Assembly (NCBI RefSeq): GCF_028737215.1
Contig: NZ_JAQZAM010000003.1
Coordinates: 1 to 64,000, forward strand
Direction: 5' to 3'
DNA length: 64,000 bases
Source: Actinomycetospora chibensis
Lineage (GTDB): Bacteria > Actinomycetota > Actinomycetes > Mycobacteriales > Pseudonocardiaceae
Below, piece by piece: positions 1 through 64,000 of this stretch. Position numbers and translations under genes: made by a program. Numbering within the stretch: position 1 is the stretch's first letter; each line of letters begins with the position of its first letter. The notes beneath the pieces were generated by a model that ran no database searches, was not told the DNA's origin, and saw only the letters and a program-made list of their open reading frames with translations.

Positions 1-40
1 TGCGACCGACAGGTCGTGGGAGAGTAGGACACCGCCGGAA
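1..40 (+). rRNA. rrf: 5S ribosomal RNA, 3' end only
   Basis: The first ~40 bases match the 3' part of actinobacterial 5S rRNA, including the conserved GTGGGAGAGTAGG stretch followed by an ACCGCC closing strand. The gene starts outside the window. A terminator hairpin follows at 81-120. The exact 3' end is uncertain by a few bases. Confidence 0.8.
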
Positions 41-80
41 CACCCGACCACCCCCACACACACATCTCTCTTCACCCGAC

Positions 81-120
81 AAAGGGGCGAGGACTCCCAC
101 CCAGGAGCCCCCGCCCCTTT
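81..120 (+). terminator. rRNA operon terminator hairpin
   Basis: The 9-base arm AAAGGGGCG (81-89) pairs exactly with CGCCCCTTT (112-120), with further partial pairing inside. It lies directly after the 5S rRNA, the expected place for the rRNA operon terminator. Confidence 0.75.
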
Positions 121-330
121 CGCGCGCCCGAACTCGATTCGTCTCTCCGGCGGCGCCCTCGGGTCCGTCCGGACCGTTCGCCGGCTCACCACGACATCGC
201 TCCGTCCACAGTTCCCGCTGTCATCCCCAGGCACGCTCTCCGTGCTCCCGTCCTGCGCGCCGGCGGCGTGATGCTGCGTCGTGTGGGCAGGGAATCACCT
301 CGGCCCCGGACAGGACGAGCGGAGTTCGAC

Positions 331-945
331 GTGAACGAGACGATGGTGACGGTGACGGGGAACGTCGCGGGCGACGTGATCGCGCGGCGGGTGGGTGCCA
401 ACCTGGAGCACATGCTCGTGACCTTCCGGGTCGCGAGCTCGGAGCGTCGCTGGGACAAGGCGTCGGAGTCATGGGTCGACGGAGACCGGTTCACCGCCTC
501 GGTCAACTGCTGGCGGCGGCTGGCCGACGGAGCGCGCTGCCTGACGAAGGGCGACCCGGTGATCGTCACCGGCCGTCTCTCCGTGCGTGAGTACGAGGCA
601 GAGGGCGTGCGGCGCTACATGACCGAGATCAGCGCCGTGGCGGTCGGGCCGGACCTCGCACGGTGCACGGCGGACGTCCACCGCCGTCGTCCCGACGTCG
701 CTCAGGCCGTCGAGGGAGCGGTGACCGGGGGCGACGGGCTCGTAGGATCAGTAGGGCTCGGAGAGGCGACGCCCGACGTCGTCCCGGCGTTCGCCGCGAC
801 ACCGAGCAGCGACGCGACCCTGGCCACCGAGGGCGCCCCGGACGTCGCGTCGGTGGTCGACGGGCCGGAGCCGGAGGGGGCGACGGTCACGGGCATCACC
901 CCCGGTGACCGCCGGCGTTCCGGCTCCTCGCGCGCGAGCGCCTGA
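331..945 (+). CDS. Single-stranded DNA-binding protein (SSB paralog)
   Basis: This 204-residue protein carries an OB fold over about residues 1-110, starting VNETMVTVTGNVAGDV, with the usual SSB pattern of RFTASVNCWRR and a KGDPVIVTGRL strand. It binds single-stranded DNA. The GTG at 331 is chosen because GGAG lies 6 nt upstream; an ATG at 343 is the alternative. The tail (residues ~125-204) is Ala/Gly/Pro/Asp-rich and ends in Arg/Ser ([11 protein letters not shown]), without the acidic DDDxPF tip that recruits partner proteins. It is therefore likely the secondary SSB (Rv2478c type) next to ettA, not the replicative SSB. Confidence 0.88.
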   Translation: MNETMVTVTGNVAGDVIARRVGANLEHMLVTFRVASSERRWDKASESWVDGDRFTASVNCWRRLADGARCLTKGDPVIVTGRLSVREYEAEGVRRYMTEISAVAVGPDLARCTADVHRRRPDVAQAVEGAVTGGDGLVGSVGLGEATPDVVPAFAATPSSDATLATEGAPDVASVVDGPEPEGATVTGITPGDRRRSGSSRASA

Positions 946-983
946 ACGGCCCCGGGGCCGGTGGACGCCGAGCGGTGGGAACT

Positions 984-989
984 ACCATC
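984..989 (+). promoter_or_regulatory. -10 element TACCAT for leaderless ettA
   Basis: TACCAT fits the actinobacterial TANNNT -10 consensus and ends 6 nt before the GTG at 996, which places the transcription start at or next to the start codon. No separate ribosome binding site is correctly spaced. Confidence 0.55.
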
Positions 990-995
990 GGAGGC

Positions 996-2672
<1,677 letters not shown>

Positions 2673-2685
2673 GGGACCCCCCGAG

Positions 2686-5208
2686 GTGGAGGTGCCGGCC
2701 GGGCAGCCCGGTGTCCCAGGGCTCAGCGCGAGCGCGATCCTCGCGGTCGCGGAGGGCCTACGGTGGACGGATCCGCAGCTCAGCGTCGCCCTGGCCGAGC
2801 ACGTCGCCCGGGTGGCCGGCGCGGACGCGAGCGCCCGGACCGCGGCCGAGCGGTCGGCGGTCCTCGCACTCGGACAGGCCGACCGGGCCCCCGAGCTGAT
2901 CGTGCGCGCCCTGCCCCACCTCCGAGCGGCCGAGCGGGAGGGGCGCATCGTCGACGCCGGGACCCTGCGGTGCGAGCTGTCGCTCGCGGCCCTGCGGTGC
3001 GGCGATGCGGACGCCGCGGAGACCTTGCTCGAGCCGCTCGCCGCCGGGCGCGTGCTGCCCCCGGCGGTGCGCGTGGACGCCCTGGTCGCGTGGGCGGCGG
3101 CGCGGGCGAGCCGGGGGGACGTCGCCGGGGTGGACGCGGCCGGACGTCAGGTCGACGACCTCGTGGGCGAGACCGCGGACGACGCCCGGCGCCTCGCGAT
3201 ACGCCGCGCCCGGGCAGAGGCGCGTCGGCATGCTGGGGACATCTCCGGGGCGCTCGAGGTGTTCCGTGTCGCGGCGTCGGACGCGAACGTCGCCGGCGGG
3301 GGGCGCGAGGCCGCCCTGCTGCTCGCGGACCGCGTCGAGCTCCTCGCCGGACTCGGTCGCCTCGACGAGGCCCGCGAGGCGGGGACGCCGGCGCTGACGG
3401 AGGCTCCCCGGGCGACGACGTCGCTGGCGCTGGGTCGCCTGCGCTGCGCGCTGGCGCGGTCCGTGCACCTGCCGGCCGGTGAGTTCGAGATCGCGGAGCG
3501 CCTGGCGCGCGAGGCGGAGACGGATCTGACCGCGCGGGGCCATGAGGCGCAGGTCGCCGTGGCGGTCGAGGTGCTCGCCGCCGTCGCCGAGGGACGTGGC
3601 GACGCACGACAGGCGTTGGAGGAGCTCCGGCGCGCCCGCCCGCACCTGGACGCCGCGCACGAGGAGGTGACGCGGGCCCGCGCTGCTCTGGCGGCCGCGC
3701 TATCCCGCGACGAGGACCGGATCCCCTCGGCGGCCGGTGCCGACTCCCCGGACCGGGCCACCGGCGAGGACGCCGACGGCGCCTGGGCCACGGTGGCCAC
3801 GAGCGGGGCGGGCCCCGGTGAGATCGCCACCGACACACCGTCCCCGACGGTCGCCGAGCCCGTTCGGTCGTCCACGCTCGACGGCCTGCCGACCAGCTCG
3901 GAGCCGGAGGAGCCAGATCCCGTCCCCGGCGGTGACGCCCCCGACGACCCGCCGGAGCCGGCCCCGACCCCGACCCCGACCCCGGCCGCGGAAGCCGCCG
4001 CCGCGCCGCGCCGCCGCCGGAACCGCTATCGCGAGGAGGGCGACCCGGGCGACCTGCTCGCTGCCGCCCTGGCCGCCGCCCGCGGCGAGTTCGTCGCCTT
4101 CTCGACCGCGCCCGCCACCGCCGCACCGGCGGCGACCGACACCGAGCCGCCCGATCACGGACCCGCCGAGCCCCTCACTGCCGGGCACCTCACGGCCGAG
4201 TCCCTCACCGGCGACGCGCCCAGCGACCAGCCCCGGAACGACGGCGCCCCCAGCGACGAGGCCCGGAACGGCGGCGCCCCCAGCGACGGGGCCCAAGACG
4301 GCGACACCCCGGGCGGCGACGACGACCCCGCGGCGGCCCGGCGCCGGCGGCTCGCCCGGGCCCGCGCGCGGTGGGAGGCGCCGGAGACGATCCTGCCTCG
4401 TCGCGACGACGTGCCCTCGTCCTCCCGCTCCGAGGTCCGGCGCGACGACCCCCTCGGCTCGTGGGACGACGAGCACGGGGCGACGGGCCGACCCTCCGGC
4501 GAGGACGGGACCGATCCCCTCGGGGATCGTGGCCACGAGGACATCGGCCGGGGGACGACGAGCCCCGGCGACCGCGATCCGCTCGGCCTCGAGCGGCCCA
4601 GCACGGGGGCGCGGGACGCGGACCGGGAGCGGCCCGGGAGCCCGCGACGCGGCGCCCTCGACATCCCGGACCCCACGCCCGTCACCGCGCGACCCGGCGC
4701 CGACCACACAGGCACGAACGGCCAGAACGCCCGCGGCGTGGACAGCCGGAGCGCTCTCGACCAGGGCGGCGCCACCGGCCTGGGCGCCGGCCCGGGAGGC
4801 GCCGACGACGAGCTGGCGCGGGAGCTGGCGCTCACCCTGGTCGACCTCATCAGTGAGTACGAGGACGCGGGGCTACCGCTCGGGGGCGGCCTCCCGAACG
4901 GCTCGCCGACGTCACTGAACGGGAGCAACGGCCACGCGACCGTCACGTCGTCGAGCGCCGCCGGTGTGCGGCCGGCCGGCCGGGCCGCCACGCCCCGGAC
5001 CGCGACAGGCATCACGCACGCCACCCCGAGCTCGGCCACCCCGTCCCGGAACACCGGGGCGCAGGGCTCGCGCAACGGCGTGCCCTCGGCGCGCCGCGAG
5101 GACGACTCCGGCCCGCGTCTGGCCGATCTGCTCGCCGACGCCATGGACGCCTACCACTCCGCCGGCCCCGGGCCGGACGCCGCCGACGACCGGCGGGCGC
5201 GCCGGTGA
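2686..5208 (+). CDS. Large hypothetical protein: helical TPR-like N-half, disordered C-half
   Basis: This 840-residue protein matches no family I can name. Residues 1-345 are Ala/Leu/Arg-rich amphipathic helices of ~35-residue periodicity (AAETLLEPLAAGRV, ALEVFRVAASDA, LGRLDEAREAG), resembling TPR solenoids. Residues ~346-840 are low-complexity Pro/Asp/Gly/Ala with Arg-rich patches (AAAAPRRRRNRYREEG) and a 10-residue tandem repeat near 510-539. Short helical segments near 700-720 (ELARELALTLVDLISEYE) and at the end (LADLLADAMDAYHS) resemble each other and may be docking helices. There is no signal peptide or membrane segment. It starts 13 nt after ettA and precedes gdh, so it is probably co-transcribed with ettA. 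The function is unknown. Confidence 0.7.
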   Translation: MEVPAGQPGVPGLSASAILAVAEGLRWTDPQLSVALAEHVARVAGADASARTAAERSAVLALGQADRAPELIVRALPHLRAAEREGRIVDAGTLRCELSLAALRCGDADAAETLLEPLAAGRVLPPAVRVDALVAWAAARASRGDVAGVDAAGRQVDDLVGETADDARRLAIRRARAEARRHAGDISGALEVFRVAASDANVAGGGREAALLLADRVELLAGLGRLDEAREAGTPALTEAPRATTSLALGRLRCALARSVHLPAGEFEIAERLAREAETDLTARGHEAQVAVAVEVLAAVAEGRGDARQALEELRRARPHLDAAHEEVTRARAALAAALSRDEDRIPSAAGADSPDRATGEDADGAWATVATSGAGPGEIATDTPSPTVAEPVRSSTLDGLPTSSEPEEPDPVPGGDAPDDPPEPAPTPTPTPAAEAAAAPRRRRNRYREEGDPGDLLAAALAAARGEFVAFSTAPATAAPAATDTEPPDHGPAEPLTAGHLTAESLTGDAPSDQPRNDGAPSDEARNGGAPSDGAQDGDTPGGDDDPAAARRRRLARARARWEAPETILPRRDDVPSSSRSEVRRDDPLGSWDDEHGATGRPSGEDGTDPLGDRGHEDIGRGTTSPGDRDPLGLERPSTGARDADRERPGSPRRGALDIPDPTPVTARPGADHTGTNGQNARGVDSRSALDQGGATGLGAGPGGADDELARELALTLVDLISEYEDAGLPLGGGLPNGSPTSLNGSNGHATVTSSSAAGVRPAGRAATPRTATGITHATPSSATPSRNTGAQGSRNGVPSARREDDSGPRLADLLADAMDAYHSAGPGPDAADDRRARR
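4213..4302 (+). repeat. Three tandem 30-bp repeats inside the 840-residue protein gene
   Basis: Three consecutive 10-codon units encode DAPSDQPRND, GAPSDEARNG and GAPSDGAQDG. The shared core is APSD. They keep the reading frame and lie in the disordered half, so copy number could vary between strains. Confidence 0.7.
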
Positions 5209-5269
5209 CCGGCGACCGGGCGCACGTCGAGCCTTCCCCGAGCCCCGGCTCGTCGCTTCGAGGCGTCGT

Positions 5270-5275
5270 TAGGGT
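5270..5275 (+). promoter_or_regulatory. Possible -10 element TAGGGT for gdh
   Basis: TAGGGT fits TANNNT in the 150-bp gap between the 840-residue protein gene and gdh. A transcript from about 5282 would have a leader of ~77 nt to ATG 5360, or ~14 nt to GTG 5297. No convincing -35 is seen. Confidence 0.35.
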
Positions 5276-5359
5276 GGCTCGCCTGACCCCTCGGTCGTGC
5301 CGCGGTCGGCGCACCGGGGCGACCTCCGCCCACCGACGTGCGAGGTGTGTGAGCACGCC

Positions 5360-8300
5360 ATGACGACGACCACGAGCCGTGACGCCGCCCGGGACGGGGA
5401 GGCGAGCTCCTGGCCCGGCGTGCGGGAGGTGCTGCGGGCGGTCGCCGCCGAGCAGGATCCGCCGGACAGCGAGCTCGGGGAGCTCGCGATCACGTACTAC
5501 GCCCGCGTGCCCGACGGCGAACTCGTCCCCGAGCCGGCGGACGCCCTGGCGACCGTGCGGGCCCACCGCAGCCTCGCCCGCCTGCGGGTGCCGGGCAAGC
5601 CGGTGACCGCGGTGCTCGACACCCCGGGAGCAGCGGGCCGCATCTCGGTGCTCGTCGTCACCGACGACATGCCGTTCCTCATCGACTCGGTGCTTGCCGA
5701 GATCGACCGGACCGGTGCGAGCGTGCACCGCGTGGTGCACCCGGTGATCGTGGTGCGCCGCGACGTGCGCGGCGAGCTGCTGGACATCCTCCCGCTCGCC
5801 GACCCCGCGGCGCCGCCGCCGGGCACGGTGGCCGAGTCCTGGATGAACATCGAGCTCGGCGACCTGCCCGGCTCCGACCCGGCGCGCGACCTGGCGGCCG
5901 ACCTGCACGCGCGCCTCTCGGGCGTGCTCACCGACGTGCGCGAGGTCGTCGAGGACGGCGACCGCATGGTGTCCACCGCGCGCGCCCTGGCCGACGAGCT
6001 GGCCGCGGCCGGCGGCGGCGCGGACACGGCCGACACCGTCGCCCTCCTTCGCTGGTTCGCCCAGGGCAACCTGATCCTGCTCGGCTACCGGCGCCAGGAG
6101 CTGATCGACACCCCCGAGGGGCCGGCCCTGCGGGGCGTCCTCGCCACCGGGCTGGGTGTGCTGCGCCGCGACAGTCTCGTCGCGCGCACGCTGACCGCGA
6201 GTCCGGACAGCGTCCGCCCTGCCGGCGTCGCCGCCGACGCCGCGCCGCGCAAGCTGCTCGTGCTCACCCGGGCCAGCGCCCGGTCGACCGTGCACCGCCC
6301 GGAGCACCCGCTCTACGTGGGCGTGAGCATCCACGACGAGGAGGGTCGTCTCGTCGGGGAGCACCGGTTCCTCGGGATCCTCACCGTCGCCGCCCGCCAC
6401 GCCGACGTGCTCGGCATCCCGGTGGTGTCGCGGCGCGTGCAGGAGGTCGTGGCCGAGGCCGGGCTCCCGGTCGACTCGTGGTCGGGTCAGCGCCTGCTCG
6501 AGGTGCTGCAGACCTACCCGCGCGCCGAGCTGCTGTGCACCGACCGCGAGTCCCTCGAGTCGACGGCCACCGGTGTGCTCGACCTCGCCGAACGGCGCCG
6601 GGTGCGGCTGTTCCTGCGCCGCGACCCGTACGGCCGCTACTTCTCGTGCATGATCTACCTGCCGCGCGACCGGTACACGACGGTGACGCGCACGCGGATG
6701 CAGGACGTGCTCATGCGCGAGCTCCGCGGCACCGACCTCGAGCACACCGCCCGGGTCACCGAGGATCAGCTCGCGCTGCTGCACGTCACGGTGCACACCG
6801 GTCGCGAGGAGCCGGTGTCGCCCGACCTCGAGGCGCTGACGAACGAGCTCGCCGAGGCCGCGCGCACGTGGTCGGACCGGCTGCGCGAGCACGCGACCGG
6901 CGAGGAGCGAGCGGTCCTCGCGAGCATCGGCGAACCGTTCGCGGAGTCGTACAAGGAGGACTTCGGCCCCGAACGCGGGCTCCTCGACCTGCGGGTCCTC
7001 GACGGCCTCACCCCGGAGGGCACCGACGGGGACGGCCACCACACCGCCGTGCGCCTCTACCGCCCCACGAACCCCGACGCCGGCGACCGCCGTCTCAAGC
7101 TCTACCTCGCCGGACGGCGCGCGACGCTCTCTTCGGTGCTGCCGGCGCTGCAGTCGCTGGGCGTCGTCGTCGTCGACGAGCGGCCCTACGGCGTCACCCG
7201 CAGCGACGGCGTGAGCTGCTGGATCAACGACTTCGGCCTGCGCCTCGGCGACACCGACACCCTGCCGCCGGGCACCGAGGCCGATCTCACCGAGCGCTTC
7301 GCGGAGGCGTTCGACGCGGTGTGGAGCGGGCACGTCGGCGCCGACGGCTTCAACGCGCTGGTGCTGCGCGCCGGCCTCTCGTGGCGCCAGGCGGCGGTGC
7401 TGCGCGCGTTCTCGCGGTACCTGCGCCAGGTCGGCAGCGCCTACGGGCAGAGCTACATCACCGACGTCGTCGGCGCCCACCGCGACGTCGCCGTCGGGCT
7501 CGTCGAGCTGTTCGAGACCCGCTTCGACCCGGCGCTGTCCGCCGACGAGCGCGAGCGGCGCGTGGCCGAGGTCGACGGGCGGGTGACGGAGGCGATCGCC
7601 GAGGTCACGAGCCTCGACGCCGACCGCATCCTGCGCTCGCTGCTGGGCGTGGTGCGTGCGACGTTGCGCACCAACTACTTCCGGCGCAACTCCGACGGCA
7701 CCCCGCGGCCGTTCCTCGCCCTCAAGCTCGACCCCGCGCAGGTGCCCGGGGTGCCCGAGCCGGTCCCGGCCGTCGAGACGTTCGTGCACTCCAACCGTGT
7801 CGAGGGCGTGCACCTGCGGTTCGGCGCGATCGCGCGCGGGGGTCTGCGCTGGTCGGACCGCCTGCAGGACTACCGCACGGAGATCCTGGGCCTGGTCAAG
7901 GCGCAGGCCGTGAAGAACGCGGTGATCGTCCCGGTGGGCGCCAAGGGCGGGTTCGTGGTCAAGCGGCCGCCCGCACCGACCGGCGACGCGGCCACCGACC
8001 GCGACGCGGCGCGGGCCGAGGGCGTCGCCTGCTACCGCATGTTCGTCTCGGGGCTGCTCGACCTCGTCGACGACCGCGAGGGGCACGCGGCGCAGTCGGC
8101 GATCCGCACCCCGGAGGGCGTCGTGCGCTACGACGGCGACGACTCCTACCTGGTGGTCGCCGCCGACAAGGGCACCGCCACGTTCTCCGACCTGGCGAAC
8201 GCCGTGGCCACCGACTACGGGTTCTGGCTGGGCGACGCGTTCGCCTCGGGCGGCTCGGTGGGCTACGACCACAAGGCCATGGGCATCACGGCACGCGGTG

Positions 8301-10300
8301 CATGGGAGAGCGTGCGGCGGCACTTCCGCGAGCTCGGCACCGACGTCGCGAGCGACGAGATCACCGTGGTCGGCGTCGGCGACATGTCCGGCGACGTGTT
8401 CGGCAACGGGATGCTGCTCTCCGAGCATCTGCGGATCGTCGCCGCGTTCGACCACCGTCACGTGTTCCTGGACCCCGACCCGGACCCGGCGGTCTCGTTC
8501 GCCGAGCGTCGCCGGCTCTTCGAGCTGCCGCGATCGTCGTGGGCCGACTACGACGAATCGCTGATCAGCGAGGGCGGTGGGGTCTTCCCGCGCACCATGA
8601 AGGCCATTCCGGTGTCGGAGCGCGCGGCCGAGGTCCTGGACGTCGAGCCGGGCACTCTCGACCCCCCGACGCTGGTCCGCGCGATCCTGCGGGCGCCCGC
8701 CGACCTGCTCTGGAACGGCGGCATCGGCACCTACGTCAAGGCGTCCACCGAGACGCACGCCGACGTGGGCGACAAGAGCAACGACGCGGTGCGCGTCGAC
8801 GGCGACGAGCTGCGCGTCGCGGTGGTCGGCGAGGGCGGGAACCTGGGCCTGACCCAGCGCGGGCGCATCGAGTACGCCCGCGGCGGCGGCAAGGTCAACA
8901 CCGACGCGATCGACAACAGCGCGGGCGTCGACTGCTCCGACCACGAGGTCAACATCAAGATTCTGCTGGACTCGCTCGTCGAGCGCGGCGAGCTCGCCCC
9001 GGCCGACCGCGACGAGCAGATCGCCGCGACGACCGAGGACGTGGCCGGGCTCGTGCTGGCCGACAACGTGGCGCAGAACGAGGTGCTGGGGGTGTCGCGG
9101 GCGCACGCGGTCGGCATGCTCCACGTGCACCGCGACCTCGTCGCCGATCTCGAGGCCCGCGGGCGGCTGGACCGCGAGCTGGACGTGCTCCCCTCCGAAG
9201 AGGAGTTCGACGCCCGCTGGAACGACGCGCAGGGGCTGACCAGCCCGGAGCTCTGCACGCTGATGGCGCACGTCAAGCTCGACCTCACCGATGCGCTCGC
9301 CGCCTCCGAGCTGCCCGACCTCGAGGTGTTCGCGCGCCGGCTGCCGGCGTACTTCCCGCCGGTGCTCGCCGAGCGCTACCCGGACGCCGTCGCCGCGCAC
9401 CCGCTGCGCCGCCAGATCGTCACCACCATGCTGGCGAACACCGTCGTCGACGGCGGGGGACTGACCTACGTCCACCGCCTGGTCCAGGAGGTCGCGGCCT
9501 CGCCGGGTGACGCCGTACGCGCCTACCACGTGGCCACCTCGGTGTTCGGGCTCGACGACCTGGCCGCCGACCTCGCCGCGGGCGAGCACGTGCTCCCGAC
9601 CTTCGTCGCCGACCGGATCACCCTCGCCGCGCGTCGGCAGCTCGACCGCGCAGCGCGCTGGTTCCTCACACAGCGGCCCCAGCCGCTCGCGGTCGGCGCC
9701 GAGATCCAGCGGTTCGGGCCGTGGATCGCGTCGCTCGCCCCGCGCGTCCCCGACCTCCTGCGCGGGGGCGAGGCCGAGAGCCTCTTCCGTCGCACCCAGG
9801 ACTTCGTCGTCGCCGGCACCCCGGTCGAGCTCGCCCGGCGGGCCCTCGGCGGCCTGTACGCGTTCGGGCTGCTCGACGTCGTCGAGATCACCGAGATCGC
9901 CGAGCAGGAGCAGGGCGGGGTGCACGCCGCCGACGGCGAGGTCACCGACGACGAGGTGCTCGCCGTCGCCGAGCTGTACTACGCGCTCTCCGAGCACCTC
10001 GGGCTGGACGCGCTGCTCACGGCGGTCGCCGGGCTCGACCGCTCCGACCGCTGGAACGCGCTGGCGAGGCTCTCCCTGCGCGACGAGCTGTACGCGTCGT
10101 TGCGCGCGATCACCCTCGACGTGCTGGCCGACACCGGCCCCGAGGAGTCGGTGGACGAGAAGATCGAGCACTGGGAGCAGGCCAACGCCTCGCGGCTGGT
10201 GCGCGCGCGCACGTCACTCGCCGAGATCGCCAAGGAGCGCCGGGACGACCTGGCCACGGTCTCGGTGGCCGCCCGCCAGCTCCGCAGCATGGTCCGCTGA
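5360..10300 (+). CDS. gdh: NAD-specific glutamate dehydrogenase, large (180-kDa class)
   Basis: At 1646 residues the protein has the size of the GDH-180 class (Rv2476c and Streptomyces NAD-GDH). It oxidatively deaminates glutamate to 2-oxoglutarate and ammonia with NAD+. The N-terminal half is the long regulatory region containing VVTDDMPFLIDSV. The catalytic core lies near residues 840-1250, with GGLRWSDRLQDYRTEILGL, the lysine-bearing VPVGAKGGFVVKR, GVGDMSGDVFGNGML in the nucleotide-binding part and NGGIGTYVKAS. ATG 5360 is preferred; the frame is open to a GTG at 5297. It follows the ssb-ettA-840 aa block and precedes the thioesterase, the order recalled for mycobacteria. In actinobacteria this enzyme is known to be controlled by GarA and PknG, neither of which is in the window. 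Confidence 0.95.
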   Translation: MTTTTSRDAARDGEASSWPGVREVLRAVAAEQDPPDSELGELAITYYARVPDGELVPEPADALATVRAHRSLARLRVPGKPVTAVLDTPGAAGRISVLVVTDDMPFLIDSVLAEIDRTGASVHRVVHPVIVVRRDVRGELLDILPLADPAAPPPGTVAESWMNIELGDLPGSDPARDLAADLHARLSGVLTDVREVVEDGDRMVSTARALADELAAAGGGADTADTVALLRWFAQGNLILLGYRRQELIDTPEGPALRGVLATGLGVLRRDSLVARTLTASPDSVRPAGVAADAAPRKLLVLTRASARSTVHRPEHPLYVGVSIHDEEGRLVGEHRFLGILTVAARHADVLGIPVVSRRVQEVVAEAGLPVDSWSGQRLLEVLQTYPRAELLCTDRESLESTATGVLDLAERRRVRLFLRRDPYGRYFSCMIYLPRDRYTTVTRTRMQDVLMRELRGTDLEHTARVTEDQLALLHVTVHTGREEPVSPDLEALTNELAEAARTWSDRLREHATGEERAVLASIGEPFAESYKEDFGPERGLLDLRVLDGLTPEGTDGDGHHTAVRLYRPTNPDAGDRRLKLYLAGRRATLSSVLPALQSLGVVVVDERPYGVTRSDGVSCWINDFGLRLGDTDTLPPGTEADLTERFAEAFDAVWSGHVGADGFNALVLRAGLSWRQAAVLRAFSRYLRQVGSAYGQSYITDVVGAHRDVAVGLVELFETRFDPALSADERERRVAEVDGRVTEAIAEVTSLDADRILRSLLGVVRATLRTNYFRRNSDGTPRPFLALKLDPAQVPGVPEPVPAVETFVHSNRVEGVHLRFGAIARGGLRWSDRLQDYRTEILGLVKAQAVKNAVIVPVGAKGGFVVKRPPAPTGDAATDRDAARAEGVACYRMFVSGLLDLVDDREGHAAQSAIRTPEGVVRYDGDDSYLVVAADKGTATFSDLANAVATDYGFWLGDAFASGGSVGYDHKAMGITARGAWESVRRHFRELGTDVASDEITVVGVGDMSGDVFGNGMLLSEHLRIVAAFDHRHVFLDPDPDPAVSFAERRRLFELPRSSWADYDESLISEGGGVFPRTMKAIPVSERAAEVLDVEPGTLDPPTLVRAILRAPADLLWNGGIGTYVKASTETHADVGDKSNDAVRVDGDELRVAVVGEGGNLGLTQRGRIEYARGGGKVNTDAIDNSAGVDCSDHEVNIKILLDSLVERGELAPADRDEQIAATTEDVAGLVLADNVAQNEVLGVSRAHAVGMLHVHRDLVADLEARGRLDRELDVLPSEEEFDARWNDAQGLTSPELCTLMAHVKLDLTDALAASELPDLEVFARRLPAYFPPVLAERYPDAVAAHPLRRQIVTTMLANTVVDGGGLTYVHRLVQEVAASPGDAVRAYHVATSVFGLDDLAADLAAGEHVLPTFVADRITLAARRQLDRAARWFLTQRPQPLAVGAEIQRFGPWIASLAPRVPDLLRGGEAESLFRRTQDFVVAGTPVELARRALGGLYAFGLLDVVEITEIAEQEQGGVHAADGEVTDDEVLAVAELYYALSEHLGLDALLTAVAGLDRSDRWNALARLSLRDELYASLRAITLDVLADTGPEESVDEKIEHWEQANASRLVRARTSLAEIAKERRDDLATVSVAARQLRSMVR

Positions 10301-10331
10301 AACCCGCCCGATCTCAGGAGGAAGCAACCGC

Positions 10332-10760
10332 GTGGCTCCGTACGTCAACGACGTGGCTGTCCGCTGGTCCGACCAGGACGCCTATGGGCACGTCAACCAC
10401 GCCCGCGTGGTCACCCTGCTCGAGGACGCCCGCACGGACATGGTGTTCGAGGCCGCGAGGAAGGCGGGCGCCGGCGACTTCGAGGGCGGCCTGCTCGTGT
10501 CCGCCCTGGAGGTCGCCTACAAGCGGCCGATCACGTGGTCCCCGGACGGCGTGCGCGTGGAGATGACCGCGCAGGACGTGCGCGCCGCGTCCTTCCGCAT
10601 CGCCTACCGCCTCCTGCTGCCCGACGGTGACGGCGGCTGGGACGCCGCGAAGCCCGCGGTCACCGCGACCACCCAGCTCGTGCCCTACGACCTCACCAGT
10701 GAGCGACCGCGGCGCCTGACCACGGTGGAGCGGGAGTTCCTCGCGAGTTACTCGTCGTGA
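10332..10760 (+). CDS. Acyl-CoA thioesterase, hotdog fold (4HBT/YbgC type)
   Basis: This 142-residue single-domain hotdog protein begins APYVNDVAVRWSDQDAYGHV, with the 4HBT-type catalytic Asp region (W-S-D-Q-D-x-x-G-H-V-N-H) at residues 12-23, followed by the LLEDAR helix. Such enzymes hydrolyse acyl-CoA thioesters; the acyl chain cannot be predicted. The GTG at 10332 is set by AGGAGG at 10316-10321. The stop overlaps the next start (GTGA at 10757), so the two are translationally coupled. Its place after gdh corresponds to Rv2475c as I recall it. Confidence 0.88.
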   Translation: MAPYVNDVAVRWSDQDAYGHVNHARVVTLLEDARTDMVFEAARKAGAGDFEGGLLVSALEVAYKRPITWSPDGVRVEMTAQDVRAASFRIAYRLLLPDGDGGWDAAKPAVTATTQLVPYDLTSERPRRLTTVEREFLASYSS

Positions 10761-11329
10761 GCCTGGCGGTCCCCGAGGCGGCGGACCGGGCGGCGCTCGC
10801 CGACGTCGTCGGTCGCGTGGTGCGGCTCGACCCGGCGGCCGTGGTGCGCCTGCGGGACACCGGCGGCGAGGTGGCGCTCTGGGCGGGCACGCCGTTCGAC
10901 GTGCTCGTCGCCGCCCGGACCCGCGGGTCGGTGGAGCCGCGCGACGTCACGGTGACGGGGTCGGACCTTCTCGCTGCGCTGAGCGTCGTGGACGCCCCGG
11001 AGGTCGATCCCGGCGCGGCGGTCGACGGCCGCTGGCGTGGCGACCTGCCGGGCGAGGGGCCGTGGCGGGCGGTGGGGTCGATCCCCGCGGAGGAGGTCGA
11101 CGCCCTGGTCGCCCGGATCACCGAGGCGGGCCTGGACGACACGGCCTGGGAGGGCGGCGGGGTGCGCGTGCCCGCGCGCTGCCTCGTCGCGGTGGCGGGG
11201 ATGGGGTGGCCGGAGGACCCCGCGGCGCTGACCGTCGCACTCTCCGGGGACGACGCGTGGATGCGGGTCGAGGTCGGTGACAGCGCGATCGTGCGCCGCC
11301 GCCGACCCCGACTGGCCCTGCTGACCTGA
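10757..11329 (+). CDS. Conserved hypothetical protein coupled to the thioesterase
   Basis: This 190-residue soluble protein, rich in Ala/Val/Asp, has no motif I recognise. It starts at a GTG that overlaps the thioesterase stop in a GTGA junction, so the two are co-translated. In mycobacteria an uncharacterised protein (Rv2474c) occupies this position; I infer orthology from position, not from alignment. There is no signal peptide or transmembrane segment. The end is almost flush with the convergent dienelactone hydrolase gene, with 2 nt between stops. Confidence 0.75.
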   Translation: MSLAVPEAADRAALADVVGRVVRLDPAAVVRLRDTGGEVALWAGTPFDVLVAARTRGSVEPRDVTVTGSDLLAALSVVDAPEVDPGAAVDGRWRGDLPGEGPWRAVGSIPAEEVDALVARITEAGLDDTAWEGGGVRVPARCLVAVAGMGWPEDPAALTVALSGDDAWMRVEVGDSAIVRRRRPRLALLT

Positions 11330-11331
11330 CG

Positions 11332-12036
11332 TCAGCCGAGGTTCGCGCGCAGGAAGTCGCGCGTGGCGCTCCAGGCCTTGAGGGCCTGCTCGGGGTCGTA
11401 GGTGCCGAGCAGGTTCTCGTCGTTGAAGAAGGCGTGGTCGGACGGGTAGAGGCGGAAGTCCGGGCGGACGCCCGACTCCTTCTCGATCCGCTCGGCGAGG
11501 TCCTCGACGGCCTCCGGCGGCGCCATCTCGTCGTCCTCGCCGAAGTGGCCGAGGAGCGGGGCGGAGAGGTTCTCGAAGCTGGGGTAGTCCTCGCCCAGCA
11601 CGCCGTAGAACGGCACCGCCGCACCGATCTTGTCGCCCTGCTGCGCGGCGAGGACCAGCACGAACCCGCCGCCCATGCAGAAGCCGACCGCACCCACCTT
11701 GTCGCCGGTGACGGCTTCGTGCGCGAGCAAGTAGTCGACGGCGCCGCCGAGATCGGTCGCGGCCTGCTCGACGGGCAGCTCCTGCATGAGGCGGCCCGCC
11801 TCGTCGGAGTCGTGGGTGGTCGTGCCGCCGTAGAGGTCGGGGGCCAGTGCGACGAAGCCCTCGGCCGCGAGGCGGTTGGTCACGTCGGCGATGTGGCTGG
11901 TGAGGCCCCACCACTCCTGGATGACCACGACACCGGGCCCGGAGCCGGACTCGGGGAGGGCCAGGTACCCGTGGGCGGTCCGTCCGTTGCTGGGGAAGGA
12001 GACGTTCTGGAGCGGGTTCTCGGCCATACGGGCCAT
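11332..12036 (-). CDS. Dienelactone hydrolase family protein
   Basis: This 234-residue alpha/beta hydrolase has the DLH family Cys-Asp-His triad: the nucleophile Cys in VGFCMGGG (~120), Asp in FGEDDEMA (~170) and His in PSDHAFFND (~203). The N-terminal VVVIQEWWGLTSHI carries the conserved oxyanion-region EWWG. The family hydrolyses cyclic lactones such as dienelactone; the substrate here is unknown. Either Met1 (12036) or Met4 (12027) could start the protein. The globin stop lies 2 nt upstream, so mscS, globin and this gene probably form one minus-strand operon. Confidence 0.9.
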   Translation of the reverse strand: MARMAENPLQNVSFPSNGRTAHGYLALPESGSGPGVVVIQEWWGLTSHIADVTNRLAAEGFVALAPDLYGGTTTHDSDEAGRLMQELPVEQAATDLGGAVDYLLAHEAVTGDKVGAVGFCMGGGFVLVLAAQQGDKIGAAVPFYGVLGEDYPSFENLSAPLLGHFGEDDEMAPPEAVEDLAERIEKESGVRPDFRLYPSDHAFFNDENLLGTYDPEQALKAWSATRDFLRANLG

Positions 12037-12037
12037 C

Positions 12038-12436
12038 TCACCAGGTCTTGTTCATCATGCTCGTGGCAGCCATCTCGAAGTACTCCCACATCTGCCGGCG
12101 GCGCTCCTCGGGGAGGTTCGCCTCGTCCACGGCGACGCGCATGCACCGCAGCCACGCGTCCCGCTCGAGGGGGCCGATGGCGAACGGGCCGTGCCGCATC
12201 CGCAGCCGCGGGTGTCCACGCTGGTGGGAATAGGTCTGCGGGCCGCCCCAGTACTGCTCGAGGAACATCAGCAGGCGCACCTCGGCCGGGCCCAGGTCCT
12301 CCTCGGGGTAGAGGGGACGCAGGACCGGGTCGTCGGCGACCTGCTCGTAGAAGCGGTGCACGATCGCCACGAAGGTCTCGTGCCCGCCCACGGCGTCGTA
12401 GAAGGTCTCGGGCCGTCCGGCCTGCGGTGCACTCAC
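12038..12436 (-). CDS. glbO: Truncated hemoglobin, group II (GlbO type)
   Basis: This 132-residue protein is close in size to mycobacterial HbO. It shows [12 protein letters not shown] (A/B helices), [16 protein letters not shown], and [20 protein letters not shown], whose Tyr-Trp-Gly-Gly and H-x-R features are typical of group II globins. It ends [15 protein letters not shown]. The proximal haem His is within RMRHGPF. It binds haem and O2 or NO. The GTG at 12436 is the start that trims to the family N-terminus; the frame is open far upstream without other support. It sits between mscS and the hydrolase gene. Confidence 0.92.
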
Positions 12437-12468
12437 CCCACCACGGTCCCAGATCCCGTCCCGGACCG

Positions 12469-13548
12469 TCAGACCGCCGGGGTGCCGGGGCCCGCGACGC
12501 CGGGGCGGCCGCCGAACGGGTACGGGGCCGGCACGCCGGCGTCGTCGAGAGCGGTCTTGACCTCGGCGGCGACGGCACGCTGCACCGCCCACTGCTCGCC
12601 CGGGCGGGTCCGGATGGTCAGGCGCATGAGGACGCCCTCGGCGGTGACCGACTGGACGCCGAGCATCTCGGGCGGCGCGATCACCTTGCTCGCGATCTTC
12701 GGTTCGGCGCACTCGGCGTTGGCGGCCCGCTCGGCGATCTCGAGGGCGTCGTCGACGTCCGCCGAGTGCCCGACGGGGATGTCGACGACGGCCACGGAGA
12801 AGCCCTGGCTGGAGTTGCCGACGCGCAGCACCTCGCCGTTGCGGACGTACCAGACGGTGCCGGCGATGTCCCGCAGCGTCGTCACACGCAGGCCGACGGC
12901 CTCGACGGTGCCGGTGGCCTCGCCGAGGTCGACGACGTCGCCGACGCCGTACTGGTCCTCGAGCATCATGAAGATGCCGGACAGGAAGTCGCGCACGAGG
13001 TTCTGGGCACCGAAACCGATGGCCACACCGACGATGCCGGCCGACGCGATGATCGGGGCGAGGTTCACCCCGAACTCGCCCAGGATCAGCACGAAGGCCA
13101 CGCCGTAGATCAGGATCGTCGAGAACGACCGCAGCACGGAGCCGATCGCCTGCGCGCGCTGCGTGCGGCGCTCGACCATGAGCGGGGCGGCGTCGCGCAG
13201 GGTGCGCACCGCGCGGTCGCGCAGGGGCCGCAGCAGCGTCGGGACCCGTCCCTCGCCGGCGCCGCTGGTCAGGCGGTGGATCGCGCGGTGCACCGCGTGG
13301 CGCAGGATCACCGCGACGACGATGATCAGGAGGACGACGACGGCGTGCGCGAACAGCTCGTCGGCGGACCGGGACAGCCAGTCGGTCTGCGTGAGCCGGT
13401 AGACGCGGGCACACAGCGAGCCCTGGTCGGCCGCGCACGCGGGCGCCTCGGGCGGGATCGCGCTCGAGAGCGGGTTCTCCAGGAAGTCCGAGGGCGCCGG
13501 CGCGGGGCTGCTCGGGGCCGGTGGCGGTGTCGGGGGCGGCACGGTCAC
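12469..13548 (-). CDS. Mechanosensitive ion channel, MscS family
   Basis: This 359-residue membrane protein has a Pro-rich N-terminus (1-50), one clear TM helix ([14 protein letters not shown], ~68-82), then TM2/TM3 with [17 protein letters not shown] and the pore helix [20 protein letters not shown]. The beta domain follows ([19 protein letters not shown]), then the alpha/beta C-terminal domain. Only about three TM segments are seen, as in MscS. It releases solutes on hypo-osmotic shock. A TAGCGT -10 lies 8 nt before GTG 13548, so the transcript is nearly leaderless. It is the first gene of the mscS-glbO-DLH run. Confidence 0.9.
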
Positions 13549-13556
13549 GTTCCCCG

Positions 13557-13562
13557 ACGCTA
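13557..13562 (-). promoter_or_regulatory. -10 element TAGCGT for mscS operon
   Basis: Read on the minus strand, TAGCGT (TANNNT) lies 8 nt before the GTG at 13548 with no Shine-Dalgarno sequence between. This predicts a leader of 1-2 nt. Confidence 0.45.
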
Positions 13563-13690
13563 GAGCACGCGCCGCCGTGCCCCGCCAAGCCCCGACCCTC
13601 CCCGGTCGCCCGCGCGCGGACGATCAGAACACGCGTGCGATCGCGCGGGTTGTGTGGTCGTATAGGACCAACTCCCCGGGAGGTGGTCGT

Positions 13691-14374
13691 GTGCACGAAC
13701 GACAACCCGGCAGCGTGACTCCGCTGGTCAGCGAGGTCCCGCCCACCACGCCGCCGTACGGCGCGTTCGACCCTCCCGACCCCGTCCCCGAACTCTCCCT
13801 CGCTCCCTCGCTCCCGGCCCCGCTCTCCCCGACGCCCTCCCCACCCTCCGCGCCGTCCTGGGGCCGTCGCCGGGTCCTTCTTCTCAACGCCACCTTCGAA
13901 CCGCTCACCGCGCTGCCGCTCCGGCGCGCGATCGTGCTGATGGTCTGCGGCAAGGCCGAGGTGGTCCACGGCGACGCCGCCGGGCTCGTCGTGCACTCGG
14001 CCACCGGCTCGGTCGAGGTCCCCTCGGTGATCCGGCTCCGGACCTACGTGCGCGTGCCCTACCGCGCGCGGGTGCCGCTGACCCGCGCGGCGCTGATGCA
14101 CCGCGACCGCTTCCGGTGCGCCTACTGCGGCGGGCGGGCGGAGACCATCGACCACGTCGTCCCGCGCAGCCGGGGCGGGACGCACACGTGGGAGAACTGC
14201 GTGGCGTGCTGTGCCCGGTGCAACCACCGCAAGGCGGACAAGCTGCTCGCCGAGCTCGGCTGGCCGCTGCGCACCATGCCCACCGCACCGCGGGGCCGGC
14301 ACTGGCGCCTGCTCGCGAGCGTCGTCGACGCCGACCCGCTCTGGCTGCCGTACCTGGGGGAGACGGCTGCCTGA
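13691..14374 (+). CDS. HNH endonuclease family protein
   Basis: This 227-residue protein has a Pro-rich N-terminal tail (to ~60), then [20 protein letters not shown] and a C-terminal HNH module. The module has zinc knuckle C-A-Y-C, the catalytic segment [17 protein letters not shown] (His and Asn), and a second pair C-x2-C in ACCARCN. It matches the widespread actinobacterial HNH proteins (Rv2469c type) whose biological role is unknown. GTG 13691 is chosen for GGGAGGTGG a few bases upstream. It is divergent from mscS. Confidence 0.88.
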
Positions 14375-14410
14375 CACCTCGTGGACTCCTGCGTGCACGA
14401 TGGTGCACCC

Positions 14411-15817
14411 GTGAGCGACCTCCACGAGCTGACCGCCCTCGAGACCGCGGCGGCGGTGCGTCACGGCGAGGTGACCGCCCTCGACGTCGTCGACGCGGCC
14501 CTCGCCCGCGCCGAACGCCTGGGACCCGTGCTCGGGGCGTTCGCGGTGCTGACACCCGACCGGGCCCGGGATGCCGCGCGGGCGCTCGACCGCGCCGGAG
14601 TCGCCGGCGGCGGACCGCTCGCCGGGGTGCCGACGGCGATCAAGGACCTCACCGCGACCGCCGGCGTGCCCACGGCCCGGGGTTCGGTGATCCACGACGG
14701 GGACGTCCCCGCGCGCGACGACGACGTGGTCGGCCTCCTGCGCGCCGCGGGCACGATCAGCATCGGGAAGACGGCGGTCCCCGAGTTCGGCCTGCCCTGC
14801 TACACCGAGCCCGCCGGTGCGCCGCCGGCCGTGACGCCGTGGGACACCACGCGGTCGGCGGGCGGGTCGTCGGGCGGCGCGGCCGCCGCGGTGGCGGCGG
14901 GAATCCTGCCCGTCGCGCACGGCACCGACGGCGGCGGCTCGGTGCGCATCCCGGCGTCCGTGTGCGGGCTGGTCGGGCTCAAGACCACCCGCGGGCGCGT
15001 GCCGGCCGGCCCGGCGGGCGGCGACCCGGCGGGGCTGTCGGTGCACGGCCCGCTCGCCCGCACGGTCGCCGACGCAGCCGCGTTCCTCGACGCGATGACG
15101 ACGTCCGCGCCCGGCGAGCCCTTCGTCCCCGCGCCCCCGCCCGACGGCGGCTTCCTGGGGGCGCTCGCCCGACCCCCGGGGCGGCTGCGGATCGCGTTGG
15201 CCGTCGACGCGCCGCTGGACGGTGCCGTGGTCGACCCCGCCTGCCGTCGCGCCGCGGAGGACACGGCCGCGCTGCTCGCCGAGCTCGGCCACCACGTCGA
15301 GGCGGTGGCGCTGCGCCTGCCCGACGAGGTGGTCGCCGCGTTCCTGACGTTGTGGACGGTGCTCTCGCTCGGTGACCCCGTGGCGCCCGCCGACGAACCC
15401 CGCCTGCAGCCCCTGACCCGCCACCTCCGCGCCCGCGGCCGCGAGGTCGGCGGGTGGGAGGCGATGGCGGCACTGCACACCATCCAGGTGTCGACCCGAG
15501 CGCTGGTGGCCGAGCGGGCGGCGTTCGACGCCGTCCTGACCCCGACCGTCGCGCTGCCGCCCCGCCCGGTCGGGTGGTTCACCGCCGGCGGCGACCCGGC
15601 CGACGACTTCGCGCGCCAGATCGCGTTCACCCCGTGGACCGCGATCGCCAACCTCACCGGTGAGCCCGCGCTCTCCCTGCCGCTGTCGTGGTCGGACGGC
15701 CTGCCGATCGGCGTCTCCCTGCGCGGGCGGCGCAGCGAGGAGGCGGTGCTGCTCGCCCTCGGCGCCGAGGTCGAGGCGGCGCGGCCGTGGGCGCAGCGGC
15801 GCCCGCCCGCGATGTGA
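14411..15817 (+). CDS. Amidase (amidase signature family)
   Basis: This 468-residue amidase-signature enzyme has the Ser-cisSer-Lys triad: Lys in TAIKDL (~78), cis-Ser in [16 protein letters not shown] (~150) and the nucleophile Ser in [13 protein letters not shown] (~172). It hydrolyses an amide of unknown identity; the family includes GatA, but no gatB/gatC is near and the length suits a stand-alone amidase. GTG 14411 is preferred (GATGGT lies 6 nt upstream); GTG 14381 in frame would add ten residues. It ends 60 nt before the small membrane gene. Confidence 0.88.
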
Positions 15818-15863
15818 GGCAGGCCGCGAAGTCCTACGACGGGACGTCGTGGGCCGGATCCAC

Positions 15864-15869
15864 TACGGT
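15864..15869 (+). promoter_or_regulatory. -10 element TACGGT for leaderless small membrane gene
   Basis: TACGGT ends 7 nt before GTG 15877. This is the recurrent geometry of leaderless genes in the window. Confidence 0.55.
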
Positions 15870-15876
15870 GCTGCGC

Positions 15877-16131
15877 GTGAGCCCGCTGACCACCTTCCTG
15901 CTCTACGGGGTGACCTCGCTCGGGGGGATCGCTCTGATCACCGCCATGACCCTCGTCCGCCCTCCCTCGCGCGGCGCCCGCTACCGCTCCGGCGACGCGT
16001 GGGACCACGAGCCGCTGTGGTGGATGGGCAACCCCCGCGGTTCCGGTGTCCCCGGACCGACCGTCGAGGCCGTGCCCGCCGGTGCGGCCGCCGAGCACAC
16101 CGCCCGAGGAGGCGCTCGTGGCACGTGGTGA
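15877..16131 (+). CDS. Small single-pass membrane protein
   Basis: This 84-residue protein has one N-terminal TM helix (TFLLYGVTSLGGIALITAMT, residues ~4-23) and a short cytoplasmic or extracellular tail with RYRSGDAWDHEPLWWMGNP. The tail motif is conserved in actinobacterial proteins that accompany DUF5130 genes, as far as I recall; its function is unknown. The leaderless GTG start is set by TACGGT at 15864. It overlaps the DUF5130 gene by 14 nt, so the two are probably coupled. Confidence 0.78.
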   Translation: MSPLTTFLLYGVTSLGGIALITAMTLVRPPSRGARYRSGDAWDHEPLWWMGNPRGSGVPGPTVEAVPAGAAAEHTARGGARGTW

Positions 16132-16648
16132 GGTCGTTCCCACCAGGCAGGACGCGCCGGGCGAGACCACTCGGCGCAGCGGTACTCCCGGGATGCTCGA
16201 GGACCCCGTCTACGGGGAGGCGCGCGTCGCGACGCTGTCCGGCCGCATCTCCGAGGCCACCGACGTGCTCGCCGAGGACTCGCGCACCCCGTTCACCCCG
16301 TCCCAGCTCTCGCGGCTCGACGAGGCGCTCACGCTCGCCGCGCGCGAGTCCGGGCTGCTGTTCACGCTCTGGATCGGGGCCTTGGGCCCCCGCTCCCGCG
16401 AGCGGGCCGAGGAGCTCCACGCCTCGCTCGGCGACAGCGCGGCCGAGGCGGTCGTGGTCGCCGTGTCCCCCGGCGAGCGCGTCGTCGAGATCGTCACCGG
16501 AGCCGAGTCCAGCCGCCGCATCGACGACCGCGGCGCCAAGCTCGCGGTGATGAGCATGGTCGCGTCGTTCAAGGAGTCCGACCTCGTCGGCGGGATCGTC
16601 GAGGGCGTCACCATGCTCGCCGACCAGGCGGGTGCCGCGCACCACTAG
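16118..16648 (+). CDS. DUF5130 (TPM-like) family protein
   Basis: This 176-residue protein has the TPM-like core LDEALTLAARESGLLFTLWI, then VVVAVSPGERVVEIVTG and a C-terminal helix LVGGIVEGVTMLADQ. TPM/DUF5130 domains are predicted phosphatase-like or structural; no catalytic activity is established for this subgroup. GTG 16118 is fixed by GAGGAGG at 16106-16112 and lies within the end of the preceding gene. It is convergent with pepN across a long hairpin. It corresponds to Rv2468c in gene order, from memory. Confidence 0.82.
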   Translation: MARGEVVPTRQDAPGETTRRSGTPGMLEDPVYGEARVATLSGRISEATDVLAEDSRTPFTPSQLSRLDEALTLAARESGLLFTLWIGALGPRSRERAEELHASLGDSAAEAVVVAVSPGERVVEIVTGAESSRRIDDRGAKLAVMSMVASFKESDLVGGIVEGVTMLADQAGAAHH

Positions 16649-16670
16649 GCCGCTCGGCGCAGCCCCCTGA

Positions 16671-16725
16671 ACGAACGAACGGCGCTTTCGTTGCATCGGA
16701 TGCAGCGAAAGCGCCGTTCGTTCGT
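16671..16725. terminator. Very long bidirectional hairpin between convergent genes
   Basis: Two 26-base arms (16671-16696 and 16700-16725) pair over their full length except for one G-T wobble, around a 3-base loop. The arms contain ACGAACGAACGG and GCTTTCG. It sits between the DUF5130 gene and pepN stops, so it can terminate both. It is far longer than a normal intrinsic terminator and lacks a clear U-tract. Confidence 0.75.
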
Positions 16726-16737
16726 CGGGACCGGGCC

Positions 16738-19329
<2,592 letters not shown>

Positions 19330-19414
19330 GACGCCACCCTAGGCGGTCGGGAACATCACCGGCCCTGCCGTCGGTTGCCCCGGTGAGACTCTCTGGAAGG
19401 GGAACCCGATCGCC

Positions 19415-20023
19415 ATGGCTGAGAAGACCCGCGTCGACTTCTGGTTCGACCCGCTGTGCCCGTTCGCCTGGATCACCTCGCGCTGGATGCTCGAGGTCGA
19501 GAAGGTGCGTGACGTCGAGACCCACTGGCACGTCATGAGCCTCGCCGTCCTCAACGAGGGCCGGGACCTGCCCGAGGAGTACGCCGAGATGATGAAGAAG
19601 GCGTGGGGCCCGGTCCGCGTCGCCATCGCCGCGGCACAGCAGAAGGGCGACGAGGTCCTCGCGCCGCTCTACACCGCGATGGGCACCGAGATCCACAACA
19701 ACGACAACAAGGACTTCGACGACGTCATCCCGAAGGCGCTCGCCGAGGTCGGCCTCGACGCCTCTCTCGCCCAGGCCGCGTACTCCGACGAGTACGACGA
19801 GGCGCTGAAGAAGAGCCACCACGAGGGCATGGACCCGGTGGGCATGGACGTCGGCACCCCGGTGATCCACGTCGACGGTTCGGCCTACTTCGGCCCCGTC
19901 CTGACCCGCATCCCCCGGGGGGAGCAGGCCGGCACGATCTTCGACGGCGCCAAGCTCCTCGCGGGCTACGAGTACTTCTACGAGCTCAAGCGCACGCGCG
20001 ACACCGAGCTGAAGTTCGACTGA
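19415..20023 (+). CDS. DsbA family (thioredoxin-fold) protein, mycothiol-related Rv2466c type
   Basis: This 202-residue DsbA/2-hydroxychromene-isomerase-like thioredoxin-fold protein begins [20 protein letters not shown]. The active-site motif is C-P-F-A, with one Cys only; M. tuberculosis Rv2466c has C-P-W-C. The cis-Pro segment is [10 protein letters not shown] (~150). Rv2466c is a mycothiol-dependent nitroreductase; with a single Cys this protein could still form a mycothiol mixed disulfide or act as a transferase, which is my inference. GGAAGGGG upstream supports the ATG. It diverges from pepN. Confidence 0.87.
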
Positions 20024-20030
20024 GCCCCGG

Positions 20031-20057
20031 GCGCCGGCGTCACATCGACGCCGGCGC
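20031..20057. terminator. Convergent terminator hairpin
   Basis: GCGCCGGCGT (20031-20040) pairs exactly with ACGCCGGCGC (20048-20057). It overlaps the last codons of the dioxygenase gene and follows the DsbA-like gene. Confidence 0.6.
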
Positions 20058-20939
20058 GGACTCGTTCTGCTGCAGCGCGAACAGGCTCGTGTAGCCGCCG
20101 GACCAGTCCGGCGGGATCAGGCACGGGCGCTGGTCGTGGTGCGCCCAGCGGGCCCGTTGCCCGCGGACGACCTCCTCGGCGTGGCTCGAGGGCAGGGGGT
20201 TCGCGGTGTAGGGCATGGCGTCGGCGGCCTTGTAGACGTTCAGCAGCAGCGGGCGGCCGATGGGTGAGTCGTTCGCCGCCGAGTGGTGCGCGGTGCGGCA
20301 GTTGTGGATCGTCACCGAGCCGGCGGGGCCGGGCAGGTAGACGGTCCGTGTGGTGTCGAGGCCGGCGGCGTCGCGCGCGGAGAGCGCCCCCGCCCAGGCG
20401 CCGTCGTCGCCGTAGAGGTCGTACAGCGGGCCGTCGTGGCTACCGGGCAGGACGCCGAGCGGGCCCTGCTCCATGCCGCAGTCGTACAGGTACGTCCCGA
20501 ACGTCAGCGGCGTGTAGTTCGTGTGCGGCCAGTACTGGATGTCCTGGTGCCACTTGACCTCCGCGCCGCCGCGGGCCCACTTGAAGTTGAGCTTCGAGTG
20601 GTGGAAGGCGACGTCGGGCCCGACGAGGTCGGCCGCGACGTCGGCGAGCAGCGAGTCCCGGGCGTAGGCCCAGTAGTCCGCGTGCTGGTCGACCGGGCTG
20701 GTGACCCGGCGCAGACGTGGTGCGTCGGCCGTGTGGTCGGGCTCGAGGTCGAAGACGCGGTCGGAGGCACGGAGCATGCGGCTGCGCTCGACCATCTCGT
20801 CGGTGGCCGCGCGAAGGCGCACCAGCCACTCGTCGGGGATGAGCCGCTCGAGCAGGAGGTAGCCGTTCTCCCAGTACGACTCGCGCTGCTCCTCGGTGAC
20901 GACCTTCGCGGGCGTTTGCCGGATCTCGTCGATGAGCAT
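20040..20939 (-). CDS. Phytanoyl-CoA dioxygenase (PhyH) family protein
   Basis: This 299-residue Fe(II)/2-oxoglutarate-dependent oxygenase has the iron facial triad: H-x-D in VKWHQDIQYWPH (~133), with the distal His in VTIHNCRTAHHS (~225) and an Arg after it for 2-oxoglutarate. The N-terminus has the family helix EQRESYWENGYLLLERLIP. It hydroxylates an unknown small molecule. ATG 20939 has GGAGG about 5 nt upstream. It diverges from the aldehyde dehydrogenase gene across 108 bp, so the two may share regulation and act in sequence (hydroxylation, then oxidation of an aldehyde). Confidence 0.87.
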   Translation of the reverse strand: MLIDEIRQTPAKVVTEEQRESYWENGYLLLERLIPDEWLVRLRAATDEMVERSRMLRASDRVFDLEPDHTADAPRLRRVTSPVDQHADYWAYARDSLLADVAADLVGPDVAFHHSKLNFKWARGGAEVKWHQDIQYWPHTNYTPLTFGTYLYDCGMEQGPLGVLPGSHDGPLYDLYGDDGAWAGALSARDAAGLDTTRTVYLPGPAGSVTIHNCRTAHHSAANDSPIGRPLLLNVYKAADAMPYTANPLPSSHAEEVVRGQRARWAHHDQRPCLIPPDWSGGYTSLFALQQNESAPASM

Positions 20940-21047
20940 GGGGGCCTCCACCTGTGTGTCCGTGCTCACACGGTAGGTCAGACGAGCGGGCACGTCGCCC
21001 CGTCGGGCAGGGTGGGGGGCGAACCCCACCGACTCGGAGGCACGGCG

Positions 21048-22472
21048 ATGACGACCGGTACGGACACCCTGTCGCGGCACTGGATCGACGGGGCCTGGCA
21101 GGAGGGTTCCGGGTCGATCGCGGTGGTCAATCCCGCGACCGGCGACACCCTCGCCGAGGTCCCGGCGGCGGGCACGGCCGAGGTCGACGCCGCCGTGCAG
21201 GCCGCCCGTCGGGCCTTCCCCGCCTGGGCGGCCCGGCCGCTGGCCGATCGGGTGGCGGCGCTGACGGCGATCCGCGAGGGCATCAAGGCTCGCAGCGCCG
21301 AGATCGCCGCGTCGATCACCGCGGAGATGGGCTCGCCCACGAAGTTCGCGAGCACGGTGCAGACCGGCATGCCGATGGCGACGTCCAAGGGCATCATCGG
21401 GCTGGCGCAGTCGTTCCCGTGGACCGAGGAGATCGGCAACTCGCTGGTCGTGCGCGAGCCGATCGGCGTCGTCGGGGCCGTGACGCCCTGGAACTACCCG
21501 CTGCACCAGGTGGTCGCCAAGGTCGCGCCGGCGCTGGTCGCGGGCTGCACGATCGTGCTCAAGCCCAGCGAGGTCGCCCCGCTGACCGCGAGCATCCTCG
21601 CCGAGATCACCGCCGAGGCCGGCCTGCCACCCGGCGTCTTCAACGTCGTGCACGGCACCGGGCCCGAGGCCGGTGAGGCGCTGGCGAAGCACCCGGACGT
21701 CGACATGGTGTCGTTCACAGGCTCGGTGGCCGCCGGCCGTCGGGTGCAGGAGGTCGCCGCGGCCACCGTCAAGCGCGTGGCCCTGGAGCTCGGCGGCAAG
21801 TCCGCCAACATCGTCCTCGACGACGCCGACCTCACCCAGGCCGTCAAGCTCGGCCTCGGCAACTGCTTCATCAACGGTGGCCAGACCTGCACCGCGTGGA
21901 CCCGGCTGCTCGTGCCGGCGTCGCTGCACGACCAGGTGGTCGAGATGGCCGTGGAGCAGTCGGCGAAGTACACCGTCGGTGACCCGACCGAGGAGTCCAC
22001 CCGCATCGGGCCGATGTCCTCGGAGCGGCAGCGCGAGCGCGTCGACGGCTACATCAGCACCGGGGTCTCCGAGGGTGCCGAGCTCGCCGCAGGCGGCCCG
22101 GGACGTCCCGACGGGCTCGCGCACGGCGCCTACGTCCGGCCGACGATCTTCTCCGGCGTGCGCCCGGACATGACGATCGCCCAGGAGGAGATCTTCGGGC
22201 CCGTGCTGTCGGTCATCTCCTACGACACCGAGGACGAGGCCGTCGAGATCGCCAACGCCACCGTCTACGGGCTCGCGGGCGCGGTGTTCGCCGGGTCGCA
22301 GGAGCGCGGCGTCGAGGTCGCGAAGCGCATGCGCACCGGCCAGGTCGACGTCAACGGCGGCGCGTTCAACCCGCTGGCGCCGTTCGGTGGCTACAAGCAG
22401 TCGGGCACCGGCCGCGAGCTCGGGCGCTACGGGCTCGAGGAGTTCCTCGAGATCAAGTCGATCCAGCTGTAG
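21048..22472 (+). CDS. NAD(P)-dependent aldehyde dehydrogenase
   Basis: This 474-residue ALDH superfamily enzyme has VTPWNYPLHQ (~145), KPSEVAPLTA in the cofactor site, FTGSVAAGR, the general base Glu in LELGGKS (~246) and the catalytic Cys in NGGQTCTAWTR (~280). It ends with the conserved GGYKQSGTGRELG. It oxidises an aldehyde to an acid; the substrate is not predictable. ATG 21048 has CGGAGG at 21035-21040. It is divergent from the PhyH-like gene. Confidence 0.93.
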   Translation: MTTGTDTLSRHWIDGAWQEGSGSIAVVNPATGDTLAEVPAAGTAEVDAAVQAARRAFPAWAARPLADRVAALTAIREGIKARSAEIAASITAEMGSPTKFASTVQTGMPMATSKGIIGLAQSFPWTEEIGNSLVVREPIGVVGAVTPWNYPLHQVVAKVAPALVAGCTIVLKPSEVAPLTASILAEITAEAGLPPGVFNVVHGTGPEAGEALAKHPDVDMVSFTGSVAAGRRVQEVAAATVKRVALELGGKSANIVLDDADLTQAVKLGLGNCFINGGQTCTAWTRLLVPASLHDQVVEMAVEQSAKYTVGDPTEESTRIGPMSSERQRERVDGYISTGVSEGAELAAGGPGRPDGLAHGAYVRPTIFSGVRPDMTIAQEEIFGPVLSVISYDTEDEAVEIANATVYGLAGAVFAGSQERGVEVAKRMRTGQVDVNGGAFNPLAPFGGYKQSGTGRELGRYGLEEFLEIKSIQL

Positions 22473-22556
22473 GGGCTCCGCGCTCCGCGCCGGACTCGAC
22501 GATCCGCCCGGAACATGTCGTTCGGCCGTCGACGGCCACGCACGGAAAGCCGCCCG

Positions 22557-23669
22557 TCACCCCCGCGTGAGCCCGGCCGCGACGGTGCCGCGGGGGGCGA
22601 CTCGGGCGTCGGTGCGGGCGCGAGCGGCCTCGGCAGGGCTGCCGGGCGGGGCGGAGGTGACGTCCACGACGCGGATCGGTGGACCGACGTCGATCCACGT
22701 CGGCACGTACTCGGCACGCGCGACGCGCCACCGCCCGTCGGGACTCCGGGTGAACGTGAAGCGGCCGAGGGCGCCGTCGTCGGTGCCCGGGGTCTCCTGG
22801 TCGGCGAGCTGATTGCCGAGGCCGTAGGCGACCCACTCGTCGCCGAGGCGTTCGAAGGGTTGCACGACGTGCGCATGGTGGCCGATGAGCAGGTCGATGT
22901 CGGGGCTCGCGAGCAGCTCGGGGGCGAGGCGCAGCTGCTGGGCGTTCGGCTCGGGGTCGTTCTCGGTGCCCCAATGGGCGGACAGGACGACGACGTCGGC
23001 GCCGGCGGCACGGGCGCGCGATGCGGCGGCGAGCACCGGGGAGGGGTCGAGCATCGCCACGCTCCACGGATCGCCGGGCCGGGCGTCGTCGTTGACGCCG
23101 AAGGTGGCCGACAGGTGCGCCACCCGGACGCCGTGCACGTCGTGCAGCGTCGTGGCCGCCGCCTCGGCGGGTGTCCGGGCCGTGCCCGCGTGCCGCACAC
23201 CGGCGGCGTCGAGGGCGCCGAGCGTGCGCGCGACGCCGTCCGTGCCCTGGTCGAGCGCGTGGTTCGACGCCGTGCTGCACCCGTCGTACCCGACGGCGGC
23301 CAGCGACCGGGCGAGCTCGGGTGGCGCATTGAACGCCGGGTAGCCGGCGTACGGGCCGCCGGGCCGGGCGAGCGGGACCTCGAGGTGGCAGAGCGCCAGG
23401 TCGGCGCCGGAGATGATCGGGGCGAGCGCGGCGAGCTGCGGCGCGAAGTCCGGCACACCGCCGCCGTCGGCCAGGGCCTGTGCGGTCACCGTCGGGTGGA
23501 CCAGGACGTCCCCGCCGGCGACGAGGGTGAACGACGTCGGAGCGGGGGGCCCGGCCGACGGTCGGGCGGACGCTGCGGGGGAAGGGGCCGAGGAGGGCGC
23601 ACACCCGACGAGCACCGCGCAGGCCAGGAGGACGAGGGCGCGGACGAGCACACGCCCAGGGTGCGGCAC
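22557..23669 (-). CDS. CapA family (poly-gamma-glutamate synthesis-type) lipoprotein
   Basis: This protein of about 370 residues has an N-terminal hydrophobic segment ending in lipobox L-V-G-C, a Ser/Ala/Pro linker, then a CapA metallophosphatase-like domain. Its motifs are LVAGGDVLVHP, CHLEVPLA, ASNHALDQG, LSAHWGTEND and LIGHHAHVVQP, which supply the metal-binding His/Asp/Asn set. CapA proteins accompany poly-gamma-glutamate export, but the biochemical reaction is unsettled. GTG 23669 is the likeliest start; GTG 23651 is possible, and neither has a clear ribosome site. It starts 14 nt after the S9 peptidase stop, so it ends the four-gene operon. Confidence 0.82.
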   Translation of the reverse strand: MPHPGRVLVRALVLLACAVLVGCAPSSAPSPAASARPSAGPPAPTSFTLVAGGDVLVHPTVTAQALADGGGVPDFAPQLAALAPIISGADLALCHLEVPLARPGGPYAGYPAFNAPPELARSLAAVGYDGCSTASNHALDQGTDGVARTLGALDAAGVRHAGTARTPAEAAATTLHDVHGVRVAHLSATFGVNDDARPGDPWSVAMLDPSPVLAAASRARAAGADVVVLSAHWGTENDPEPNAQQLRLAPELLASPDIDLLIGHHAHVVQPFERLGDEWVAYGLGNQLADQETPGTDDGALGRFTFTRSPDGRWRVARAEYVPTWIDVGPPIRVVDVTSAPPGSPAEAARARTDARVAPRGTVAAGLTRG

Positions 23670-23683
23670 GGGCGCCCGCGGCG

Positions 23684-25528
23684 TCAGGACGAGGACGTCC
23701 CGAAGTGCGTGCAGAGCCAGTCCACGCACTCGTGGATGAAGCGCACGCGGTTCTCGGTGCGCTGGATCTCGTGGCCCTCGTCGTCGAAGAGCAGGTACTT
23801 CATCGGCACGCCGGCGGCCTTGGCGCCGTGGACGGCGAGCTCGGCCTCGTGCACCGGGACGTTGGTGTCGAACTTGCCGTGGATCACCAGCAGGGGAGCG
23901 CGCAGGTGATCCATGCGGTGCACGGGGGAGAGCTCGCGGAGCAGGTTGCGGTCGTGGATCGGGTGGCCGTACTCGCCGACCGCGGCGTCGGCGATCCACG
24001 GCTCGGTGCGCGCGAAGAACGTCTCGAAGTCGGCCATGCCGCACACGTCGATGCCGACCGCGAAGAGCTCGGGGTGGTTCACCAGCGCCGCGAGGGTGAG
24101 ATAGCCGCCGTAGGAGCGGCCCATGACGCCGACCCGCGCGGGATCGGAGACACCGGCGTCGACGAGGTGCTCGACGCACGTCGCGACGTCGCGGATCGCC
24201 GCGAAGCGGCCCGCGCCGTTGTCGGCGTTGACGAACGAGCGCCCGAACCCCGAGGAGCCGCGCACGTTGGCCGCGTAGACGGCGATGCCCCGGGCGAGCA
24301 GGTGCTGGTAGAGCGGGGTGAACACGGGGCGCTCCTGCGCCTCCGGCCCCCCGTGCAAGTAGATCACCGTGGGCAGGGGCCCCGCTTGGCCCCGCGGCCG
24401 GTAGAGCCACCCGGGCAGGCGCAGGCCGTCGGGGGTGGTGACGACCTCGAGCGTCGGGTGCACGAGCTGCCCCGGCGACCAGGACGGCTCCTCCTGCGGG
24501 CAGATCAGCGCGGTGGTGTCCGACGAGAGCTCGTGGCACCACACGGCGGCGGGCACCTCGGGGGCCTGGATGCCCATGACCAGGGAGTCGCCGTCGTGGC
24601 TGAAGACCGCGCTGGTGACGACGTCGCCGGGCGGGGCGTAGGCCTGGGACTTGCCGGAGGAGATGTCGAGCAGGTCGACCTCGCTGCGCCCCTCGGCGTT
24701 CCACACGAGCGCGGCGACCATCGCGTCCTCGGTGAGGGCGAAGCGCTCGAGCTCGGCGTCGAGGCGCTCGGCGAGCACCTCGGGCGTCATCGGCCGGGCG
24801 TCGGTCGCGACGTCGACGCGGACCAGCGCCGCGCGCTCGCGCCCGCCGTCGGTGAGCAGGTACATCTGGGTGCCGTCGGGGCAGAACCGGCCGGCGACCA
24901 CGCTGGAGTCCCGGGTGATCGCCACCGGGTGCTCGACCGCACCCGGCGGGCCGCCCGGTCCGCGCCCGGAGTCGATCTCGTGCCAGCCCTCGGTGCCGTC
25001 GAGGTCGACGATGCCGACGTGGCGTGACCCGCGACGACCGCGGCGCAGCAGCACCCGGCGCCGGTCGCGGCTCACGTCGAGGATCTGCAGGGCGTGCCCC
25101 GAGCCCACCCGCTGGCGCTGGGAGGACTCGGCGTCGACCAGCCACGCGGTGGTGGTCTCGTAGTCGGACTCGGTGATCGCCAGCACCGAGCCGGTGTGGG
25201 TGAAGCGGTCGAGGGTCACCGCGCCGCGGTCGCCGTCGCCGACCCCGCGGACCGGCCGCAGGTCGCTGCCGTCCGGCCGGACGATGCACACGTTGCTGCG
25301 CTCGCCGCCGTCGGGCGCGGTCTCGACCGCCAGCCACAGCCCGTCCGGCGACCAGCGGACGGTCGAGACGAGCTCGTCACCCGTGTCGAGCGACCACTCC
25401 TCGCCGGTGGCCCGGCGATGCATGCGCACCTGCGGCCGGCCGTCCCCGTCCCAGACGAAGGCGATCGTGGTGCCGTCCGGCGAGGGGCTGGGCGACCAGC
25501 AGCGTGTGGCGCTGATCCACTCGTCCAC
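23684..25528 (-). CDS. S9 family prolyl-oligopeptidase-like peptidase
   Basis: This 614-residue protein has an N-terminal beta-propeller (to ~360, with repeated blade motifs such as SPSPDGTTIAFVWDG and WSPDGLWLAVE) and a C-terminal alpha/beta hydrolase. The triad is Ser in MGRSYGGYL (~470), Asp in GKFDTNVPVHEA and His in DEGHEIQR. It resembles acylaminoacyl peptidases, which release N-acylated or short capped peptides. There is no signal peptide, so it is cytosolic. GTG 25528 is preceded by AAGGAGGA. It lies 52 nt after the amidotransferase gene, in the same operon. Confidence 0.9.
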   Translation of the reverse strand: MDEWISATRCWSPSPSPDGTTIAFVWDGDGRPQVRMHRRATGEEWSLDTGDELVSTVRWSPDGLWLAVETAPDGGERSNVCIVRPDGSDLRPVRGVGDGDRGAVTLDRFTHTGSVLAITESDYETTTAWLVDAESSQRQRVGSGHALQILDVSRDRRRVLLRRGRRGSRHVGIVDLDGTEGWHEIDSGRGPGGPPGAVEHPVAITRDSSVVAGRFCPDGTQMYLLTDGGRERAALVRVDVATDARPMTPEVLAERLDAELERFALTEDAMVAALVWNAEGRSEVDLLDISSGKSQAYAPPGDVVTSAVFSHDGDSLVMGIQAPEVPAAVWCHELSSDTTALICPQEEPSWSPGQLVHPTLEVVTTPDGLRLPGWLYRPRGQAGPLPTVIYLHGGPEAQERPVFTPLYQHLLARGIAVYAANVRGSSGFGRSFVNADNGAGRFAAIRDVATCVEHLVDAGVSDPARVGVMGRSYGGYLTLAALVNHPELFAVGIDVCGMADFETFFARTEPWIADAAVGEYGHPIHDRNLLRELSPVHRMDHLRAPLLVIHGKFDTNVPVHEAELAVHGAKAAGVPMKYLLFDDEGHEIQRTENRVRFIHECVDWLCTHFGTSSS

Positions 25529-25580
25529 CGGCCCGCGTCCTCCTTCGGTTGAGCACGATTCACCGTCGCGGGCACGGTAC

Positions 25581-27356
25581 CTACGTGATGCCGTGCTCCT
25601 GCAGCCACATCTCGAGCAGGGCCACCTGCCACAGCGCGTTGGCGCCGAGGTTGGTGCGGCTCGAGTTCGGGTCGTCGAGCATCGTCGCCACGGCGTCGGG
25701 CCGGAACAGGCCCCGCGACGTGGCGGCCGGGTCGGTCAGCGCGCCCCGCACCCGCTCCAGGACGGGGCCCGAGAGCTGGCGGATCGCCGGCACCGGGAAG
25801 TAGCCCTTCCTGCGGTCGATGATCTCGTCGGGCAGGACGCCGCGCGCCGCCGCCTTGAGCACGCCCTTGCCGCCGTCGGCGAGCTTGTACTCCGGCGGGC
25901 AGGCGCCCATCGTCTCGACGAACTCGTGGTCGAGGAACGGCACGCGCGCCTCGAGGCCCCACGCCATCGTCATGTTGTCGACGCGCTTCACGGGGTCGTC
26001 GACGAGCATGATCGTGGTGTCGAGGCGCAGCGCGGCGTCCACCGCGGAGTCGGCCCCCGGCCGCCCGAAGTGCTCGGCGACGAACGCGCGGCTGACGTCG
26101 TCGTCCACGAGAGCCTCGGGGGTGAGCAGCTGCGCGACCTCGGAGTGCGGGCGGTCGAAGAACGCCTTCTGGTACGAGTCGAGCGCGGCGTCGCGGGCGA
26201 CCCCGGCCAGCGGCGGGTACCAGTCGTAGCCGCCGAGGATCTCGTCCGCGCCCTGGCCCGACTGCACCACCTTGATCGACTTCGAGACCTCGCGGGAGAG
26301 CAGGTAGAAGGCGACGACGTCGTGGCTGACCATGGGCTCGGCCATCGCCGCGACGGCCCCCGCCAGGGCGTCGTCGGTCTCGTGCTTGGGGACCGTGAAC
26401 CTCACGTGGTCGGTGCCGTAGGTCTTCGCGACGAGGTCGGAGTAGTCGAACTCGTCGCCGGACTCGCCGCCCTCGGCCTCGAAGCCGATGGAGAACGTCT
26501 TGAGGTCCTTCTGACCCATTTCCGCGAGCAGGGCGACGACGATCGAGGAATCGATGCCGCCCGAGAGCAGCACCCCGACCGGCACGTCGGCGACCATGCG
26601 CCGCTCGACCGCGGTGCGCAGCGAGTCGAGCGCCGTCTGCGCCCATTCCTGCGCGGAGCGGTCGCCGTCGCGCGTGAACTCGGGCTCCCAGTAGGTCCAG
26701 TCGGTGGTGCCGCCGTCGGGGGAGATCGTGCGGATCGTCGCGGGCGGGAGCTTCCGCACGCCCTGCAGGATCGTGCGCGGCGCGGGGACCACCGAGTGGA
26801 AGCTCATGTAGTGGTGCAGCGCGACGCGGTCGACGTCGGTGTTCAGCCCGCCGCCGGCCAGCAGCGCGGGCAGTGACGACGCGAAACGGACCGCGCCCGG
26901 CACCTGGGCGACGTAGAGGGGCTTGATCCCGAGGCGGTCGCGGCCGAGCACGAGCTCGCCGGTGCGGCGGTCGGAGACCGCGAACGCGAACATGCCCTTG
27001 AAGTGCTCGACGCACGACGGGCCCCACCGGTGGAAGGCCTTGAGCAGCACCTCGGTGTCCGATGTGGAGAAGAAGCGGTAGCCCTCGGCGTGCAGCTCGT
27101 CGCGCAGCTGCTTGTAGTTGTAGATGATCCCGTTGAAGACCGCGGTGAGGCCGAGGTCGGAGTCGACCATCGGCTGGGCGCCGGTCTCGGACAGGTCGAT
27201 GATCTTCAGGCGCTGGTGGGCCAGCGCGAGCGGCCCGTGGCCGACCACACCCCAGCCGTCGGGCCCCCGGGGCTCGAGGACCCGGGCCATGTCCAGCACG
27301 GTGGCGACCTCGGCCGCCCGGCCGTCGAAGCGGAACTCACCGGCGATGCCGCACAC
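25581..27356 (-). CDS. Asparagine-synthase-like amidotransferase (N-acetylglutaminylglutamine amidotransferase type)
   Basis: This 591-residue protein has a class II glutamine amidotransferase domain (nucleophile Cys2 in MCGIAGEF, then EPRGPDGWG and FNGIIYNYK) and a C-terminal asparagine-synthase ATP-pyrophosphatase domain with PP-loop LLSGGIDSSIVVALL (~265) and VVQSGQGADEILGGY. It should adenylate a carboxylate and amidate it with glutamine-derived ammonia. The overall shape and partner genes suit the AsnO-like enzymes that make the terminal amide of NAGGN, a dipeptide osmolyte. It starts 42 nt after the ligase fusion; GAGGAGG precedes GTG 27356. Confidence 0.88.
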   Translation of the reverse strand: MCGIAGEFRFDGRAAEVATVLDMARVLEPRGPDGWGVVGHGPLALAHQRLKIIDLSETGAQPMVDSDLGLTAVFNGIIYNYKQLRDELHAEGYRFFSTSDTEVLLKAFHRWGPSCVEHFKGMFAFAVSDRRTGELVLGRDRLGIKPLYVAQVPGAVRFASSLPALLAGGGLNTDVDRVALHHYMSFHSVVPAPRTILQGVRKLPPATIRTISPDGGTTDWTYWEPEFTRDGDRSAQEWAQTALDSLRTAVERRMVADVPVGVLLSGGIDSSIVVALLAEMGQKDLKTFSIGFEAEGGESGDEFDYSDLVAKTYGTDHVRFTVPKHETDDALAGAVAAMAEPMVSHDVVAFYLLSREVSKSIKVVQSGQGADEILGGYDWYPPLAGVARDAALDSYQKAFFDRPHSEVAQLLTPEALVDDDVSRAFVAEHFGRPGADSAVDAALRLDTTIMLVDDPVKRVDNMTMAWGLEARVPFLDHEFVETMGACPPEYKLADGGKGVLKAAARGVLPDEIIDRRKGYFPVPAIRQLSGPVLERVRGALTDPAATSRGLFRPDAVATMLDDPNSSRTNLGANALWQVALLEMWLQEHGIT

Positions 27357-27398
27357 GTGTGGCCTCCTCGGTCACGATCGGTCGGGGAAACGCGCTGG

Positions 27399-29981
27399 TC
27401 AGCGCAGGATCCAGGTGTCCTTCGAGCCCCCGCCGCGCGAGGAGTTGACCACGAGCGAGTCGGCGGGCGCGACCCGGGTGAGCGGCGTCGGGAGGACGGT
27501 CGGGGTGGGCGCGAGGACGACGAACGCCCGCAGGTCGACGACGCGCGGCTCCAGCGTCGTGCCGGTGAACGTCGGGTGGGTGGAGATCCGGATGGTCTCC
27601 TGCGCGACGAACGCCGCGGGGTGCGCGCGCACCGCCGCCGCGACCTCGTCGAGCTCGTGGCTGCTCGCGTAGGGCCCGACCACGATGCCCTGCCCGCCAT
27701 ACCCGTCGACAGGCTTGGTGACGAGCTGGTCGAGGTGGGACAGCACGTACTCGCGCTGCTCGGGATCGGCGCACGACCAGGTCGGGACGGCCGCGAGCGT
27801 CGCCTTCTCGCCGAAGTAGTACTCGGTGAGCGACGAGATGAAGGGGTAGACGCCCTTGTCGTCGACGAGGCCGTTGCCGGGCGCGTTGGCCAGGGTCAGG
27901 CGACCGGTGCGGACGGCGTCGCGGACGGGATCGCCCAGGGGGACCCCCTCGGCGTCCGGCGCGCTGAAGAGCACCTCCTCGTCGATGCGCCGGTAGATCA
28001 CGTCGATCGGGCGCCCGGTGGCGGCCACGGTGATCATCCCGGCCACGGCGCGGAGGTCGCCCGGTGTGAGCAGCGGCACGCCCATCTCCTCGGCGAGCAT
28101 GCGGTGCTCGAAGTGCGCCGAGTCCGTCGTTCCCTCGGTGACCAGGACGAGGACGGGGTCGTGGCCCGCCGCCGGCGGGGCGCACGCGAGCAGGGCCTCG
28201 CGCAGCATCGCCGGGCCCTCGTCGGCGTCGAGCACGCCGTTCGGGGCCTGGAGCTCCGGCAGGACGCTGCGCACGACTCGGCGGTCGGCCATCGCGTAGC
28301 CGATGCCCGAGGGGATGCGCAGGTTGTCCTCGAGGATCTTCCACTCGCCGGCGGCGTCGCAGACGAGGTCGAGGCCGCTGACCAGGGCCCGGACGGCCCC
28401 GGGGTGCAGGTTCATCGCGGTCTCGTGCGGCTGCGGCAGCCAGCGCAGCGCGTCCTCGGGCAGCACGCCGTCGTGCAGGCAGGCGCGCTCGCCGTGCAGG
28501 TCCTGCAGCAATGCCTCGCAGGTGCGCGCCCGCTGGATGAGGCCCTCGGTGAGGGTCTCCCACTCGCCGGGGGTGATGAGGCGGGGCACCAGGTCGAGGG
28601 GGAAGAGGCGCTCGTCGTCGTCGGCCTGGGGGAAGACCATGCCGCGGGCGCGCTGCTCGGCGTCGCGGCTCTTCTCGTGGACGAGCAGCCCGGGCGGGCC
28701 GATCCGCTCGAGCGTCGAGATCAGCCACGAGTACGCGGGGCGGACGGTGCCGTCCTCGGCGACGGCCTCGTCGTAGGCGGGCGGCGCGTAGTCGCCGAGC
28801 AGGACCGGCGCGACCGTCTCTGAGACCGGCGCGTCCACCGGCGAGTCCGGCGCGCCCCGGGTCTCGGCGAGGAGCATGTCGACGACGGCCTCGAGGTTGC
28901 CGTTGCGGTTGGCGCGCTGGCGCTGACGGGCCGCGGAGCTGCCGCGGGCGAGGGCCTCGAGGGCCAGCTCCTCGACGACGTCGCGGTCGCCGGCCTCGTC
29001 CAGGTCGTCGGCGAGGTGCTCGAGCATGAGGCGCACCGCCCGTGACGGGGGCACGAGGTCCCGGCCGGGGACGTCGACGAGGTCGCCCTCGAGGCCGGAG
29101 CGCGCCGCCCGCCAGCTCGCGGCGCGCAGCAGCTCGGGGCGGTACTGCGGCATCGGCCGGCCCTCGACGTGCGCGCGCACCCCGTGGCGTACGAGCGCCC
29201 GGGAGAGCCCGGCGATCAGCACCACGCCGTCGACGCTGGGGCTGGCGTCGCAGATGCGCACCTCGACGGTGGCCTGGTGCGCCGACGGACGCATGTCGAA
29301 ATAGACCATGCCGGGGTCGGACATCGTCCCCGAGGCGAGCAGGTCGGCGATCAGGGCGTCGTAGTCGGCGGCGTCGCGCAGCGGGGCCGGGGGACCGGCG
29401 GTCGGCCACCGGTGCCACGCCAGCGTGCGGGAGCTGGCGTAGCCGGTGTCCTCGTTCTTCCAGAACGGCGAGCTCGACGAGAGTGCGAGCAGGACCGGCA
29501 GCCACGGCGCGCTGTGCTGCATCACCGCGACCGCCGCATCACGGTCGGGGACGTCGACGTGCACCTGGGTGCCGCAGATCTGCTGCTCGAAGGCGAGCAT
29601 CTGGTACTCGTCGCGCATCCGCTCGTAGCGGGGCGACGGGGTGATGCCCTCGGCGGAGCCGTCGATCAGTGGGACGCTGCCCGCCCCGACCACGCCGAGA
29701 CCGTGGGAATCGGCGATGTTCGCGAGCATCCCGCGCAGTCGGACGAGATCGGTGCGCAGGTCGGCGAGGTCCGACGTCGGCTGGGAGTTCGTCTCGATGA
29801 TCGAGGGCTTGAGCTCCGGGGCGAACGCCTCGCCGTCCAGGGCCTGCAGCTCGTCGAGCAGCTCCGGGACGCGGGGCACTGCCGACCGGGACTCCAGGTC
29901 GACGAGGTGGAACTCCTCCTCGACACCCATCACGACCTCGCCCGCGGGGGTCAGGCGGCGGTCCGTCGGTCGCGTTCCCAT
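27399..29981 (-). CDS. Carboxylate-amine ligase (YbdK/GCS2) fused to circularly permuted ATP-grasp
   Basis: This 860-residue fusion has a GCS2 (glutamate-cysteine ligase type 2, YbdK) domain at residues ~10-370, with MGVEEEFHLVD, ELKPSIIETNSQP, GTQVHVDVPD and TVEVRICDASPS. A circularly permuted type 2 ATP-grasp domain follows at ~395-855, with RPAYSWLISTLERIGPPG, ILEDNLRIPSGIGYAM, LVTKPVDGYGGQGIVVGP and the C-terminal NSSRGGGSKDTWIL. Both form amide or peptide bonds from ATP-activated carboxylates; the GCS2 half usually uses a glutamate gamma-carboxylate. Together they should build a short gamma-glutamyl or dipeptide product. ATG 29981 follows TAAGTT by 8 nt. It heads the operon. Confidence 0.9.
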   Translation of the reverse strand: MGTRPTDRRLTPAGEVVMGVEEEFHLVDLESRSAVPRVPELLDELQALDGEAFAPELKPSIIETNSQPTSDLADLRTDLVRLRGMLANIADSHGLGVVGAGSVPLIDGSAEGITPSPRYERMRDEYQMLAFEQQICGTQVHVDVPDRDAAVAVMQHSAPWLPVLLALSSSSPFWKNEDTGYASSRTLAWHRWPTAGPPAPLRDAADYDALIADLLASGTMSDPGMVYFDMRPSAHQATVEVRICDASPSVDGVVLIAGLSRALVRHGVRAHVEGRPMPQYRPELLRAASWRAARSGLEGDLVDVPGRDLVPPSRAVRLMLEHLADDLDEAGDRDVVEELALEALARGSSAARQRQRANRNGNLEAVVDMLLAETRGAPDSPVDAPVSETVAPVLLGDYAPPAYDEAVAEDGTVRPAYSWLISTLERIGPPGLLVHEKSRDAEQRARGMVFPQADDDERLFPLDLVPRLITPGEWETLTEGLIQRARTCEALLQDLHGERACLHDGVLPEDALRWLPQPHETAMNLHPGAVRALVSGLDLVCDAAGEWKILEDNLRIPSGIGYAMADRRVVRSVLPELQAPNGVLDADEGPAMLREALLACAPPAAGHDPVLVLVTEGTTDSAHFEHRMLAEEMGVPLLTPGDLRAVAGMITVAATGRPIDVIYRRIDEEVLFSAPDAEGVPLGDPVRDAVRTGRLTLANAPGNGLVDDKGVYPFISSLTEYYFGEKATLAAVPTWSCADPEQREYVLSHLDQLVTKPVDGYGGQGIVVGPYASSHELDEVAAAVRAHPAAFVAQETIRISTHPTFTGTTLEPRVVDLRAFVVLAPTPTVLPTPLTRVAPADSLVVNSSRGGGSKDTWILR

Positions 29982-29989
29982 AACGGGCC

Positions 29990-29995
29990 AACTTA
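29990..29995 (-). promoter_or_regulatory. -10 element TAAGTT for ligase operon
   Basis: On the minus strand TAAGTT (TANNNT) lies 8 nt before ATG 29981 without a Shine-Dalgarno sequence between. Transcription of the four-gene operon would start at or just before the start codon. Confidence 0.5.
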
Positions 29996-30079
29996 CGATC
30001 GGTGTGTCACGGCAATGTTTCCGAGCCGCCGTCCACTACCCCTGCGGCGGCGTGTCTCACACCTGACAGACTGCGCGGT

Positions 30080-30550
30080 GTGCGCGTCTTCGTCGGATCG
30101 GACCACGCGGGGTTCGAGCTCAAGGCCCATCTGCTGCGCGAGCTCGCGAAGGCGGGTCACGACGTCGTCGACGTCGGGCCCGAGGAGTTCGACCCCGTCG
30201 ACGACTACCCCCCGTTCTGCGTGGAGACCGGGCGCCGCACCGTCGCGTCCCCCGAGGCCCTCGGCGTCGTCATCGGCGGCTCGGGCAACGGCGAGCAGAT
30301 CGCGGCCAACAAGGTGCCGGGCTGCCGCGCCGCCCTGGCGTGGAACGTCGAGACCGCGCAGCTCGCGCGCAAGCACAACGACGCCCAGGTCGTCTCGGTC
30401 GGCGCGCGGATGCACACCGCGGAGGAGGCGACCGAGATCGTCACGGCGTTCCTCGCGACGGCCTTCGAGGGCGGGCGTCACCAGCGGCGCATCGACATGC
30501 TCACCGCCTACGAGCAGACCGGCGAGCCCCCGGCCCTTCCCCAGGACTGA
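30080..30550 (+). CDS. rpiB: Ribose-5-phosphate isomerase B
   Basis: This 156-residue RpiB/LacA-family protein begins VRVFVGSDHAGFELK, with VIGGSGNGEQIAANKVPG, whose GSGNG loop binds the phosphate and where mycobacterial-type enzymes use a Glu base, and the AWNVETAQLARKHNDAQV active-site helix. It interconverts ribose-5-P and ribulose-5-P in the pentose phosphate pathway. GTG 30080 is chosen because it gives the family N-terminus; CAGACT lies 7 nt upstream, suggesting a leaderless transcript. It is divergent from the ligase operon and 44 nt before nei. Confidence 0.94.
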   Translation: MRVFVGSDHAGFELKAHLLRELAKAGHDVVDVGPEEFDPVDDYPPFCVETGRRTVASPEALGVVIGGSGNGEQIAANKVPGCRAALAWNVETAQLARKHNDAQVVSVGARMHTAEEATEIVTAFLATAFEGGRHQRRIDMLTAYEQTGEPPALPQD

Positions 30551-30594
30551 TGGCCACAGGAGTGACCGGTCGGGTCGCGGGGTAGGCAGGCCCG

Positions 30595-31410
30595 GTGCCC
30601 GAAGGCCACACCATCCGTCGCCTCGCGCGCACCCACACCCGGCGGTTCGTGGGCCACGAGGTGGCCGTGTCGTCCCCGCAGGGCCGTTTCAGCCGGGACG
30701 CCGAGCTCGTGGACGGCCGGGAGCTGCGCGCCGTGGACGCGTACGGCAAACACCTGTTCCACGTCTACGCCGACGACCTGGTCGTGCACGTCCACCTCGG
30801 GCTCTACGGCAAGTTCACGATGCACACCGGCGACGTGACGCCGCCCCGCGGTCAGGTGCGGATGCGCCTCGTCGGGCCGACGCACTGGGCGGACCTGCGC
30901 GGCCCGATCGCCTGCGAGGTGCTCACCGAGGGCGAGGTCGACGGCGTGCGGGCCCGGCTCGGCCCCGACCCGTTGCGCGACGACGCCGACCCCGAGGCGG
31001 CCTGGCGGCGGATCGGCCGGTCCAAGGCTCCGCTGGCCACCCTGCTCATGGACCAGTCGGTGATCGCGGGCGTGGGCAACGTCTACCGGGCCGAGGTCCT
31101 CTTCCGACACGGCCTGGACCCGCTGCTGCCGGGCCGGGAGCTCGGACGGGAACGCTTCGACGCCGTCTGGGCCGATCTCTCCGACCTGCTCGCCGACGGT
31201 GTGCGCCGCGGTGCGATCGACACCGTGCGCCCCGACCACCGTGGTTGTGGTCACGCCCCCGACGAGCCGCACGGCCGCGGCTGCGGCCGGGAGGTCTACG
31301 TGTACCGCCGGACGGGCCAGCCCTGTCGGGTGTGTGGCACGGAGGTCAGCCGCCGTACGCACGCAGCCCGGAATTTGTTCTGGTGCGCGACCTGTCAGGC
31401 CGCGACCTGA
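30595..31410 (+). CDS. nei: DNA glycosylase/AP lyase, Fpg/Nei family
   Basis: This 271-residue protein begins PEGHTIRRLAR, in which Pro2 is the Schiff-base nucleophile after Met removal and Glu3 is catalytic. It then has GKHLFHVYADDLVVHVHLGLYG, the H2TH helix region PLATLLMDQSVIAGVGNVYRAE, and a C-terminal zinc finger with C-R-V-C and C-A-T-C. It excises oxidised pyrimidines in base excision repair. GTG 30595 must be the start because Pro2 has to be N-terminal. Its position after rpiB corresponds to Rv2464c in M. tuberculosis, from memory. Confidence 0.95.
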   Translation: MPEGHTIRRLARTHTRRFVGHEVAVSSPQGRFSRDAELVDGRELRAVDAYGKHLFHVYADDLVVHVHLGLYGKFTMHTGDVTPPRGQVRMRLVGPTHWADLRGPIACEVLTEGEVDGVRARLGPDPLRDDADPEAAWRRIGRSKAPLATLLMDQSVIAGVGNVYRAEVLFRHGLDPLLPGRELGRERFDAVWADLSDLLADGVRRGAIDTVRPDHRGCGHAPDEPHGRGCGREVYVYRRTGQPCRVCGTEVSRRTHAARNLFWCATCQAAT

Positions 31411-31560
31411 CCGTTACGTTTCGCCCTCCGCGTTCGATGCCTCACCCAGGAGGGTGACACGTGCCCCGTCCGTGGCGGGGGAACCCGGACGGTGCGTCGG
31501 CCTTCCCGTGTTCGTCATGTCCGTAAGGTGCGGGTCGTCCGATCCGTCGAGGAGGTATGT

Positions 31561-32778
31561 GTGGGCCGGGAGACGAAGCGGAGCGCATCTCGATCCGTCG
31601 CTCGTCCGCGGCCCCGCTGGCAGATGACGACGCGCTCGCGGTTCGCGCTCGTGCTCGGCGTGGCCGGGCTCGGCGTCGCGGGCGTGCAGCTGGCCATGAT
31701 CAGCGACCCGCCGACGGTCGTGCAACTCCTCGTGCTCTCGTTCTGGAGTCTCGTCGGCGTCGCCTACCTGATCTCCGCGGCGGGCCAGATGATCCGTGGC
31801 CGCCGGGCGCCCGCTCCCGCCCCGGCGGCGGTGCCCGCGCCGATCGAGGAGATCGTGCCGGTCCCCGTGCGCCCCGCCCGGCCCCGTCCGGCGGCGGAGC
31901 GGGCGGGCGGCACGGCGGTGGGCAAGGAGACCGACGTGACCCGCAAGGCGGCCGACCGGGAGGCCGACCGCGCCGAGGCGGTCGAGCCCGCCACCGCGTC
32001 GGCGGCGGCTCGCACCGGGCGCGCGGCTCCGGCGGCTCCCGCCACGGCGACCGCGACCGCGCGCCCCGCACCGGCGACCGGAGCCCTCCGCCCCGCAGCG
32101 ACGACCGAGGCCGTCCGGCCTGCCCGTCCCGCACCCGTCGCGACCGAGACCTCGCGGGTGGCGATCCGCGCCCGCCGGCCGGCGCCCCGTTCGACCCCGG
32201 CGGCGACCCCCGCCGTCCCCACCCCTGCGACCGCACGGCCCACCCCGAAGCCGGCCCCGAAGCTCGTCGCGACCCCGGCGCCCGAGGAGACCACCGACGC
32301 GTTCACGGTGCGCGCCGCCGCGAGTCCGACCCCGAGGTCCGGGTCGGCCACCCCCGCCGGCTTCGCCTCGGCGCTGTCGTTCGGCCCGTCGCGGCCCGCC
32401 TCCGGCTCCCGGCCCGGTCCACTGCCCACCCCCCCGCGTGTCCCCGCGGCACCGGACGTCGAGGAGGAGCCGGCCGCCCCGACCTCCATCGCCTCGCTCG
32501 ACGACCTGCGGCGCGTCCGGGCCGAGGCGGCGGCCGCGGCCGCCCTCGCCGCAGCCGCCCCCACCCCCCGGGGGCCGTCGCCCGTGTCCGGCCCGCTCCG
32601 GGTCACCCGGAGCCGGCACGCCGCCACCGGGGACGTCCCGGTGCCGCGCCCGGCCCGGCACCGGTCGGCCGACGAGGACCCCGACGGCCCGCGCCGGCAC
32701 CGTGCCGAGCCGCCGTCGGGACGTCACGCGAGCGGCGAGGTCCCCGTGGCCCCGAGCCGGGCCGCAACAGGCCGGTAG
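31561..32778 (+). CDS. Hypothetical two-TM protein with long low-complexity tail
   Basis: This 405-residue protein has a short basic N-terminus, two TM helices (FALVLGVAGLGVAGVQLAMI and VVQLLVLSFWSLVGVAYLIS, about residues 27-76), and then more than 300 residues of Ala/Pro/Arg/Thr low complexity, probably cytosolic and disordered. A short helix with SIASLDDLRRVRAEAAAAAA lies at ~320-340. There is no catalytic motif. GTG 31561 has AGGAGG at 31550-31555; ATG 31624 is a weaker alternative. It may pair with the small TM protein 43 nt downstream. The function is unknown. Confidence 0.65.
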   Translation: MGRETKRSASRSVARPRPRWQMTTRSRFALVLGVAGLGVAGVQLAMISDPPTVVQLLVLSFWSLVGVAYLISAAGQMIRGRRAPAPAPAAVPAPIEEIVPVPVRPARPRPAAERAGGTAVGKETDVTRKAADREADRAEAVEPATASAAARTGRAAPAAPATATATARPAPATGALRPAATTEAVRPARPAPVATETSRVAIRARRPAPRSTPAATPAVPTPATARPTPKPAPKLVATPAPEETTDAFTVRAAASPTPRSGSATPAGFASALSFGPSRPASGSRPGPLPTPPRVPAAPDVEEEPAAPTSIASLDDLRRVRAEAAAAAALAAAAPTPRGPSPVSGPLRVTRSRHAATGDVPVPRPARHRSADEDPDGPRRHRAEPPSGRHASGEVPVAPSRAATGR

Positions 32779-32821
32779 CCTCGACGGTGTCCGATCCGTC
32801 CCTTTTCCGTGAGGAATGCCG

Positions 32822-32971
32822 ATGACGCGGCCCGACGAGCGCAGCGACCCCACCGAGGGCGTCTCCGAGCCCTCGACGCCCACCCCGCACCGGCCCTGGG
32901 TGCGGGTGGCGACGGTGATCATCCTGGCCGTGTTCGTCCTGTCGATCCTGGTCGGCTCGCTGCTGGCGTAG
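32822..32971 (+). CDS. Small single-pass membrane protein, 49 residues
   Basis: This short gene encodes an acidic, Pro/Ser/Thr-rich head (MTRPDERSDPTEGVSEPS), the bend PHRPWVRV, and one TM helix ATVIILAVFVLSILVGSLLA ending at the C-terminus. GAGGA at 32811-32815 is spaced 6 nt from ATG 32822; the in-frame ATG 32816 abuts it. TAGCCT at 32775-32780 could be its own -10. Such short tail-anchored proteins are common in actinobacteria; no function is assigned. Confidence 0.6.
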   Translation: MTRPDERSDPTEGVSEPSTPTPHRPWVRVATVIILAVFVLSILVGSLLA

Positions 32972-32999
32972 CCGGTCCGCCGCGGGCCACGATGCGCGC

Positions 33000-33365
33000 G
33001 TGGACGCCGACGAGCTGATCGACGGGCTGCGGGCCGTGTGCGTCGCCCTGCCCGAGGTCACCGAGAAGATCAGCCACGGCACGCCGAGCTGGTTCGTGCG
33101 CAGGATGTTCGCCAGCTACGTCGGCCGCCACCACGGCGACGAGTACCTCTGCCTCTGGGTCGCCGCCCCCGAGGGCGCGCAGGAGGAGATGGTGACGGCG
33201 GAGCCCGACCGGTTCTTCGTCCCGCCCTACGTCGGTCACCGCGGCTGGCTGGGGCTGCGGCTCGACGTCGAGCCGCAGGGGCCGGACTGGGGCGAGGTCC
33301 GCGAGGTGGTCACCGACGCCTACCGGCAGGTCGCGCCGCGGCGGCTCGTGGCCCTCCTGGGATGA
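33000..33365 (+). CDS. MmcQ/YjbR family protein
   Basis: This 121-residue protein has the family pattern CVALPEVTEKISHGTPSWFV, then FFVPPYVGHRGWLGLRLD and the final AYRQVAPRRLVALL. The fold is a CyaY-like alpha/beta sandwich proposed to bind DNA; its role is unproven. GTG 33000 starts the conserved N-terminus. CACGAT lies 6 nt before it and may be a weak leaderless -10. Confidence 0.85.
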   Translation: MDADELIDGLRAVCVALPEVTEKISHGTPSWFVRRMFASYVGRHHGDEYLCLWVAAPEGAQEEMVTAEPDRFFVPPYVGHRGWLGLRLDVEPQGPDWGEVREVVTDAYRQVAPRRLVALLG

Positions 33366-33372
33366 ACGCCTC

Positions 33373-33403
33373 TTGACCTGGAGCAAGGTCGAGGTCCCAG
33401 GCT
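33373..33403 (+). promoter_or_regulatory. Promoter for PIG-L deacetylase gene (TTGACC ... CAGGCT)
   Basis: A good -35 TTGACC (33373-33378) and a -10-like CAGGCT (33398-33403) are 19 nt apart. The -10 ends 7 nt before ATG 33411, so the transcript would be leaderless. Confidence 0.5.
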
Positions 33404-33410
33404 GCACACC

Positions 33411-34127
33411 ATGAGCAACGACCTGCCGCCCCTGCCCGACGACTGGTCGCGTGCCCTCGCGATCGCGGCCCACCCGGACGACCTCGAGTACGGGACGAAC
33501 GCCGCCGTCGCGGCCTGGACCGCCGCGGGGCGCTCGGTGTCGTACGTGCTCGCGACCCGCGGCGAGGCGGGCATCGCCGGCACCTCGCCGGAGGTCGCCG
33601 GCCCGCTGCGCGAGGCCGAGGAGCGCGCGAGCGCCGCGGCGGTCGGGGTGCACGACGTCCGGTTCCTCGGTCATCGCGACGGCGTGGTCACGGAGGGGCT
33701 CGACCTGCGGCGCGACCTCGCCCGCGAGATCCGGCGGGCCCGCCCGCAGCTGGTGGTGGTCAGCAACCACCGCGACATCTTCGGCCCCGGCACGTGGAAC
33801 AGCGCCGACCACCGTGCGGTCGGCCGGGCGGCCCTCGACGCGGTGGGGGACGCCGGCAACGAGTGGGTGTTCCGCGAGCTCATCGACGAGGGCTTCGAGA
33901 CCTGGTCCGGCGTCCGGCACGTCGCCGTCGCCGCCTCCCCGCAGCCCACGCACGCCGTGGACGTCACCGGGTGTCGCGACGTCGCGATCGCGTCGCTGGC
34001 CGAGCACCGCGCCTACCTGGCCGCCCTGGACCCGCGGCCGGTGGAGGAGCAGGCCCGCGAGGTCGTCCTGATGACCACCGGCGGCGAGGACGGGTCGGCG
34101 CGGGTGTCGTTCGAGGTCTTCGGCTGA
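33411..34127 (+). CDS. PIG-L family (LmbE-like) deacetylase
   Basis: This 238-residue protein has the zinc motif A-H-P-D-D (AIAAHPDDLEYG, residues ~17-28) and second-ligand segment SADHRAVGRAALDA (~126). PIG-L enzymes deacetylate N-acetylglucosaminyl compounds; actinobacterial members include MshB and Mca of mycothiol biology. The length and lack of MshB hallmarks leave the substrate open. It is a single-gene unit with its own promoter and a hairpin after the stop. Confidence 0.88.
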   Translation: MSNDLPPLPDDWSRALAIAAHPDDLEYGTNAAVAAWTAAGRSVSYVLATRGEAGIAGTSPEVAGPLREAEERASAAAVGVHDVRFLGHRDGVVTEGLDLRRDLAREIRRARPQLVVVSNHRDIFGPGTWNSADHRAVGRAALDAVGDAGNEWVFRELIDEGFETWSGVRHVAVAASPQPTHAVDVTGCRDVAIASLAEHRAYLAALDPRPVEEQAREVVLMTTGGEDGSARVSFEVFG

Positions 34128-34166
34128 CCCCGGCATCGGCCGGGCCCAGAACGGGCTCAGCCGGGG
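34128..34166. terminator. Hairpin between convergent genes
   Basis: CCCCGGC (34128-34134) pairs with GCCGGGG (34160-34166), with an inner GCCC/GGGC stem. It spans the end of the SGNH gene and follows the PIG-L gene. Confidence 0.45.
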
Positions 34167-35065
34167 AAGAGCGGGGCCGGCGGCTCGTCGCGGCGCCCGT
34201 CGGACGGGGGCGTCGCCGGCCGCGTGGGGGCGGGCGTCGTGGGGGCGGTCGCGGCGAGGGCGGGCAGGACGCCGAGCGCGTGCCCGGTCGCGGTGGCGCC
34301 GCCGGCCAGGAGCGGATCGGGGCCGGTCAGCGGGGTGAGCCAGGGGTCCGGGGCGCACACCCCGTGCCCGGCGAACGCGGACCGGACGTCGACGAAACGC
34401 ATCCCGGCCGCGGTCACGCGGTCGGCGAGCGCGGTGTCCAGGCGCGTGACGGCGTCGTCGAGGCGGGCGGCCCGGGCCGCGTCGGCGGGGCCGCTCGGGC
34501 ACGCCCGTCCCTCGGCGAGCAGGGGATAGCCGGTGACGGTGACCGCAGCGCGCGGCGCGCGCTTCCGGATGTCGGCGAGCGACGCGTCGAGCGCAGGCGA
34601 GAGCGTGGCGAGCGCGCGGTCGAAGCGGGTCGTCGCGCCGTCGCACCGTGTGGCGGTGCCCGTCGCCGAGCAGGCGGCCGCCAGCGCTCCGAGCCCTGTC
34701 GCGTCGGCGCCGACGGTGGCCGTGACGACCTCGGTCGCCGGGCCGAGCGAGGTGAACTGGCCGTTCCCGCCGCCCGTCGCGGACGCGCACGCCCGCGAGG
34801 TCCACGAGGTCTCGCCGGCGGCCCGGGCGACGACCGCGGGGTAGGCGCGCGGGCTGCGCCGGCACGTGCCGGACGCCGCCTCGACGTCGCCCGCGGCCGT
34901 CCCGGCGGCCCAGGAGTCGCCGAGCGCGACCCGTCGCGTCCCGTCGCCGCCGCTCGCGGGGCTGCTCCCCGGCGCGCCGGTGGCGGACGCGGACCCGAGG
35001 ACGAGCGCGGCCCCGACGAGCGCCGCCACCACCACCGAGCGCCGGCCCACCGATCGCCGGCCCAT
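34157..35065 (-). CDS. Secreted SGNH/GDSL-type hydrolase, possibly inactive
   Basis: This 302-residue protein has a Sec signal (RRSVVVAALVGAALVLGSASA), block I RVALGDSWAAG with the nucleophile Ser, a Gly-rich block GGGNGQFTSLG with the Asn, and a C-terminal TGPDPLLAGGATATGHALG. In active SGNH enzymes the last block is D-x-x-H-P-x-x-x-G-H; here the His-Pro is replaced by Gly-Ala, so the catalytic His seems missing unless a nearby His substitutes. The Cys residues could form disulfides outside the cell. ATG 35065 is chosen for the signal peptide. It would be a secreted esterase/lipase if active. Confidence 0.78.
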   Translation of the reverse strand: MGRRSVGRRSVVVAALVGAALVLGSASATGAPGSSPASGGDGTRRVALGDSWAAGTAAGDVEAASGTCRRSPRAYPAVVARAAGETSWTSRACASATGGGNGQFTSLGPATEVVTATVGADATGLGALAAACSATGTATRCDGATTRFDRALATLSPALDASLADIRKRAPRAAVTVTGYPLLAEGRACPSGPADAARAARLDDAVTRLDTALADRVTAAGMRFVDVRSAFAGHGVCAPDPWLTPLTGPDPLLAGGATATGHALGVLPALAATAPTTPAPTRPATPPSDGRRDEPPAPLFPG

Positions 35066-35185
35066 CGCCGCACCCCCGACACGTCGTCCACCCGATGACG
35101 CCGCCGAGTGTCGGTCTCGACGCCCACAGGAGGGAGGGCCGTCACGCCATCGAGCCGCGACGACCACCCGATGGGGACTCGGAGA

Positions 35186-36379
35186 TCAGGCGGAGCGGGC
35201 GTGTGGGGGATCGGCGAGGGCGTCGACGTACCAGTCGAGGAACCCCTCGACCGAGGCTTCGACCACCGGGGAGAGCGGCCCGGGACGGTAGCCCCGCGAC
35301 GCGATGCCGGCGTAGTTCGCCTCGCACAGCGCCCAGTCCTGCTCGGAGGTCGCCCGCCACACGGCGGTCATCGCGTCCTCGTCGACGGTGGCGTCGCGGG
35401 CGACGAGGAAGCAGAGCTCGACGTCCGTGGTGCCGGCGTCGACGGGCGTCAGGCGGGTGGTCATCGCGTAGTCGCCGTTGGCGTGGGCCCAGAGGTTGGG
35501 CAGCGACACCACGCGCAGGCTGCCGACGTCGGGGTCGGTGAGCCGGCCCATGGGCGGGGCGAGCGGGCGGCCGTCGAGGGTCTCCGAGACGAAGCCGTCG
35601 CGCAGCGGCAGGCGGGCGACGCGGTACCAGGCGCCGGCGGGGAAGTTGACGTCCTCGCCGGGCAGGCCCTGCGCGCTCCAGCGGGCGCGGGCGGCGGCGA
35701 GCGCGCGGTCGTAGCGGGGGTTGGTGCGGACGTCGCCGTTCATGCCGACGTCGAAGTTCGACAGCGAGAACTCGGGGTGGCTGCCCGCGCAGTGGTAGCA
35801 CTCGCGGTTGTTCTCGACGAGCGTCTTCCAGTTCGCGGCCACGCGGTAGCGCTGGCGCACGGCGACCCGCGCGTCGGCGAGCCCGTGCGGACCGAGCCGC
35901 GGCTCGAGAGCGGCGGCGAAGGCGCCGAAGTCGGGCGGCGCGTCGGCGAGGCAGACGAACACCAGGCCGGCGACCTCGCGGACCGCCACCGGGGCGAGCC
36001 GGTGGGAGGCGGTGGCGAAGCAGTCGCCCATCAGCCGGGCCGCGCGCAGCGAGCCGTCGAGGGCGTAGACCCACTGGTGGTAGGGGCACACGAACGCCTT
36101 GACCCGGCCTCGCGGCTCCGAGGTCACCCGCGAGCCGCGGTGGGCGCAGACGTCGTGGTGGGCGTGCAGGACGCCGTCCTCGCCGCGGACGACGATCACG
36201 CGGTCGCGGCCGACGTCGACGGTGAGGTAGCGGCCGGCGGCGTCGAGCTCGCCGGTGTGCCCGGCGAAGAGCCAGTGCGCGGCGAAGACGCGGTCGAGGT
36301 CGGCGGCGAAGACGTCGGCGTCGGTGTAGGCCGCCTGCGGCAGCGACCACCCGGGGGAACGCGTGACCAGGTCAGACAT
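35186..36379 (-). CDS. Rieske non-haem iron oxygenase, alpha subunit (GbcA/betaine demethylase-like)
   Basis: This 397-residue protein has a Rieske [2Fe-2S] centre (C-A-H-R-G then C-P-Y-H-Q-W, residues ~80-103) and mononuclear iron site ENNRECYHCAGSHPEF (~190-205). The C-terminus WALCEANYAGIASRGYRPG resembles glycine-betaine/stachydrine-type monooxygenases more than aromatic dioxygenases. It would hydroxylate an N-methyl group and release formaldehyde. It needs an external reductase, not found nearby. ATG 36379 overlaps the oxidase stop by 8 nt, so it is translationally coupled. Confidence 0.87.
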   Translation of the reverse strand: MSDLVTRSPGWSLPQAAYTDADVFAADLDRVFAAHWLFAGHTGELDAAGRYLTVDVGRDRVIVVRGEDGVLHAHHDVCAHRGSRVTSEPRGRVKAFVCPYHQWVYALDGSLRAARLMGDCFATASHRLAPVAVREVAGLVFVCLADAPPDFGAFAAALEPRLGPHGLADARVAVRQRYRVAANWKTLVENNRECYHCAGSHPEFSLSNFDVGMNGDVRTNPRYDRALAAARARWSAQGLPGEDVNFPAGAWYRVARLPLRDGFVSETLDGRPLAPPMGRLTDPDVGSLRVVSLPNLWAHANGDYAMTTRLTPVDAGTTDVELCFLVARDATVDEDAMTAVWRATSEQDWALCEANYAGIASRGYRPGPLSPVVEASVEGFLDWYVDALADPPHARSA

Positions 36380-37571
36380 GGAAGGCCCGCCCCCAGGTCG
36401 GGTCGGTCAGCGCGGGTCGGTCGAGACCGAACGCGCCGATGGGGTGCCGCGTGCCGCCCGTCGTCGCGAGGTCGGCGAGGATCTTGCCGATCAGCGACGC
36501 GAACTTGAACGCGTGCCCGGCCCCGACCCCGACGCTGACCCGGGGCTCGCCCGGCACGCTGTCGATCACGTAGTGCTGGTCGGGCGGGATCGTGTACAGG
36601 CAGGTCTTCGTGTACAGCTCGGGGCCGCCGAAGCCGGGCAGGTGCTCGGCGAGGAACGCCTCCTGGCGCTTCTGGCGCAGCGGGTCGGGCTCGAACGTGC
36701 GGGAGTCGGCGGTGACCTCGTTCCCGCCCATGTGCTGGCCCAGCTTCGTGGCGACCTCGCCGTACACGGGGAAGCCGTAGAAGTTGTCCGCGCCGTGCCA
36801 CATGAACACCGGGAACCGCGCGGGCGAGAAGTCGAGCAGGTTCGGGGTCGCGTAGTAGGTCACCTGCTCCTGCAGGACCGTCAGCGGGATCTCGACCAGG
36901 CCGTCGAGCACCTCGTTGGTGCGCGCGTCGGCGGTGACGACGACGTGCTCGGCGCGGACGACCTCGTCGTCGAGCACGACCTCGACGCCGTCGCGGGTGG
37001 GGTGCAGGGCGCGCACGGGGGAGTGCTCGCGGATCTCCGCACCGTGCCCGCGGGCGAGGGCGACGTGGGTGGCGTTGGCGCGGGCCGCGTCGACGATGCC
37101 GGTGCGCCGCTGGTACATCGCCTGCTCGGTGCCGGCGAGGCGGAACTGCGGCCAGCGCGCCTCGATGCCGCGCGCGTCGAGGAGATCGAAGTCGACGCCG
37201 TGCCGGTCGGCCACGGCCGCATACCCGCCGAGGTTGCGCCCCCCGGTGTCGAGGCCCGAGCGCGCCTCGACGTCCTCGATGACGAGCCCGCCGGTCTCGG
37301 TCACGAGCGTCTGGGCCGAGACGCGCTCGACGTCGCGCCAGGCGGCGTAGGCGGCGGGGGCGAGGACGGCGTAGGCGTCCTGGTGCTGGGCGTAGCGGAT
37401 GATCCGCGAGTGGTCCTGGCTCGCGCCGTGGTCGTGCCCGAGGCCGTGCCGCTCGAGGGCGAGGACGCGACCCCCGGCGGCCCGGGAGAGCCAGTAGGTG
37501 GCGGCGGAGCCGAGGCCGCCGCAGCCGATGACGACGAGGCGGCGGTCGGGCCGGGTTCGTGAGCTGTGCAC
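36372..37571 (-). CDS. FAD-dependent N-methyl amino acid oxidase (monomeric sarcosine oxidase/SolA-like)
   Basis: This 399-residue DAO-family flavoenzyme has a dinucleotide motif VVIGCGGLGSAATYWLS (residues ~12-28), HGASQDHSRIIRYAQH as in monomeric sarcosine oxidase, and KTCLYTIPPDQHYVID, whose Cys is the covalent FAD attachment site in MSOX/SolA. It oxidises a secondary amine such as sarcosine, N-methylproline or N-methyltryptophan to the amine, formaldehyde and H2O2. GTG 37571 has CGGAG 8 nt upstream. It is the first gene of a two-gene unit with the Rieske oxygenase and is divergent from lysR. Confidence 0.9.
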   Translation of the reverse strand: MHSSRTRPDRRLVVIGCGGLGSAATYWLSRAAGGRVLALERHGLGHDHGASQDHSRIIRYAQHQDAYAVLAPAAYAAWRDVERVSAQTLVTETGGLVIEDVEARSGLDTGGRNLGGYAAVADRHGVDFDLLDARGIEARWPQFRLAGTEQAMYQRRTGIVDAARANATHVALARGHGAEIREHSPVRALHPTRDGVEVVLDDEVVRAEHVVVTADARTNEVLDGLVEIPLTVLQEQVTYYATPNLLDFSPARFPVFMWHGADNFYGFPVYGEVATKLGQHMGGNEVTADSRTFEPDPLRQKRQEAFLAEHLPGFGGPELYTKTCLYTIPPDQHYVIDSVPGEPRVSVGVGAGHAFKFASLIGKILADLATTGGTRHPIGAFGLDRPALTDPTWGRAFHV

Positions 37572-37711
37572 GGTGATCACTCCGGGTCGGTTCTCGGATG
37601 TGTCCCCAGCGTCACCGCTCACCCGGTCGCGCGGTGTGGATCTGCGATCACCCCTGCCTCTGCTGTCATCAGGGCGGACTTATGCCACCCGCGCGGGGCA
37701 CTATCGAGGTC

Positions 37712-38599
37712 ATGGACGTCGAGCTCCGGCAGCTGCGGGTGTTCCTCATCGTGGCCTCCGAGCTGCACTTCAGCCGCGCGGCCCGGCGCCTGCACGTCAG
37801 CCAGCCGGCGCTCTCGCAGCAGATCCGCGCGCTGGAGAAGACGCTCGGCGCCGCGCTGTTCGACCGCTCCAGCCGCGCCACCGAGCTGACCCCGGCCGGG
37901 CGGGTGCTGCTCGATGCAGCGCCGCGCGTGCTGTTCGAGGCCGAGCGGGCGCAGTCGCTGGTCACGCAGGCGGCGGACGGGGCGGTGGGGCTGCTGGTCG
38001 TCGGGTCGGTGGGCACGGCGCTGGCCTCCATCACGCCGCAGATCCTGCGGGCGATGCGGGCGTCGTTCCCCGACCTGCAGCTCGAGGTCTCCCAGCAGGA
38101 CACGGCCGCTCAGATCGTCGCCCTCGCCGACGGTCGTCTCGACGTGGGGCTGGTGCGCGCCGCGTCGGCGACGGCCGCCGTGGAGGTCGAGCACCTCGTC
38201 TCGGAGCCCCTCTTGTCCGCGCTGCCCGGGGACCACCCGCTCGCCGAGCAGGACGAGATCGACCCCGCGCTGCTGGCCGACGAGCCGTTCGTGCTGTGGC
38301 CGCGCTCGTTGGGCACGGCGTTCTTCGACATCATCACGAGCTACTGCCGCGAGCACGGCTTCAGCCCGCGCATCGTCGCCGAGGGCGCCGACATCGAGAC
38401 CCAGCTCGGGCTCGTCGCCGCGGGGCTCGGGGTGTCGCTGCAGCCGGCGTACTACGCGAACCTGCGGCCGCCGGGTGTGGTGTTCCGCCCGCTCTCGGGG
38501 CCGGTGCCGATGGTCGCGCTGCAGGTCGCCTGGCGCCGCGCCGACCGCTCGCCCGCCGTGGCCCACTTCGTGGAGGTCGCGCGCAGCCTGGGCACGTGA
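37712..38599 (+). CDS. LysR family transcriptional regulator
   Basis: This 295-residue LTTR has an N-terminal winged helix-turn-helix (VELRQLRVFLIVASELHFSR and RLHVSQPALSQQIRALEKTL, residues 2-60), a linker helix, and an effector-binding domain from ~90. ATG 37712 gives the family N-terminus; CACTAT lies 7 nt upstream. It is divergent from the amine oxidase-Rieske pair with 140 bp between the genes, so it probably senses their substrate and activates them. Confidence 0.92.
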   Translation: MDVELRQLRVFLIVASELHFSRAARRLHVSQPALSQQIRALEKTLGAALFDRSSRATELTPAGRVLLDAAPRVLFEAERAQSLVTQAADGAVGLLVVGSVGTALASITPQILRAMRASFPDLQLEVSQQDTAAQIVALADGRLDVGLVRAASATAAVEVEHLVSEPLLSALPGDHPLAEQDEIDPALLADEPFVLWPRSLGTAFFDIITSYCREHGFSPRIVAEGADIETQLGLVAAGLGVSLQPAYYANLRPPGVVFRPLSGPVPMVALQVAWRRADRSPAVAHFVEVARSLGT

Positions 38600-38635
38600 G
38601 CGATGTTCGGGCCTATAGCCCCGAACATCGCTCAC
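38596..38635. terminator. Long convergent terminator hairpin
   Basis: The 15-base arms GTGAGCGATGTTCGG (38596-38610) and CCGAACATCGCTCAC (38621-38635) are exact complements around a 10-base inner part that itself partly pairs. The left arm includes the lysR stop; the SDR stop is at 38639. Confidence 0.75.
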
Positions 38636-38638
38636 AGG

Positions 38639-39337
38639 TCACCAGGGCACGTGCTCGCCGTCCTGGAGGAACGAGCCGGAGGGGGCGGCACCGGGGGAGC
38701 GGACGACGTCGACGATCCCGCCCGCGCCCTCGGCGACCGGCCGCCCGCCCGAGCCGCCCATGTCGGTGGCGGTCCAGCCCGGGGACACCGCGTGCACGGT
38801 GATGCCGTCGCGGGTCAGGGCGTCGGCGAACACGCGGGTCAGCGCGTTGATCCCGGCCTTCGAGACGCTGTAGGCGGGCGAGTGCGCGCCCATGCGCGCG
38901 AGCGAGCCGAGCCCGCTGGTCACGTTGACGATCACCGCGTCGCTGCCGGCGCGCAGGAGCGGCACGAAGGCCTGCGTGAGGCGCCACGGCGCGAGGACAT
39001 TGGTGCGCCAGGCGCCGTCGGCGACGTCGAGGTCCTCGGTGACGGGGTCGGCGCCGGGGTCGAAGTGCACCGCCGCGTTGTTGACCAGCGCGTCGAGGCG
39101 TCCGTGGCGACGGTCGACCGCCTCGACCGCGGCCTGCACGGACTCCGGGTCGGTGACGTCGAGGTGCAGCGCCCACGCCCGCTCGCCCAGCTGCTTCGCC
39201 ACCGCGGCGCCCGCCTCCGCGTCGCGCGCCCCGACCACCACGAGGTGCCCGGTGTCCACCAGCTGGCGGGCGATCTCCACGCCCAGCCCCCGGGCCGCGC
39301 CGGTGACCAGGACGACCCGCTCGGTGCTCTCGCTCAT
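38639..39337 (-). CDS. Short-chain dehydrogenase/reductase
   Basis: This 232-residue classical SDR has the cofactor motif VLVTGAARGLG (residues ~9-19), NNAAVHF, the catalytic Ser/Tyr/Lys in NVTSGLG and SPAYSVSKAG (Y-x3-K), and SPGWTATDMG. The Asp in HLDVTD and the Arg in GARDAE suggest NADP(H). The substrate is unknown. ATG 39337 begins MSESTERVV. It diverges from the P450 gene across 71 bp and could act in the same conversion. Confidence 0.9.
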   Translation of the reverse strand: MSESTERVVLVTGAARGLGVEIARQLVDTGHLVVVGARDAEAGAAVAKQLGERAWALHLDVTDPESVQAAVEAVDRRHGRLDALVNNAAVHFDPGADPVTEDLDVADGAWRTNVLAPWRLTQAFVPLLRAGSDAVIVNVTSGLGSLARMGAHSPAYSVSKAGINALTRVFADALTRDGITVHAVSPGWTATDMGGSGGRPVAEGAGGIVDVVRSPGAAPSGSFLQDGEHVPW

Positions 39338-39395
39338 GTCGCTCGTGTGCCTCGCGGGGTCCGCGGCCAAACCGGCAGCACACTCCCACTTGGCG

Positions 39396-39401
39396 TACGG
39401 T
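39396..39401 (+). promoter_or_regulatory. -10 element TACGGT for leaderless P450 gene
   Basis: TACGGT ends 7 nt before ATG 39409, with no Shine-Dalgarno sequence. It is in the 71-bp divergent gap with the SDR gene. Confidence 0.55.
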
Positions 39402-39408
39402 TCCGACG

Positions 39409-40602
39409 ATGAGCACGAGCACCGACGGGGCTCCTCCGGTTCCCCGCCACATGCAGCGCGACCGGTTCGCGCCGGTGCCGGAGACGCAGGCGGCGCGCGA
39501 CGAGCCGGGCCTGATCGCGATCCGCACGGGGTTCGGCACCCCCGCCCGTCTCGTGACGCGCTACGCCGACGTGCGCGAGGTGCTCGGCGACGCCGAGCGC
39601 TTCACCAACACCGGCCTGCCTCGCCTGCCGATGCCCGAGGACGGGATCGACCCGCGCGCCGGGAACCTGCTCGCCACCGACCCGCCCGAGCACACACGGC
39701 TGCGCCGGCTGCTCACCGGCGAGTTCACCGTCAAGCGCATCCGGCGCCTCGAACCGCGCATCGTCGAGATCGTCGACGACCACCTCGACGCGATGGCCGC
39801 GGCCGGGCCGCCCGCCGACCTCGTGAGCGCCTTCGCGCTGCCGGTGCCAAGCCTGGTCATCTGCGAGCTGCTCGGCGTCCCGTACGACGACCGCGCCGAG
39901 TTCCAGGGCCGTGCGGCCCGCCAGGTCGACCTCAGCCTGCCGTTGGAGGAGCGCGGGCGGGTGGCCGCGGAGTCGCGCACCTACATGGGCGAGCTGGTCG
40001 ACCGGGCGCGGACCGCGCCCGGGGACGACATGCTCGGCATGCTCGTGCGCGAGCACGGCGACGACCTCGCGCGCTCCGAGCTGATCGGTATCGCGTCCCT
40101 GCTGCTCATCGCGGGGCACGAGACGACCGCGAACATGCTCGGGCTCGGCACCCTCGCCCTGCTCCGCGCGCCGGAGCAGCTCGCCCTCGTGCGCGACGAG
40201 CCGGGCGCCGTCGCCCCCGCCATCGAGGAGCTGCTGCGCTTCCTGTCGGTGGTGCACTCCGGGATCCCGCGCACCGTCCGGCACGACACGACGGTCGGCG
40301 ACGTGCCGGTGGCCGCGGGGGAGGTCCTCGTGCTCTCGTTGCCCGCCGCCAACCGCGACCCCGCGGTGGTCGAGCACCCCGACGACCTCGACGTCACCCG
40401 CGCGATCGCCCCGCACGTGGCGTTCGGGCACGGCGTGCACCACTGCCTGGGCGCGCCGCTGGCCCGCGCCGAGATGGCCGTGGCGTTCCCCGCCCTGTTC
40501 CGGCGCTTCCCGACGCTCGCACCGGGCATCCCGTTCGAGGAGATCGAGTTCCGCTCGGCCACCATCGTGCACGGACTGCGTGCGCTGCCCGTCACCTGGT
40601 GA
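39409..40602 (+). CDS. Cytochrome P450
   Basis: This 397-residue soluble bacterial P450 has I-helix oxygen-activation motif AGHETT (~240), K-helix E-x-x-R in EELLRF, and haem-binding loop FGHGVHHCLGAPLAR with the Cys thiolate (~342). TDPPEHTRLRRLL is the typical bacterial B'-C region. It hydroxylates an unknown substrate using electrons from the ferredoxin encoded 24 nt downstream; a ferredoxin reductase is not in the window. Confidence 0.95.
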   Translation: MSTSTDGAPPVPRHMQRDRFAPVPETQAARDEPGLIAIRTGFGTPARLVTRYADVREVLGDAERFTNTGLPRLPMPEDGIDPRAGNLLATDPPEHTRLRRLLTGEFTVKRIRRLEPRIVEIVDDHLDAMAAAGPPADLVSAFALPVPSLVICELLGVPYDDRAEFQGRAARQVDLSLPLEERGRVAAESRTYMGELVDRARTAPGDDMLGMLVREHGDDLARSELIGIASLLLIAGHETTANMLGLGTLALLRAPEQLALVRDEPGAVAPAIEELLRFLSVVHSGIPRTVRHDTTVGDVPVAAGEVLVLSLPAANRDPAVVEHPDDLDVTRAIAPHVAFGHGVHHCLGAPLARAEMAVAFPALFRRFPTLAPGIPFEEIEFRSATIVHGLRALPVTW

Positions 40603-40626
40603 CCCACCACCACCGAGGGAGAACCC

Positions 40627-40821
40627 ATGCGCATCCAGGCCGACCGTGAGGCGTGCATCGGCGCGGGCAACTGCGTGCTCGCCGCCGAGGACGTCTTCGA
40701 CCAGGACGACGACGCCGTCGTCCTGGTGCTCCAGGAGGAGCCGTCGGCGGACCAGGTGGGCGAGGTTCGCAACGCCGTCGCCCAGTGCCCGTCGGGCGCG
40801 CTGAAGCTCGTCGACGACTGA
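40627..40821 (+). CDS. [3Fe-4S]-type ferredoxin
   Basis: This 64-residue ferredoxin begins MRIQADREACIGAGNCVLAA. The cluster motif is C-I-G-A-G-N-C plus C-P near residue 54, with three Cys and Gly where a fourth Cys would be, which predicts a 3Fe-4S cluster. It should pass electrons to the adjacent P450. GAGGGAGAA lies upstream of the ATG. Confidence 0.93.
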   Translation: MRIQADREACIGAGNCVLAAEDVFDQDDDAVVLVLQEEPSADQVGEVRNAVAQCPSGALKLVDD

Positions 40822-40831
40822 GCGCGGGCGA

Positions 40832-40837
40832 TACGGT
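40832..40837 (+). promoter_or_regulatory. -10 element TACGGT for leaderless tetR
   Basis: TACGGT ends 7 nt before ATG 40845 with no ribosome binding site between, so the regulator can be transcribed separately from the P450-ferredoxin pair. Confidence 0.5.
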
Positions 40838-40844
40838 GTCGCCG

Positions 40845-41432
40845 ATGTCCGCGCCGTCCGATCCGCTCGTGCGTGCGGACCGTCCCCTGCGCGCCGACGC
40901 CGCGCGTAACCACGCCGCGATCCTCGCCGCCGCCCGGACGGCCATCGAGGTCGGAGGCCCGGACGTGGCGCTCGAGGAGGTCGCTCGGCGGGCCGGCGTG
41001 GCGCCGTCGACGCTCTACCGCCGCTTCGCCGGACGGGACGAGCTCGTGGCCGCGGTGCTCGAGGACTACGTCGCCGAGTTCGTCGAGCCCCTGCTCGCCC
41101 GCGCCGCCGAGGTCGGCGACCCGTGGGCGGCGCTGGTCGGGGTGCTCGAGGGTCTGGTCGACGGGGTGACCCGTCACCGCGCGTTGCTCGCGGCCGCCAA
41201 GGCCACCGGCGCGTTCACCCCCGAGCTCGCCGCCCGCACGCTGGCCCCGCTCGGCGAGCTGCTGCGCCGCGGGCAGGCCGCGGGGGTGGTGCGCGACGAC
41301 CTCGTGCCCGAGGACCTGCCGACCGTCGTGCACATGGCCGTCGTCACCGCCGAGGGCCACACCGACGGGGAGGGCCGCTGGCCCCGCTACCTCGGCCTCC
41401 TGCTGGACGGGATGCGCGTGCCGCGCACGTGA
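40845..41432 (+). CDS. TetR family transcriptional regulator
   Basis: This 195-residue protein has an N-terminal TetR helix-turn-helix (HAAILAAARTAIEVGGPDVA, then VARRAGVAPSTLYRRFAGRD, residues ~22-65) and a helical ligand domain with ALLAAAKATGAFTPE. It probably represses the P450-ferredoxin genes or the following permease gene; the operator is not visible. It is followed by a 28-bp palindrome. Confidence 0.92.
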   Translation: MSAPSDPLVRADRPLRADAARNHAAILAAARTAIEVGGPDVALEEVARRAGVAPSTLYRRFAGRDELVAAVLEDYVAEFVEPLLARAAEVGDPWAALVGVLEGLVDGVTRHRALLAAAKATGAFTPELAARTLAPLGELLRRGQAAGVVRDDLVPEDLPTVVHMAVVTAEGHTDGEGRWPRYLGLLLDGMRVPRT

Positions 41433-41436
41433 GTGC

Positions 41437-41464
41437 GAAATGGGTCGCCATGGCGACCCATTTC
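41437..41464. terminator. Perfect 28-bp palindrome after tetR
   Basis: GAAATGGGTCGCCA (41437-41450) is followed at once by its exact reverse complement (41451-41464). It lies 4 nt after the tetR stop and 31 nt before the permease start. A terminator is likely, though a zero-loop palindrome could also be a dimeric-protein operator for the permease promoter at 41483. Confidence 0.6.
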
Positions 41465-41482
41465 CTTCACGTGGCGACGCCC

Positions 41483-41488
41483 TAGCCT
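41483..41488 (+). promoter_or_regulatory. -10 element TAGCCT for leaderless permease gene
   Basis: TAGCCT ends 7 nt before GTG 41496, the same geometry as the P450 and tetR promoters. The -35 region would fall on the right arm of the 41437-41464 palindrome. Confidence 0.5.
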
Positions 41489-41495
41489 GTCGCCC

Positions 41496-42902
41496 GTGAT
41501 CAGGGGATGGACGGTCCACGGTGACGGGCGGGCGCCCGCGCCCGGTGAGGTGGTGCGGCCCGAGGAGCGGCTGTCGTGGGGGCGCACGGTCGGCCTCGGC
41601 GCGCAGCACGTCCTGGCCATGTTCGGGGCGACGTTCGTCTTCCCCGTGCTCATGGGGCTCGACCCCAACCTCGCGATCCTGCTCTCCGGGCTCGCGACGA
41701 TCCTGTTCCTGCTGATGACGCGCGGCCGCGTGCCGAGCTACCTCGGGACGAGCGCCTCGTTCGTCGGCGTCGTCGCCGCGGTGCGCGCGGACGGGGGCAC
41801 CAGCGCCGAGGTCACCGGGGCGATCGCGGTGTGCGGCGTGGTCGTCGCCCTCGTCGGGCTCGCGGTGCACCTCGGTGGCGCGCGGACGGTGTCGGCGATC
41901 CTGCCGCCCGCGGTCACCGGCGCGGTGGTCATGCTCATCGGCTTCAACCTCGCCCCGGTCGTCGCCGGCACGTACTGGCCGCAGGACGAGCTCGTCGCGC
42001 TGATCACCATGCTCGTCGTGATGATCACGGCGGTGGCCGGGCGGGGCATGGTCGGACGGCTCGGCGTGCTGGTCGGCCTCGTCGTCGGGTTCGCCCTGTC
42101 GCTCCTGCTCGACGCGGTGCTCGGGCCGATCACCGGGCCCGACGCGTCCGGTGTCGTCTCCACCCACCCGCGCGTCGATCTCTCCGGCGTCGCCGACGCG
42201 TCCTGGATCGGTCTGCCGCTCGGCACGCCCGAGGCGCCCGGCCTGCACCTGCCGGCGTTCAGCGCGTCGGCGATCCTGCTGATCGTCCCGGTGGCCATCG
42301 CGCTGATCGCGGAGAACACCGGCCACGTCAAGGCCGTCGCGAGCATGACCCGCGAGGACCTCGACCCCTACCTCGGCCGGGCGCTCGCCGCGGACGGCAT
42401 CGCGACGGCCGTCGCCGGCGGGGTCGGCGGCTCGCCGACCACCACCTACGCCGAGAACATCGGCGTCATGGCCGCGACCCGCGTCTACTCCACCGCGGCG
42501 TACTGGGTGGCCGCGCTCGTCGCGATCGCGATCGGGTTCTGCCCCAAGTTCGGGGCCGTCGTCGCGGCGACGCCCGGCGGGGTGCTCGGCGGCATCACCG
42601 TGGTGCTCTACGGGATGATCGGCCTGCTCGGCGCGCGGATCTGGGTGGAGAACAAGGTCGACTTCGCCCGCCCGGAGGTCCTCGTGCCGCTCGCGGCCGG
42701 GATCGTCATCGGCATCGGGGACGTCGCTCTGACCCTCGGCGGCGGATCGCTGTCCGGGATCGCGCTGGGCACGATCGTCGTCGTCGCGGGCTACCACCTG
42801 CTGCGGCGCCTGGCCCCGGGCCGCGCCGACGAGGCCGAGCCCTGGAGCGCGCCCGGGTCGGTGGAGGAGTCGCCCTCCGACGAGGGTCGCCCGCACCGCT
42901 GA
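41496..42902 (+). CDS. Nucleobase:cation symporter-2 (uracil/xanthine permease, UraA-like)
   Basis: This 468-residue polytopic protein (about 14 TM) begins VIRGWTVHGDG. It has GAQHVLAMFGATFVFPVLMG, LGTSASFVGVVAAV, PPAVTGAVVMLIGFNL, the TM8 signature VPVAIALIAENTGHV with the substrate Glu, and the NCS2 motif GGVGGSPTTTYAENIGVM. It imports uracil or a related base with protons. GTG 41496 is chosen from the leaderless promoter and the family N-terminus. The adjacent TetR may regulate it. Confidence 0.93.
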   Translation: MIRGWTVHGDGRAPAPGEVVRPEERLSWGRTVGLGAQHVLAMFGATFVFPVLMGLDPNLAILLSGLATILFLLMTRGRVPSYLGTSASFVGVVAAVRADGGTSAEVTGAIAVCGVVVALVGLAVHLGGARTVSAILPPAVTGAVVMLIGFNLAPVVAGTYWPQDELVALITMLVVMITAVAGRGMVGRLGVLVGLVVGFALSLLLDAVLGPITGPDASGVVSTHPRVDLSGVADASWIGLPLGTPEAPGLHLPAFSASAILLIVPVAIALIAENTGHVKAVASMTREDLDPYLGRALAADGIATAVAGGVGGSPTTTYAENIGVMAATRVYSTAAYWVAALVAIAIGFCPKFGAVVAATPGGVLGGITVVLYGMIGLLGARIWVENKVDFARPEVLVPLAAGIVIGIGDVALTLGGGSLSGIALGTIVVVAGYHLLRRLAPGRADEAEPWSAPGSVEESPSDEGRPHR

Positions 42903-42929
42903 GCCTCCGGGACGATCGACGCGGCGGGC

Positions 42930-42956
42930 CCCGGTGGCGGTTCCAGCGCCACCGGG
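42930..42956 (+). terminator. Terminator after NCS2 permease
   Basis: CCCGGTGGCG (42930-42939) pairs exactly with CGCCACCGGG (42947-42956) around a 7-base loop, 27 nt after the permease stop. Confidence 0.65.
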
Positions 42957-43024
42957 ACCCGCCCCGGTTCGTCGCTGCCCGTCCCGCTCCCCCGAGCGGA
43001 GGACCGGCAGCGGACGGCCCGGAC

Positions 43025-43297
43025 CTACACCAGGCCGTCCACGACGTCGCCGACGGCGTCGCTCCCCAGCACGCTGCCGACGGCGCCGTTGACGCCGCCC
43101 ACGAGGCCGCCGACGCCCTCGGCGAGCTCGCCGCCGGCGCCGACGAGGCCGCCGACGAGGCCCTTGTGGTCGCTCCGGGTGGAGTGCCCCTCGTCCCCGT
43201 GGGAGTGCGACTCGCTCGCGCTCGCCACGCCGGACAGGGCGAGGCTGCCGGCGCCGGCCAGGGCCGTCGCGGCGACGAGACGCTGCAGTCGGGTCAT
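43025..43297 (-). CDS. Small secreted Gly/Val-rich protein
   Basis: This 90-residue protein has a signal peptide (MTRLQRLVAATALAGAGSLA, cleavage after ASA), a His/Ser/Asp-rich stretch SESHSHGDEGHSTRSDHKG, then a Gly/Val/Leu repeat region built on V-G-G-L-V-G-x-x-G. The pattern is like chaplin-type or PE-like secreted hydrophobic proteins, but no Cys is present and no family is assigned. The His cluster might bind metal. GGGGAACC precedes the ATG. Confidence 0.65.
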   Translation of the reverse strand: MTRLQRLVAATALAGAGSLALSGVASASESHSHGDEGHSTRSDHKGLVGGLVGAGGELAEGVGGLVGGVNGAVGSVLGSDAVGDVVDGLV

Positions 43298-43567
43298 GGT
43301 GGGTTCCCCTCTCGATCGGTCGCCGCGGCGATCGCGGCACGACAGGAGTCTCCCGATCCGGTGAGCGTTCGTTCATCGAGGGTGCATTCACTGAACGTCG
43401 ACTCAGTCGAACGATCAGCCCTCGGAGGGCGTCCGAACGGACGAGGCGCGCGTATCGATCGGAGTCACGAGGCGCTCGACGGGGTGATGCGCCACTCGTT
43501 GGAGTGAAACGGCACGCGTGTCGTTCGCGGTCCGTGACATCTCCTTCTCGGGGCGGTCAGGGAGAGG
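43298..43567. other. 270-bp intergenic region without a gene
   Basis: It carries the promoter side of the secreted protein gene and the downstream side of the oxidoreductase gene. It is less GC-rich than its neighbours, with several GTTCG/CGAAC half-sites around 43366-43440 and a short inverted repeat CACTC/GAGTG near 43493-43506. I see no clear promoter or coding frame. Confidence 0.4.
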
Positions 43568-44476
43568 TCAGGCGGGGTCCATCGTGACCACGACCTTGCC
43601 GAGGACGTGCCCGTCCTCGACCGTGGCGAGCGCCTCGGCGGTCCGCTCGAACGGGAGCACCGTGCGCACCCAGGGATCGAGATCGCCGCTCGCCACCAGC
43701 GCGGCGAGGGCGTCGAGCACAGCCGTGCTGCGGTCGCGGGGGACGTCGCGACCCCCGAGCTCGGCGACCAGCGGCTTGTCGGCCACCGAGGCCAGGCGCG
43801 CGGGGTCGACCAGCGGGGCGACGGCGCGCAGGGCGTCCCCGCCGACCAGGTCGAACACGCCGTCGACGCCGTCGGGGGCGACCGCGCGGACGCGGTCGGC
43901 GACGCCCTCGCCGCCGGTGACGGGCACCGCGCCGAGCTCGGTCAGCAGGTCCCGCTTGCCGGCGCTCGCGGTGCCGACCACCCGCAGACCGCGTGCCCGC
44001 GCGAGCTGGACGGTCGGGATGCCGACGCCGCCGCCCGCGCCGCTGACGAGCAGCGTGGCGCCCGCGGGCAGCGCGAGGGTGGTGAGCGCGTCGTAGGCGG
44101 TGCCGGCGGCCACCGGGAGCGCCGCGGCGTCCTCCGCCGAGACCGACGGCGGTCGGTGCGCGGCGAACGAGGCCGTGACGAGGGCCTGCTCGGCCCAGCC
44201 CCCGACCATCCCGGGGCAGCCGCCGAAGACCTCGTCGCCGACCGCGAAGCCGCTGACGCCCTCACCGACCGCCGTGACCGTGCCCGCGACCTCCCGCCCG
44301 AGCACCGCGGGCGCCACGCTGCCGTACTCGCCGCGGCGCATCCGGAAGTCGCCCGGGTTCACCCCGGCGGCACGCACCCGCACCCGCAGCTCACCCGGTC
44401 CGGGGTCGGGCACCGGGACGTCGAGGAACGCCTCCTGGTCAGGACCACCGACAGCGAGGAATCCGTAGGCGCGCAC
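43568..44476 (-). CDS. Zinc-less NADP-dependent quinone-type oxidoreductase (MDR superfamily)
   Basis: This 302-residue medium-chain reductase has a GroES-like N-domain (VRAAGVNPGDFRMRRGEYG, VLGREVAGTVTAVGEGVSGF) and a Rossmann domain with LLVSGAGGGVGIPTVQLAR. The zinc-binding Cys set is absent, as in quinone oxidoreductases. It reduces an enone or quinone with NADPH. GTG 44476 follows TAGGAAGGGATC. It lies 9 nt after the membrane protein gene, so the two are likely co-transcribed. Confidence 0.9.
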   Translation of the reverse strand: MRAYGFLAVGGPDQEAFLDVPVPDPGPGELRVRVRAAGVNPGDFRMRRGEYGSVAPAVLGREVAGTVTAVGEGVSGFAVGDEVFGGCPGMVGGWAEQALVTASFAAHRPPSVSAEDAAALPVAAGTAYDALTTLALPAGATLLVSGAGGGVGIPTVQLARARGLRVVGTASAGKRDLLTELGAVPVTGGEGVADRVRAVAPDGVDGVFDLVGGDALRAVAPLVDPARLASVADKPLVAELGGRDVPRDRSTAVLDALAALVASGDLDPWVRTVLPFERTAEALATVEDGHVLGKVVVTMDPA

Positions 44477-44485
44477 GATCCCTTC

Positions 44486-46021
44486 CTACCCCTGTGCGCC
44501 CTCTCCCCGGGCGCGGCTCCGGCGGGCGATCAGGGGGACGGCCAGGGCGGTCACGGCGGCGCCCGCCAGGCAGAGCCCGGAGACCGCGAGCAGGTAGGCC
44601 GCGAGCCACGCGTGCTTGAACATCTCGAAGTAGCCGTCGCCCGCGACCGCCACCACGATGAGCGCGAGAGCCGTGCCGGCGGCGAGGCCCGCCGCGAGGG
44701 ACCAGCGCGCCGCGCGTCCCTGCCACCGGGCGGTGGCCGCCGCGACCAGGGCCAGCAGGACGAGCGCGGAGGGCAGCCACGGGGGGCGCCGCGTGTCGTC
44801 GAGGACCTGGGCGAGGTCGGGCTGGCGCGCGCCCGACCAGCCGGGGTGCCCGTCGGGGGACGACGGGGCCTCGAACGTGGCCGGCGACGAGTCGAGGTAC
44901 GGGAGATCGGCGAGCGTCGTGGCCTGCAGGCCCACGCCCACCGCCCGGGCCGCCGTCGCCGGGTGCTCGGCGAGCAGCAGCAGGGCCGCGTTCCGGGTCT
45001 CGGACGGTCTCTGCAGGATTGCGCCCTCCCACCACGCGACCCCGTCGGGGCGCGGGGGGCCGTTGAAGTAGCCGTTGCCGGTCAGCGCCGCGGCCTCGGG
45101 CGGCAGGCCCAGCGCGCTCGTCGCCGTCGGGCCCATCTCGAGCAGGGTGGTCGTGAAGACCAGGTTGTGGGCGTTGACCGGCGCGTAGAACTGGGCCTGG
45201 CGCTCCAGCGCGGCGAGCACCGGGGCGACGGCGAGCAACGCCGTGACCACGGCGATGGCGGGTCCGACCCGGTGCGGTCGGCGGACCCCGACCGCGACGA
45301 GCGCGCACACTCCGATCGCGGCGGCGAGCACCGGGATGTAGGCGACCTTCGCTGTGGTGGCCACCAGACCGCCGGCCGCGGTGAGCACGAGCGCCACCAC
45401 TCGTTCCGCACGGTGCTCGCGGCGGGTGACGAGCAGGGCGGCGACGCCGACGGCCGTGGTGACGCAGCCGAGCAGGCCCGCGGGCTCGCTGTAGGTGGAG
45501 ACGAAGAACCGGGGGAAGGTCGCGGCCGCGAGGGGGAGCACCGGGACGGCCACCGCGAGGCCGCGGCGTCGTCCGCCCGCCGACGCCGCCCACGCCGCGA
45601 GCCCCACCACCAGCCCGACGAGCACGGCGTAGGCCCAGCCGAGCGCCGTCGGCGACCAGGTCCCGCCGCTCACGAGGGTGGTCGCCCGCGCGATGACCAG
45701 GGCCGACGAGGGCACCGGGTCGGGACAGGTCGGTGGGCCGACGGCGAAGTCGGTGGTCCAGCCGCCGCGCCAGCTCGCGTAGCCGTCCGCCGTCAGCGGG
45801 GTGAGCCCCGCGCCGCAGAAGAGGCGGTAGCCGTCGCCGTTGTCCTCGACGCCGAGCGGGCGACCCGAGAACAGCCGTAGCGCGAGGACGACGAGCAGCG
45901 TCGCCGCGAGCCCGGCACCGATGCCGAGCGGCACCCGACCCGAGGGTCGGCCGTCCGACGTGGGCCCGGACGACGGCAGAGTGTCGGTCGCGTCCGCCGT
46001 CCCGGTGGCCATCGACGCCAT
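44486..46021 (-). CDS. Polytopic membrane protein, GT-C/WsfD-like glycosyltransferase candidate
   Basis: This 511-residue protein has ~11 hydrophobic helices, starting LGIGAGLAATLLVVLALRLF (~32-51). It has VEDNGDGYRLFCGAGL just after TM1, where GT-C enzymes place an acidic motif in the first outer loop, and YSEPAGLLG later. This resembles proteins annotated as WsfD-type hexose transferases, which use polyprenyl-phosphate sugars at the outer membrane face; the assignment rests on topology and the NGDG motif. ATG 46012 (Met4) is an alternative start. Confidence 0.62.
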   Translation of the reverse strand: MASMATGTADATDTLPSSGPTSDGRPSGRVPLGIGAGLAATLLVVLALRLFSGRPLGVEDNGDGYRLFCGAGLTPLTADGYASWRGGWTTDFAVGPPTCPDPVPSSALVIARATTLVSGGTWSPTALGWAYAVLVGLVVGLAAWAASAGGRRRGLAVAVPVLPLAAATFPRFFVSTYSEPAGLLGCVTTAVGVAALLVTRREHRAERVVALVLTAAGGLVATTAKVAYIPVLAAAIGVCALVAVGVRRPHRVGPAIAVVTALLAVAPVLAALERQAQFYAPVNAHNLVFTTTLLEMGPTATSALGLPPEAAALTGNGYFNGPPRPDGVAWWEGAILQRPSETRNAALLLLAEHPATAARAVGVGLQATTLADLPYLDSSPATFEAPSSPDGHPGWSGARQPDLAQVLDDTRRPPWLPSALVLLALVAAATARWQGRAARWSLAAGLAAGTALALIVVAVAGDGYFEMFKHAWLAAYLLAVSGLCLAGAAVTALAVPLIARRSRARGEGAQG

Positions 46022-46040
46022 GATGCCGGAGTGCCGCGCC

Positions 46041-46601
46041 TCAGCCGGAGCGGGCGTCGTACAGGTCCATCAGCAGCGCGATCTCGGCGCCGTGGTGGAG
46101 CAGTTCGCGGTTGATGTGCAGGACGAGCGTCGCCATCGGCTCCTCGGCGAACGGGCCCTCGCTGGGTCCGCACGGCTCGGCCAGCCCGGCCTCCCCGAGC
46201 CCGCGTACCCCGGCCGTCCACGCGGCGTAGGCCTCGTCGAGCTGCGCGACGGCCTCCTGCGCGGTGGAGGCGTAGCGATGGCTGCCGTAGTCGACCGGCG
46301 GGCCCCCGAAGTGGCCCGCGACCCGCATCGCGAGGACGCCGACGACGATGTGGCCGAGCCGCCACGCGATGGTGGTGACCGGCGGCGGCTCGGGGGCGGG
46401 GAACTCGAAGTCGATCACGAGGTCACCCGTGCCGGCGGCCATGGCGCTGGTCGCCTCGGCCCGGGGCCGCACGCTCCAGGCGCCGGGCGCGGGCTCCCAG
46501 AAGTACTGCTCGTCGGTGAGCCCGTCCAGGCGCGGCCGCCACTGGTACGCCCACAGCCAGTCGACCTGATCGCGCAGCAGCGCGTTCCACTCCAGTGCCA
46601 T
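46041..46601 (-). CDS. DinB family (DinB_2) protein
   Basis: This 186-residue four-helix-bundle protein begins MALEWNALLRDQVDWLW. It has TTIAWRLGHIVVGVLAMR and a C-terminal VLHINRELLHHGAEIALLMDLY with His residues placed to bind metal, as in DinB/YfiT proteins. Some members are mycothiol- or bacillithiol-dependent transferases; that role is possible but not shown here. GGGAGGGT precedes the ATG. Confidence 0.85.
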   Translation of the reverse strand: MALEWNALLRDQVDWLWAYQWRPRLDGLTDEQYFWEPAPGAWSVRPRAEATSAMAAGTGDLVIDFEFPAPEPPPVTTIAWRLGHIVVGVLAMRVAGHFGGPPVDYGSHRYASTAQEAVAQLDEAYAAWTAGVRGLGEAGLAEPCGPSEGPFAEEPMATLVLHINRELLHHGAEIALLMDLYDARSG

Positions 46602-46658
46602 CGGACCCTCCCGCGGTCGGCACCCCGCACGCTAGGAGACGCCCCCGACAGCGCGGCG

Positions 46659-48014
46659 TCAGCCCGCACCGCCCACGCGGACAGCGAGCGCCACGACGTC
46701 GTCCTCGCCGGGCGAGAGCTCGGCGACGAGTCTCTCGGGCATCGTCGCGACGTCGTCGTCGCACATCCGGTGCAGGGCGTCGAGCAGGCGGGCGGAGCCG
46801 ACGTCGAGATCCTCGCCGCGGCGCTCGATGAGCCCGTCGGTGTGGAGGACCACGAGCGAGCCCGCCGGGACGGCCACACACTCGTCCACGCGGTGGCTGG
46901 GGAGCAGGTGGGGGAACCCGAACATCGGGTCGGGCGCGCCGAGCGCCTCCGGGAAACCCCCGGGCACCACCAGCACGGGCGGCGGGTGACCGGCGTTGCT
47001 CCACGCCATCGACCAGGTGCCGTCGGACTCCCGTCGCAGGTGGGCGACCACGAGCGTCCCGCGCGCCCGGGGACCGACGGCGGCGTTCGCGTCCTCGAAG
47101 GCGGCGACGACGACCGACGGCGGCTCGCCGCGCCGGTCCCACGCGGCCTGGCGCAGCATCGAGCGCACCTGGCCCATCTCGGTGGCCGCCGAGAGGCTGT
47201 GTCCGGCGATGTCGCCGACGGACAGGACGACGTCGGTGGTGGTCCCGGAGGTCGCCGGAAGGCGGGTGACGTCGTACCAGTCGCCGCCGACGTCCTCGCG
47301 GCTGTCGGCCGGCGCGTAGTGCGCCGACATCGTGAGGCCCTCGATCCGCGGCAGCGTCGAGAGCATCGCCCGCTGCAGGACGTGGTTCACGGTCGTGCGG
47401 TGCTGCAGCTGCTCGCGCAGGCGGACGTCGAGCTCGTCGCGCCGCCGGCGCTCGCGGTCGGCGTCGACCGTGGCTAGGCGCAGCCGCAGGGCGACCGAGC
47501 ACATGCGGGCGAGGTCCTCGAGCGCGTCGAGCTGTCCCGGATCCCACCGGCGCGGCACGACGTCGACGGCGCACAGCGAGCCGAGGACGTTGCCCGCGCC
47601 GTCGGTCAGCGGCATCCCGGCGTAGGCGATCACGCCGAGGTCGGTGATCGCGGGGTTGTCGGCGACGAGCTCGTGCTCTCGCGCGTCCTCGACCACCAGC
47701 GGCTGCGCCGTCATCACGACGTGCTTGCAGAACGAGTGGGTCAGCGGGGTGCGGCGCCGCTCGGTGAGGTCCGGCGGGAGCCCGGCCGCTCCCGGGAAGA
47801 CCTGCTCCTCGGGCGTCACCAGCGTGACGAGGCCGATGGGCACCCCGAGCCAGCGCCGGACCCGGCCCGCGAACAGCTCCATGTCGGGGTCCGGGGCGGC
47901 CGACAGACCCGCGTCGGCGAGGGCCTCGAGCCGGGCGGGATCGGCGAGGTCGCTGCACCCGAGCGCGCCGAGGCCGTCCACGACGGCCGTCCCCGCCGCC
48001 CGGGAGGTGCTCAT
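46659..48014 (-). CDS. GAF-domain PP2C/SpoIIE-type serine phosphatase
   Basis: This 451-residue soluble protein has a GAF domain at ~25-190 (PIGLVTLVTPEEQVFPGAAG, THSFCKHVV, GMPLTDGAGNVLGSLCAVD), a coiled-coil linker with ERRRRDELDVRLREQLQH (~195-215), and a SpoIIE-like PP2C domain with metal Asp residues in EDVGGDWYDV, VGDIAGHSLSAATEMGQVR, NAGHPPPVLV and LHTDGLIERR. Such RsbU-like proteins dephosphorylate anti-anti-sigma factors in response to a signal; no partner kinase or STAS gene is nearby. Confidence 0.92.
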   Translation of the reverse strand: MSTSRAAGTAVVDGLGALGCSDLADPARLEALADAGLSAAPDPDMELFAGRVRRWLGVPIGLVTLVTPEEQVFPGAAGLPPDLTERRRTPLTHSFCKHVVMTAQPLVVEDAREHELVADNPAITDLGVIAYAGMPLTDGAGNVLGSLCAVDVVPRRWDPGQLDALEDLARMCSVALRLRLATVDADRERRRRDELDVRLREQLQHRTTVNHVLQRAMLSTLPRIEGLTMSAHYAPADSREDVGGDWYDVTRLPATSGTTTDVVLSVGDIAGHSLSAATEMGQVRSMLRQAAWDRRGEPPSVVVAAFEDANAAVGPRARGTLVVAHLRRESDGTWSMAWSNAGHPPPVLVVPGGFPEALGAPDPMFGFPHLLPSHRVDECVAVPAGSLVVLHTDGLIERRGEDLDVGSARLLDALHRMCDDDVATMPERLVAELSPGEDDVVALAVRVGGAG

Positions 48015-48131
48015 GAGACCGGCTCCTGTCCCGTCGCCCGATCACCGAGGGTACGGGACCGGGGAAGCTGCCTGGCCGCTCGACCAGGTGGCCTGCGCCC
48101 GTTCGTGGAGGTGTGCCCCGCCGCGTCCCGG

Positions 48132-48506
48132 TCAGTGACCGGGCCGGAAGAGGCAGAACGGGTGCCCGTGGGGGTCCCGCATGACGACCACCCCGTCCGC
48201 CGGTTGGTGCTCCTCGCGGGTGGCGCCCAGCGACTCGGCGCGCGCGCCCTCGTGCTCGAGGTCGTCGACGAGCAGGTCCAGGTGCGCCTGCATCTGCTGC
48301 GTGCCCGCCTGCGGCGGCCAGGTGGGCGCGACGTGGTCGGGCTCGAGCTGGAAGCTCAGCCCCGGGCGCTCCTGCTCGGGCGCCCGGAGGCGGAGAAACC
48401 TGGGGTCGCCGCCCTCGACGGTGGTCCAGCCGAGGAGCTCGCGGTAGAACGCGGCGAGCCCCACCGGGTCCGGCGTGCCGAGGACGACCGCTCCGAGACC
48501 GATCAC
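48132..48506 (-). CDS. VOC family (glyoxalase/bleomycin-resistance fold) protein
   Basis: This 124-residue protein has two beta-alpha-beta-beta-beta modules: PDPVGLAAFYRELLGW, then LSFQLEPDHV and MQAHLDLLVDDL, with DGVVVMRDPHGHPFCLF at the end. The His and Glu positions are compatible with metal binding. Its substrate is unknown. GTG 48506 gives the family N-terminus; GACCAT lies 6 nt upstream. Confidence 0.85.
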   Translation of the reverse strand: MIGLGAVVLGTPDPVGLAAFYRELLGWTTVEGGDPRFLRLRAPEQERPGLSFQLEPDHVAPTWPPQAGTQQMQAHLDLLVDDLEHEGARAESLGATREEHQPADGVVVMRDPHGHPFCLFRPGH

Positions 48507-48535
48507 GGGGCCATGGTCGCGCAGGGCGCGCGACC

Positions 48536-49078
48536 TCACGCGTTCGCGGTGGCCACCCTCGCCCCGCGGCGCCCGGCCCGTCCCCGGTCCGCGGCCCAGG
48601 GCGTGGTGCCCCATGGCTTGGCCACCGACACCCAGGTCATCAGCAGGAAGGCGACGATGTTCAGCAACGCGCCGTACGCGAGCGGGCCGGCCACCGGGCT
48701 CTCGACGTCGGCGCCCGCCGTGGCCTGGATGCTCTCCTCCACCCACACGCCGACGCCGAGGGTGCTGTAGACGATCACCGCCACGGTGAGCACCAGCTTG
48801 AGCAGCACCCACCAGTACCGCGTGAACCCCCACGGCGTGACCGCCGAGAGGACCAGACCGCTGACGAGCGCTCCGACGGCTCCGGGGATCACCAGCACGG
48901 CGTCGATCTGCTCGATCATCTGGTAGCAGACCCGCCGTACGTCCGCGCTCGCCGTGTAGCCGGCCGTCATGGCCAGCACGACGTTCGCCGCTCCGGCGCC
49001 CATCCACCCCAGGCTGATGGCGACGTGGAGGAACACGAGGAGCTGCCGCGTCCTCCTGCCAACCCGGCTGCGCGCCAC
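48536..49078 (-). CDS. Hypothetical four-TM membrane protein
   Basis: This 180-residue protein has four TM helices: LLVFLHVAISLGWMGAGAAN, LVIPGAVGALVSGLVLSAV, YWWVLLKLVLTVAVIVYSTL and LAYGALLNIVAFLLMTWVSV. The pattern resembles DUF2269-type predicted integral membrane proteins with a conserved His in TM1 (possible haem ligand). GTG 49078 is preceded by CAGACT 6 nt away. The function is unknown. Confidence 0.75.
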   Translation of the reverse strand: MARSRVGRRTRQLLVFLHVAISLGWMGAGAANVVLAMTAGYTASADVRRVCYQMIEQIDAVLVIPGAVGALVSGLVLSAVTPWGFTRYWWVLLKLVLTVAVIVYSTLGVGVWVEESIQATAGADVESPVAGPLAYGALLNIVAFLLMTWVSVAKPWGTTPWAADRGRAGRRGARVATANA

Positions 49079-49284
49079 GGGGACAGTCTGTGTCGCGCCC
49101 GCCGGAGCCGCGAGTTCAGCTGGAGATCGCCCCCGCGGCCCTCGTGATCGACGTCAACGCGTGGCCGATGACGGGTTGCGCGGCGCCGCCCGCGCGGGTC
49201 ACGGCCACGATCCGTTCCGCTCAGGCGCAGTGAAGATGCCGAAGCCGTGGGCGACCAGCGCCGTGCCGGTGTACGGGGCCCAGG

Positions 49285-49694
49285 CCCGTGCCGAGGAGGA
49301 ACACCGTCGCCGACACCAGAATCCTGCCCGTCAGCGTGAACCTGGTGCTGCTCGGCGTCGGGTTCGGCGGGCTCGGCAGCGTGCGCGAGCCCGGGCCTTC
49401 GACCGACGACGGGGGTCCTCGCGCCCGGCGTGGGCTCCCTCGTCGCGGTCCTGGTGGCCTGTGTCATCGCCGGCCTGGCCAACGGCCTGCTCTACAGCGG
49501 GGGGACCACCCTCGTCGCCACGATGGCTCCACCACAGCGAGCCAGCGGCACGGCTGCCGCCGTCTGCTCCGCCTTCCATGTTGGGCCCCGGACTCCCGGC
49601 CCTGCTGGTCGGAGTCCTCACGACCGCGCTCACCCTCGACACGGCGCTGTCGACCATCGCCGAAGGAACACCCGCGCTCACCGGGGGGTCATGA
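49285..49694 (+). pseudogene. Decayed MFS transporter fragment
   Basis: Three pieces in different frames read as the C-terminal part of a major facilitator transporter: VNLVLLGVGFGGLGSV (~49336-49383), VLVACVIAGLANGLLYSGGT to ASGTAAAVCSAFHVG (~49447-49584), and LPALLVGVLTTALTLDTALS to the stop at 49694. The first frame change falls near 49400-49415 and the second near 49575-49585. The N-terminal half is missing, so this is a broken gene. The frameshifts could only be sequencing errors if the rest of the gene existed, and it does not. Confidence 0.65.
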
Positions 49695-49773
49695 TCGTTC
49701 TCTTGGGCGGTGACGGTCGCCGTGCGAGAGCCGACCATCAGGTCATGGTCGCGCGGCTCGCTCCTCGCTCCCG

Positions 49774-50100
49774 TCACGTCCCCGGGGGGCGGTACCGAAT
49801 CTCCCGGGCGCGCTCCATCGCCTGCATCGTCTCCTCGACCGTGAGCAAGACGGTCGTCTCGTACTTGCTGAGCGCCCCGCCGCCCGAGATCGCCAGGGCG
49901 ACCGCGGCCATCGACACGTTGTCCGGCGCCTCCCAGAGGTTGTAGCCGTCGTACTCGCCGAGGGCGTACCAGAAGCCGTGGAGCTTCCCGCCCGCCGCCT
50001 CGATGTACGTGCGAGCAGCCTCGCGTCGATCCTCCGGATGCTGTGACAACCTCGCCCAGGTCTCCGGTGTGTAGCTGAACCGGGTCAGGTAGAGCGTCAT
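49774..50100 (-). CDS. GYD domain protein
   Basis: This 108-residue ferredoxin-like (dimeric alpha/beta barrel) protein begins MTLYLTRFSYTPETWARL. It has the Gly-Tyr/Phe-Asp hallmark within YALGEYDGYNLWEAPDN, and a C-terminal helix VEETMQAMERAREI. GYD proteins are small, of unknown function. ATG 50100 has GGAGG about 9 nt upstream. Confidence 0.85.
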   Translation of the reverse strand: MTLYLTRFSYTPETWARLSQHPEDRREAARTYIEAAGGKLHGFWYALGEYDGYNLWEAPDNVSMAAVALAISGGGALSKYETTVLLTVEETMQAMERAREIRYRPPGT

Positions 50101-50257
50101 GGTCGGACCTCCGGGCTCCACGTCATCGCCGCTCACTGCGCGGGAGTGAGAGGGACTCAGTCGCCAATCACGAAGGGTGACACGCATGGAGGGTGAGCCT
50201 CAACCAGCACGCTCGAATGGAGCAGAGGAACCCACGTGCGCCGGCCCGTGAGGGGTG

Positions 50258-50331
50258 TGGAGCGGGCGACGGGAATCGAACCCGCGTAGCCAGTTTGGAA
50301 GACTGGGGCTCTACCATTGAGCTACGCCCGC
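50258..50331 (-). tRNA. tRNA-Gly (anticodon TCC), CCA encoded
   Basis: On the minus strand the sequence folds into a cloverleaf: acceptor GCGGGCG/CGCCCGC, D arm GCTC..GAGC, anticodon stem CCAGT/ACTGG with loop CTTCCAA (anticodon TCC), and T arm GCGGG-TTCGAAT-CCCGT. The discriminator T and a genomic CCA follow (50258-50260). Confidence 0.95.
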
Positions 50332-50355
50332 GGCGGGCCGATCGGCCCGAGGCCC

Positions 50356-50361
50356 ACCGTA
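50356..50361 (-). promoter_or_regulatory. -10 element TACGGT for tRNA-Gly
   Basis: On the minus strand TACGGT lies about 25 nt upstream of the mature tRNA 5' end. A 14-bp palindrome GGGCCGATCGGCCC (50335-50348) lies between them. Confidence 0.45.
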
Positions 50362-50524
50362 GCGGACGCCCTGCCCCCACCCCGATCGGTGGGGAGTGCT
50401 GCGGGCGGCCTCCATGATCACGACGTCGGTGACGGGACCTCGCAGATCGGCGCCGGTTCGTCACCAGGACGGCGATCTGTGGCGGCCGGAGGCCCGGAGG
50501 TTGCCCGGTGTCCCACGGTCAGGT

Positions 50525-50548
50525 CTTGACCGATCGACTTGACCGATC
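50525..50548 (+). repeat. Tandem 11-bp repeat CTTGACCGATC
   Basis: CTTGACCGATC occurs at 50525-50535 and 50538-50548, a 13-bp period. Each contains a TTGACC -35-like hexamer. It is upstream of the tiny peptide unit at 50604 and could be its promoter and operator. Confidence 0.5.
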
Positions 50549-50603
50549 AGTAGAACGTGACCTCTTACCGATACCGCCCGGTAGGGCTCTACTCCTCGTC
50601 ACC

Positions 50604-50645
50604 ATGAGGAGACCGGCACGCAATCGGGAGAGGAGCCGGAGATGA
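50604..50645 (+). CDS. Arg-rich 13-residue leader peptide
   Basis: ATG 50604 opens a 13-codon frame, MRRPARNRERSRR, with seven Arg. Its TGA overlaps the ATG of the next tiny frame in an ATGA junction (50642-50645). There is no strong ribosome site in front of it. It may act as a translated leader controlling the second peptide; this is inferred from layout alone. Confidence 0.35.
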   Translation: MRRPARNRERSRR

Positions 50646-50707
50646 ACACGGAGATCAGGGACACCGACAGCATCGACGACGAGCACATCGTCCGCGGTCT
50701 GGACTAG
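50642..50707 (+). CDS. Acidic 21-residue peptide
   Basis: ATG 50642 is preceded by GAGAGGAGCCGGAG, a strong Shine-Dalgarno region. The 21-residue product begins MNTEIRDTDSIDDE and ends HIVRGLD, with seven acidic residues. It has no Cys, TM helix or signal peptide. A perfect 18-bp palindrome follows at 50732. It could be a small regulatory peptide, an antitoxin-like fragment or a RiPP precursor; no modifying enzyme is adjacent. Confidence 0.45.
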   Translation: MNTEIRDTDSIDDEHIVRGLD

Positions 50708-50731
50708 CCGTCGCGACGTCCGGTACCGGGT

Positions 50732-50749
50732 GCGTCGCCGCGGCGACGC
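50732..50749. terminator. 18-bp palindrome after the tiny peptide
   Basis: GCGTCGCCG (50732-50740) is followed directly by its reverse complement CGGCGACGC. It is 24 nt after the peptide stop and 53 nt before the tRNA-Pro -10, so it is a plausible terminator. Confidence 0.45.
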
Positions 50750-50802
50750 GCACGGCACGCGGCCGGGAGGCACCGTCGCCTCCGCGGCCCGCGCCGCGCC
50801 CC

Positions 50803-50808
50803 TAGACT
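50803..50808 (+). promoter_or_regulatory. -10 element TAGACT for tRNA-Pro
   Basis: TAGACT lies 8 nt upstream of the tRNA-Pro 5' end, so transcription would start almost at the mature end. Confidence 0.55.
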
Positions 50809-50816
50809 CCGTCGCA

Positions 50817-50890
50817 CGGGGTGTAGCGCAGCTTGGTAGCGCACTCGCTTTGGGAGCGAGGGGCCGTGGGTTCGAATCCCGCCACCCCGA
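50817..50890 (+). tRNA. tRNA-Pro (anticodon TGG)
   Basis: The cloverleaf has acceptor CGGGGTG/CACCCCG, anticodon stem CTCGC/GCGAG with loop TTTGGGA (anticodon TGG), and T arm with GGTTCGAATCC, then discriminator A; CCA is not encoded. Its 3' half from 50852 onward is repeated exactly at 54448-54494, so it is the integration target of the element downstream. Confidence 0.95.
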
Positions 50891-50898
50891 CCGTGTGG
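50852..50898 (+). repeat. attL: 47-bp direct repeat at the tRNA-Pro 3' end
   Basis: The 47 bases from GGGAGCGAGG to CCGTGTGG cover the tRNA-Pro anticodon 3' stem, T arm and acceptor end plus 8 nt beyond. An identical copy lies at 54448-54494. The flanks differ on both sides, so this is the crossover core of site-specific integration. Confidence 0.85.
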
Positions 50899-50920
50899 TG
50901 TCTCAAGACATCCGCATAGC

Positions 50921-50942
50921 CCTGAACCCTCAAGGGTTCGGG
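50921..50942 (+). terminator. Hairpin downstream of tRNA-Pro
   Basis: CCTGAACCCT (50921-50930) pairs with AGGGTTCGGG (50933-50942), with one G-T pair and a 2-base loop. It probably terminates the tRNA-Pro transcript. It lies just inside the element. Confidence 0.55.
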
Positions 50943-50944
50943 GC

Positions 50945-51032
50945 TTACTGCGTTTGTGGGCCAGCTCGCGGAGGAGTTCGCCGGTGGCGGCGTGGATGAC
51001 GCGCACGTGGTGATCGACCGAGCCACTCCGGC
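50945..51032 (-). pseudogene. IS481-like transposase/integrase C-terminal remnant
   Basis: On the minus strand one frame reads DHHVRVIHAATGELLREL, which resembles the end of actinobacterial IS481-family transposases (HVRVI.A.TGELLR.L). Only ~25 codons remain, with no catalytic DDE part. Confidence 0.45.
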
Positions 51033-51102
51033 CACCGCCTACACCGCCCGCCCCAAAGCCGGATCAGGCCGCCCAGCTCCTCCGGTCCTGGGACGTCGCC
51101 GC

Positions 51103-51474
51103 GTGACCGCGGGGGAGGGCGCCGAGGCGGACCAGGCGCTCGTGGAGCGTGTCCGCGCCCGTCTCGAGCAGGACGGCCAGATGATCCGGGGCACCGAGAA
51201 GTCGGCGCGACCCGTGACCATGCACCGCGCCGCCCAGCTCGCCGTCGAAGAGCTCACCGGCGAAGGCCACCCGATTACCTGGACCACTGCCCGCACACGT
51301 CCGCGCGCCATATCGGACGCCGACGACCCGCGCGACGTCTTGATCGGGCGGCTCGCCGTCATTCTCGGTGTAGCGGACGGCGGCCATCACCCAGCTTCCT
51401 TCGACGCGGTGCTCAGCGCAGCGCAGCGGGCTACTAGGGCTCGCGTTTCGACGAGCGAACGAACGACTCCTTGA
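51103..51474 (+). CDS. Small hypothetical protein in the element
   Basis: A 123-residue frame opens at GTG 51103 inside a GTGA junction with the stop of an upstream truncated frame that ends AAQLLRSWDVAA, the layout of a polycistronic mobile-element operon. The N-half has a helical ADQALVERVRARLEQDGQMI stretch; a possible helix-turn-helix is AAQLAVEELTGEGHPITWTT. No family is recognised. The last ~30 residues look random. It may be real but truncated. Confidence 0.35.
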   Translation: MTAGEGAEADQALVERVRARLEQDGQMIRGTEKSARPVTMHRAAQLAVEELTGEGHPITWTTARTRPRAISDADDPRDVLIGRLAVILGVADGGHHPASFDAVLSAAQRATRARVSTSERTTP

Positions 51475-51570
51475 GCCACCTGCAGGTTCTTTCGAGCGAG
51501 GAGCCGGCCCAGGAGGTCTCGCGCCCGTGAGACGCGTTCTTCTCGTACGTGGCGGCCACTCCGCAAGTAG

Positions 51571-51780
51571 TCGCCACTTGCGGGACCACTTGCGTCGGCG
51601 TTCGCGGCCTTCGTTGTGGCGTTGCTTACCTTCGGGCAGTTGAGACTTTCGCGCAAGTCCATCGATCTGACGGCGGCGAGCCTCAAGCTTTCGAATCGGC
51701 AGGTTGAAACGTCGGAGCGTGCCAACGTAAGCACCGCAGAATCAGCTAGGCAAGATAGGCTGTCACAGTTCTCCCCGGCC
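51571..51780 (+). pseudogene. Fragment of a TM/coiled-coil hypothetical protein
   Basis: After a TAG at 51568 the frame reads LASAFAAFVVALLTFGQL (a TM helix), then RLSRKSIDLTAASLKLSNRQ and SERANVSTAESARQDRLSQF, the N-terminal pattern of a common actinobacterial membrane-anchored hypothetical. The similarity stops near 51780 and the 5' start is lost, so it is a remnant. The DNA here is AT-richer than the host. Confidence 0.4.
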
Positions 51781-51944
51781 GTATCTCATAGTTCGAAGCA
51801 GGCCTTCGCCAGGACCGTCGGCGCGGGACGTGGCCGAGGTCAACGGGTACGATCCACCCGGAGAGTGGGGTGTCGCGGGGCCGGGACAAGTGCGTTGTGC
51901 CGTGACATTGAGCCGACTTATCGGGTCCCAGCCGTCCCTCGATA

Positions 51945-51961
51945 GCGTTGCGAAGCAACGC
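51945..51961. terminator. Short hairpin inside the element
   Basis: GCGTTGC (51945-51951) pairs with GCAACGC (51955-51961) across a GAA loop. It lies in a stretch with no gene, so its role is unclear. Confidence 0.35.
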
Positions 51962-52537
51962 CGGAGGCGCTTGCCCTTCTGACCTCGAAGCCCGCCGTAC
52001 CAGCCCCGATCAAGATCACTGACCCGCACCGTCGGTGTCGGGCCTACGGGATCGAGGTCGAACCCGCTACGCGCCGATCCCGCCCGGTGGTCGCTCGGAC
52101 CGCATGAGCGCTCGGGACGACGTGGCCCGGTAGCGGGATCGGGGTTCCGAGTTGTCACCGGGCACGCCAAGAGCTGGCGGGGATGGCCGAGTGGCGCCCA
52201 ACGGCGCGATCAACGGTTGCACGATCGAAGCGATCTTCGATCGAAGGACCCGGCACACGAGGCGGGGTCAGGACCTATGTCGGCACGAGGGGGGACTTTG
52301 TGCTGTGGCCGGCCTGTTGCGTGCGCAGCCAGCTTGTGGTGGAGAACTGGCTCGTGCGGCAGACACGCCCACGTCTGGGTCTGTGACCAGGAGGGCAGCG
52401 GTTGAGACCAGATGGGACTGTCCGGGAATCATCCGGATCGCCTGATCACCGAATGCAACGTGCGACGGGTGCATACGTCCTTGGCCGCGGCGTACCGCGA
52501 CGCCTTTCTGTGCACGTCGATCGGAGGAGTTGATGAC
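51962..52537. other. Element region without a recognisable gene
   Basis: Open frames occur on both strands but none has a ribosome binding site, domain or codon bias that supports coding. This region may hold decayed genes or regulatory DNA. Confidence 0.4.
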
Positions 52538-52681
52538 ATGAGAGCGAACTCCATGACGAAGCGACCAGGCGTTGCTCGGGTCCGAACCGAGTCCGCCCAA
52601 GGCAATAAGGAGCGTGCCAAGAAGCATCTCGGCAACGGCCAGGAGTCCACAACCTCAGAGCCGGCCCTTCCGTCGACCTGA
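52538..52681 (+). CDS. Possible 47-residue basic protein in the element
   Basis: ATG 52538 has GGAGG at 52523-52527, 10 nt upstream. The product begins MRANSMTKRPGVARVRTE and continues with a Lys/Glu/Gln-rich helix (GNKERAKKHLGNGQ) and a Ser/Thr tail. It has no known family. It ends 195 nt before the first paralogous cargo gene. Coding is uncertain. Confidence 0.35.
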   Translation: MRANSMTKRPGVARVRTESAQGNKERAKKHLGNGQESTTSEPALPST

Positions 52682-52876
52682 CAACACCACGGTGACGCCC
52701 TCCTACTCCGCTTCGACCTGCGGAGACGCTTCGCGGGGCACCCTCGCTGACTGCCTTCGTGCAAGGGCATCGGCCCACATCCCGTCGCGGGTGGACAGCG
52801 ATCCGCGCGCGGAGCACATCTACACAGCACCCGCAGACGCTATCGACGACCGCATGAGACACCGGAGGCATCGAGC

Positions 52877-53542
52877 ATGACCGAGAAGACCGCTTACGTC
52901 GATAACGCTCGCGGCTACGCGCAAGGCGAAAACTTCCTGATGAAGGGCCAACCCGGACGTCTCGATGCTCTGGTGTTCAACACCACAGGACTCAACCAGT
53001 GCCCACCCGAGAAGTTCAACGCCATCGATGTGGACGTGCTTGCTCAGGAGACCGAGTCGGATGTGGTCTGGAAGAACCCCCGCCGGTTCTGGATGATGGA
53101 TCGCCTGACCATCGCCCTGGTGGGGGAACCTCGCGACTTCCAGGGCCTCATGTTCAACTTCGTGGCCGAGATGCAGATGCCCGCCGATTTCACACCGGAC
53201 CGTGGCCAGACCGCTATCGCCTATCGACCCAGTCAGATCAGTCGTGTCAGTAGGTACGAATTCCTGAGCGGGCGCCCCGTCTTCTTGTTGCGGTCACCCG
53301 AGGGCGTCACGTTCGTCATGCAGACGTATACGAACCACAAGGCATCCGACCTGGCCGAGGCCGATCTCCCTGAGCTCGGGCACAGGTTGCAGCTCGCGGA
53401 CGGGTGGCAATTCAAGGCGAAGACGCTCGATCGCGACCTGATCCTGGACACGAACGGGCTGGCACATATCGTCGCCGACGACCTGGAGAACATGTATCAG
53501 GGCTGCACCGAGGACGTGACCAACGTCGATCCCTGGCACTGA
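52877..53542 (+). CDS. Element cargo protein A, unknown family
   Basis: This 221-residue soluble protein has no signal peptide or TM helix. Landmarks are ALVFNTTGLNQCPPEKF (~31-47), DVVWKNPRRFWMMDRLT (~62-78), RPVFLLRSPEGVTFVMQTYT (~135-154), and the C-terminal block LADGWQFKAKTLDRDLIL with HIVADDLENMYQG. The same blocks occur in order in the next gene, so the two are paralogs, roughly one-third similar by eye. ATG 52877 has GGAGG 8 nt upstream. Codon use is less GC3-biased than host genes. The beta-rich pattern and repeated aromatic/acidic positions suggest a ligand-binding or cupin-like fold, but I assign no function. Confidence 0.75.
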   Translation: MTEKTAYVDNARGYAQGENFLMKGQPGRLDALVFNTTGLNQCPPEKFNAIDVDVLAQETESDVVWKNPRRFWMMDRLTIALVGEPRDFQGLMFNFVAEMQMPADFTPDRGQTAIAYRPSQISRVSRYEFLSGRPVFLLRSPEGVTFVMQTYTNHKASDLAEADLPELGHRLQLADGWQFKAKTLDRDLILDTNGLAHIVADDLENMYQGCTEDVTNVDPWH

Positions 53543-53608
53543 GATCGGGACCATCCAGACGACCGGACCGTCGCCGACCGCGACACGGCCGACACAGAAG
53601 GAGTTCAC

Positions 53609-54295
53609 ATGACCACCATCGGGGGAGCAGTCCTCGTCGCAGCCGAGAACCTCCACGGAATGCACCACGGCGAGATCGTTGTGTTCACCAGGGACACGGA
53701 CGGACCCGGGGCGTCCGGAATGATCTACAACACCCTCGGGTTGACCGACGACCTCTCGGGCGAGGAGTTCGACGCCCGCTTCCGAGCTCTTGACCCGGAG
53801 GAACTGAAGAAGGACTTCGGCGGAGACGTGATCTGGATGAACGGCCCGCGTCGTGCCTTGATGGACCGGATGACGGCGACGGTCTTCGAGAACGAGAAGA
53901 TCAGCATGGTCGGCCCCATTCCCATGCGCACGGTCGCCACCATGCATCTTCCTGACCTGGACCTGTTCCTCGCCAGCGAGCGACCGGCCTACACCGAAAT
54001 GACCATAGGGCGGACTACGGAGTGGTTCTTCGATGCCGGCCAGCAGGTATACCAGCTGGTCTCCCCCACCGGGAGCGTCTACATCATGCAGAGCGCCTCT
54101 CAGCACGTCGACCCCAACAACACGGTCGACAGCCTGGCGACACTCGGAGAACGCCTGTCGTTGCCGGAGGGATGGGCGTACCGGACCCCGACACTCGAGA
54201 AGGACCTCGTCGTGCGCGCCGAAGCGGAAGGCGCCCCGGCGCACATCGTCTTCGACGAGTACGAGGACAATTATCAGCGCATCGACGACCTGTAG
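53609..54295 (+). CDS. Element cargo protein B, paralog of A
   Basis: This 228-residue paralog of the preceding product has GMIYNTLGLTDDLSGEEF (~37-54), DVIWMNGPRRALMDRMT (~73-89), QVYQLVSPTGSVYIMQSASQ (~146-165), SLPEGWAYRTPTLEKDLVV and HIVFDEYEDNYQR. The N-terminus is longer and more hydrophobic (GGAVLVAAENLHGMHHGE). AAGGAG precedes ATG 53609. The 66-nt gap after A suggests one transcript, and both are intact despite decay around them, which points to selection. A heteromeric pair is a reasonable guess. Confidence 0.75.
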   Translation: MTTIGGAVLVAAENLHGMHHGEIVVFTRDTDGPGASGMIYNTLGLTDDLSGEEFDARFRALDPEELKKDFGGDVIWMNGPRRALMDRMTATVFENEKISMVGPIPMRTVATMHLPDLDLFLASERPAYTEMTIGRTTEWFFDAGQQVYQLVSPTGSVYIMQSASQHVDPNNTVDSLATLGERLSLPEGWAYRTPTLEKDLVVRAEAEGAPAHIVFDEYEDNYQRIDDL

Positions 54296-54447
54296 GCCAC
54301 GGACCTCGCCGAGCGACTCCGCTTCCGGTCCCGCGACGGTAGTTCGCGACATCGTGTCGTGCGACCGTGCACCACCGGCGGACCTCCGCAGCGCACACCG
54401 AACCGGGCCGACGAGACGTCCCCGCGACGGCGCCTCACGACGGCCTA

Positions 54448-54494
54448 GGGAGCGAGGGGCCGTGGGTTCGAATCCCGCCACCCCGACCGTGTGG
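54448..54494 (+). repeat. attR: second copy of the 47-bp tRNA-Pro repeat
   Basis: It is identical over 47 bases to 50852-50898. Only the 3' part of the tRNA is present here, with no 5' half, so it is not a functional tRNA gene. Confidence 0.85.
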
Positions 54495-54853
54495 CGAGCC
54501 GCCCGGAGCCGGGTGCCGCCCCTTCTGAGCCGGCCCGACGAGCTCCCCGGAACGCCGTCGTGGCCCCGTACGGGCGCCCCTCCTTCATGATCGCTCCCGG
54601 TGCTCCACGGACCCGATGTCACGGTCTCGCCGGAGCACCCGGAGCGATCATGCGCGCGACAGATCGTTCGACGGCGGTGGTTCGACGGACCTCCCCGTCA
54701 GCCGACCCGCTCGCACCTGGACGTCCGGGTCGCCGCTGATACCGAGTTCATGCTGCGCCGACCGGACCTTGTGGACCCGAGCCGGAGCCACCACCGTGAG
54801 CACCCTGCTCGCGGCGAGGCGGGCGGACCCCCGCACCCCGCCAGGAGGCCGCC
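54495..54853. other. Non-coding stretch right of attR
   Basis: No supported gene. It contains the inverted repeat at 54586-54652 and the ribosome site AGGAGG of the cupin gene at its end. Confidence 0.45.
54586..54652. repeat. 21-bp inverted repeat with 25-base spacer
   Basis: Arms 54586-54606 and 54632-54652 are reverse complements except for one position; each includes CATGATCGCTCC and TGCTCC. It could be a structured RNA stem, an operator pair or a miniature element. No target-site duplication is evident. Confidence 0.55.
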
Positions 54854-55255
54854 GTGAGCACCCCGAGCACGCCCGTCGAGCTGACCGTCGTCGACACCAC
54901 GTCCGCCCCCTGGCAGGGCTTCCCGGTGGAGTTCATCGGGGCGAACCTCGAGCACGTCCCGCTCGTGGACGACCCGGACACCGGGATGATGGTGCTGAAG
55001 ATGGTCTACCGGGCCGGCTTCACCAACCCCTGGCACAGCCACTCGTGCGCGCACGGCGTGTACGTCCTCGAGGGCGTGCTCAACACCCACCAGGGCGACT
55101 ACCCGGCGGGCAGCTTCGTCTGGTTCCCCGAGGGCGGGGTGATGCAGCACGGGGCGACGCAGGACCAGGACGTCACGTTCCTGTTAATCACGAACAAGCC
55201 GTTCGACATCCACTTCGTGGGCGACGGCTCCGACCCGGACGCCCCGACGATGTAA
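54854..55255 (+). CDS. Cupin domain protein
   Basis: This 133-residue single cupin has motif 1 NPWHSHSCAHGVYVLEGVL (His residues and Glu as metal ligands, ~59-77) and motif 2 YPAGSFVWFPEGGVMQHGA (~84-102) with a His. It resembles the ChrR/anti-sigma-type or 2,4'-dihydroxyacetophenone dioxygenase-like cupins, and its reaction is unknown. GTG 54854 has AGGAGG 6 nt upstream. It is the first gene right of the element. Confidence 0.86.
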   Translation: MSTPSTPVELTVVDTTSAPWQGFPVEFIGANLEHVPLVDDPDTGMMVLKMVYRAGFTNPWHSHSCAHGVYVLEGVLNTHQGDYPAGSFVWFPEGGVMQHGATQDQDVTFLLITNKPFDIHFVGDGSDPDAPTM

Positions 55256-55295
55256 TGCGCTCGCCCGGCTGGCCCGGTCCTGGTGGGGTCGGGGC

Positions 55296-55673
55296 ATGAC
55301 CCCGAACACGACGTCCGTGCGCCACGGCGTGCGGGTCCTCGTCCTCGCCGGGACCGGCCCGGTCATCGGCGACGAGCAGAGCGCCCTCGACGTCATCGGG
55401 GACGCCTTCGGTGAGGAGGCCGAGCTCGTCGCCGTGCCGATCGCGCGGCTCGACCCAGGGTTCACGCGCCTGGCGAGCGGGGTCGCCGGCGCGGTGGTGC
55501 AGAAGTTCGTGAACTACCGCGTGCGCCTCGTCGTGGTGGGTGCCCTGGACCACCACGGCGTGCCGTCGGGTCCCGTCGCCGACTGGGTGCGCGAGGCGAA
55601 CGAGGGCCGCGAGCTGTGGTTCGTCGACGACCTCGAGGAGCTCGACCGTCGTCTCAGCGAGGCGCGTACATGA
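55296..55673 (+). CDS. DUF4180 domain protein
   Basis: This 125-residue protein has the family blocks [40 protein letters not shown] and [12 protein letters not shown], then [23 protein letters not shown]4180 proteins have no established function. The 3' end overlaps the convergent ynfA stop region by 20 bp. Confidence 0.88.
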
Positions 55674-55980
55674 TCACGCCGACCCCGGCGAGGCAGATCA
55701 GGGCGCCGAGGACGTCGTACCGGTCGGGCCGGTAGCCGTCGAGCGCGACGCCCCAGGCCAGCGACCCGGCGACGAAGACGCCGCCGTACGCGGCGAGCAC
55801 CCGGCCGAACGCGGCGTCGGGCTGGAAGGCGGCGACGAAGCCGTAGAGCCCGAGGGCGAGGACACCGACCGCCGCGAACCACCACGCGCGCCCCTCGCGC
55901 AGGGCCTGCCAGACGAGCCAGGCCCCGCCGATCTCGAGGACCGCCGCGAGCAGGAAGAGCCCGATCGACCGGAGCGTCAC
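55654..55980 (-). CDS. YnfA/UPF0060 family membrane protein
   Basis: This 108-residue protein has four TM helices: [60 protein letters not shown] and [17 protein letters not shown]. The conserved E in TM1 and the [10 protein letters not shown] loop match UPF0060/YnfA, relatives of small multidrug resistance transporters. GTG 55980 overlaps the pentapeptide gene stop by 4 nt, so the two are coupled. Confidence 0.92.
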
Positions 55981-56807
55981 GGCGCGGACGGTATCCAGTG
56001 CGGCGGACGTCGCAGGTGCGCCGGGACGGTCGTCGCGGCGTCGCCCCGGGCCGCGACGAGCTGGGGGCCGGTCACGAGGAGCGCGCCGGCGAGCCGCGCG
56101 CCCCGCACGTCGGCCCCGCGCAGGTCGGCACCGAGCATCTCGGCGCGGTCGAGGTCGACGCCGCGCAGGTCGGCGCCCAGGAGCAGCGCGCCGCGCAGCC
56201 GGGCGGCGCGCAGGTCGCGCCGGCGCAGGTCCTGGCCGACGAGGTCGGCGCCGCGCAGGTCGCGACCCCGGAGATCCCCACTGGGGTGTCCCGCGTGGGC
56301 CTCGGCCACCATGCCGTCGAACACCGCCCCCGCCTCGCGCCGGACGGCGCCCACGTCGACGGTTCCGAGCGCCTCGGCGTCCCGGGTGACCATCTCCTCG
56401 ACGCGGGCGCGCAGGTCGGCGGCCGCGCGGCCGTGCGCGGGGGAGGCCACGGCCTCGTCGAGCAGGGCGAGCACCTCGTGCAGCGGGCGCAGCACCTCGA
56501 GCGCAGCGAACATCGCGGGCTCGCGCCGGGAGGCGCCGCCGAACGTCACCTCGACGACCTGCTGCCCGGCGCCGAAGCAGTCGAACGTCACGCAGCCCGG
56601 GAAGCCGCGTTCGTGCAGCTGGGCGTGGATGCCGCAGGCGTGATCGGCGCGCAGGTGCGGGCACGGGGTGCCCGCCGGCTTGTCGATCGCGAAGTCGGCC
56701 GAGGCGGCGAACCCGGGCCCGACGCAGCACAGCGCCAGGCACCGGGAACAGTCCGCCGACCTCGGGGCAGCCGACCTCGGGGCAGGGCCCGCGGGCGCGC
56801 CGCTCAC
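55977..56807 (-). CDS. Pentapeptide repeat protein with Cys-rich N-terminal domain
   Basis: This 276-residue protein has an N-terminal Cys-rich part ([46 protein letters not shown]) resembling small metal- or cluster-binding modules, a helical middle, and a pentapeptide beta-helix at ~178-245. Repeats of A(D/N)LXX are seen in [18 protein letters not shown] and [20 protein letters not shown]. The function is unknown; some relatives protect gyrase, but the Cys-rich head sets this protein apart. GTG 56807 is 4 nt from the stop of the 31-residue frame upstream. Confidence 0.85.
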
Positions 56808-56811
56808 ACCG

Positions 56812-56907
56812 TCAGCGCCGGGTGCGCTTGCGGCGCTTGGTGCCGTAGCCGGCGAGCACCTCGAAGGTCTCGAGCGCGCGCTCGATGCTGCCGCGGATCT
56901 TCTTCAT
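56812..56907 (-). CDS. Basic 31-residue protein
   Basis: The short frame on the minus strand starts at ATG 56907 and reads MKKIRGSIERALETFEVLAG, ending in TKRRKRTRR. It has an amphipathic helix followed by a very basic tail, which suggests nucleic-acid or membrane contact. GAGGAG lies 12 nt upstream. It ends 4 nt before the pentapeptide protein start, so it heads the small operon 31 aa-pentapeptide-ynfA. I know no family. Confidence 0.5.
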   Translation of the reverse strand: MKKIRGSIERALETFEVLAGYGTKRRKRTRR

Positions 56908-57133
56908 CCGGCTCACTGCTCCTCCTCGTGGCGGGCCCGGCGGGGGCTGGCTGGCCCCACCACCGTGCCAGCTCGGACCGCGGGGGCCGGACGCTGCGTC
57001 GAGGAGGGTCCTTGTGGTCCGAACGGTGGTATCTCGCGGCGTGTCGCCCTCCGGACGAGCGACGCGTCGCCGGGTGCGGGAGACGGGCGGTCCGCGCGTC
57101 GGGGACGCGACGGGGACCCGGATGATGGGGCGT

Positions 57134-57166
57134 GAGATCGGCGGTCGCCGCGCGGAGATCGGCGGT
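57134..57166 (+). repeat. 12-bp direct repeat GAGATCGGCGGT
   Basis: GAGATCGGCGGT occurs at 57134-57145 and 57155-57166, two DNA turns apart (21 bp), about 60 bp upstream of the tig -10. The spacing suits an activator or repressor dimer on one DNA face. Confidence 0.45.
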
Positions 57167-57226
57167 GGACGTGGTCCGCCACACGCCGCGGACCGGGCGC
57201 CACGGCGCGCGGTCGGGGGTCACGTC

Positions 57227-57232
57227 TAGACT
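57227..57232 (+). promoter_or_regulatory. -10 element TAGACT for tig
   Basis: TAGACT matches TANNNT and is identical to the tRNA-Pro -10. It is the best promoter candidate upstream of tig. A -35 is not obvious. Confidence 0.45.
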
Positions 57233-57406
57233 CGCCGCCACGCCCGGGCGGGCGCGCCAAGCAGGTACAGGCTCCGGTTCTCCGGTGCTCCTCGACCGTG
57301 AGCGGTGAGGGCGGCCTCCCGCGTCACGCCACGGACCCGACCGGTCCGTACGCCTGCCGTACGGGCCGGACACCAGCACGATGCCCTGCCCCGAGGAGAC
57401 CGACCA

Positions 57407-58918
57407 GTGAAGTCCACCGTCGAGCACCTGTCGCCGACGCGCGTCAAACTCGCCGTCGAGGTGCCCTTCGACGAGCTCAAGCCCAACTTCGACCGGGCCT
57501 ACAAGAAGATCGCGCAGCAGGTGCGCATCCCGGGCTTCCGGCCCGGGAAGGCGCCCGCCCGCATCCTCGACCAGCGCCTCGGCCGCGGGGTCGTGCTCGA
57601 AGAGGTCGTCAACGAGGCCGTGCCCGCCAAGTACGGCGAGGCCGTCGAGGAGGCCGAGGTCCAGCCGCTGGGCCAGCCCGACATCGAGGTCACCGAGATC
57701 GGGGACGGCGACAAGCTCGCCTTCACGGCCGAGGTCGACATCCGTCCCGAGATCACGGTGCCGGACTACTCGTCCATCTCCGTGTCGGTCGACGCGGCCG
57801 AGGTCACCGACGAGGACGTCGACGAGCAGCTGACGGGCCTGCAGGCGCGCTTCGGCACGCTCACCGGCGTCGAGCGCCCCGCGAAGAGCGGCGACTTCGT
57901 CGTCATCGACCTCTCCGCCACCGTCGACGGCGAGGCCGTCGAGGAGGCCCAGACCACGGGCATGTCCCACGAGGTCGGGTCCGGCCAGCTCATCGAGGGC
58001 CTCGACGAGGCCCTCGAGGGCATGAGCTCCGGCGAGACGAAGCAGTTCACGACGACGCTCGTGGCCGGTGAGCACGCCGGCAAGGAGTCCGAGGTCACGG
58101 TCACCGTCTCGCAGGTCAAGGAGCGCCAGCTCCCCGAGGCCGACGACGAGTTCGCCCAGCTCGCCAGCGAGTTCGACACGCTCGACGAGCTCAAGGACGA
58201 CCTGCGCACCCGCTTCGCCCGGGTGAAGAAGATGGAGCAGGGCAGCCAGGCGCGCGACCGCGTGCTCGACGCCCTCCTCGAGCAGGCCGACGTGCCGCTG
58301 CCCGAGTCCGTCGTGCAGTCCGAGGTCGACGTCCGCGCCCACGAGGCCGTGCACGAGTTCGACCACGACGAGGCGCGCCTCAACTCCTACGTCGAGTCCC
58401 AGGGTCAGACCCGCGAGGAGTTCGACTCCGAGCTGCGCACCAACGCCGAGCAGGCGGTGAAGACCCAGCTGCTCCTGGACAAGATCGCCGACGAGGCGAA
58501 CGTCCAGGTGGAGCAGAACGAGCTCATGGAACGCATCATGATGCAGGCCCAGCGCTTCGGGGTGAGCCCCGAGGAGTACATCCAGCAGGCGCAGCAGGCC
58601 AACCAGCTCGGGGCGGTCTTCGCCGACGTCCGCCGCGGCAAGGCGCTCGCCACGGTGGTCCAGGCGGCCACGATCACCGGCCCCGACGGCGACCCGGTCG
58701 ACCTCTCCGAGCTCTTCGGCACCGGCGCGGCCGGCGACGACGAGGCCCCGGAGGCCGAGGGTGCGGACGCGGCCGCCGGCCCGACCGACGACGCGAGCCA
58801 GGTGGCCGACGCCGACAGCGACGCCAGCGACCCCGCCTCGCCGTCCTCGCAGGTGGAGGCCGACGCGGACGCGGACACCGAGGTCGTCGGCGCGCCCGAC
58901 TCCACCACGCGGGCCTGA
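57407..58918 (+). CDS. tig: Trigger factor (peptidyl-prolyl isomerase, ribosome-bound chaperone)
   Basis: This 503-residue protein has the N-terminal ribosome-binding domain with signature GFRPGKAP (~44-51), a FKBP-type PPIase domain ([31 protein letters not shown]) at ~155-240, and a helical C-terminal chaperone domain. The last ~60 residues are an acidic Asp/Ala-rich tail, longer than in E. coli. It folds nascent chains at the ribosome exit. GTG 57407 has GAGGAG upstream and begins [15 protein letters not shown]. It is followed by clpP1-clpP2, the conserved order. Confidence 0.96.
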
Positions 58919-58998
58919 TCCGCATCCCTTGCCCGGGCCATCCATCGGCCAGGAGCGAACACGGGCCTTCGACGGACTGTCCGGCCGGTCGCGATGGT

Positions 58999-59004
58999 TA
59001 CTGT
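58999..59004 (+). promoter_or_regulatory. -10 element TACTGT for clpP1-clpP2
   Basis: TACTGT fits TANNNT and would start transcription near 59011, giving a leader of ~56 nt before GTG 59067. No clear ClgR box is seen. Confidence 0.4.
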
Positions 59005-59066
59005 CGAGGTCGGTGGGCCCGACCGACGCCAGACCGATACCTCAGTACGAGAAAGCAGGGACACAG

Positions 59067-59702
59067 GTGAGCCAGCACCTCTCCGACCCCGCCGGGGCGG
59101 TCATGCGTTCCGCCGGCGGGTCGATGACGCTGAACGACTCGGTCTACGAGCGCCTCCTGCGGGAGCGCATCGTCGTCCTGGGTCAGGAGGTCAACGACAC
59201 GATCGCCAACCAGATCTCGGCGCAGCTCCTGCTGCTCTCGGCCGAGGACCCCAAGTCCGACATCACGCTGTACATCAACTCGCCCGGCGGGTCGGTGTCC
59301 GCGGGGATGGCCATCTTCGACACCATGCAGTGGATCGAGCCCGATGTGTCGACGGTCGCGATGGGCCTCGCCGCGTCGATGGGGCAGTTCCTGCTCTCGG
59401 CCGGCCAGCGCGGCAAGCGCCTCGCGCTGCCGCACGCGCAGATCATGATGCACCAGCCCTCCGGCGGCCTCGGCGGCACGGAATCGGACATCACGATCCG
59501 CGCGGAGTCGATGCGCAAGCTCAAGCGCGAGATGGCGGAGCTGATCGCCGAGCACACCGGACAGACCTTCGAGCGCATCACCGAGGACTCCGACCGCGAC
59601 CGCTGGTTCTCCGCGGCCGAGGCCCTCGAGTACGGCTTCATCGACCACGTGGTGACCCGGTCGGCAGACCAGCCGAGCACCAACGGCAACGGTCAGTCCT
59701 GA
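59067..59702 (+). CDS. clpP1: ATP-dependent Clp protease proteolytic subunit 1
   Basis: This 211-residue S14 peptidase has the nucleophile Ser in [12 protein letters not shown], His in [13 protein letters not shown] and Asp in [22 protein letters not shown] is the oxyanion strand. The N-terminus before [13 protein letters not shown] is a propeptide removed by self-processing in actinobacteria. GTG 59067 is chosen with AGCAGGG upstream; ATG 59103 is possible. It forms a mixed ring complex with ClpP2 and works with ClpX or ClpC1. Confidence 0.95.
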
Positions 59703-59713
59703 AGGAGACGCAG

Positions 59714-60370
59714 ATGAGTGAGCTCCACGTGCCCGGCGGTACGGCTCCGGCCTCGCCGCAGGCGCGCTACATCCTCCCCTCCTTCGTCGAGCGCACGAGC
59801 TACGGCGTCAAGGAGTCGAACCCCTACAACAAGCTCTTCGAGGAAAGGATCATCTTCCTCGGGGTGCAGATCGACGACGCGTCGGCGAACGACGTGATGG
59901 CGCAGCTGCTGTTCCTGGAGTCGAACGACCCGGACCGCGACATCACGATGTACATCAACTCGCCCGGTGGCTCGTTCACCGCGCTGATGGCGATCTACGA
60001 CACGATGCAGTACGTGCGCCCCGACATCCAGACGGTGTGCCTCGGCCAGGCCGCCTCGGCGGCGGCGGTCATCCTCGCCGCCGGCGCGCCGGGCAAGCGC
60101 CTCGCGGTGCCGAACGCGCGGGTGATGATCCACCAGCCGGCCACCGAGGGCTTCTACGGCCAGGTGTCCGACCTCGAGATCCAGGCCAACGAGATCTCCC
60201 GGATGCGTCGCCTCATGGAGGAGACGCTGGCCCGGCACACCAACCAGACCGCCGAGCAGGTCCGCACGGACGTCGAGCGCGACAAGATCCTCACGGCCCC
60301 CGAGGCCAAGGAGTACGGGCTCATCGACGACGTCGTCGCGAGCAGGAAGCTCTCCGCGACCCGCTCGTAG
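59714..60370 (+). CDS. clpP2: ATP-dependent Clp protease proteolytic subunit 2
   Basis: This 218-residue S14 peptidase has the Ser in [13 protein letters not shown], His in [14 protein letters not shown] and Asp in [10 protein letters not shown]. It begins [14 protein letters not shown], with a propeptide before [25 protein letters not shown] lies 8 nt before ATG 59714. It starts 11 nt after clpP1 and is co-transcribed. ClpP1 and ClpP2 differ at the Ser-flanking residues, as expected for a heteromeric protease. Confidence 0.96.
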
Positions 60371-60641
60371 TCCGCTGGTCCGACGTCCCTCCCGGGCCCG
60401 TCCCACCGCCGCCGGCGGCGGGGCGCCCCGGGCGGGCCGGCGGCCCTCGACGCACCCGAGCGCAGCGGGCCGACCGCCCGTCGCGGGAGCGTCGTGCGGC
60501 GCGAGCCGCGGACCGGATTCCGGGCCCGCGACCAGCACGATCCACCGGGCTCGAACCTCCCCGTCCGACCGGGCGGGCAGGTACGGTCAACCACGACGGA
60601 GCGCACCGACCGGGTGCGCCGGAGGGAACAGGTCTGCTGCG
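60371..60641 (+). promoter_or_regulatory. clpX upstream region with -10 TACGGT
   Basis: This 271-bp gap has no gene. TACGGT (60582-60587) is the likely -10 and would start transcription near 60594, ~48 nt before clpX. The rest is GC-rich without recognisable sites. Confidence 0.45.
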
Positions 60642-61928
<1,287 letters not shown>

Positions 61929-61936
61929 CGGCCGGT

Positions 61937-62863
61937 CTAACCCACGCCGCGGCCGGCCGCGCCGGCGGCCCTGTCGCGGGCGTGCCGGCCCAGGAACGTC
62001 GTCATGTCCGGCAGCACGCTCGCGTAGTAGACGCCGTCGTGGCGCCCCGGGCTCACCGTCCCGACCTCGGGCCGGGCGAGCGCGATGTAGCGGCGGGTGG
62101 CGTTGACGAACGGGTCGCGGTCGCCGCACCACACGCCGGTGGGCACGCCCGCGAGCTCGGGGAAGAAGCGCAGCGGGTCGTGGGCCTCCCAGTCGCCCCG
62201 TCCCGCGAACGGACGCCGCGAGGCGACGCGCCAATCGGTGAAGAGACCGGGGCTGACCGCCGACACCGCACGCACCGGCCGGCGCAGGCGTATCCGCTCG
62301 CGGGCGTAGATGAACGCGCCGGCCCCGCCCATCGAGATGCCCGTGACCAGCGCCGGCTCGCCGGGCAGGTCGCCGGGGGCGGGCCGGGTGGCGAGTCCCC
62401 GCTGCCGCAGCCAGCCGGGGAGCTCCTCGAGCAGCATGCGCAGGGGGTCGTCGTCGTCGATGTAGGGGTGCCAGTAGTTGTCGCCGCCGTCGACGCCGAC
62501 CAGCCCGAACGTCGGCACCCCGCGCGCCCAGGCGTCACCCAGGAGGCCGCGGTTGCCGGGCTCGGACCACCACAGCGCGTTGCCCCGCAGACCGTGGAGC
62601 CCCACGCAGATCGGCAGGCCCACCGTGTCGGCCCCCGGCGGGAGGACGGTGACCAGCCGGACCTTCCGTCCGCGGGCGGGGGAGAAGACCCAGTCGACGG
62701 TGGCGACGGCGTCGGTCGGCGTGGGCCGGCGCGGCGGATCCGGGATGCGCTGGGGCGGCGGGGCCGGGCTGTCCTGGTTGACGAGCAGCCCGCCCAGTCC
62801 GACGGCGCCGGCGACCCCGGCGGCTCCCGCGGCGCCGAGGAGGAACTGCCGTCGGCTCGGCAT
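61937..62863 (-). CDS. Tat-exported esterase family alpha/beta hydrolase
   Basis: This 308-residue protein has a twin-arginine leader (MPSRRQFLLGAAGAAGVAGA), then an esterase-D/mycolyltransferase-like fold. The nucleophile Ser is in TGISMGGAGAF (~175), Asp in CGDRDPFVNA (~257) and His in SPGRHDGVYYAS (~283). It should act outside the cell as an esterase or as a cell-envelope acyltransferase. ATG 62863 is fixed by the leader. It is convergent with clpX and downstream of fdhD. Confidence 0.85.
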   Translation of the reverse strand: MPSRRQFLLGAAGAAGVAGAVGLGGLLVNQDSPAPPPQRIPDPPRRPTPTDAVATVDWVFSPARGRKVRLVTVLPPGADTVGLPICVGLHGLRGNALWWSEPGNRGLLGDAWARGVPTFGLVGVDGGDNYWHPYIDDDDPLRMLLEELPGWLRQRGLATRPAPGDLPGEPALVTGISMGGAGAFIYARERIRLRRPVRAVSAVSPGLFTDWRVASRRPFAGRGDWEAHDPLRFFPELAGVPTGVWCGDRDPFVNATRRYIALARPEVGTVSPGRHDGVYYASVLPDMTTFLGRHARDRAAGAAGRGVG

Positions 62864-62958
62864 GGTCGGGCGTTCTCCCCTCGGCTCGCTCGGCGGGACT
62901 CGGACGACGGCGACGTAGCGCCACGGTACGGGTCGGTGCCGGGGGAGGGTGGGGAACG

Positions 62959-63807
62959 TCAGCCCGTCACCGGCGAGGCGTCCGGCGTGACGATCCGCTC
63001 GGTGCCGGCGTAGACGTTCATCGAGGTCCCGCGCAGGAAACCCACGAGCGTCATCCCGGACTCGCGGGCCATCTCGACGGCCAGGGACGACGGGGCCGAG
63101 ACGGCGGCGAGGGCGGGGATGCCGGCCATGACGGCCTTCTGGGTCAGCTCGAACGACGCGCGCCCGGAGACCATGAGGACGGTGCCGCGTGCGGGCACCC
63201 CGCCCTCGAGCAGCATGTGCCCGACGACCTTGTCGACGGCGTTGTGCCGCCCGACGTCCTCCCTGGCAACCAGCAGCGTCCCGTCGGCCCGGAACAGACC
63301 CGCGGCGTGCAGCCCCCCGGTGCTGTCGAACACCGCCTGAGCGGCGCGCAGGGTGTCGGGGAGACCGGCGAGGACCTCCGTGGTGAGGCGCAGCGTGTCG
63401 TCGCCGGGCGCGAAGCGGGTGCGGGTGCGCACGGCGTCCAGCGACGCCTTGCCGCACACCCCGCAGGAGGACGTGGTGTAGAAGCGCCGCTCCACCGAGT
63501 CGTCGGGCGGCGGCACGCCCGGGGTGAGCGCCATGTCGAGGACGTTGTAGGTGTTGCGGCCGCTGTCGTCCACCGAGTCGCAGTAGCGGGCGATCGAGAT
63601 GTCGTCCCGGGCTCCGATCACGCCCTCCGTGAGCAGGAAGCCGTGGGCGAGCTCGACGTCGTGGCCGGGGGTCCGCATGGTCACCGCGAGCGACTGCCCG
63701 TCGACCCGGATCTCCAGCGGCTCCTCGGCGGCCAGCACGTCCGGCCGGCGGCGGGTCTCGCCGTCCACGATCCGCATCACCGGGCGCCGCACCGTCACGC
63801 GTCCCAT
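62959..63807 (-). CDS. fdhD: Formate dehydrogenase accessory sulfurtransferase FdhD
   Basis: This 282-residue protein has the FdhD C-x-x-C motif within TTSSCGVCGKASL (~121-133) and the conserved REDVGRHNAVDKVVGHMLL. FdhD carries sulfur from IscS-like desulfurases to the molybdenum cofactor of formate dehydrogenase. ATG 63807 begins MGRVTVRRP; an upstream ATG is less likely. It is divergent from the OFA transporter gene, which suggests a formate-linked locus continuing outside the window. Confidence 0.94.
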   Translation of the reverse strand: MGRVTVRRPVMRIVDGETRRRPDVLAAEEPLEIRVDGQSLAVTMRTPGHDVELAHGFLLTEGVIGARDDISIARYCDSVDDSGRNTYNVLDMALTPGVPPPDDSVERRFYTTSSCGVCGKASLDAVRTRTRFAPGDDTLRLTTEVLAGLPDTLRAAQAVFDSTGGLHAAGLFRADGTLLVAREDVGRHNAVDKVVGHMLLEGGVPARGTVLMVSGRASFELTQKAVMAGIPALAAVSAPSSLAVEMARESGMTLVGFLRGTSMNVYAGTERIVTPDASPVTG

Positions 63808-63913
63808 GTCCGGATCCTCCCACCTCGTGGCTGTGTGTGTTCGGTGTGTGACTGAGCGCCCGATCGGGTATCGGGCCGTCACTGGACGGTGTCGTTGAAA
63901 AGGAGCCACATCC

Positions 63914-64000
63914 ATGGCCGGCGGATTCTTCGACCGCTCCTCCATCGTCGCACCACCAGGATGGAGTCGCTGGCTCGTTCCCCCTGCCGCCCTCGCGGTC
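63914..64000 (+). CDS. OFA family MFS transporter, N-terminal part only
   Basis: The first 29 residues, starting MAGGFFDRSSIVAPPGWSRW, match the N-terminus of OFA (oxalate/formate antiporter-like) MFS transporters in actinobacteria. The gene runs off the window. AAAAGGAG lies upstream of ATG 63914. It is divergent from fdhD, supporting formate or oxalate exchange. Confidence 0.7.
   Translation, partial: MAGGFFDRSSIVAPPGWSRWLVPPAALAV

Follow-up and report, generated by a model that had tools for sequence, protein, structure and literature searches.

The window, by which we mean the whole 64,000-nucleotide stretch that was analysed, contains an operon of four minus-strand open reading frames separated by gaps of 42, 52 and 14 nt, the last of which presupposes a GTG start at position 23669. 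In order, the genes encode an 860-aa fusion ligase (27399 to 29981), in which a GCS2 domain of the YbdK family is joined to a circularly permuted ATP-grasp domain, the 591-aa amidotransferase AsnO (25581 to 27356), a 614-aa S9 family peptidase resembling acylaminoacyl peptidases (23684 to 25528), and a PGA_cap/CapA-like lipoprotein (22557 to 23669). An earlier note on this DNA had described these four genes as co-directional with the same spacing, and all are present.

The identities that the note had proposed are borne out by profile searches. The N-terminal half of the fusion matches Pfam GCS2 (177 bits) and TIGR02050, the YbdK-type carboxylate-amine ligase model (267.2 bits, cut-off 176.4), while the C-terminal half matches the circularly permuted ATP-grasp models PF14403 (CP_ATPgrasp_2, 361.5 bits) and PF04174 (CP_ATPgrasp_1, 276 bits). 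An AlphaFold2 model of the protein (pLDDT 80.0, pTM 0.75) was compared with solved structures by Foldseek, with TM(target) values of 0.84 for 1r8g (YbdK half) and 0.80 for 3n6x (ATP-grasp half); the halves are thus predicted to fold like YbdK and glutathione synthetases. The domain order recalls GshF, where a glutamate–cysteine-ligase-like domain is likewise joined to an ATP-grasp ligase, which suggests two successive ligations. However, the subfamilies in the fusion are YbdK/TIGR02050 and CP_ATPgrasp, an amidotransferase follows, and the whole-chain fold match to GshF is weak (3ln7, TM(target) 0.34-0.35). The 10 families listed for the fusion include neither of the GshF equivalog models (TIGR01435, PRK02471).

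The amidotransferase, previously called AsnO-like, can be placed more precisely: it scores 934.8 bits with NCBIfam TIGR03104 (cut-off 570.1), the N-acetylglutaminylglutamine amidotransferase family of the pathway to N-acetylglutaminylglutamine amide (NAGGN), besides 297 bits with Asn_synthase and 149 bits with GATase_7. The peptidase matches Peptidase_S9 (146 bits), and its best solved structure is 5l8s, an 'Amino acyl peptidase' (125 bits); the lipoprotein matches PGA_cap (214 bits). In AsnO, Cys2 and SGGIDS come in the order expected, as do GRSYGG and the Asp and His motifs of the peptidase.

A single leaderless promoter had been proposed ahead of the fusion gene, and the comparison of loci upholds it. 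A -10-like TAAGTT (29990 to 29995, minus strand) precedes the ATG at 29981-29979, and further upstream is a direct repeat, GAAAC-N6-GTGAC (30006 to 30021, minus strand), that resembles a GlnR/MtrA box. Of 81 loci, made up of the window and 80 named ones, 42 have the arrangement GTRAC-N8..11-TANNNT-N3..14-RTG ahead of the fusion gene, a pattern chosen after inspection of the sequences; in background windows the count is 3 of 5742, and none of the 27 loci of Micromonosporales shows it. The box is present in all 12 Actinomycetospora loci, including the window, and in 20 of the 81 overall (background, 17 of 3458 windows); in its strict form it was not found in Pseudonocardia (0/16), Frankia (0/6) or Micromonospora (0/5). 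The consensus used is that given in PMC10704036, and ectABCD is described as activated by MtrA and repressed by GlnR. In the genera that carry it, the box agrees with regulation by osmotic stress or nitrogen, which makes such regulation, together with a role as a compatible-solute operon, likely.

The association of the first three genes is widely conserved. In the 80 named loci that match the fusion best, AsnO is encoded downstream in 79 (within 200 bp in 65) and an S9 peptidase is present in 70; within the family, 13 of 17 further genomes that carry AsnO also show the fusion–AsnO link. Restriction of the pair to this genome, which the earlier note had named as evidence against its proposal, is therefore not what is found. 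CapA, which had been counted as a member of the unit, lies near the fusion in only two of the 80 loci, both Actinomycetospora, and in none of five loci from genomes of the same genus. The conserved core comprises the fusion, AsnO and S9, with CapA adjacent to it but outside, and the suggestion that CapA exports or trims the product was dropped as unsupported.

AsnO is not an obligate partner of the fusion. Both fusion domains occur in 42 of 345 genomes of the class, and 8 of 23 hand-picked from these lack an AsnO above the cut-off; four of the eight belong to one family, in which two fetched loci have S9 adjoining the fusion. In one more of the 23 (G813), AsnO lies on a different contig. There are also loci in which GCS2 is kept and the ATP-grasp domain lost, which means that not every version includes the ATP-grasp step.

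The peptidase can apparently be substituted. EgtC is the gamma-glutamyl hydrolase of ergothioneine synthesis, and an EgtC-like gene is present in 6 of the 10 S9-less loci among the 80, which are all six that hold AsnO and are not cut by a contig end, L170 aside. This linkage of a GCS2 ligase to an EgtC-like class-II amidohydrolase is reminiscent of EgtA and EgtC. However, the four EgtC-like proteins scanned score just under the TIGR03442 cut-off (204.3-216.2 against 218.65 bits), and the EgtA model matches the fusion weakly (23 bits). No recognised egt genes surround the EgtC-like gene in the two loci inspected (L153 and L197). The fusion, AsnO and a hydrolase are thus encoded together as a set conserved in Actinobacteria, and the AsnO in it is of the NAGGN amidotransferase family.

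The parallel with synthesis of NAGGN, an osmolyte whose level salt raises, is firmer than first claimed, since AsnO is a full member of TIGR03104 and the genome has no protein above the cut-off for the other two NAGGN families: the best Ngg (TIGR03103) match, elsewhere in the genome, reaches 32.6 bits (cut-off 569), and the NAGGN-type M42 peptidase (TIGR03106) has no match. The asnO–ngg–M42 trio shares with the fusion loci the AsnO family, a two-domain ligase bearing an ATP-grasp domain, and a peptidase in the operon. Ngg, however, consists of a GNAT and a RimK-like ATP-grasp domain and is encoded after asnO, whereas GCS2 and a circularly permuted ATP-grasp domain are encoded before it here; S9 or an EgtC-like protein takes the place of M42. 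The view that the ligases are non-homologous holds for GCS2 and GNAT, but both proteins contain ATP-grasp domains, albeit of different families. Ngg is found beside none of the 80 fusions.

AsnO itself barely differs between the two contexts. Among 396 genomes of the phylum, TIGR03104 scores separate cleanly, with 46 above the cut-off (the lowest at 644; just two fall under 890, and both are contig-cut) and none of the rest higher than 378. When complete AsnO rows were aligned, 216 of 591 columns had the same residue in >=95% of both the Ngg-linked (72) and fusion-linked (93) sets, and only three separated them, 12 Ngg-linked rows of genus g314 being assigned from a single fetched locus (L308). 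Since the enzyme is so little changed, both contexts probably share the substrate end that receives the amide. Fusion-linked AsnO forms one branch (SH-aLRT 99), which includes a locus (L070) with AsnO and S9 but no ligase detected within it. Ngg-linked AsnO is not a single clade, because a separate GCS2/ATP-grasp type falls among its members. The contig-cut L085 was scored as non-Ngg in the first tree and omitted from the second, from which 17 further near-duplicate rows were removed. Distances for the fusion and AsnO correlate at 0.94-0.95 over 62 loci, a value without a background control for organism phylogeny.

The ligases tend to replace one another. In one genus of 121 genomes, Ngg was found in 84 and the fusion in 21 (including G887, whose match begins only at position 365), while both occurred in one against 14.6 expected (Fisher p 8e-12, without correction for kinship). 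The exclusion is not absolute, as G941 has both.

Actinobacteria with the fusion and AsnO probably make a related, possibly different, protective small peptide. The reading we favour, at somewhat less than an even chance, is a pathway of the NAGGN type in which another ligase has taken over, the product being a gamma-glutamyl-capped peptide amide. The GCS2 domain would join the gamma-carboxyl of glutamate to an amino acid, probably glutamine; the ATP-grasp domain, with its glutathione-synthetase-like fold, would add a second residue; and AsnO would amidate the C-terminal carboxylate, as it does on N-acetylglutaminylglutamine. This might yield, for example, gamma-Glu-Gln-Gln-NH2 instead of acetyl-Gln-Gln-NH2, and S9, or the EgtC-like protein in some lineages, could cleave the capped peptide and recycle its nitrogen. 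Several observations sit uneasily with this pathway: the fusion genomes without AsnO, the GCS2-only versions, the genome with both systems, a GNAT in Frankiaceae that fits an acetyl cap, and the absence of the strict box from three genera and of the leaderless pattern from Micromonosporales.

That GNAT (Acetyltransf_1), encoded after AsnO or S9 in five Frankiaceae fusion loci, would suit the idea that the fusion leads to NAGGN itself by a second route, not orthologous to the first. Two glutamines would then be coupled by the ATP-grasp domain and acetylated by a GNAT, whether from the operon or from another site, and GCS2 would have another or a transient protecting role. The near-identity of AsnO in both contexts and the exclusion of Ngg by the fusion would also be expected, and a Micromonospora strain (M. 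provocatoris) makes NAGGN by NMR (PMC8146288). However, that same paper names asnO and ngg, and true Ngg is common in what is presumably the same genus (the 84 of 121). A search with the Frankia GNAT as sole query found no match in the remaining 76 of the 80, and the route leaves GCS2 without evident use, even though GCS2-only loci retain precisely this domain. We regard this route as unlikely.

A gamma-glutamyl peptide that serves nitrogen storage, signalling or redox functions, with AsnO as optional tailoring, would agree with the GlnR-type box, the GshF-like domain logic and the AsnO-less genomes, but the presence of a hardly altered NAGGN enzyme beside nearly all of the closest fusions makes it improbable. 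Peptide tagging of proteins or cell-surface polymers was reportedly proposed by Iyer et al. in 2009 for other circularly permuted ATP-grasp clusters. Were the ligases to attach such a tag, on which CapA and S9 act extracellularly, both the CP_ATPgrasp membership and the CapA gene in the window and two relatives would be accounted for. CapA is not conserved, however, AsnO points toward a small-molecule substrate and no tag acceptor was seen, so that we consider tagging very improbable.

A broader form of the favoured capped-amide reading, which we consider doubtful, would posit a previously unrecognised osmolyte family in Actinobacteria: gamma-glutamyl-capped C-terminal amides made by a GshF-like fusion in place of Ngg, under GlnR/MtrA control. 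Examples might be gamma-Glu-Gln-Gln-NH2 and, in GCS2-only strains, gamma-Glu-Gln-NH2. The box is not common to both systems, as none was found upstream of 28 Ngg-type asnO genes.

No prior description of the fusion–AsnO set was found in the literature searched, although Iyer 2009 may list such neighbourhoods. A Frankia 'asnO-ngg' cluster, with AsnO >60% identical, 'Ngg' <15% identical and a peptidase between them (PMC5563000), is probably the same locus type; the available portion of that paper retains the NAGGN assignment and does not name a GCS2–ATP-grasp fusion. Annotation by AsnO assigns NAGGN to clusters whose ligase is another protein, and many would be misassigned if the osmolyte family were real. 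A different product would mean a new compatible-solute class in Pseudonocardia, Frankia, Actinoplanes, Streptosporangium and other genera; the same product would mean convergence, with two unrelated ligases making a single osmolyte alongside one kind of amidotransferase.

The MscS-type channel that the earlier note had invoked is present in the window (12472-13548, 54 bits), but its distance from the operon is some 9 kb and it contributes little to the case. In the Frankia alni proteome of PMC5768760, two proteins with non-adjacent tags, unmapped to the fusion locus, were increased: FRAAL1888 (up 2.20) and FRAAL2171 (up 1.5).

The four genes that the earlier note had read as a co-directional operon were all found on the window's minus strand, with intergenic gaps of 42, 52 and 14 nt. 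They encode a fusion of a GCS2 (YbdK family) domain and a circularly permuted (CP) ATP-grasp domain (29981-27399, 860 aa), an AsnO-type amidotransferase (27356-25581, 591 aa), an S9 acylaminoacyl-peptidase-like protein (25528-23684, 614 aa) and a PGA_cap (CapA) lipoprotein (23669-22557). The proposed parallel with the system for N-acetylglutaminylglutamine amide (NAGGN), asnO–ngg–M42, is borne out by AsnO, which scores 934.8 bits for the NAGGN amidotransferase model TIGR03104 (cut-off 570.1). The ligase and peptidase are both replaced: in the genome (6.18 Mb, 55 contigs), nothing exceeds the cut-off for the usual ligase, Ngg (TIGR03103; top score 32.6 bits), and the M42 peptidase model TIGR03106 has no match. 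The operon, conserved in actinobacteria, is thus related to the NAGGN system, with these two enzymes exchanged.

Named genomes were scanned using a fusion alignment of 17 rows (A1). Of the 345 loci confirmed, the 80 best were kept, which are the closest relatives and not a random sample. These include Pseudonocardia (16), Actinomycetospora (11), Actinoplanes (8) and Frankia (6), among others. The pairing of fusion and amidotransferase recurs beyond the window, since AsnO lies downstream in 79 of these best 80 loci (within 200 bp in 65 of the 79, up to 2450 bp in the others); Ngg is found in none of the 80. S9 is present in 70, split into pieces in 7. CapA, previously counted as an operon member, occurs in only two of the 80, and may belong with LGFP-repeat and oxidase-like genes instead. 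LGFP-repeat and glyoxal/galactose-oxidase-like proteins are encoded near CapA in two Actinomycetospora loci (L123:14420-16549, L125:13395-15452). Six of the ten S9-less loci have an EgtC-like gene after AsnO (L153, L175, L180, L197, L198, L200); four of these proteins were scored and reach 204-216 bits for TIGR03442, slightly below the cut-off of 218.65. The other four are L170, with neither S9 nor an EgtC-like gene, L146, which also lacks AsnO, and the contig-cut L168 and L172. Four Frankiaceae fusion loci (L149, L151, L154, L161) carry GNAT genes downstream, and in locus L317 one immediately follows AsnO.

Across the phylum, TIGR03104 divides genomes cleanly, with 46 of 396 over the cut-off and the best of the remainder at 378 bits. 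When the other 45 AsnO loci were fetched for neighbourhood comparison, an Ngg-like protein adjoined AsnO in 31; the one that served as query reaches 877 bits for TIGR03103. The remaining 14 have fusion and S9 (L076, L078, L080), GCS2 alone with S9 (L069, L072, L073, L075), GCS2 and ATP-grasp as separate genes (L063, L067, L084), ATP-grasp alone (L061), GCS2 alone (L083) or S9 only (L070), while L085 is interrupted by a contig end. The L061 ligase is a stand-alone CP-ATP-grasp, and a DUF1028 gene (239 bits, L061:9831-10550) directly follows AsnO; it is possibly another hydrolase occupying the peptidase slot. Within the window's family, AsnO exceeds the cut-off in 18 of 150 genomes. Fusion, AsnO and S9 occur together in 13 of the other 17, and the remaining four, from one genus (g244), have a divergent AsnO without the fusion, with GCS2 on the opposite strand in two.

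One genus was sampled at 121 genomes. It is probably Micromonospora, since in the tree the AsnO of M. noduli is the sister of the one found in a member of this genus (G941, locus L318). AsnO is over the cut-off in all 121, Ngg is present in 84 and the fusion in 21; the two ligases co-occur in one genome, compared with 14.6 expected, and 17 have neither (Fisher p 8e-12, uncorrected for kinship). A third AsnO type (~900 bits for TIGR03104) is found in genomes having Ngg, fusion or neither. In six of eight fetched loci it faces an opposite-strand YbdK-type GCS2 gene, their ends towards each other; the two are adjacent in L301, L302, L303, L305 and L306 and ~1.8 kb apart in L304. A similar arrangement is seen in L117 and L118.

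The fusion is not always accompanied by AsnO. A match spanning both domains occurs in 42 of 345 genomes of the class, and among 23 selected from these 42, AsnO is over the cut-off in 15 (on a different contig in one, G813) and not in 8. S9 directly follows the fusion in two loci from genomes without AsnO over the cut-off (L313, L314), and neither S9 nor AsnO is present at two others (L312, L316). These AsnO-less genomes count against a fixed gene set.

The AlphaFold2 model of the fusion (50 rows; pLDDT 80.0, pTM 0.75) matches YbdK in its N-terminal half (0.80-0.84) and 3n6x in its C-terminal half (TM(target) 0.80), where eukaryotic glutathione synthetases are less close (~0.5-0.6); the bifunctional glutathione synthetase 3ln7 is a weak match (0.34-0.35). 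Based on this fold, we infer that the fusion would perform two ligations in turn, joining gamma-Glu to an amino acid and then adding an amino acid. When 72 Ngg-linked and 93 fusion-linked AsnO sequences were compared, one shared residue accounted for 95% or more of either set at 216 of 591 columns, and 95 of these columns differ from one asparagine-synthase-type paralogue in the window's genome. Only 3 of the 591 columns discriminate the sets, which suggests that both may act on substrates sharing one amidated end. A gamma-glutamyl-capped peptide amide is tentatively preferred as the product. The main rival explanation, that the operon makes NAGGN itself by way of the replacement ligase, seems less likely. 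In a quick tree, fusion-linked AsnO forms a single branch (99) that includes L070, and over 62 loci the distances of AsnO, S9, GCS2 and ATP-grasp show correlations of 0.89-0.96 (uncorrected for organism phylogeny).

A literature search for the fusion–AsnO gene set found no description. A study of salt in Frankia reports an asnO–ngg cluster with AsnO >60% identical to others, Ngg <15% and the peptidase in between (PMC5563000); we think this cluster is of the fusion–AsnO type. NAGGN clusters are regarded as core in two Micromonospora papers (PMC11537254, PMC12915310).

Upstream of the fusion, 12 Actinomycetospora loci share GGAAACA–N–GTGACAC and TANNNT, with the start 5-9 nt beyond. A GAAAC-N6-GTNAC box or its variants precedes the fusion in 20 of 81 loci vs 17 of 3458 background windows (post hoc; related loci), including 12 of 12 in Actinomycetospora and 6 of 13 in Actinoplanes/Paractinoplanes, and none of the Pseudonocardia, Frankia or Micromonospora loci in this test. 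A broader leaderless pattern that includes GTRAC is seen at 42 of 81 loci vs 3 of 5742 background windows (post hoc; related loci), and at 0 of 27 Micromonosporales loci. GlnR boxes on record include gTnAc-n6-GaAAc and GAAAC-n6-GTATC (PMC10704036), and ectoine genes are activated by MtrA, a sensor of osmotic stress (PMC13189361). No GlnR/MtrA-like box was found upstream of 28 Ngg-type asnO genes. In the window, an RpiB-like (ribose-5-phosphate isomerase B) gene (LacAB_rpiB, 161 bits; 30002-30547, plus strand) is divergent from the fusion, and the box falls in their shared intergenic stretch, provided that RpiB starts at ~30080. An MscS-type mechanosensitive channel (MS_channel_2nd, 54 bits; 12472-13548, minus strand) lies ~9 kb from the operon, with no evident link, and an Rv2466c-like mycothiol-dependent nitroreductase (310 bits) is encoded at 19415-20020 on the plus strand.
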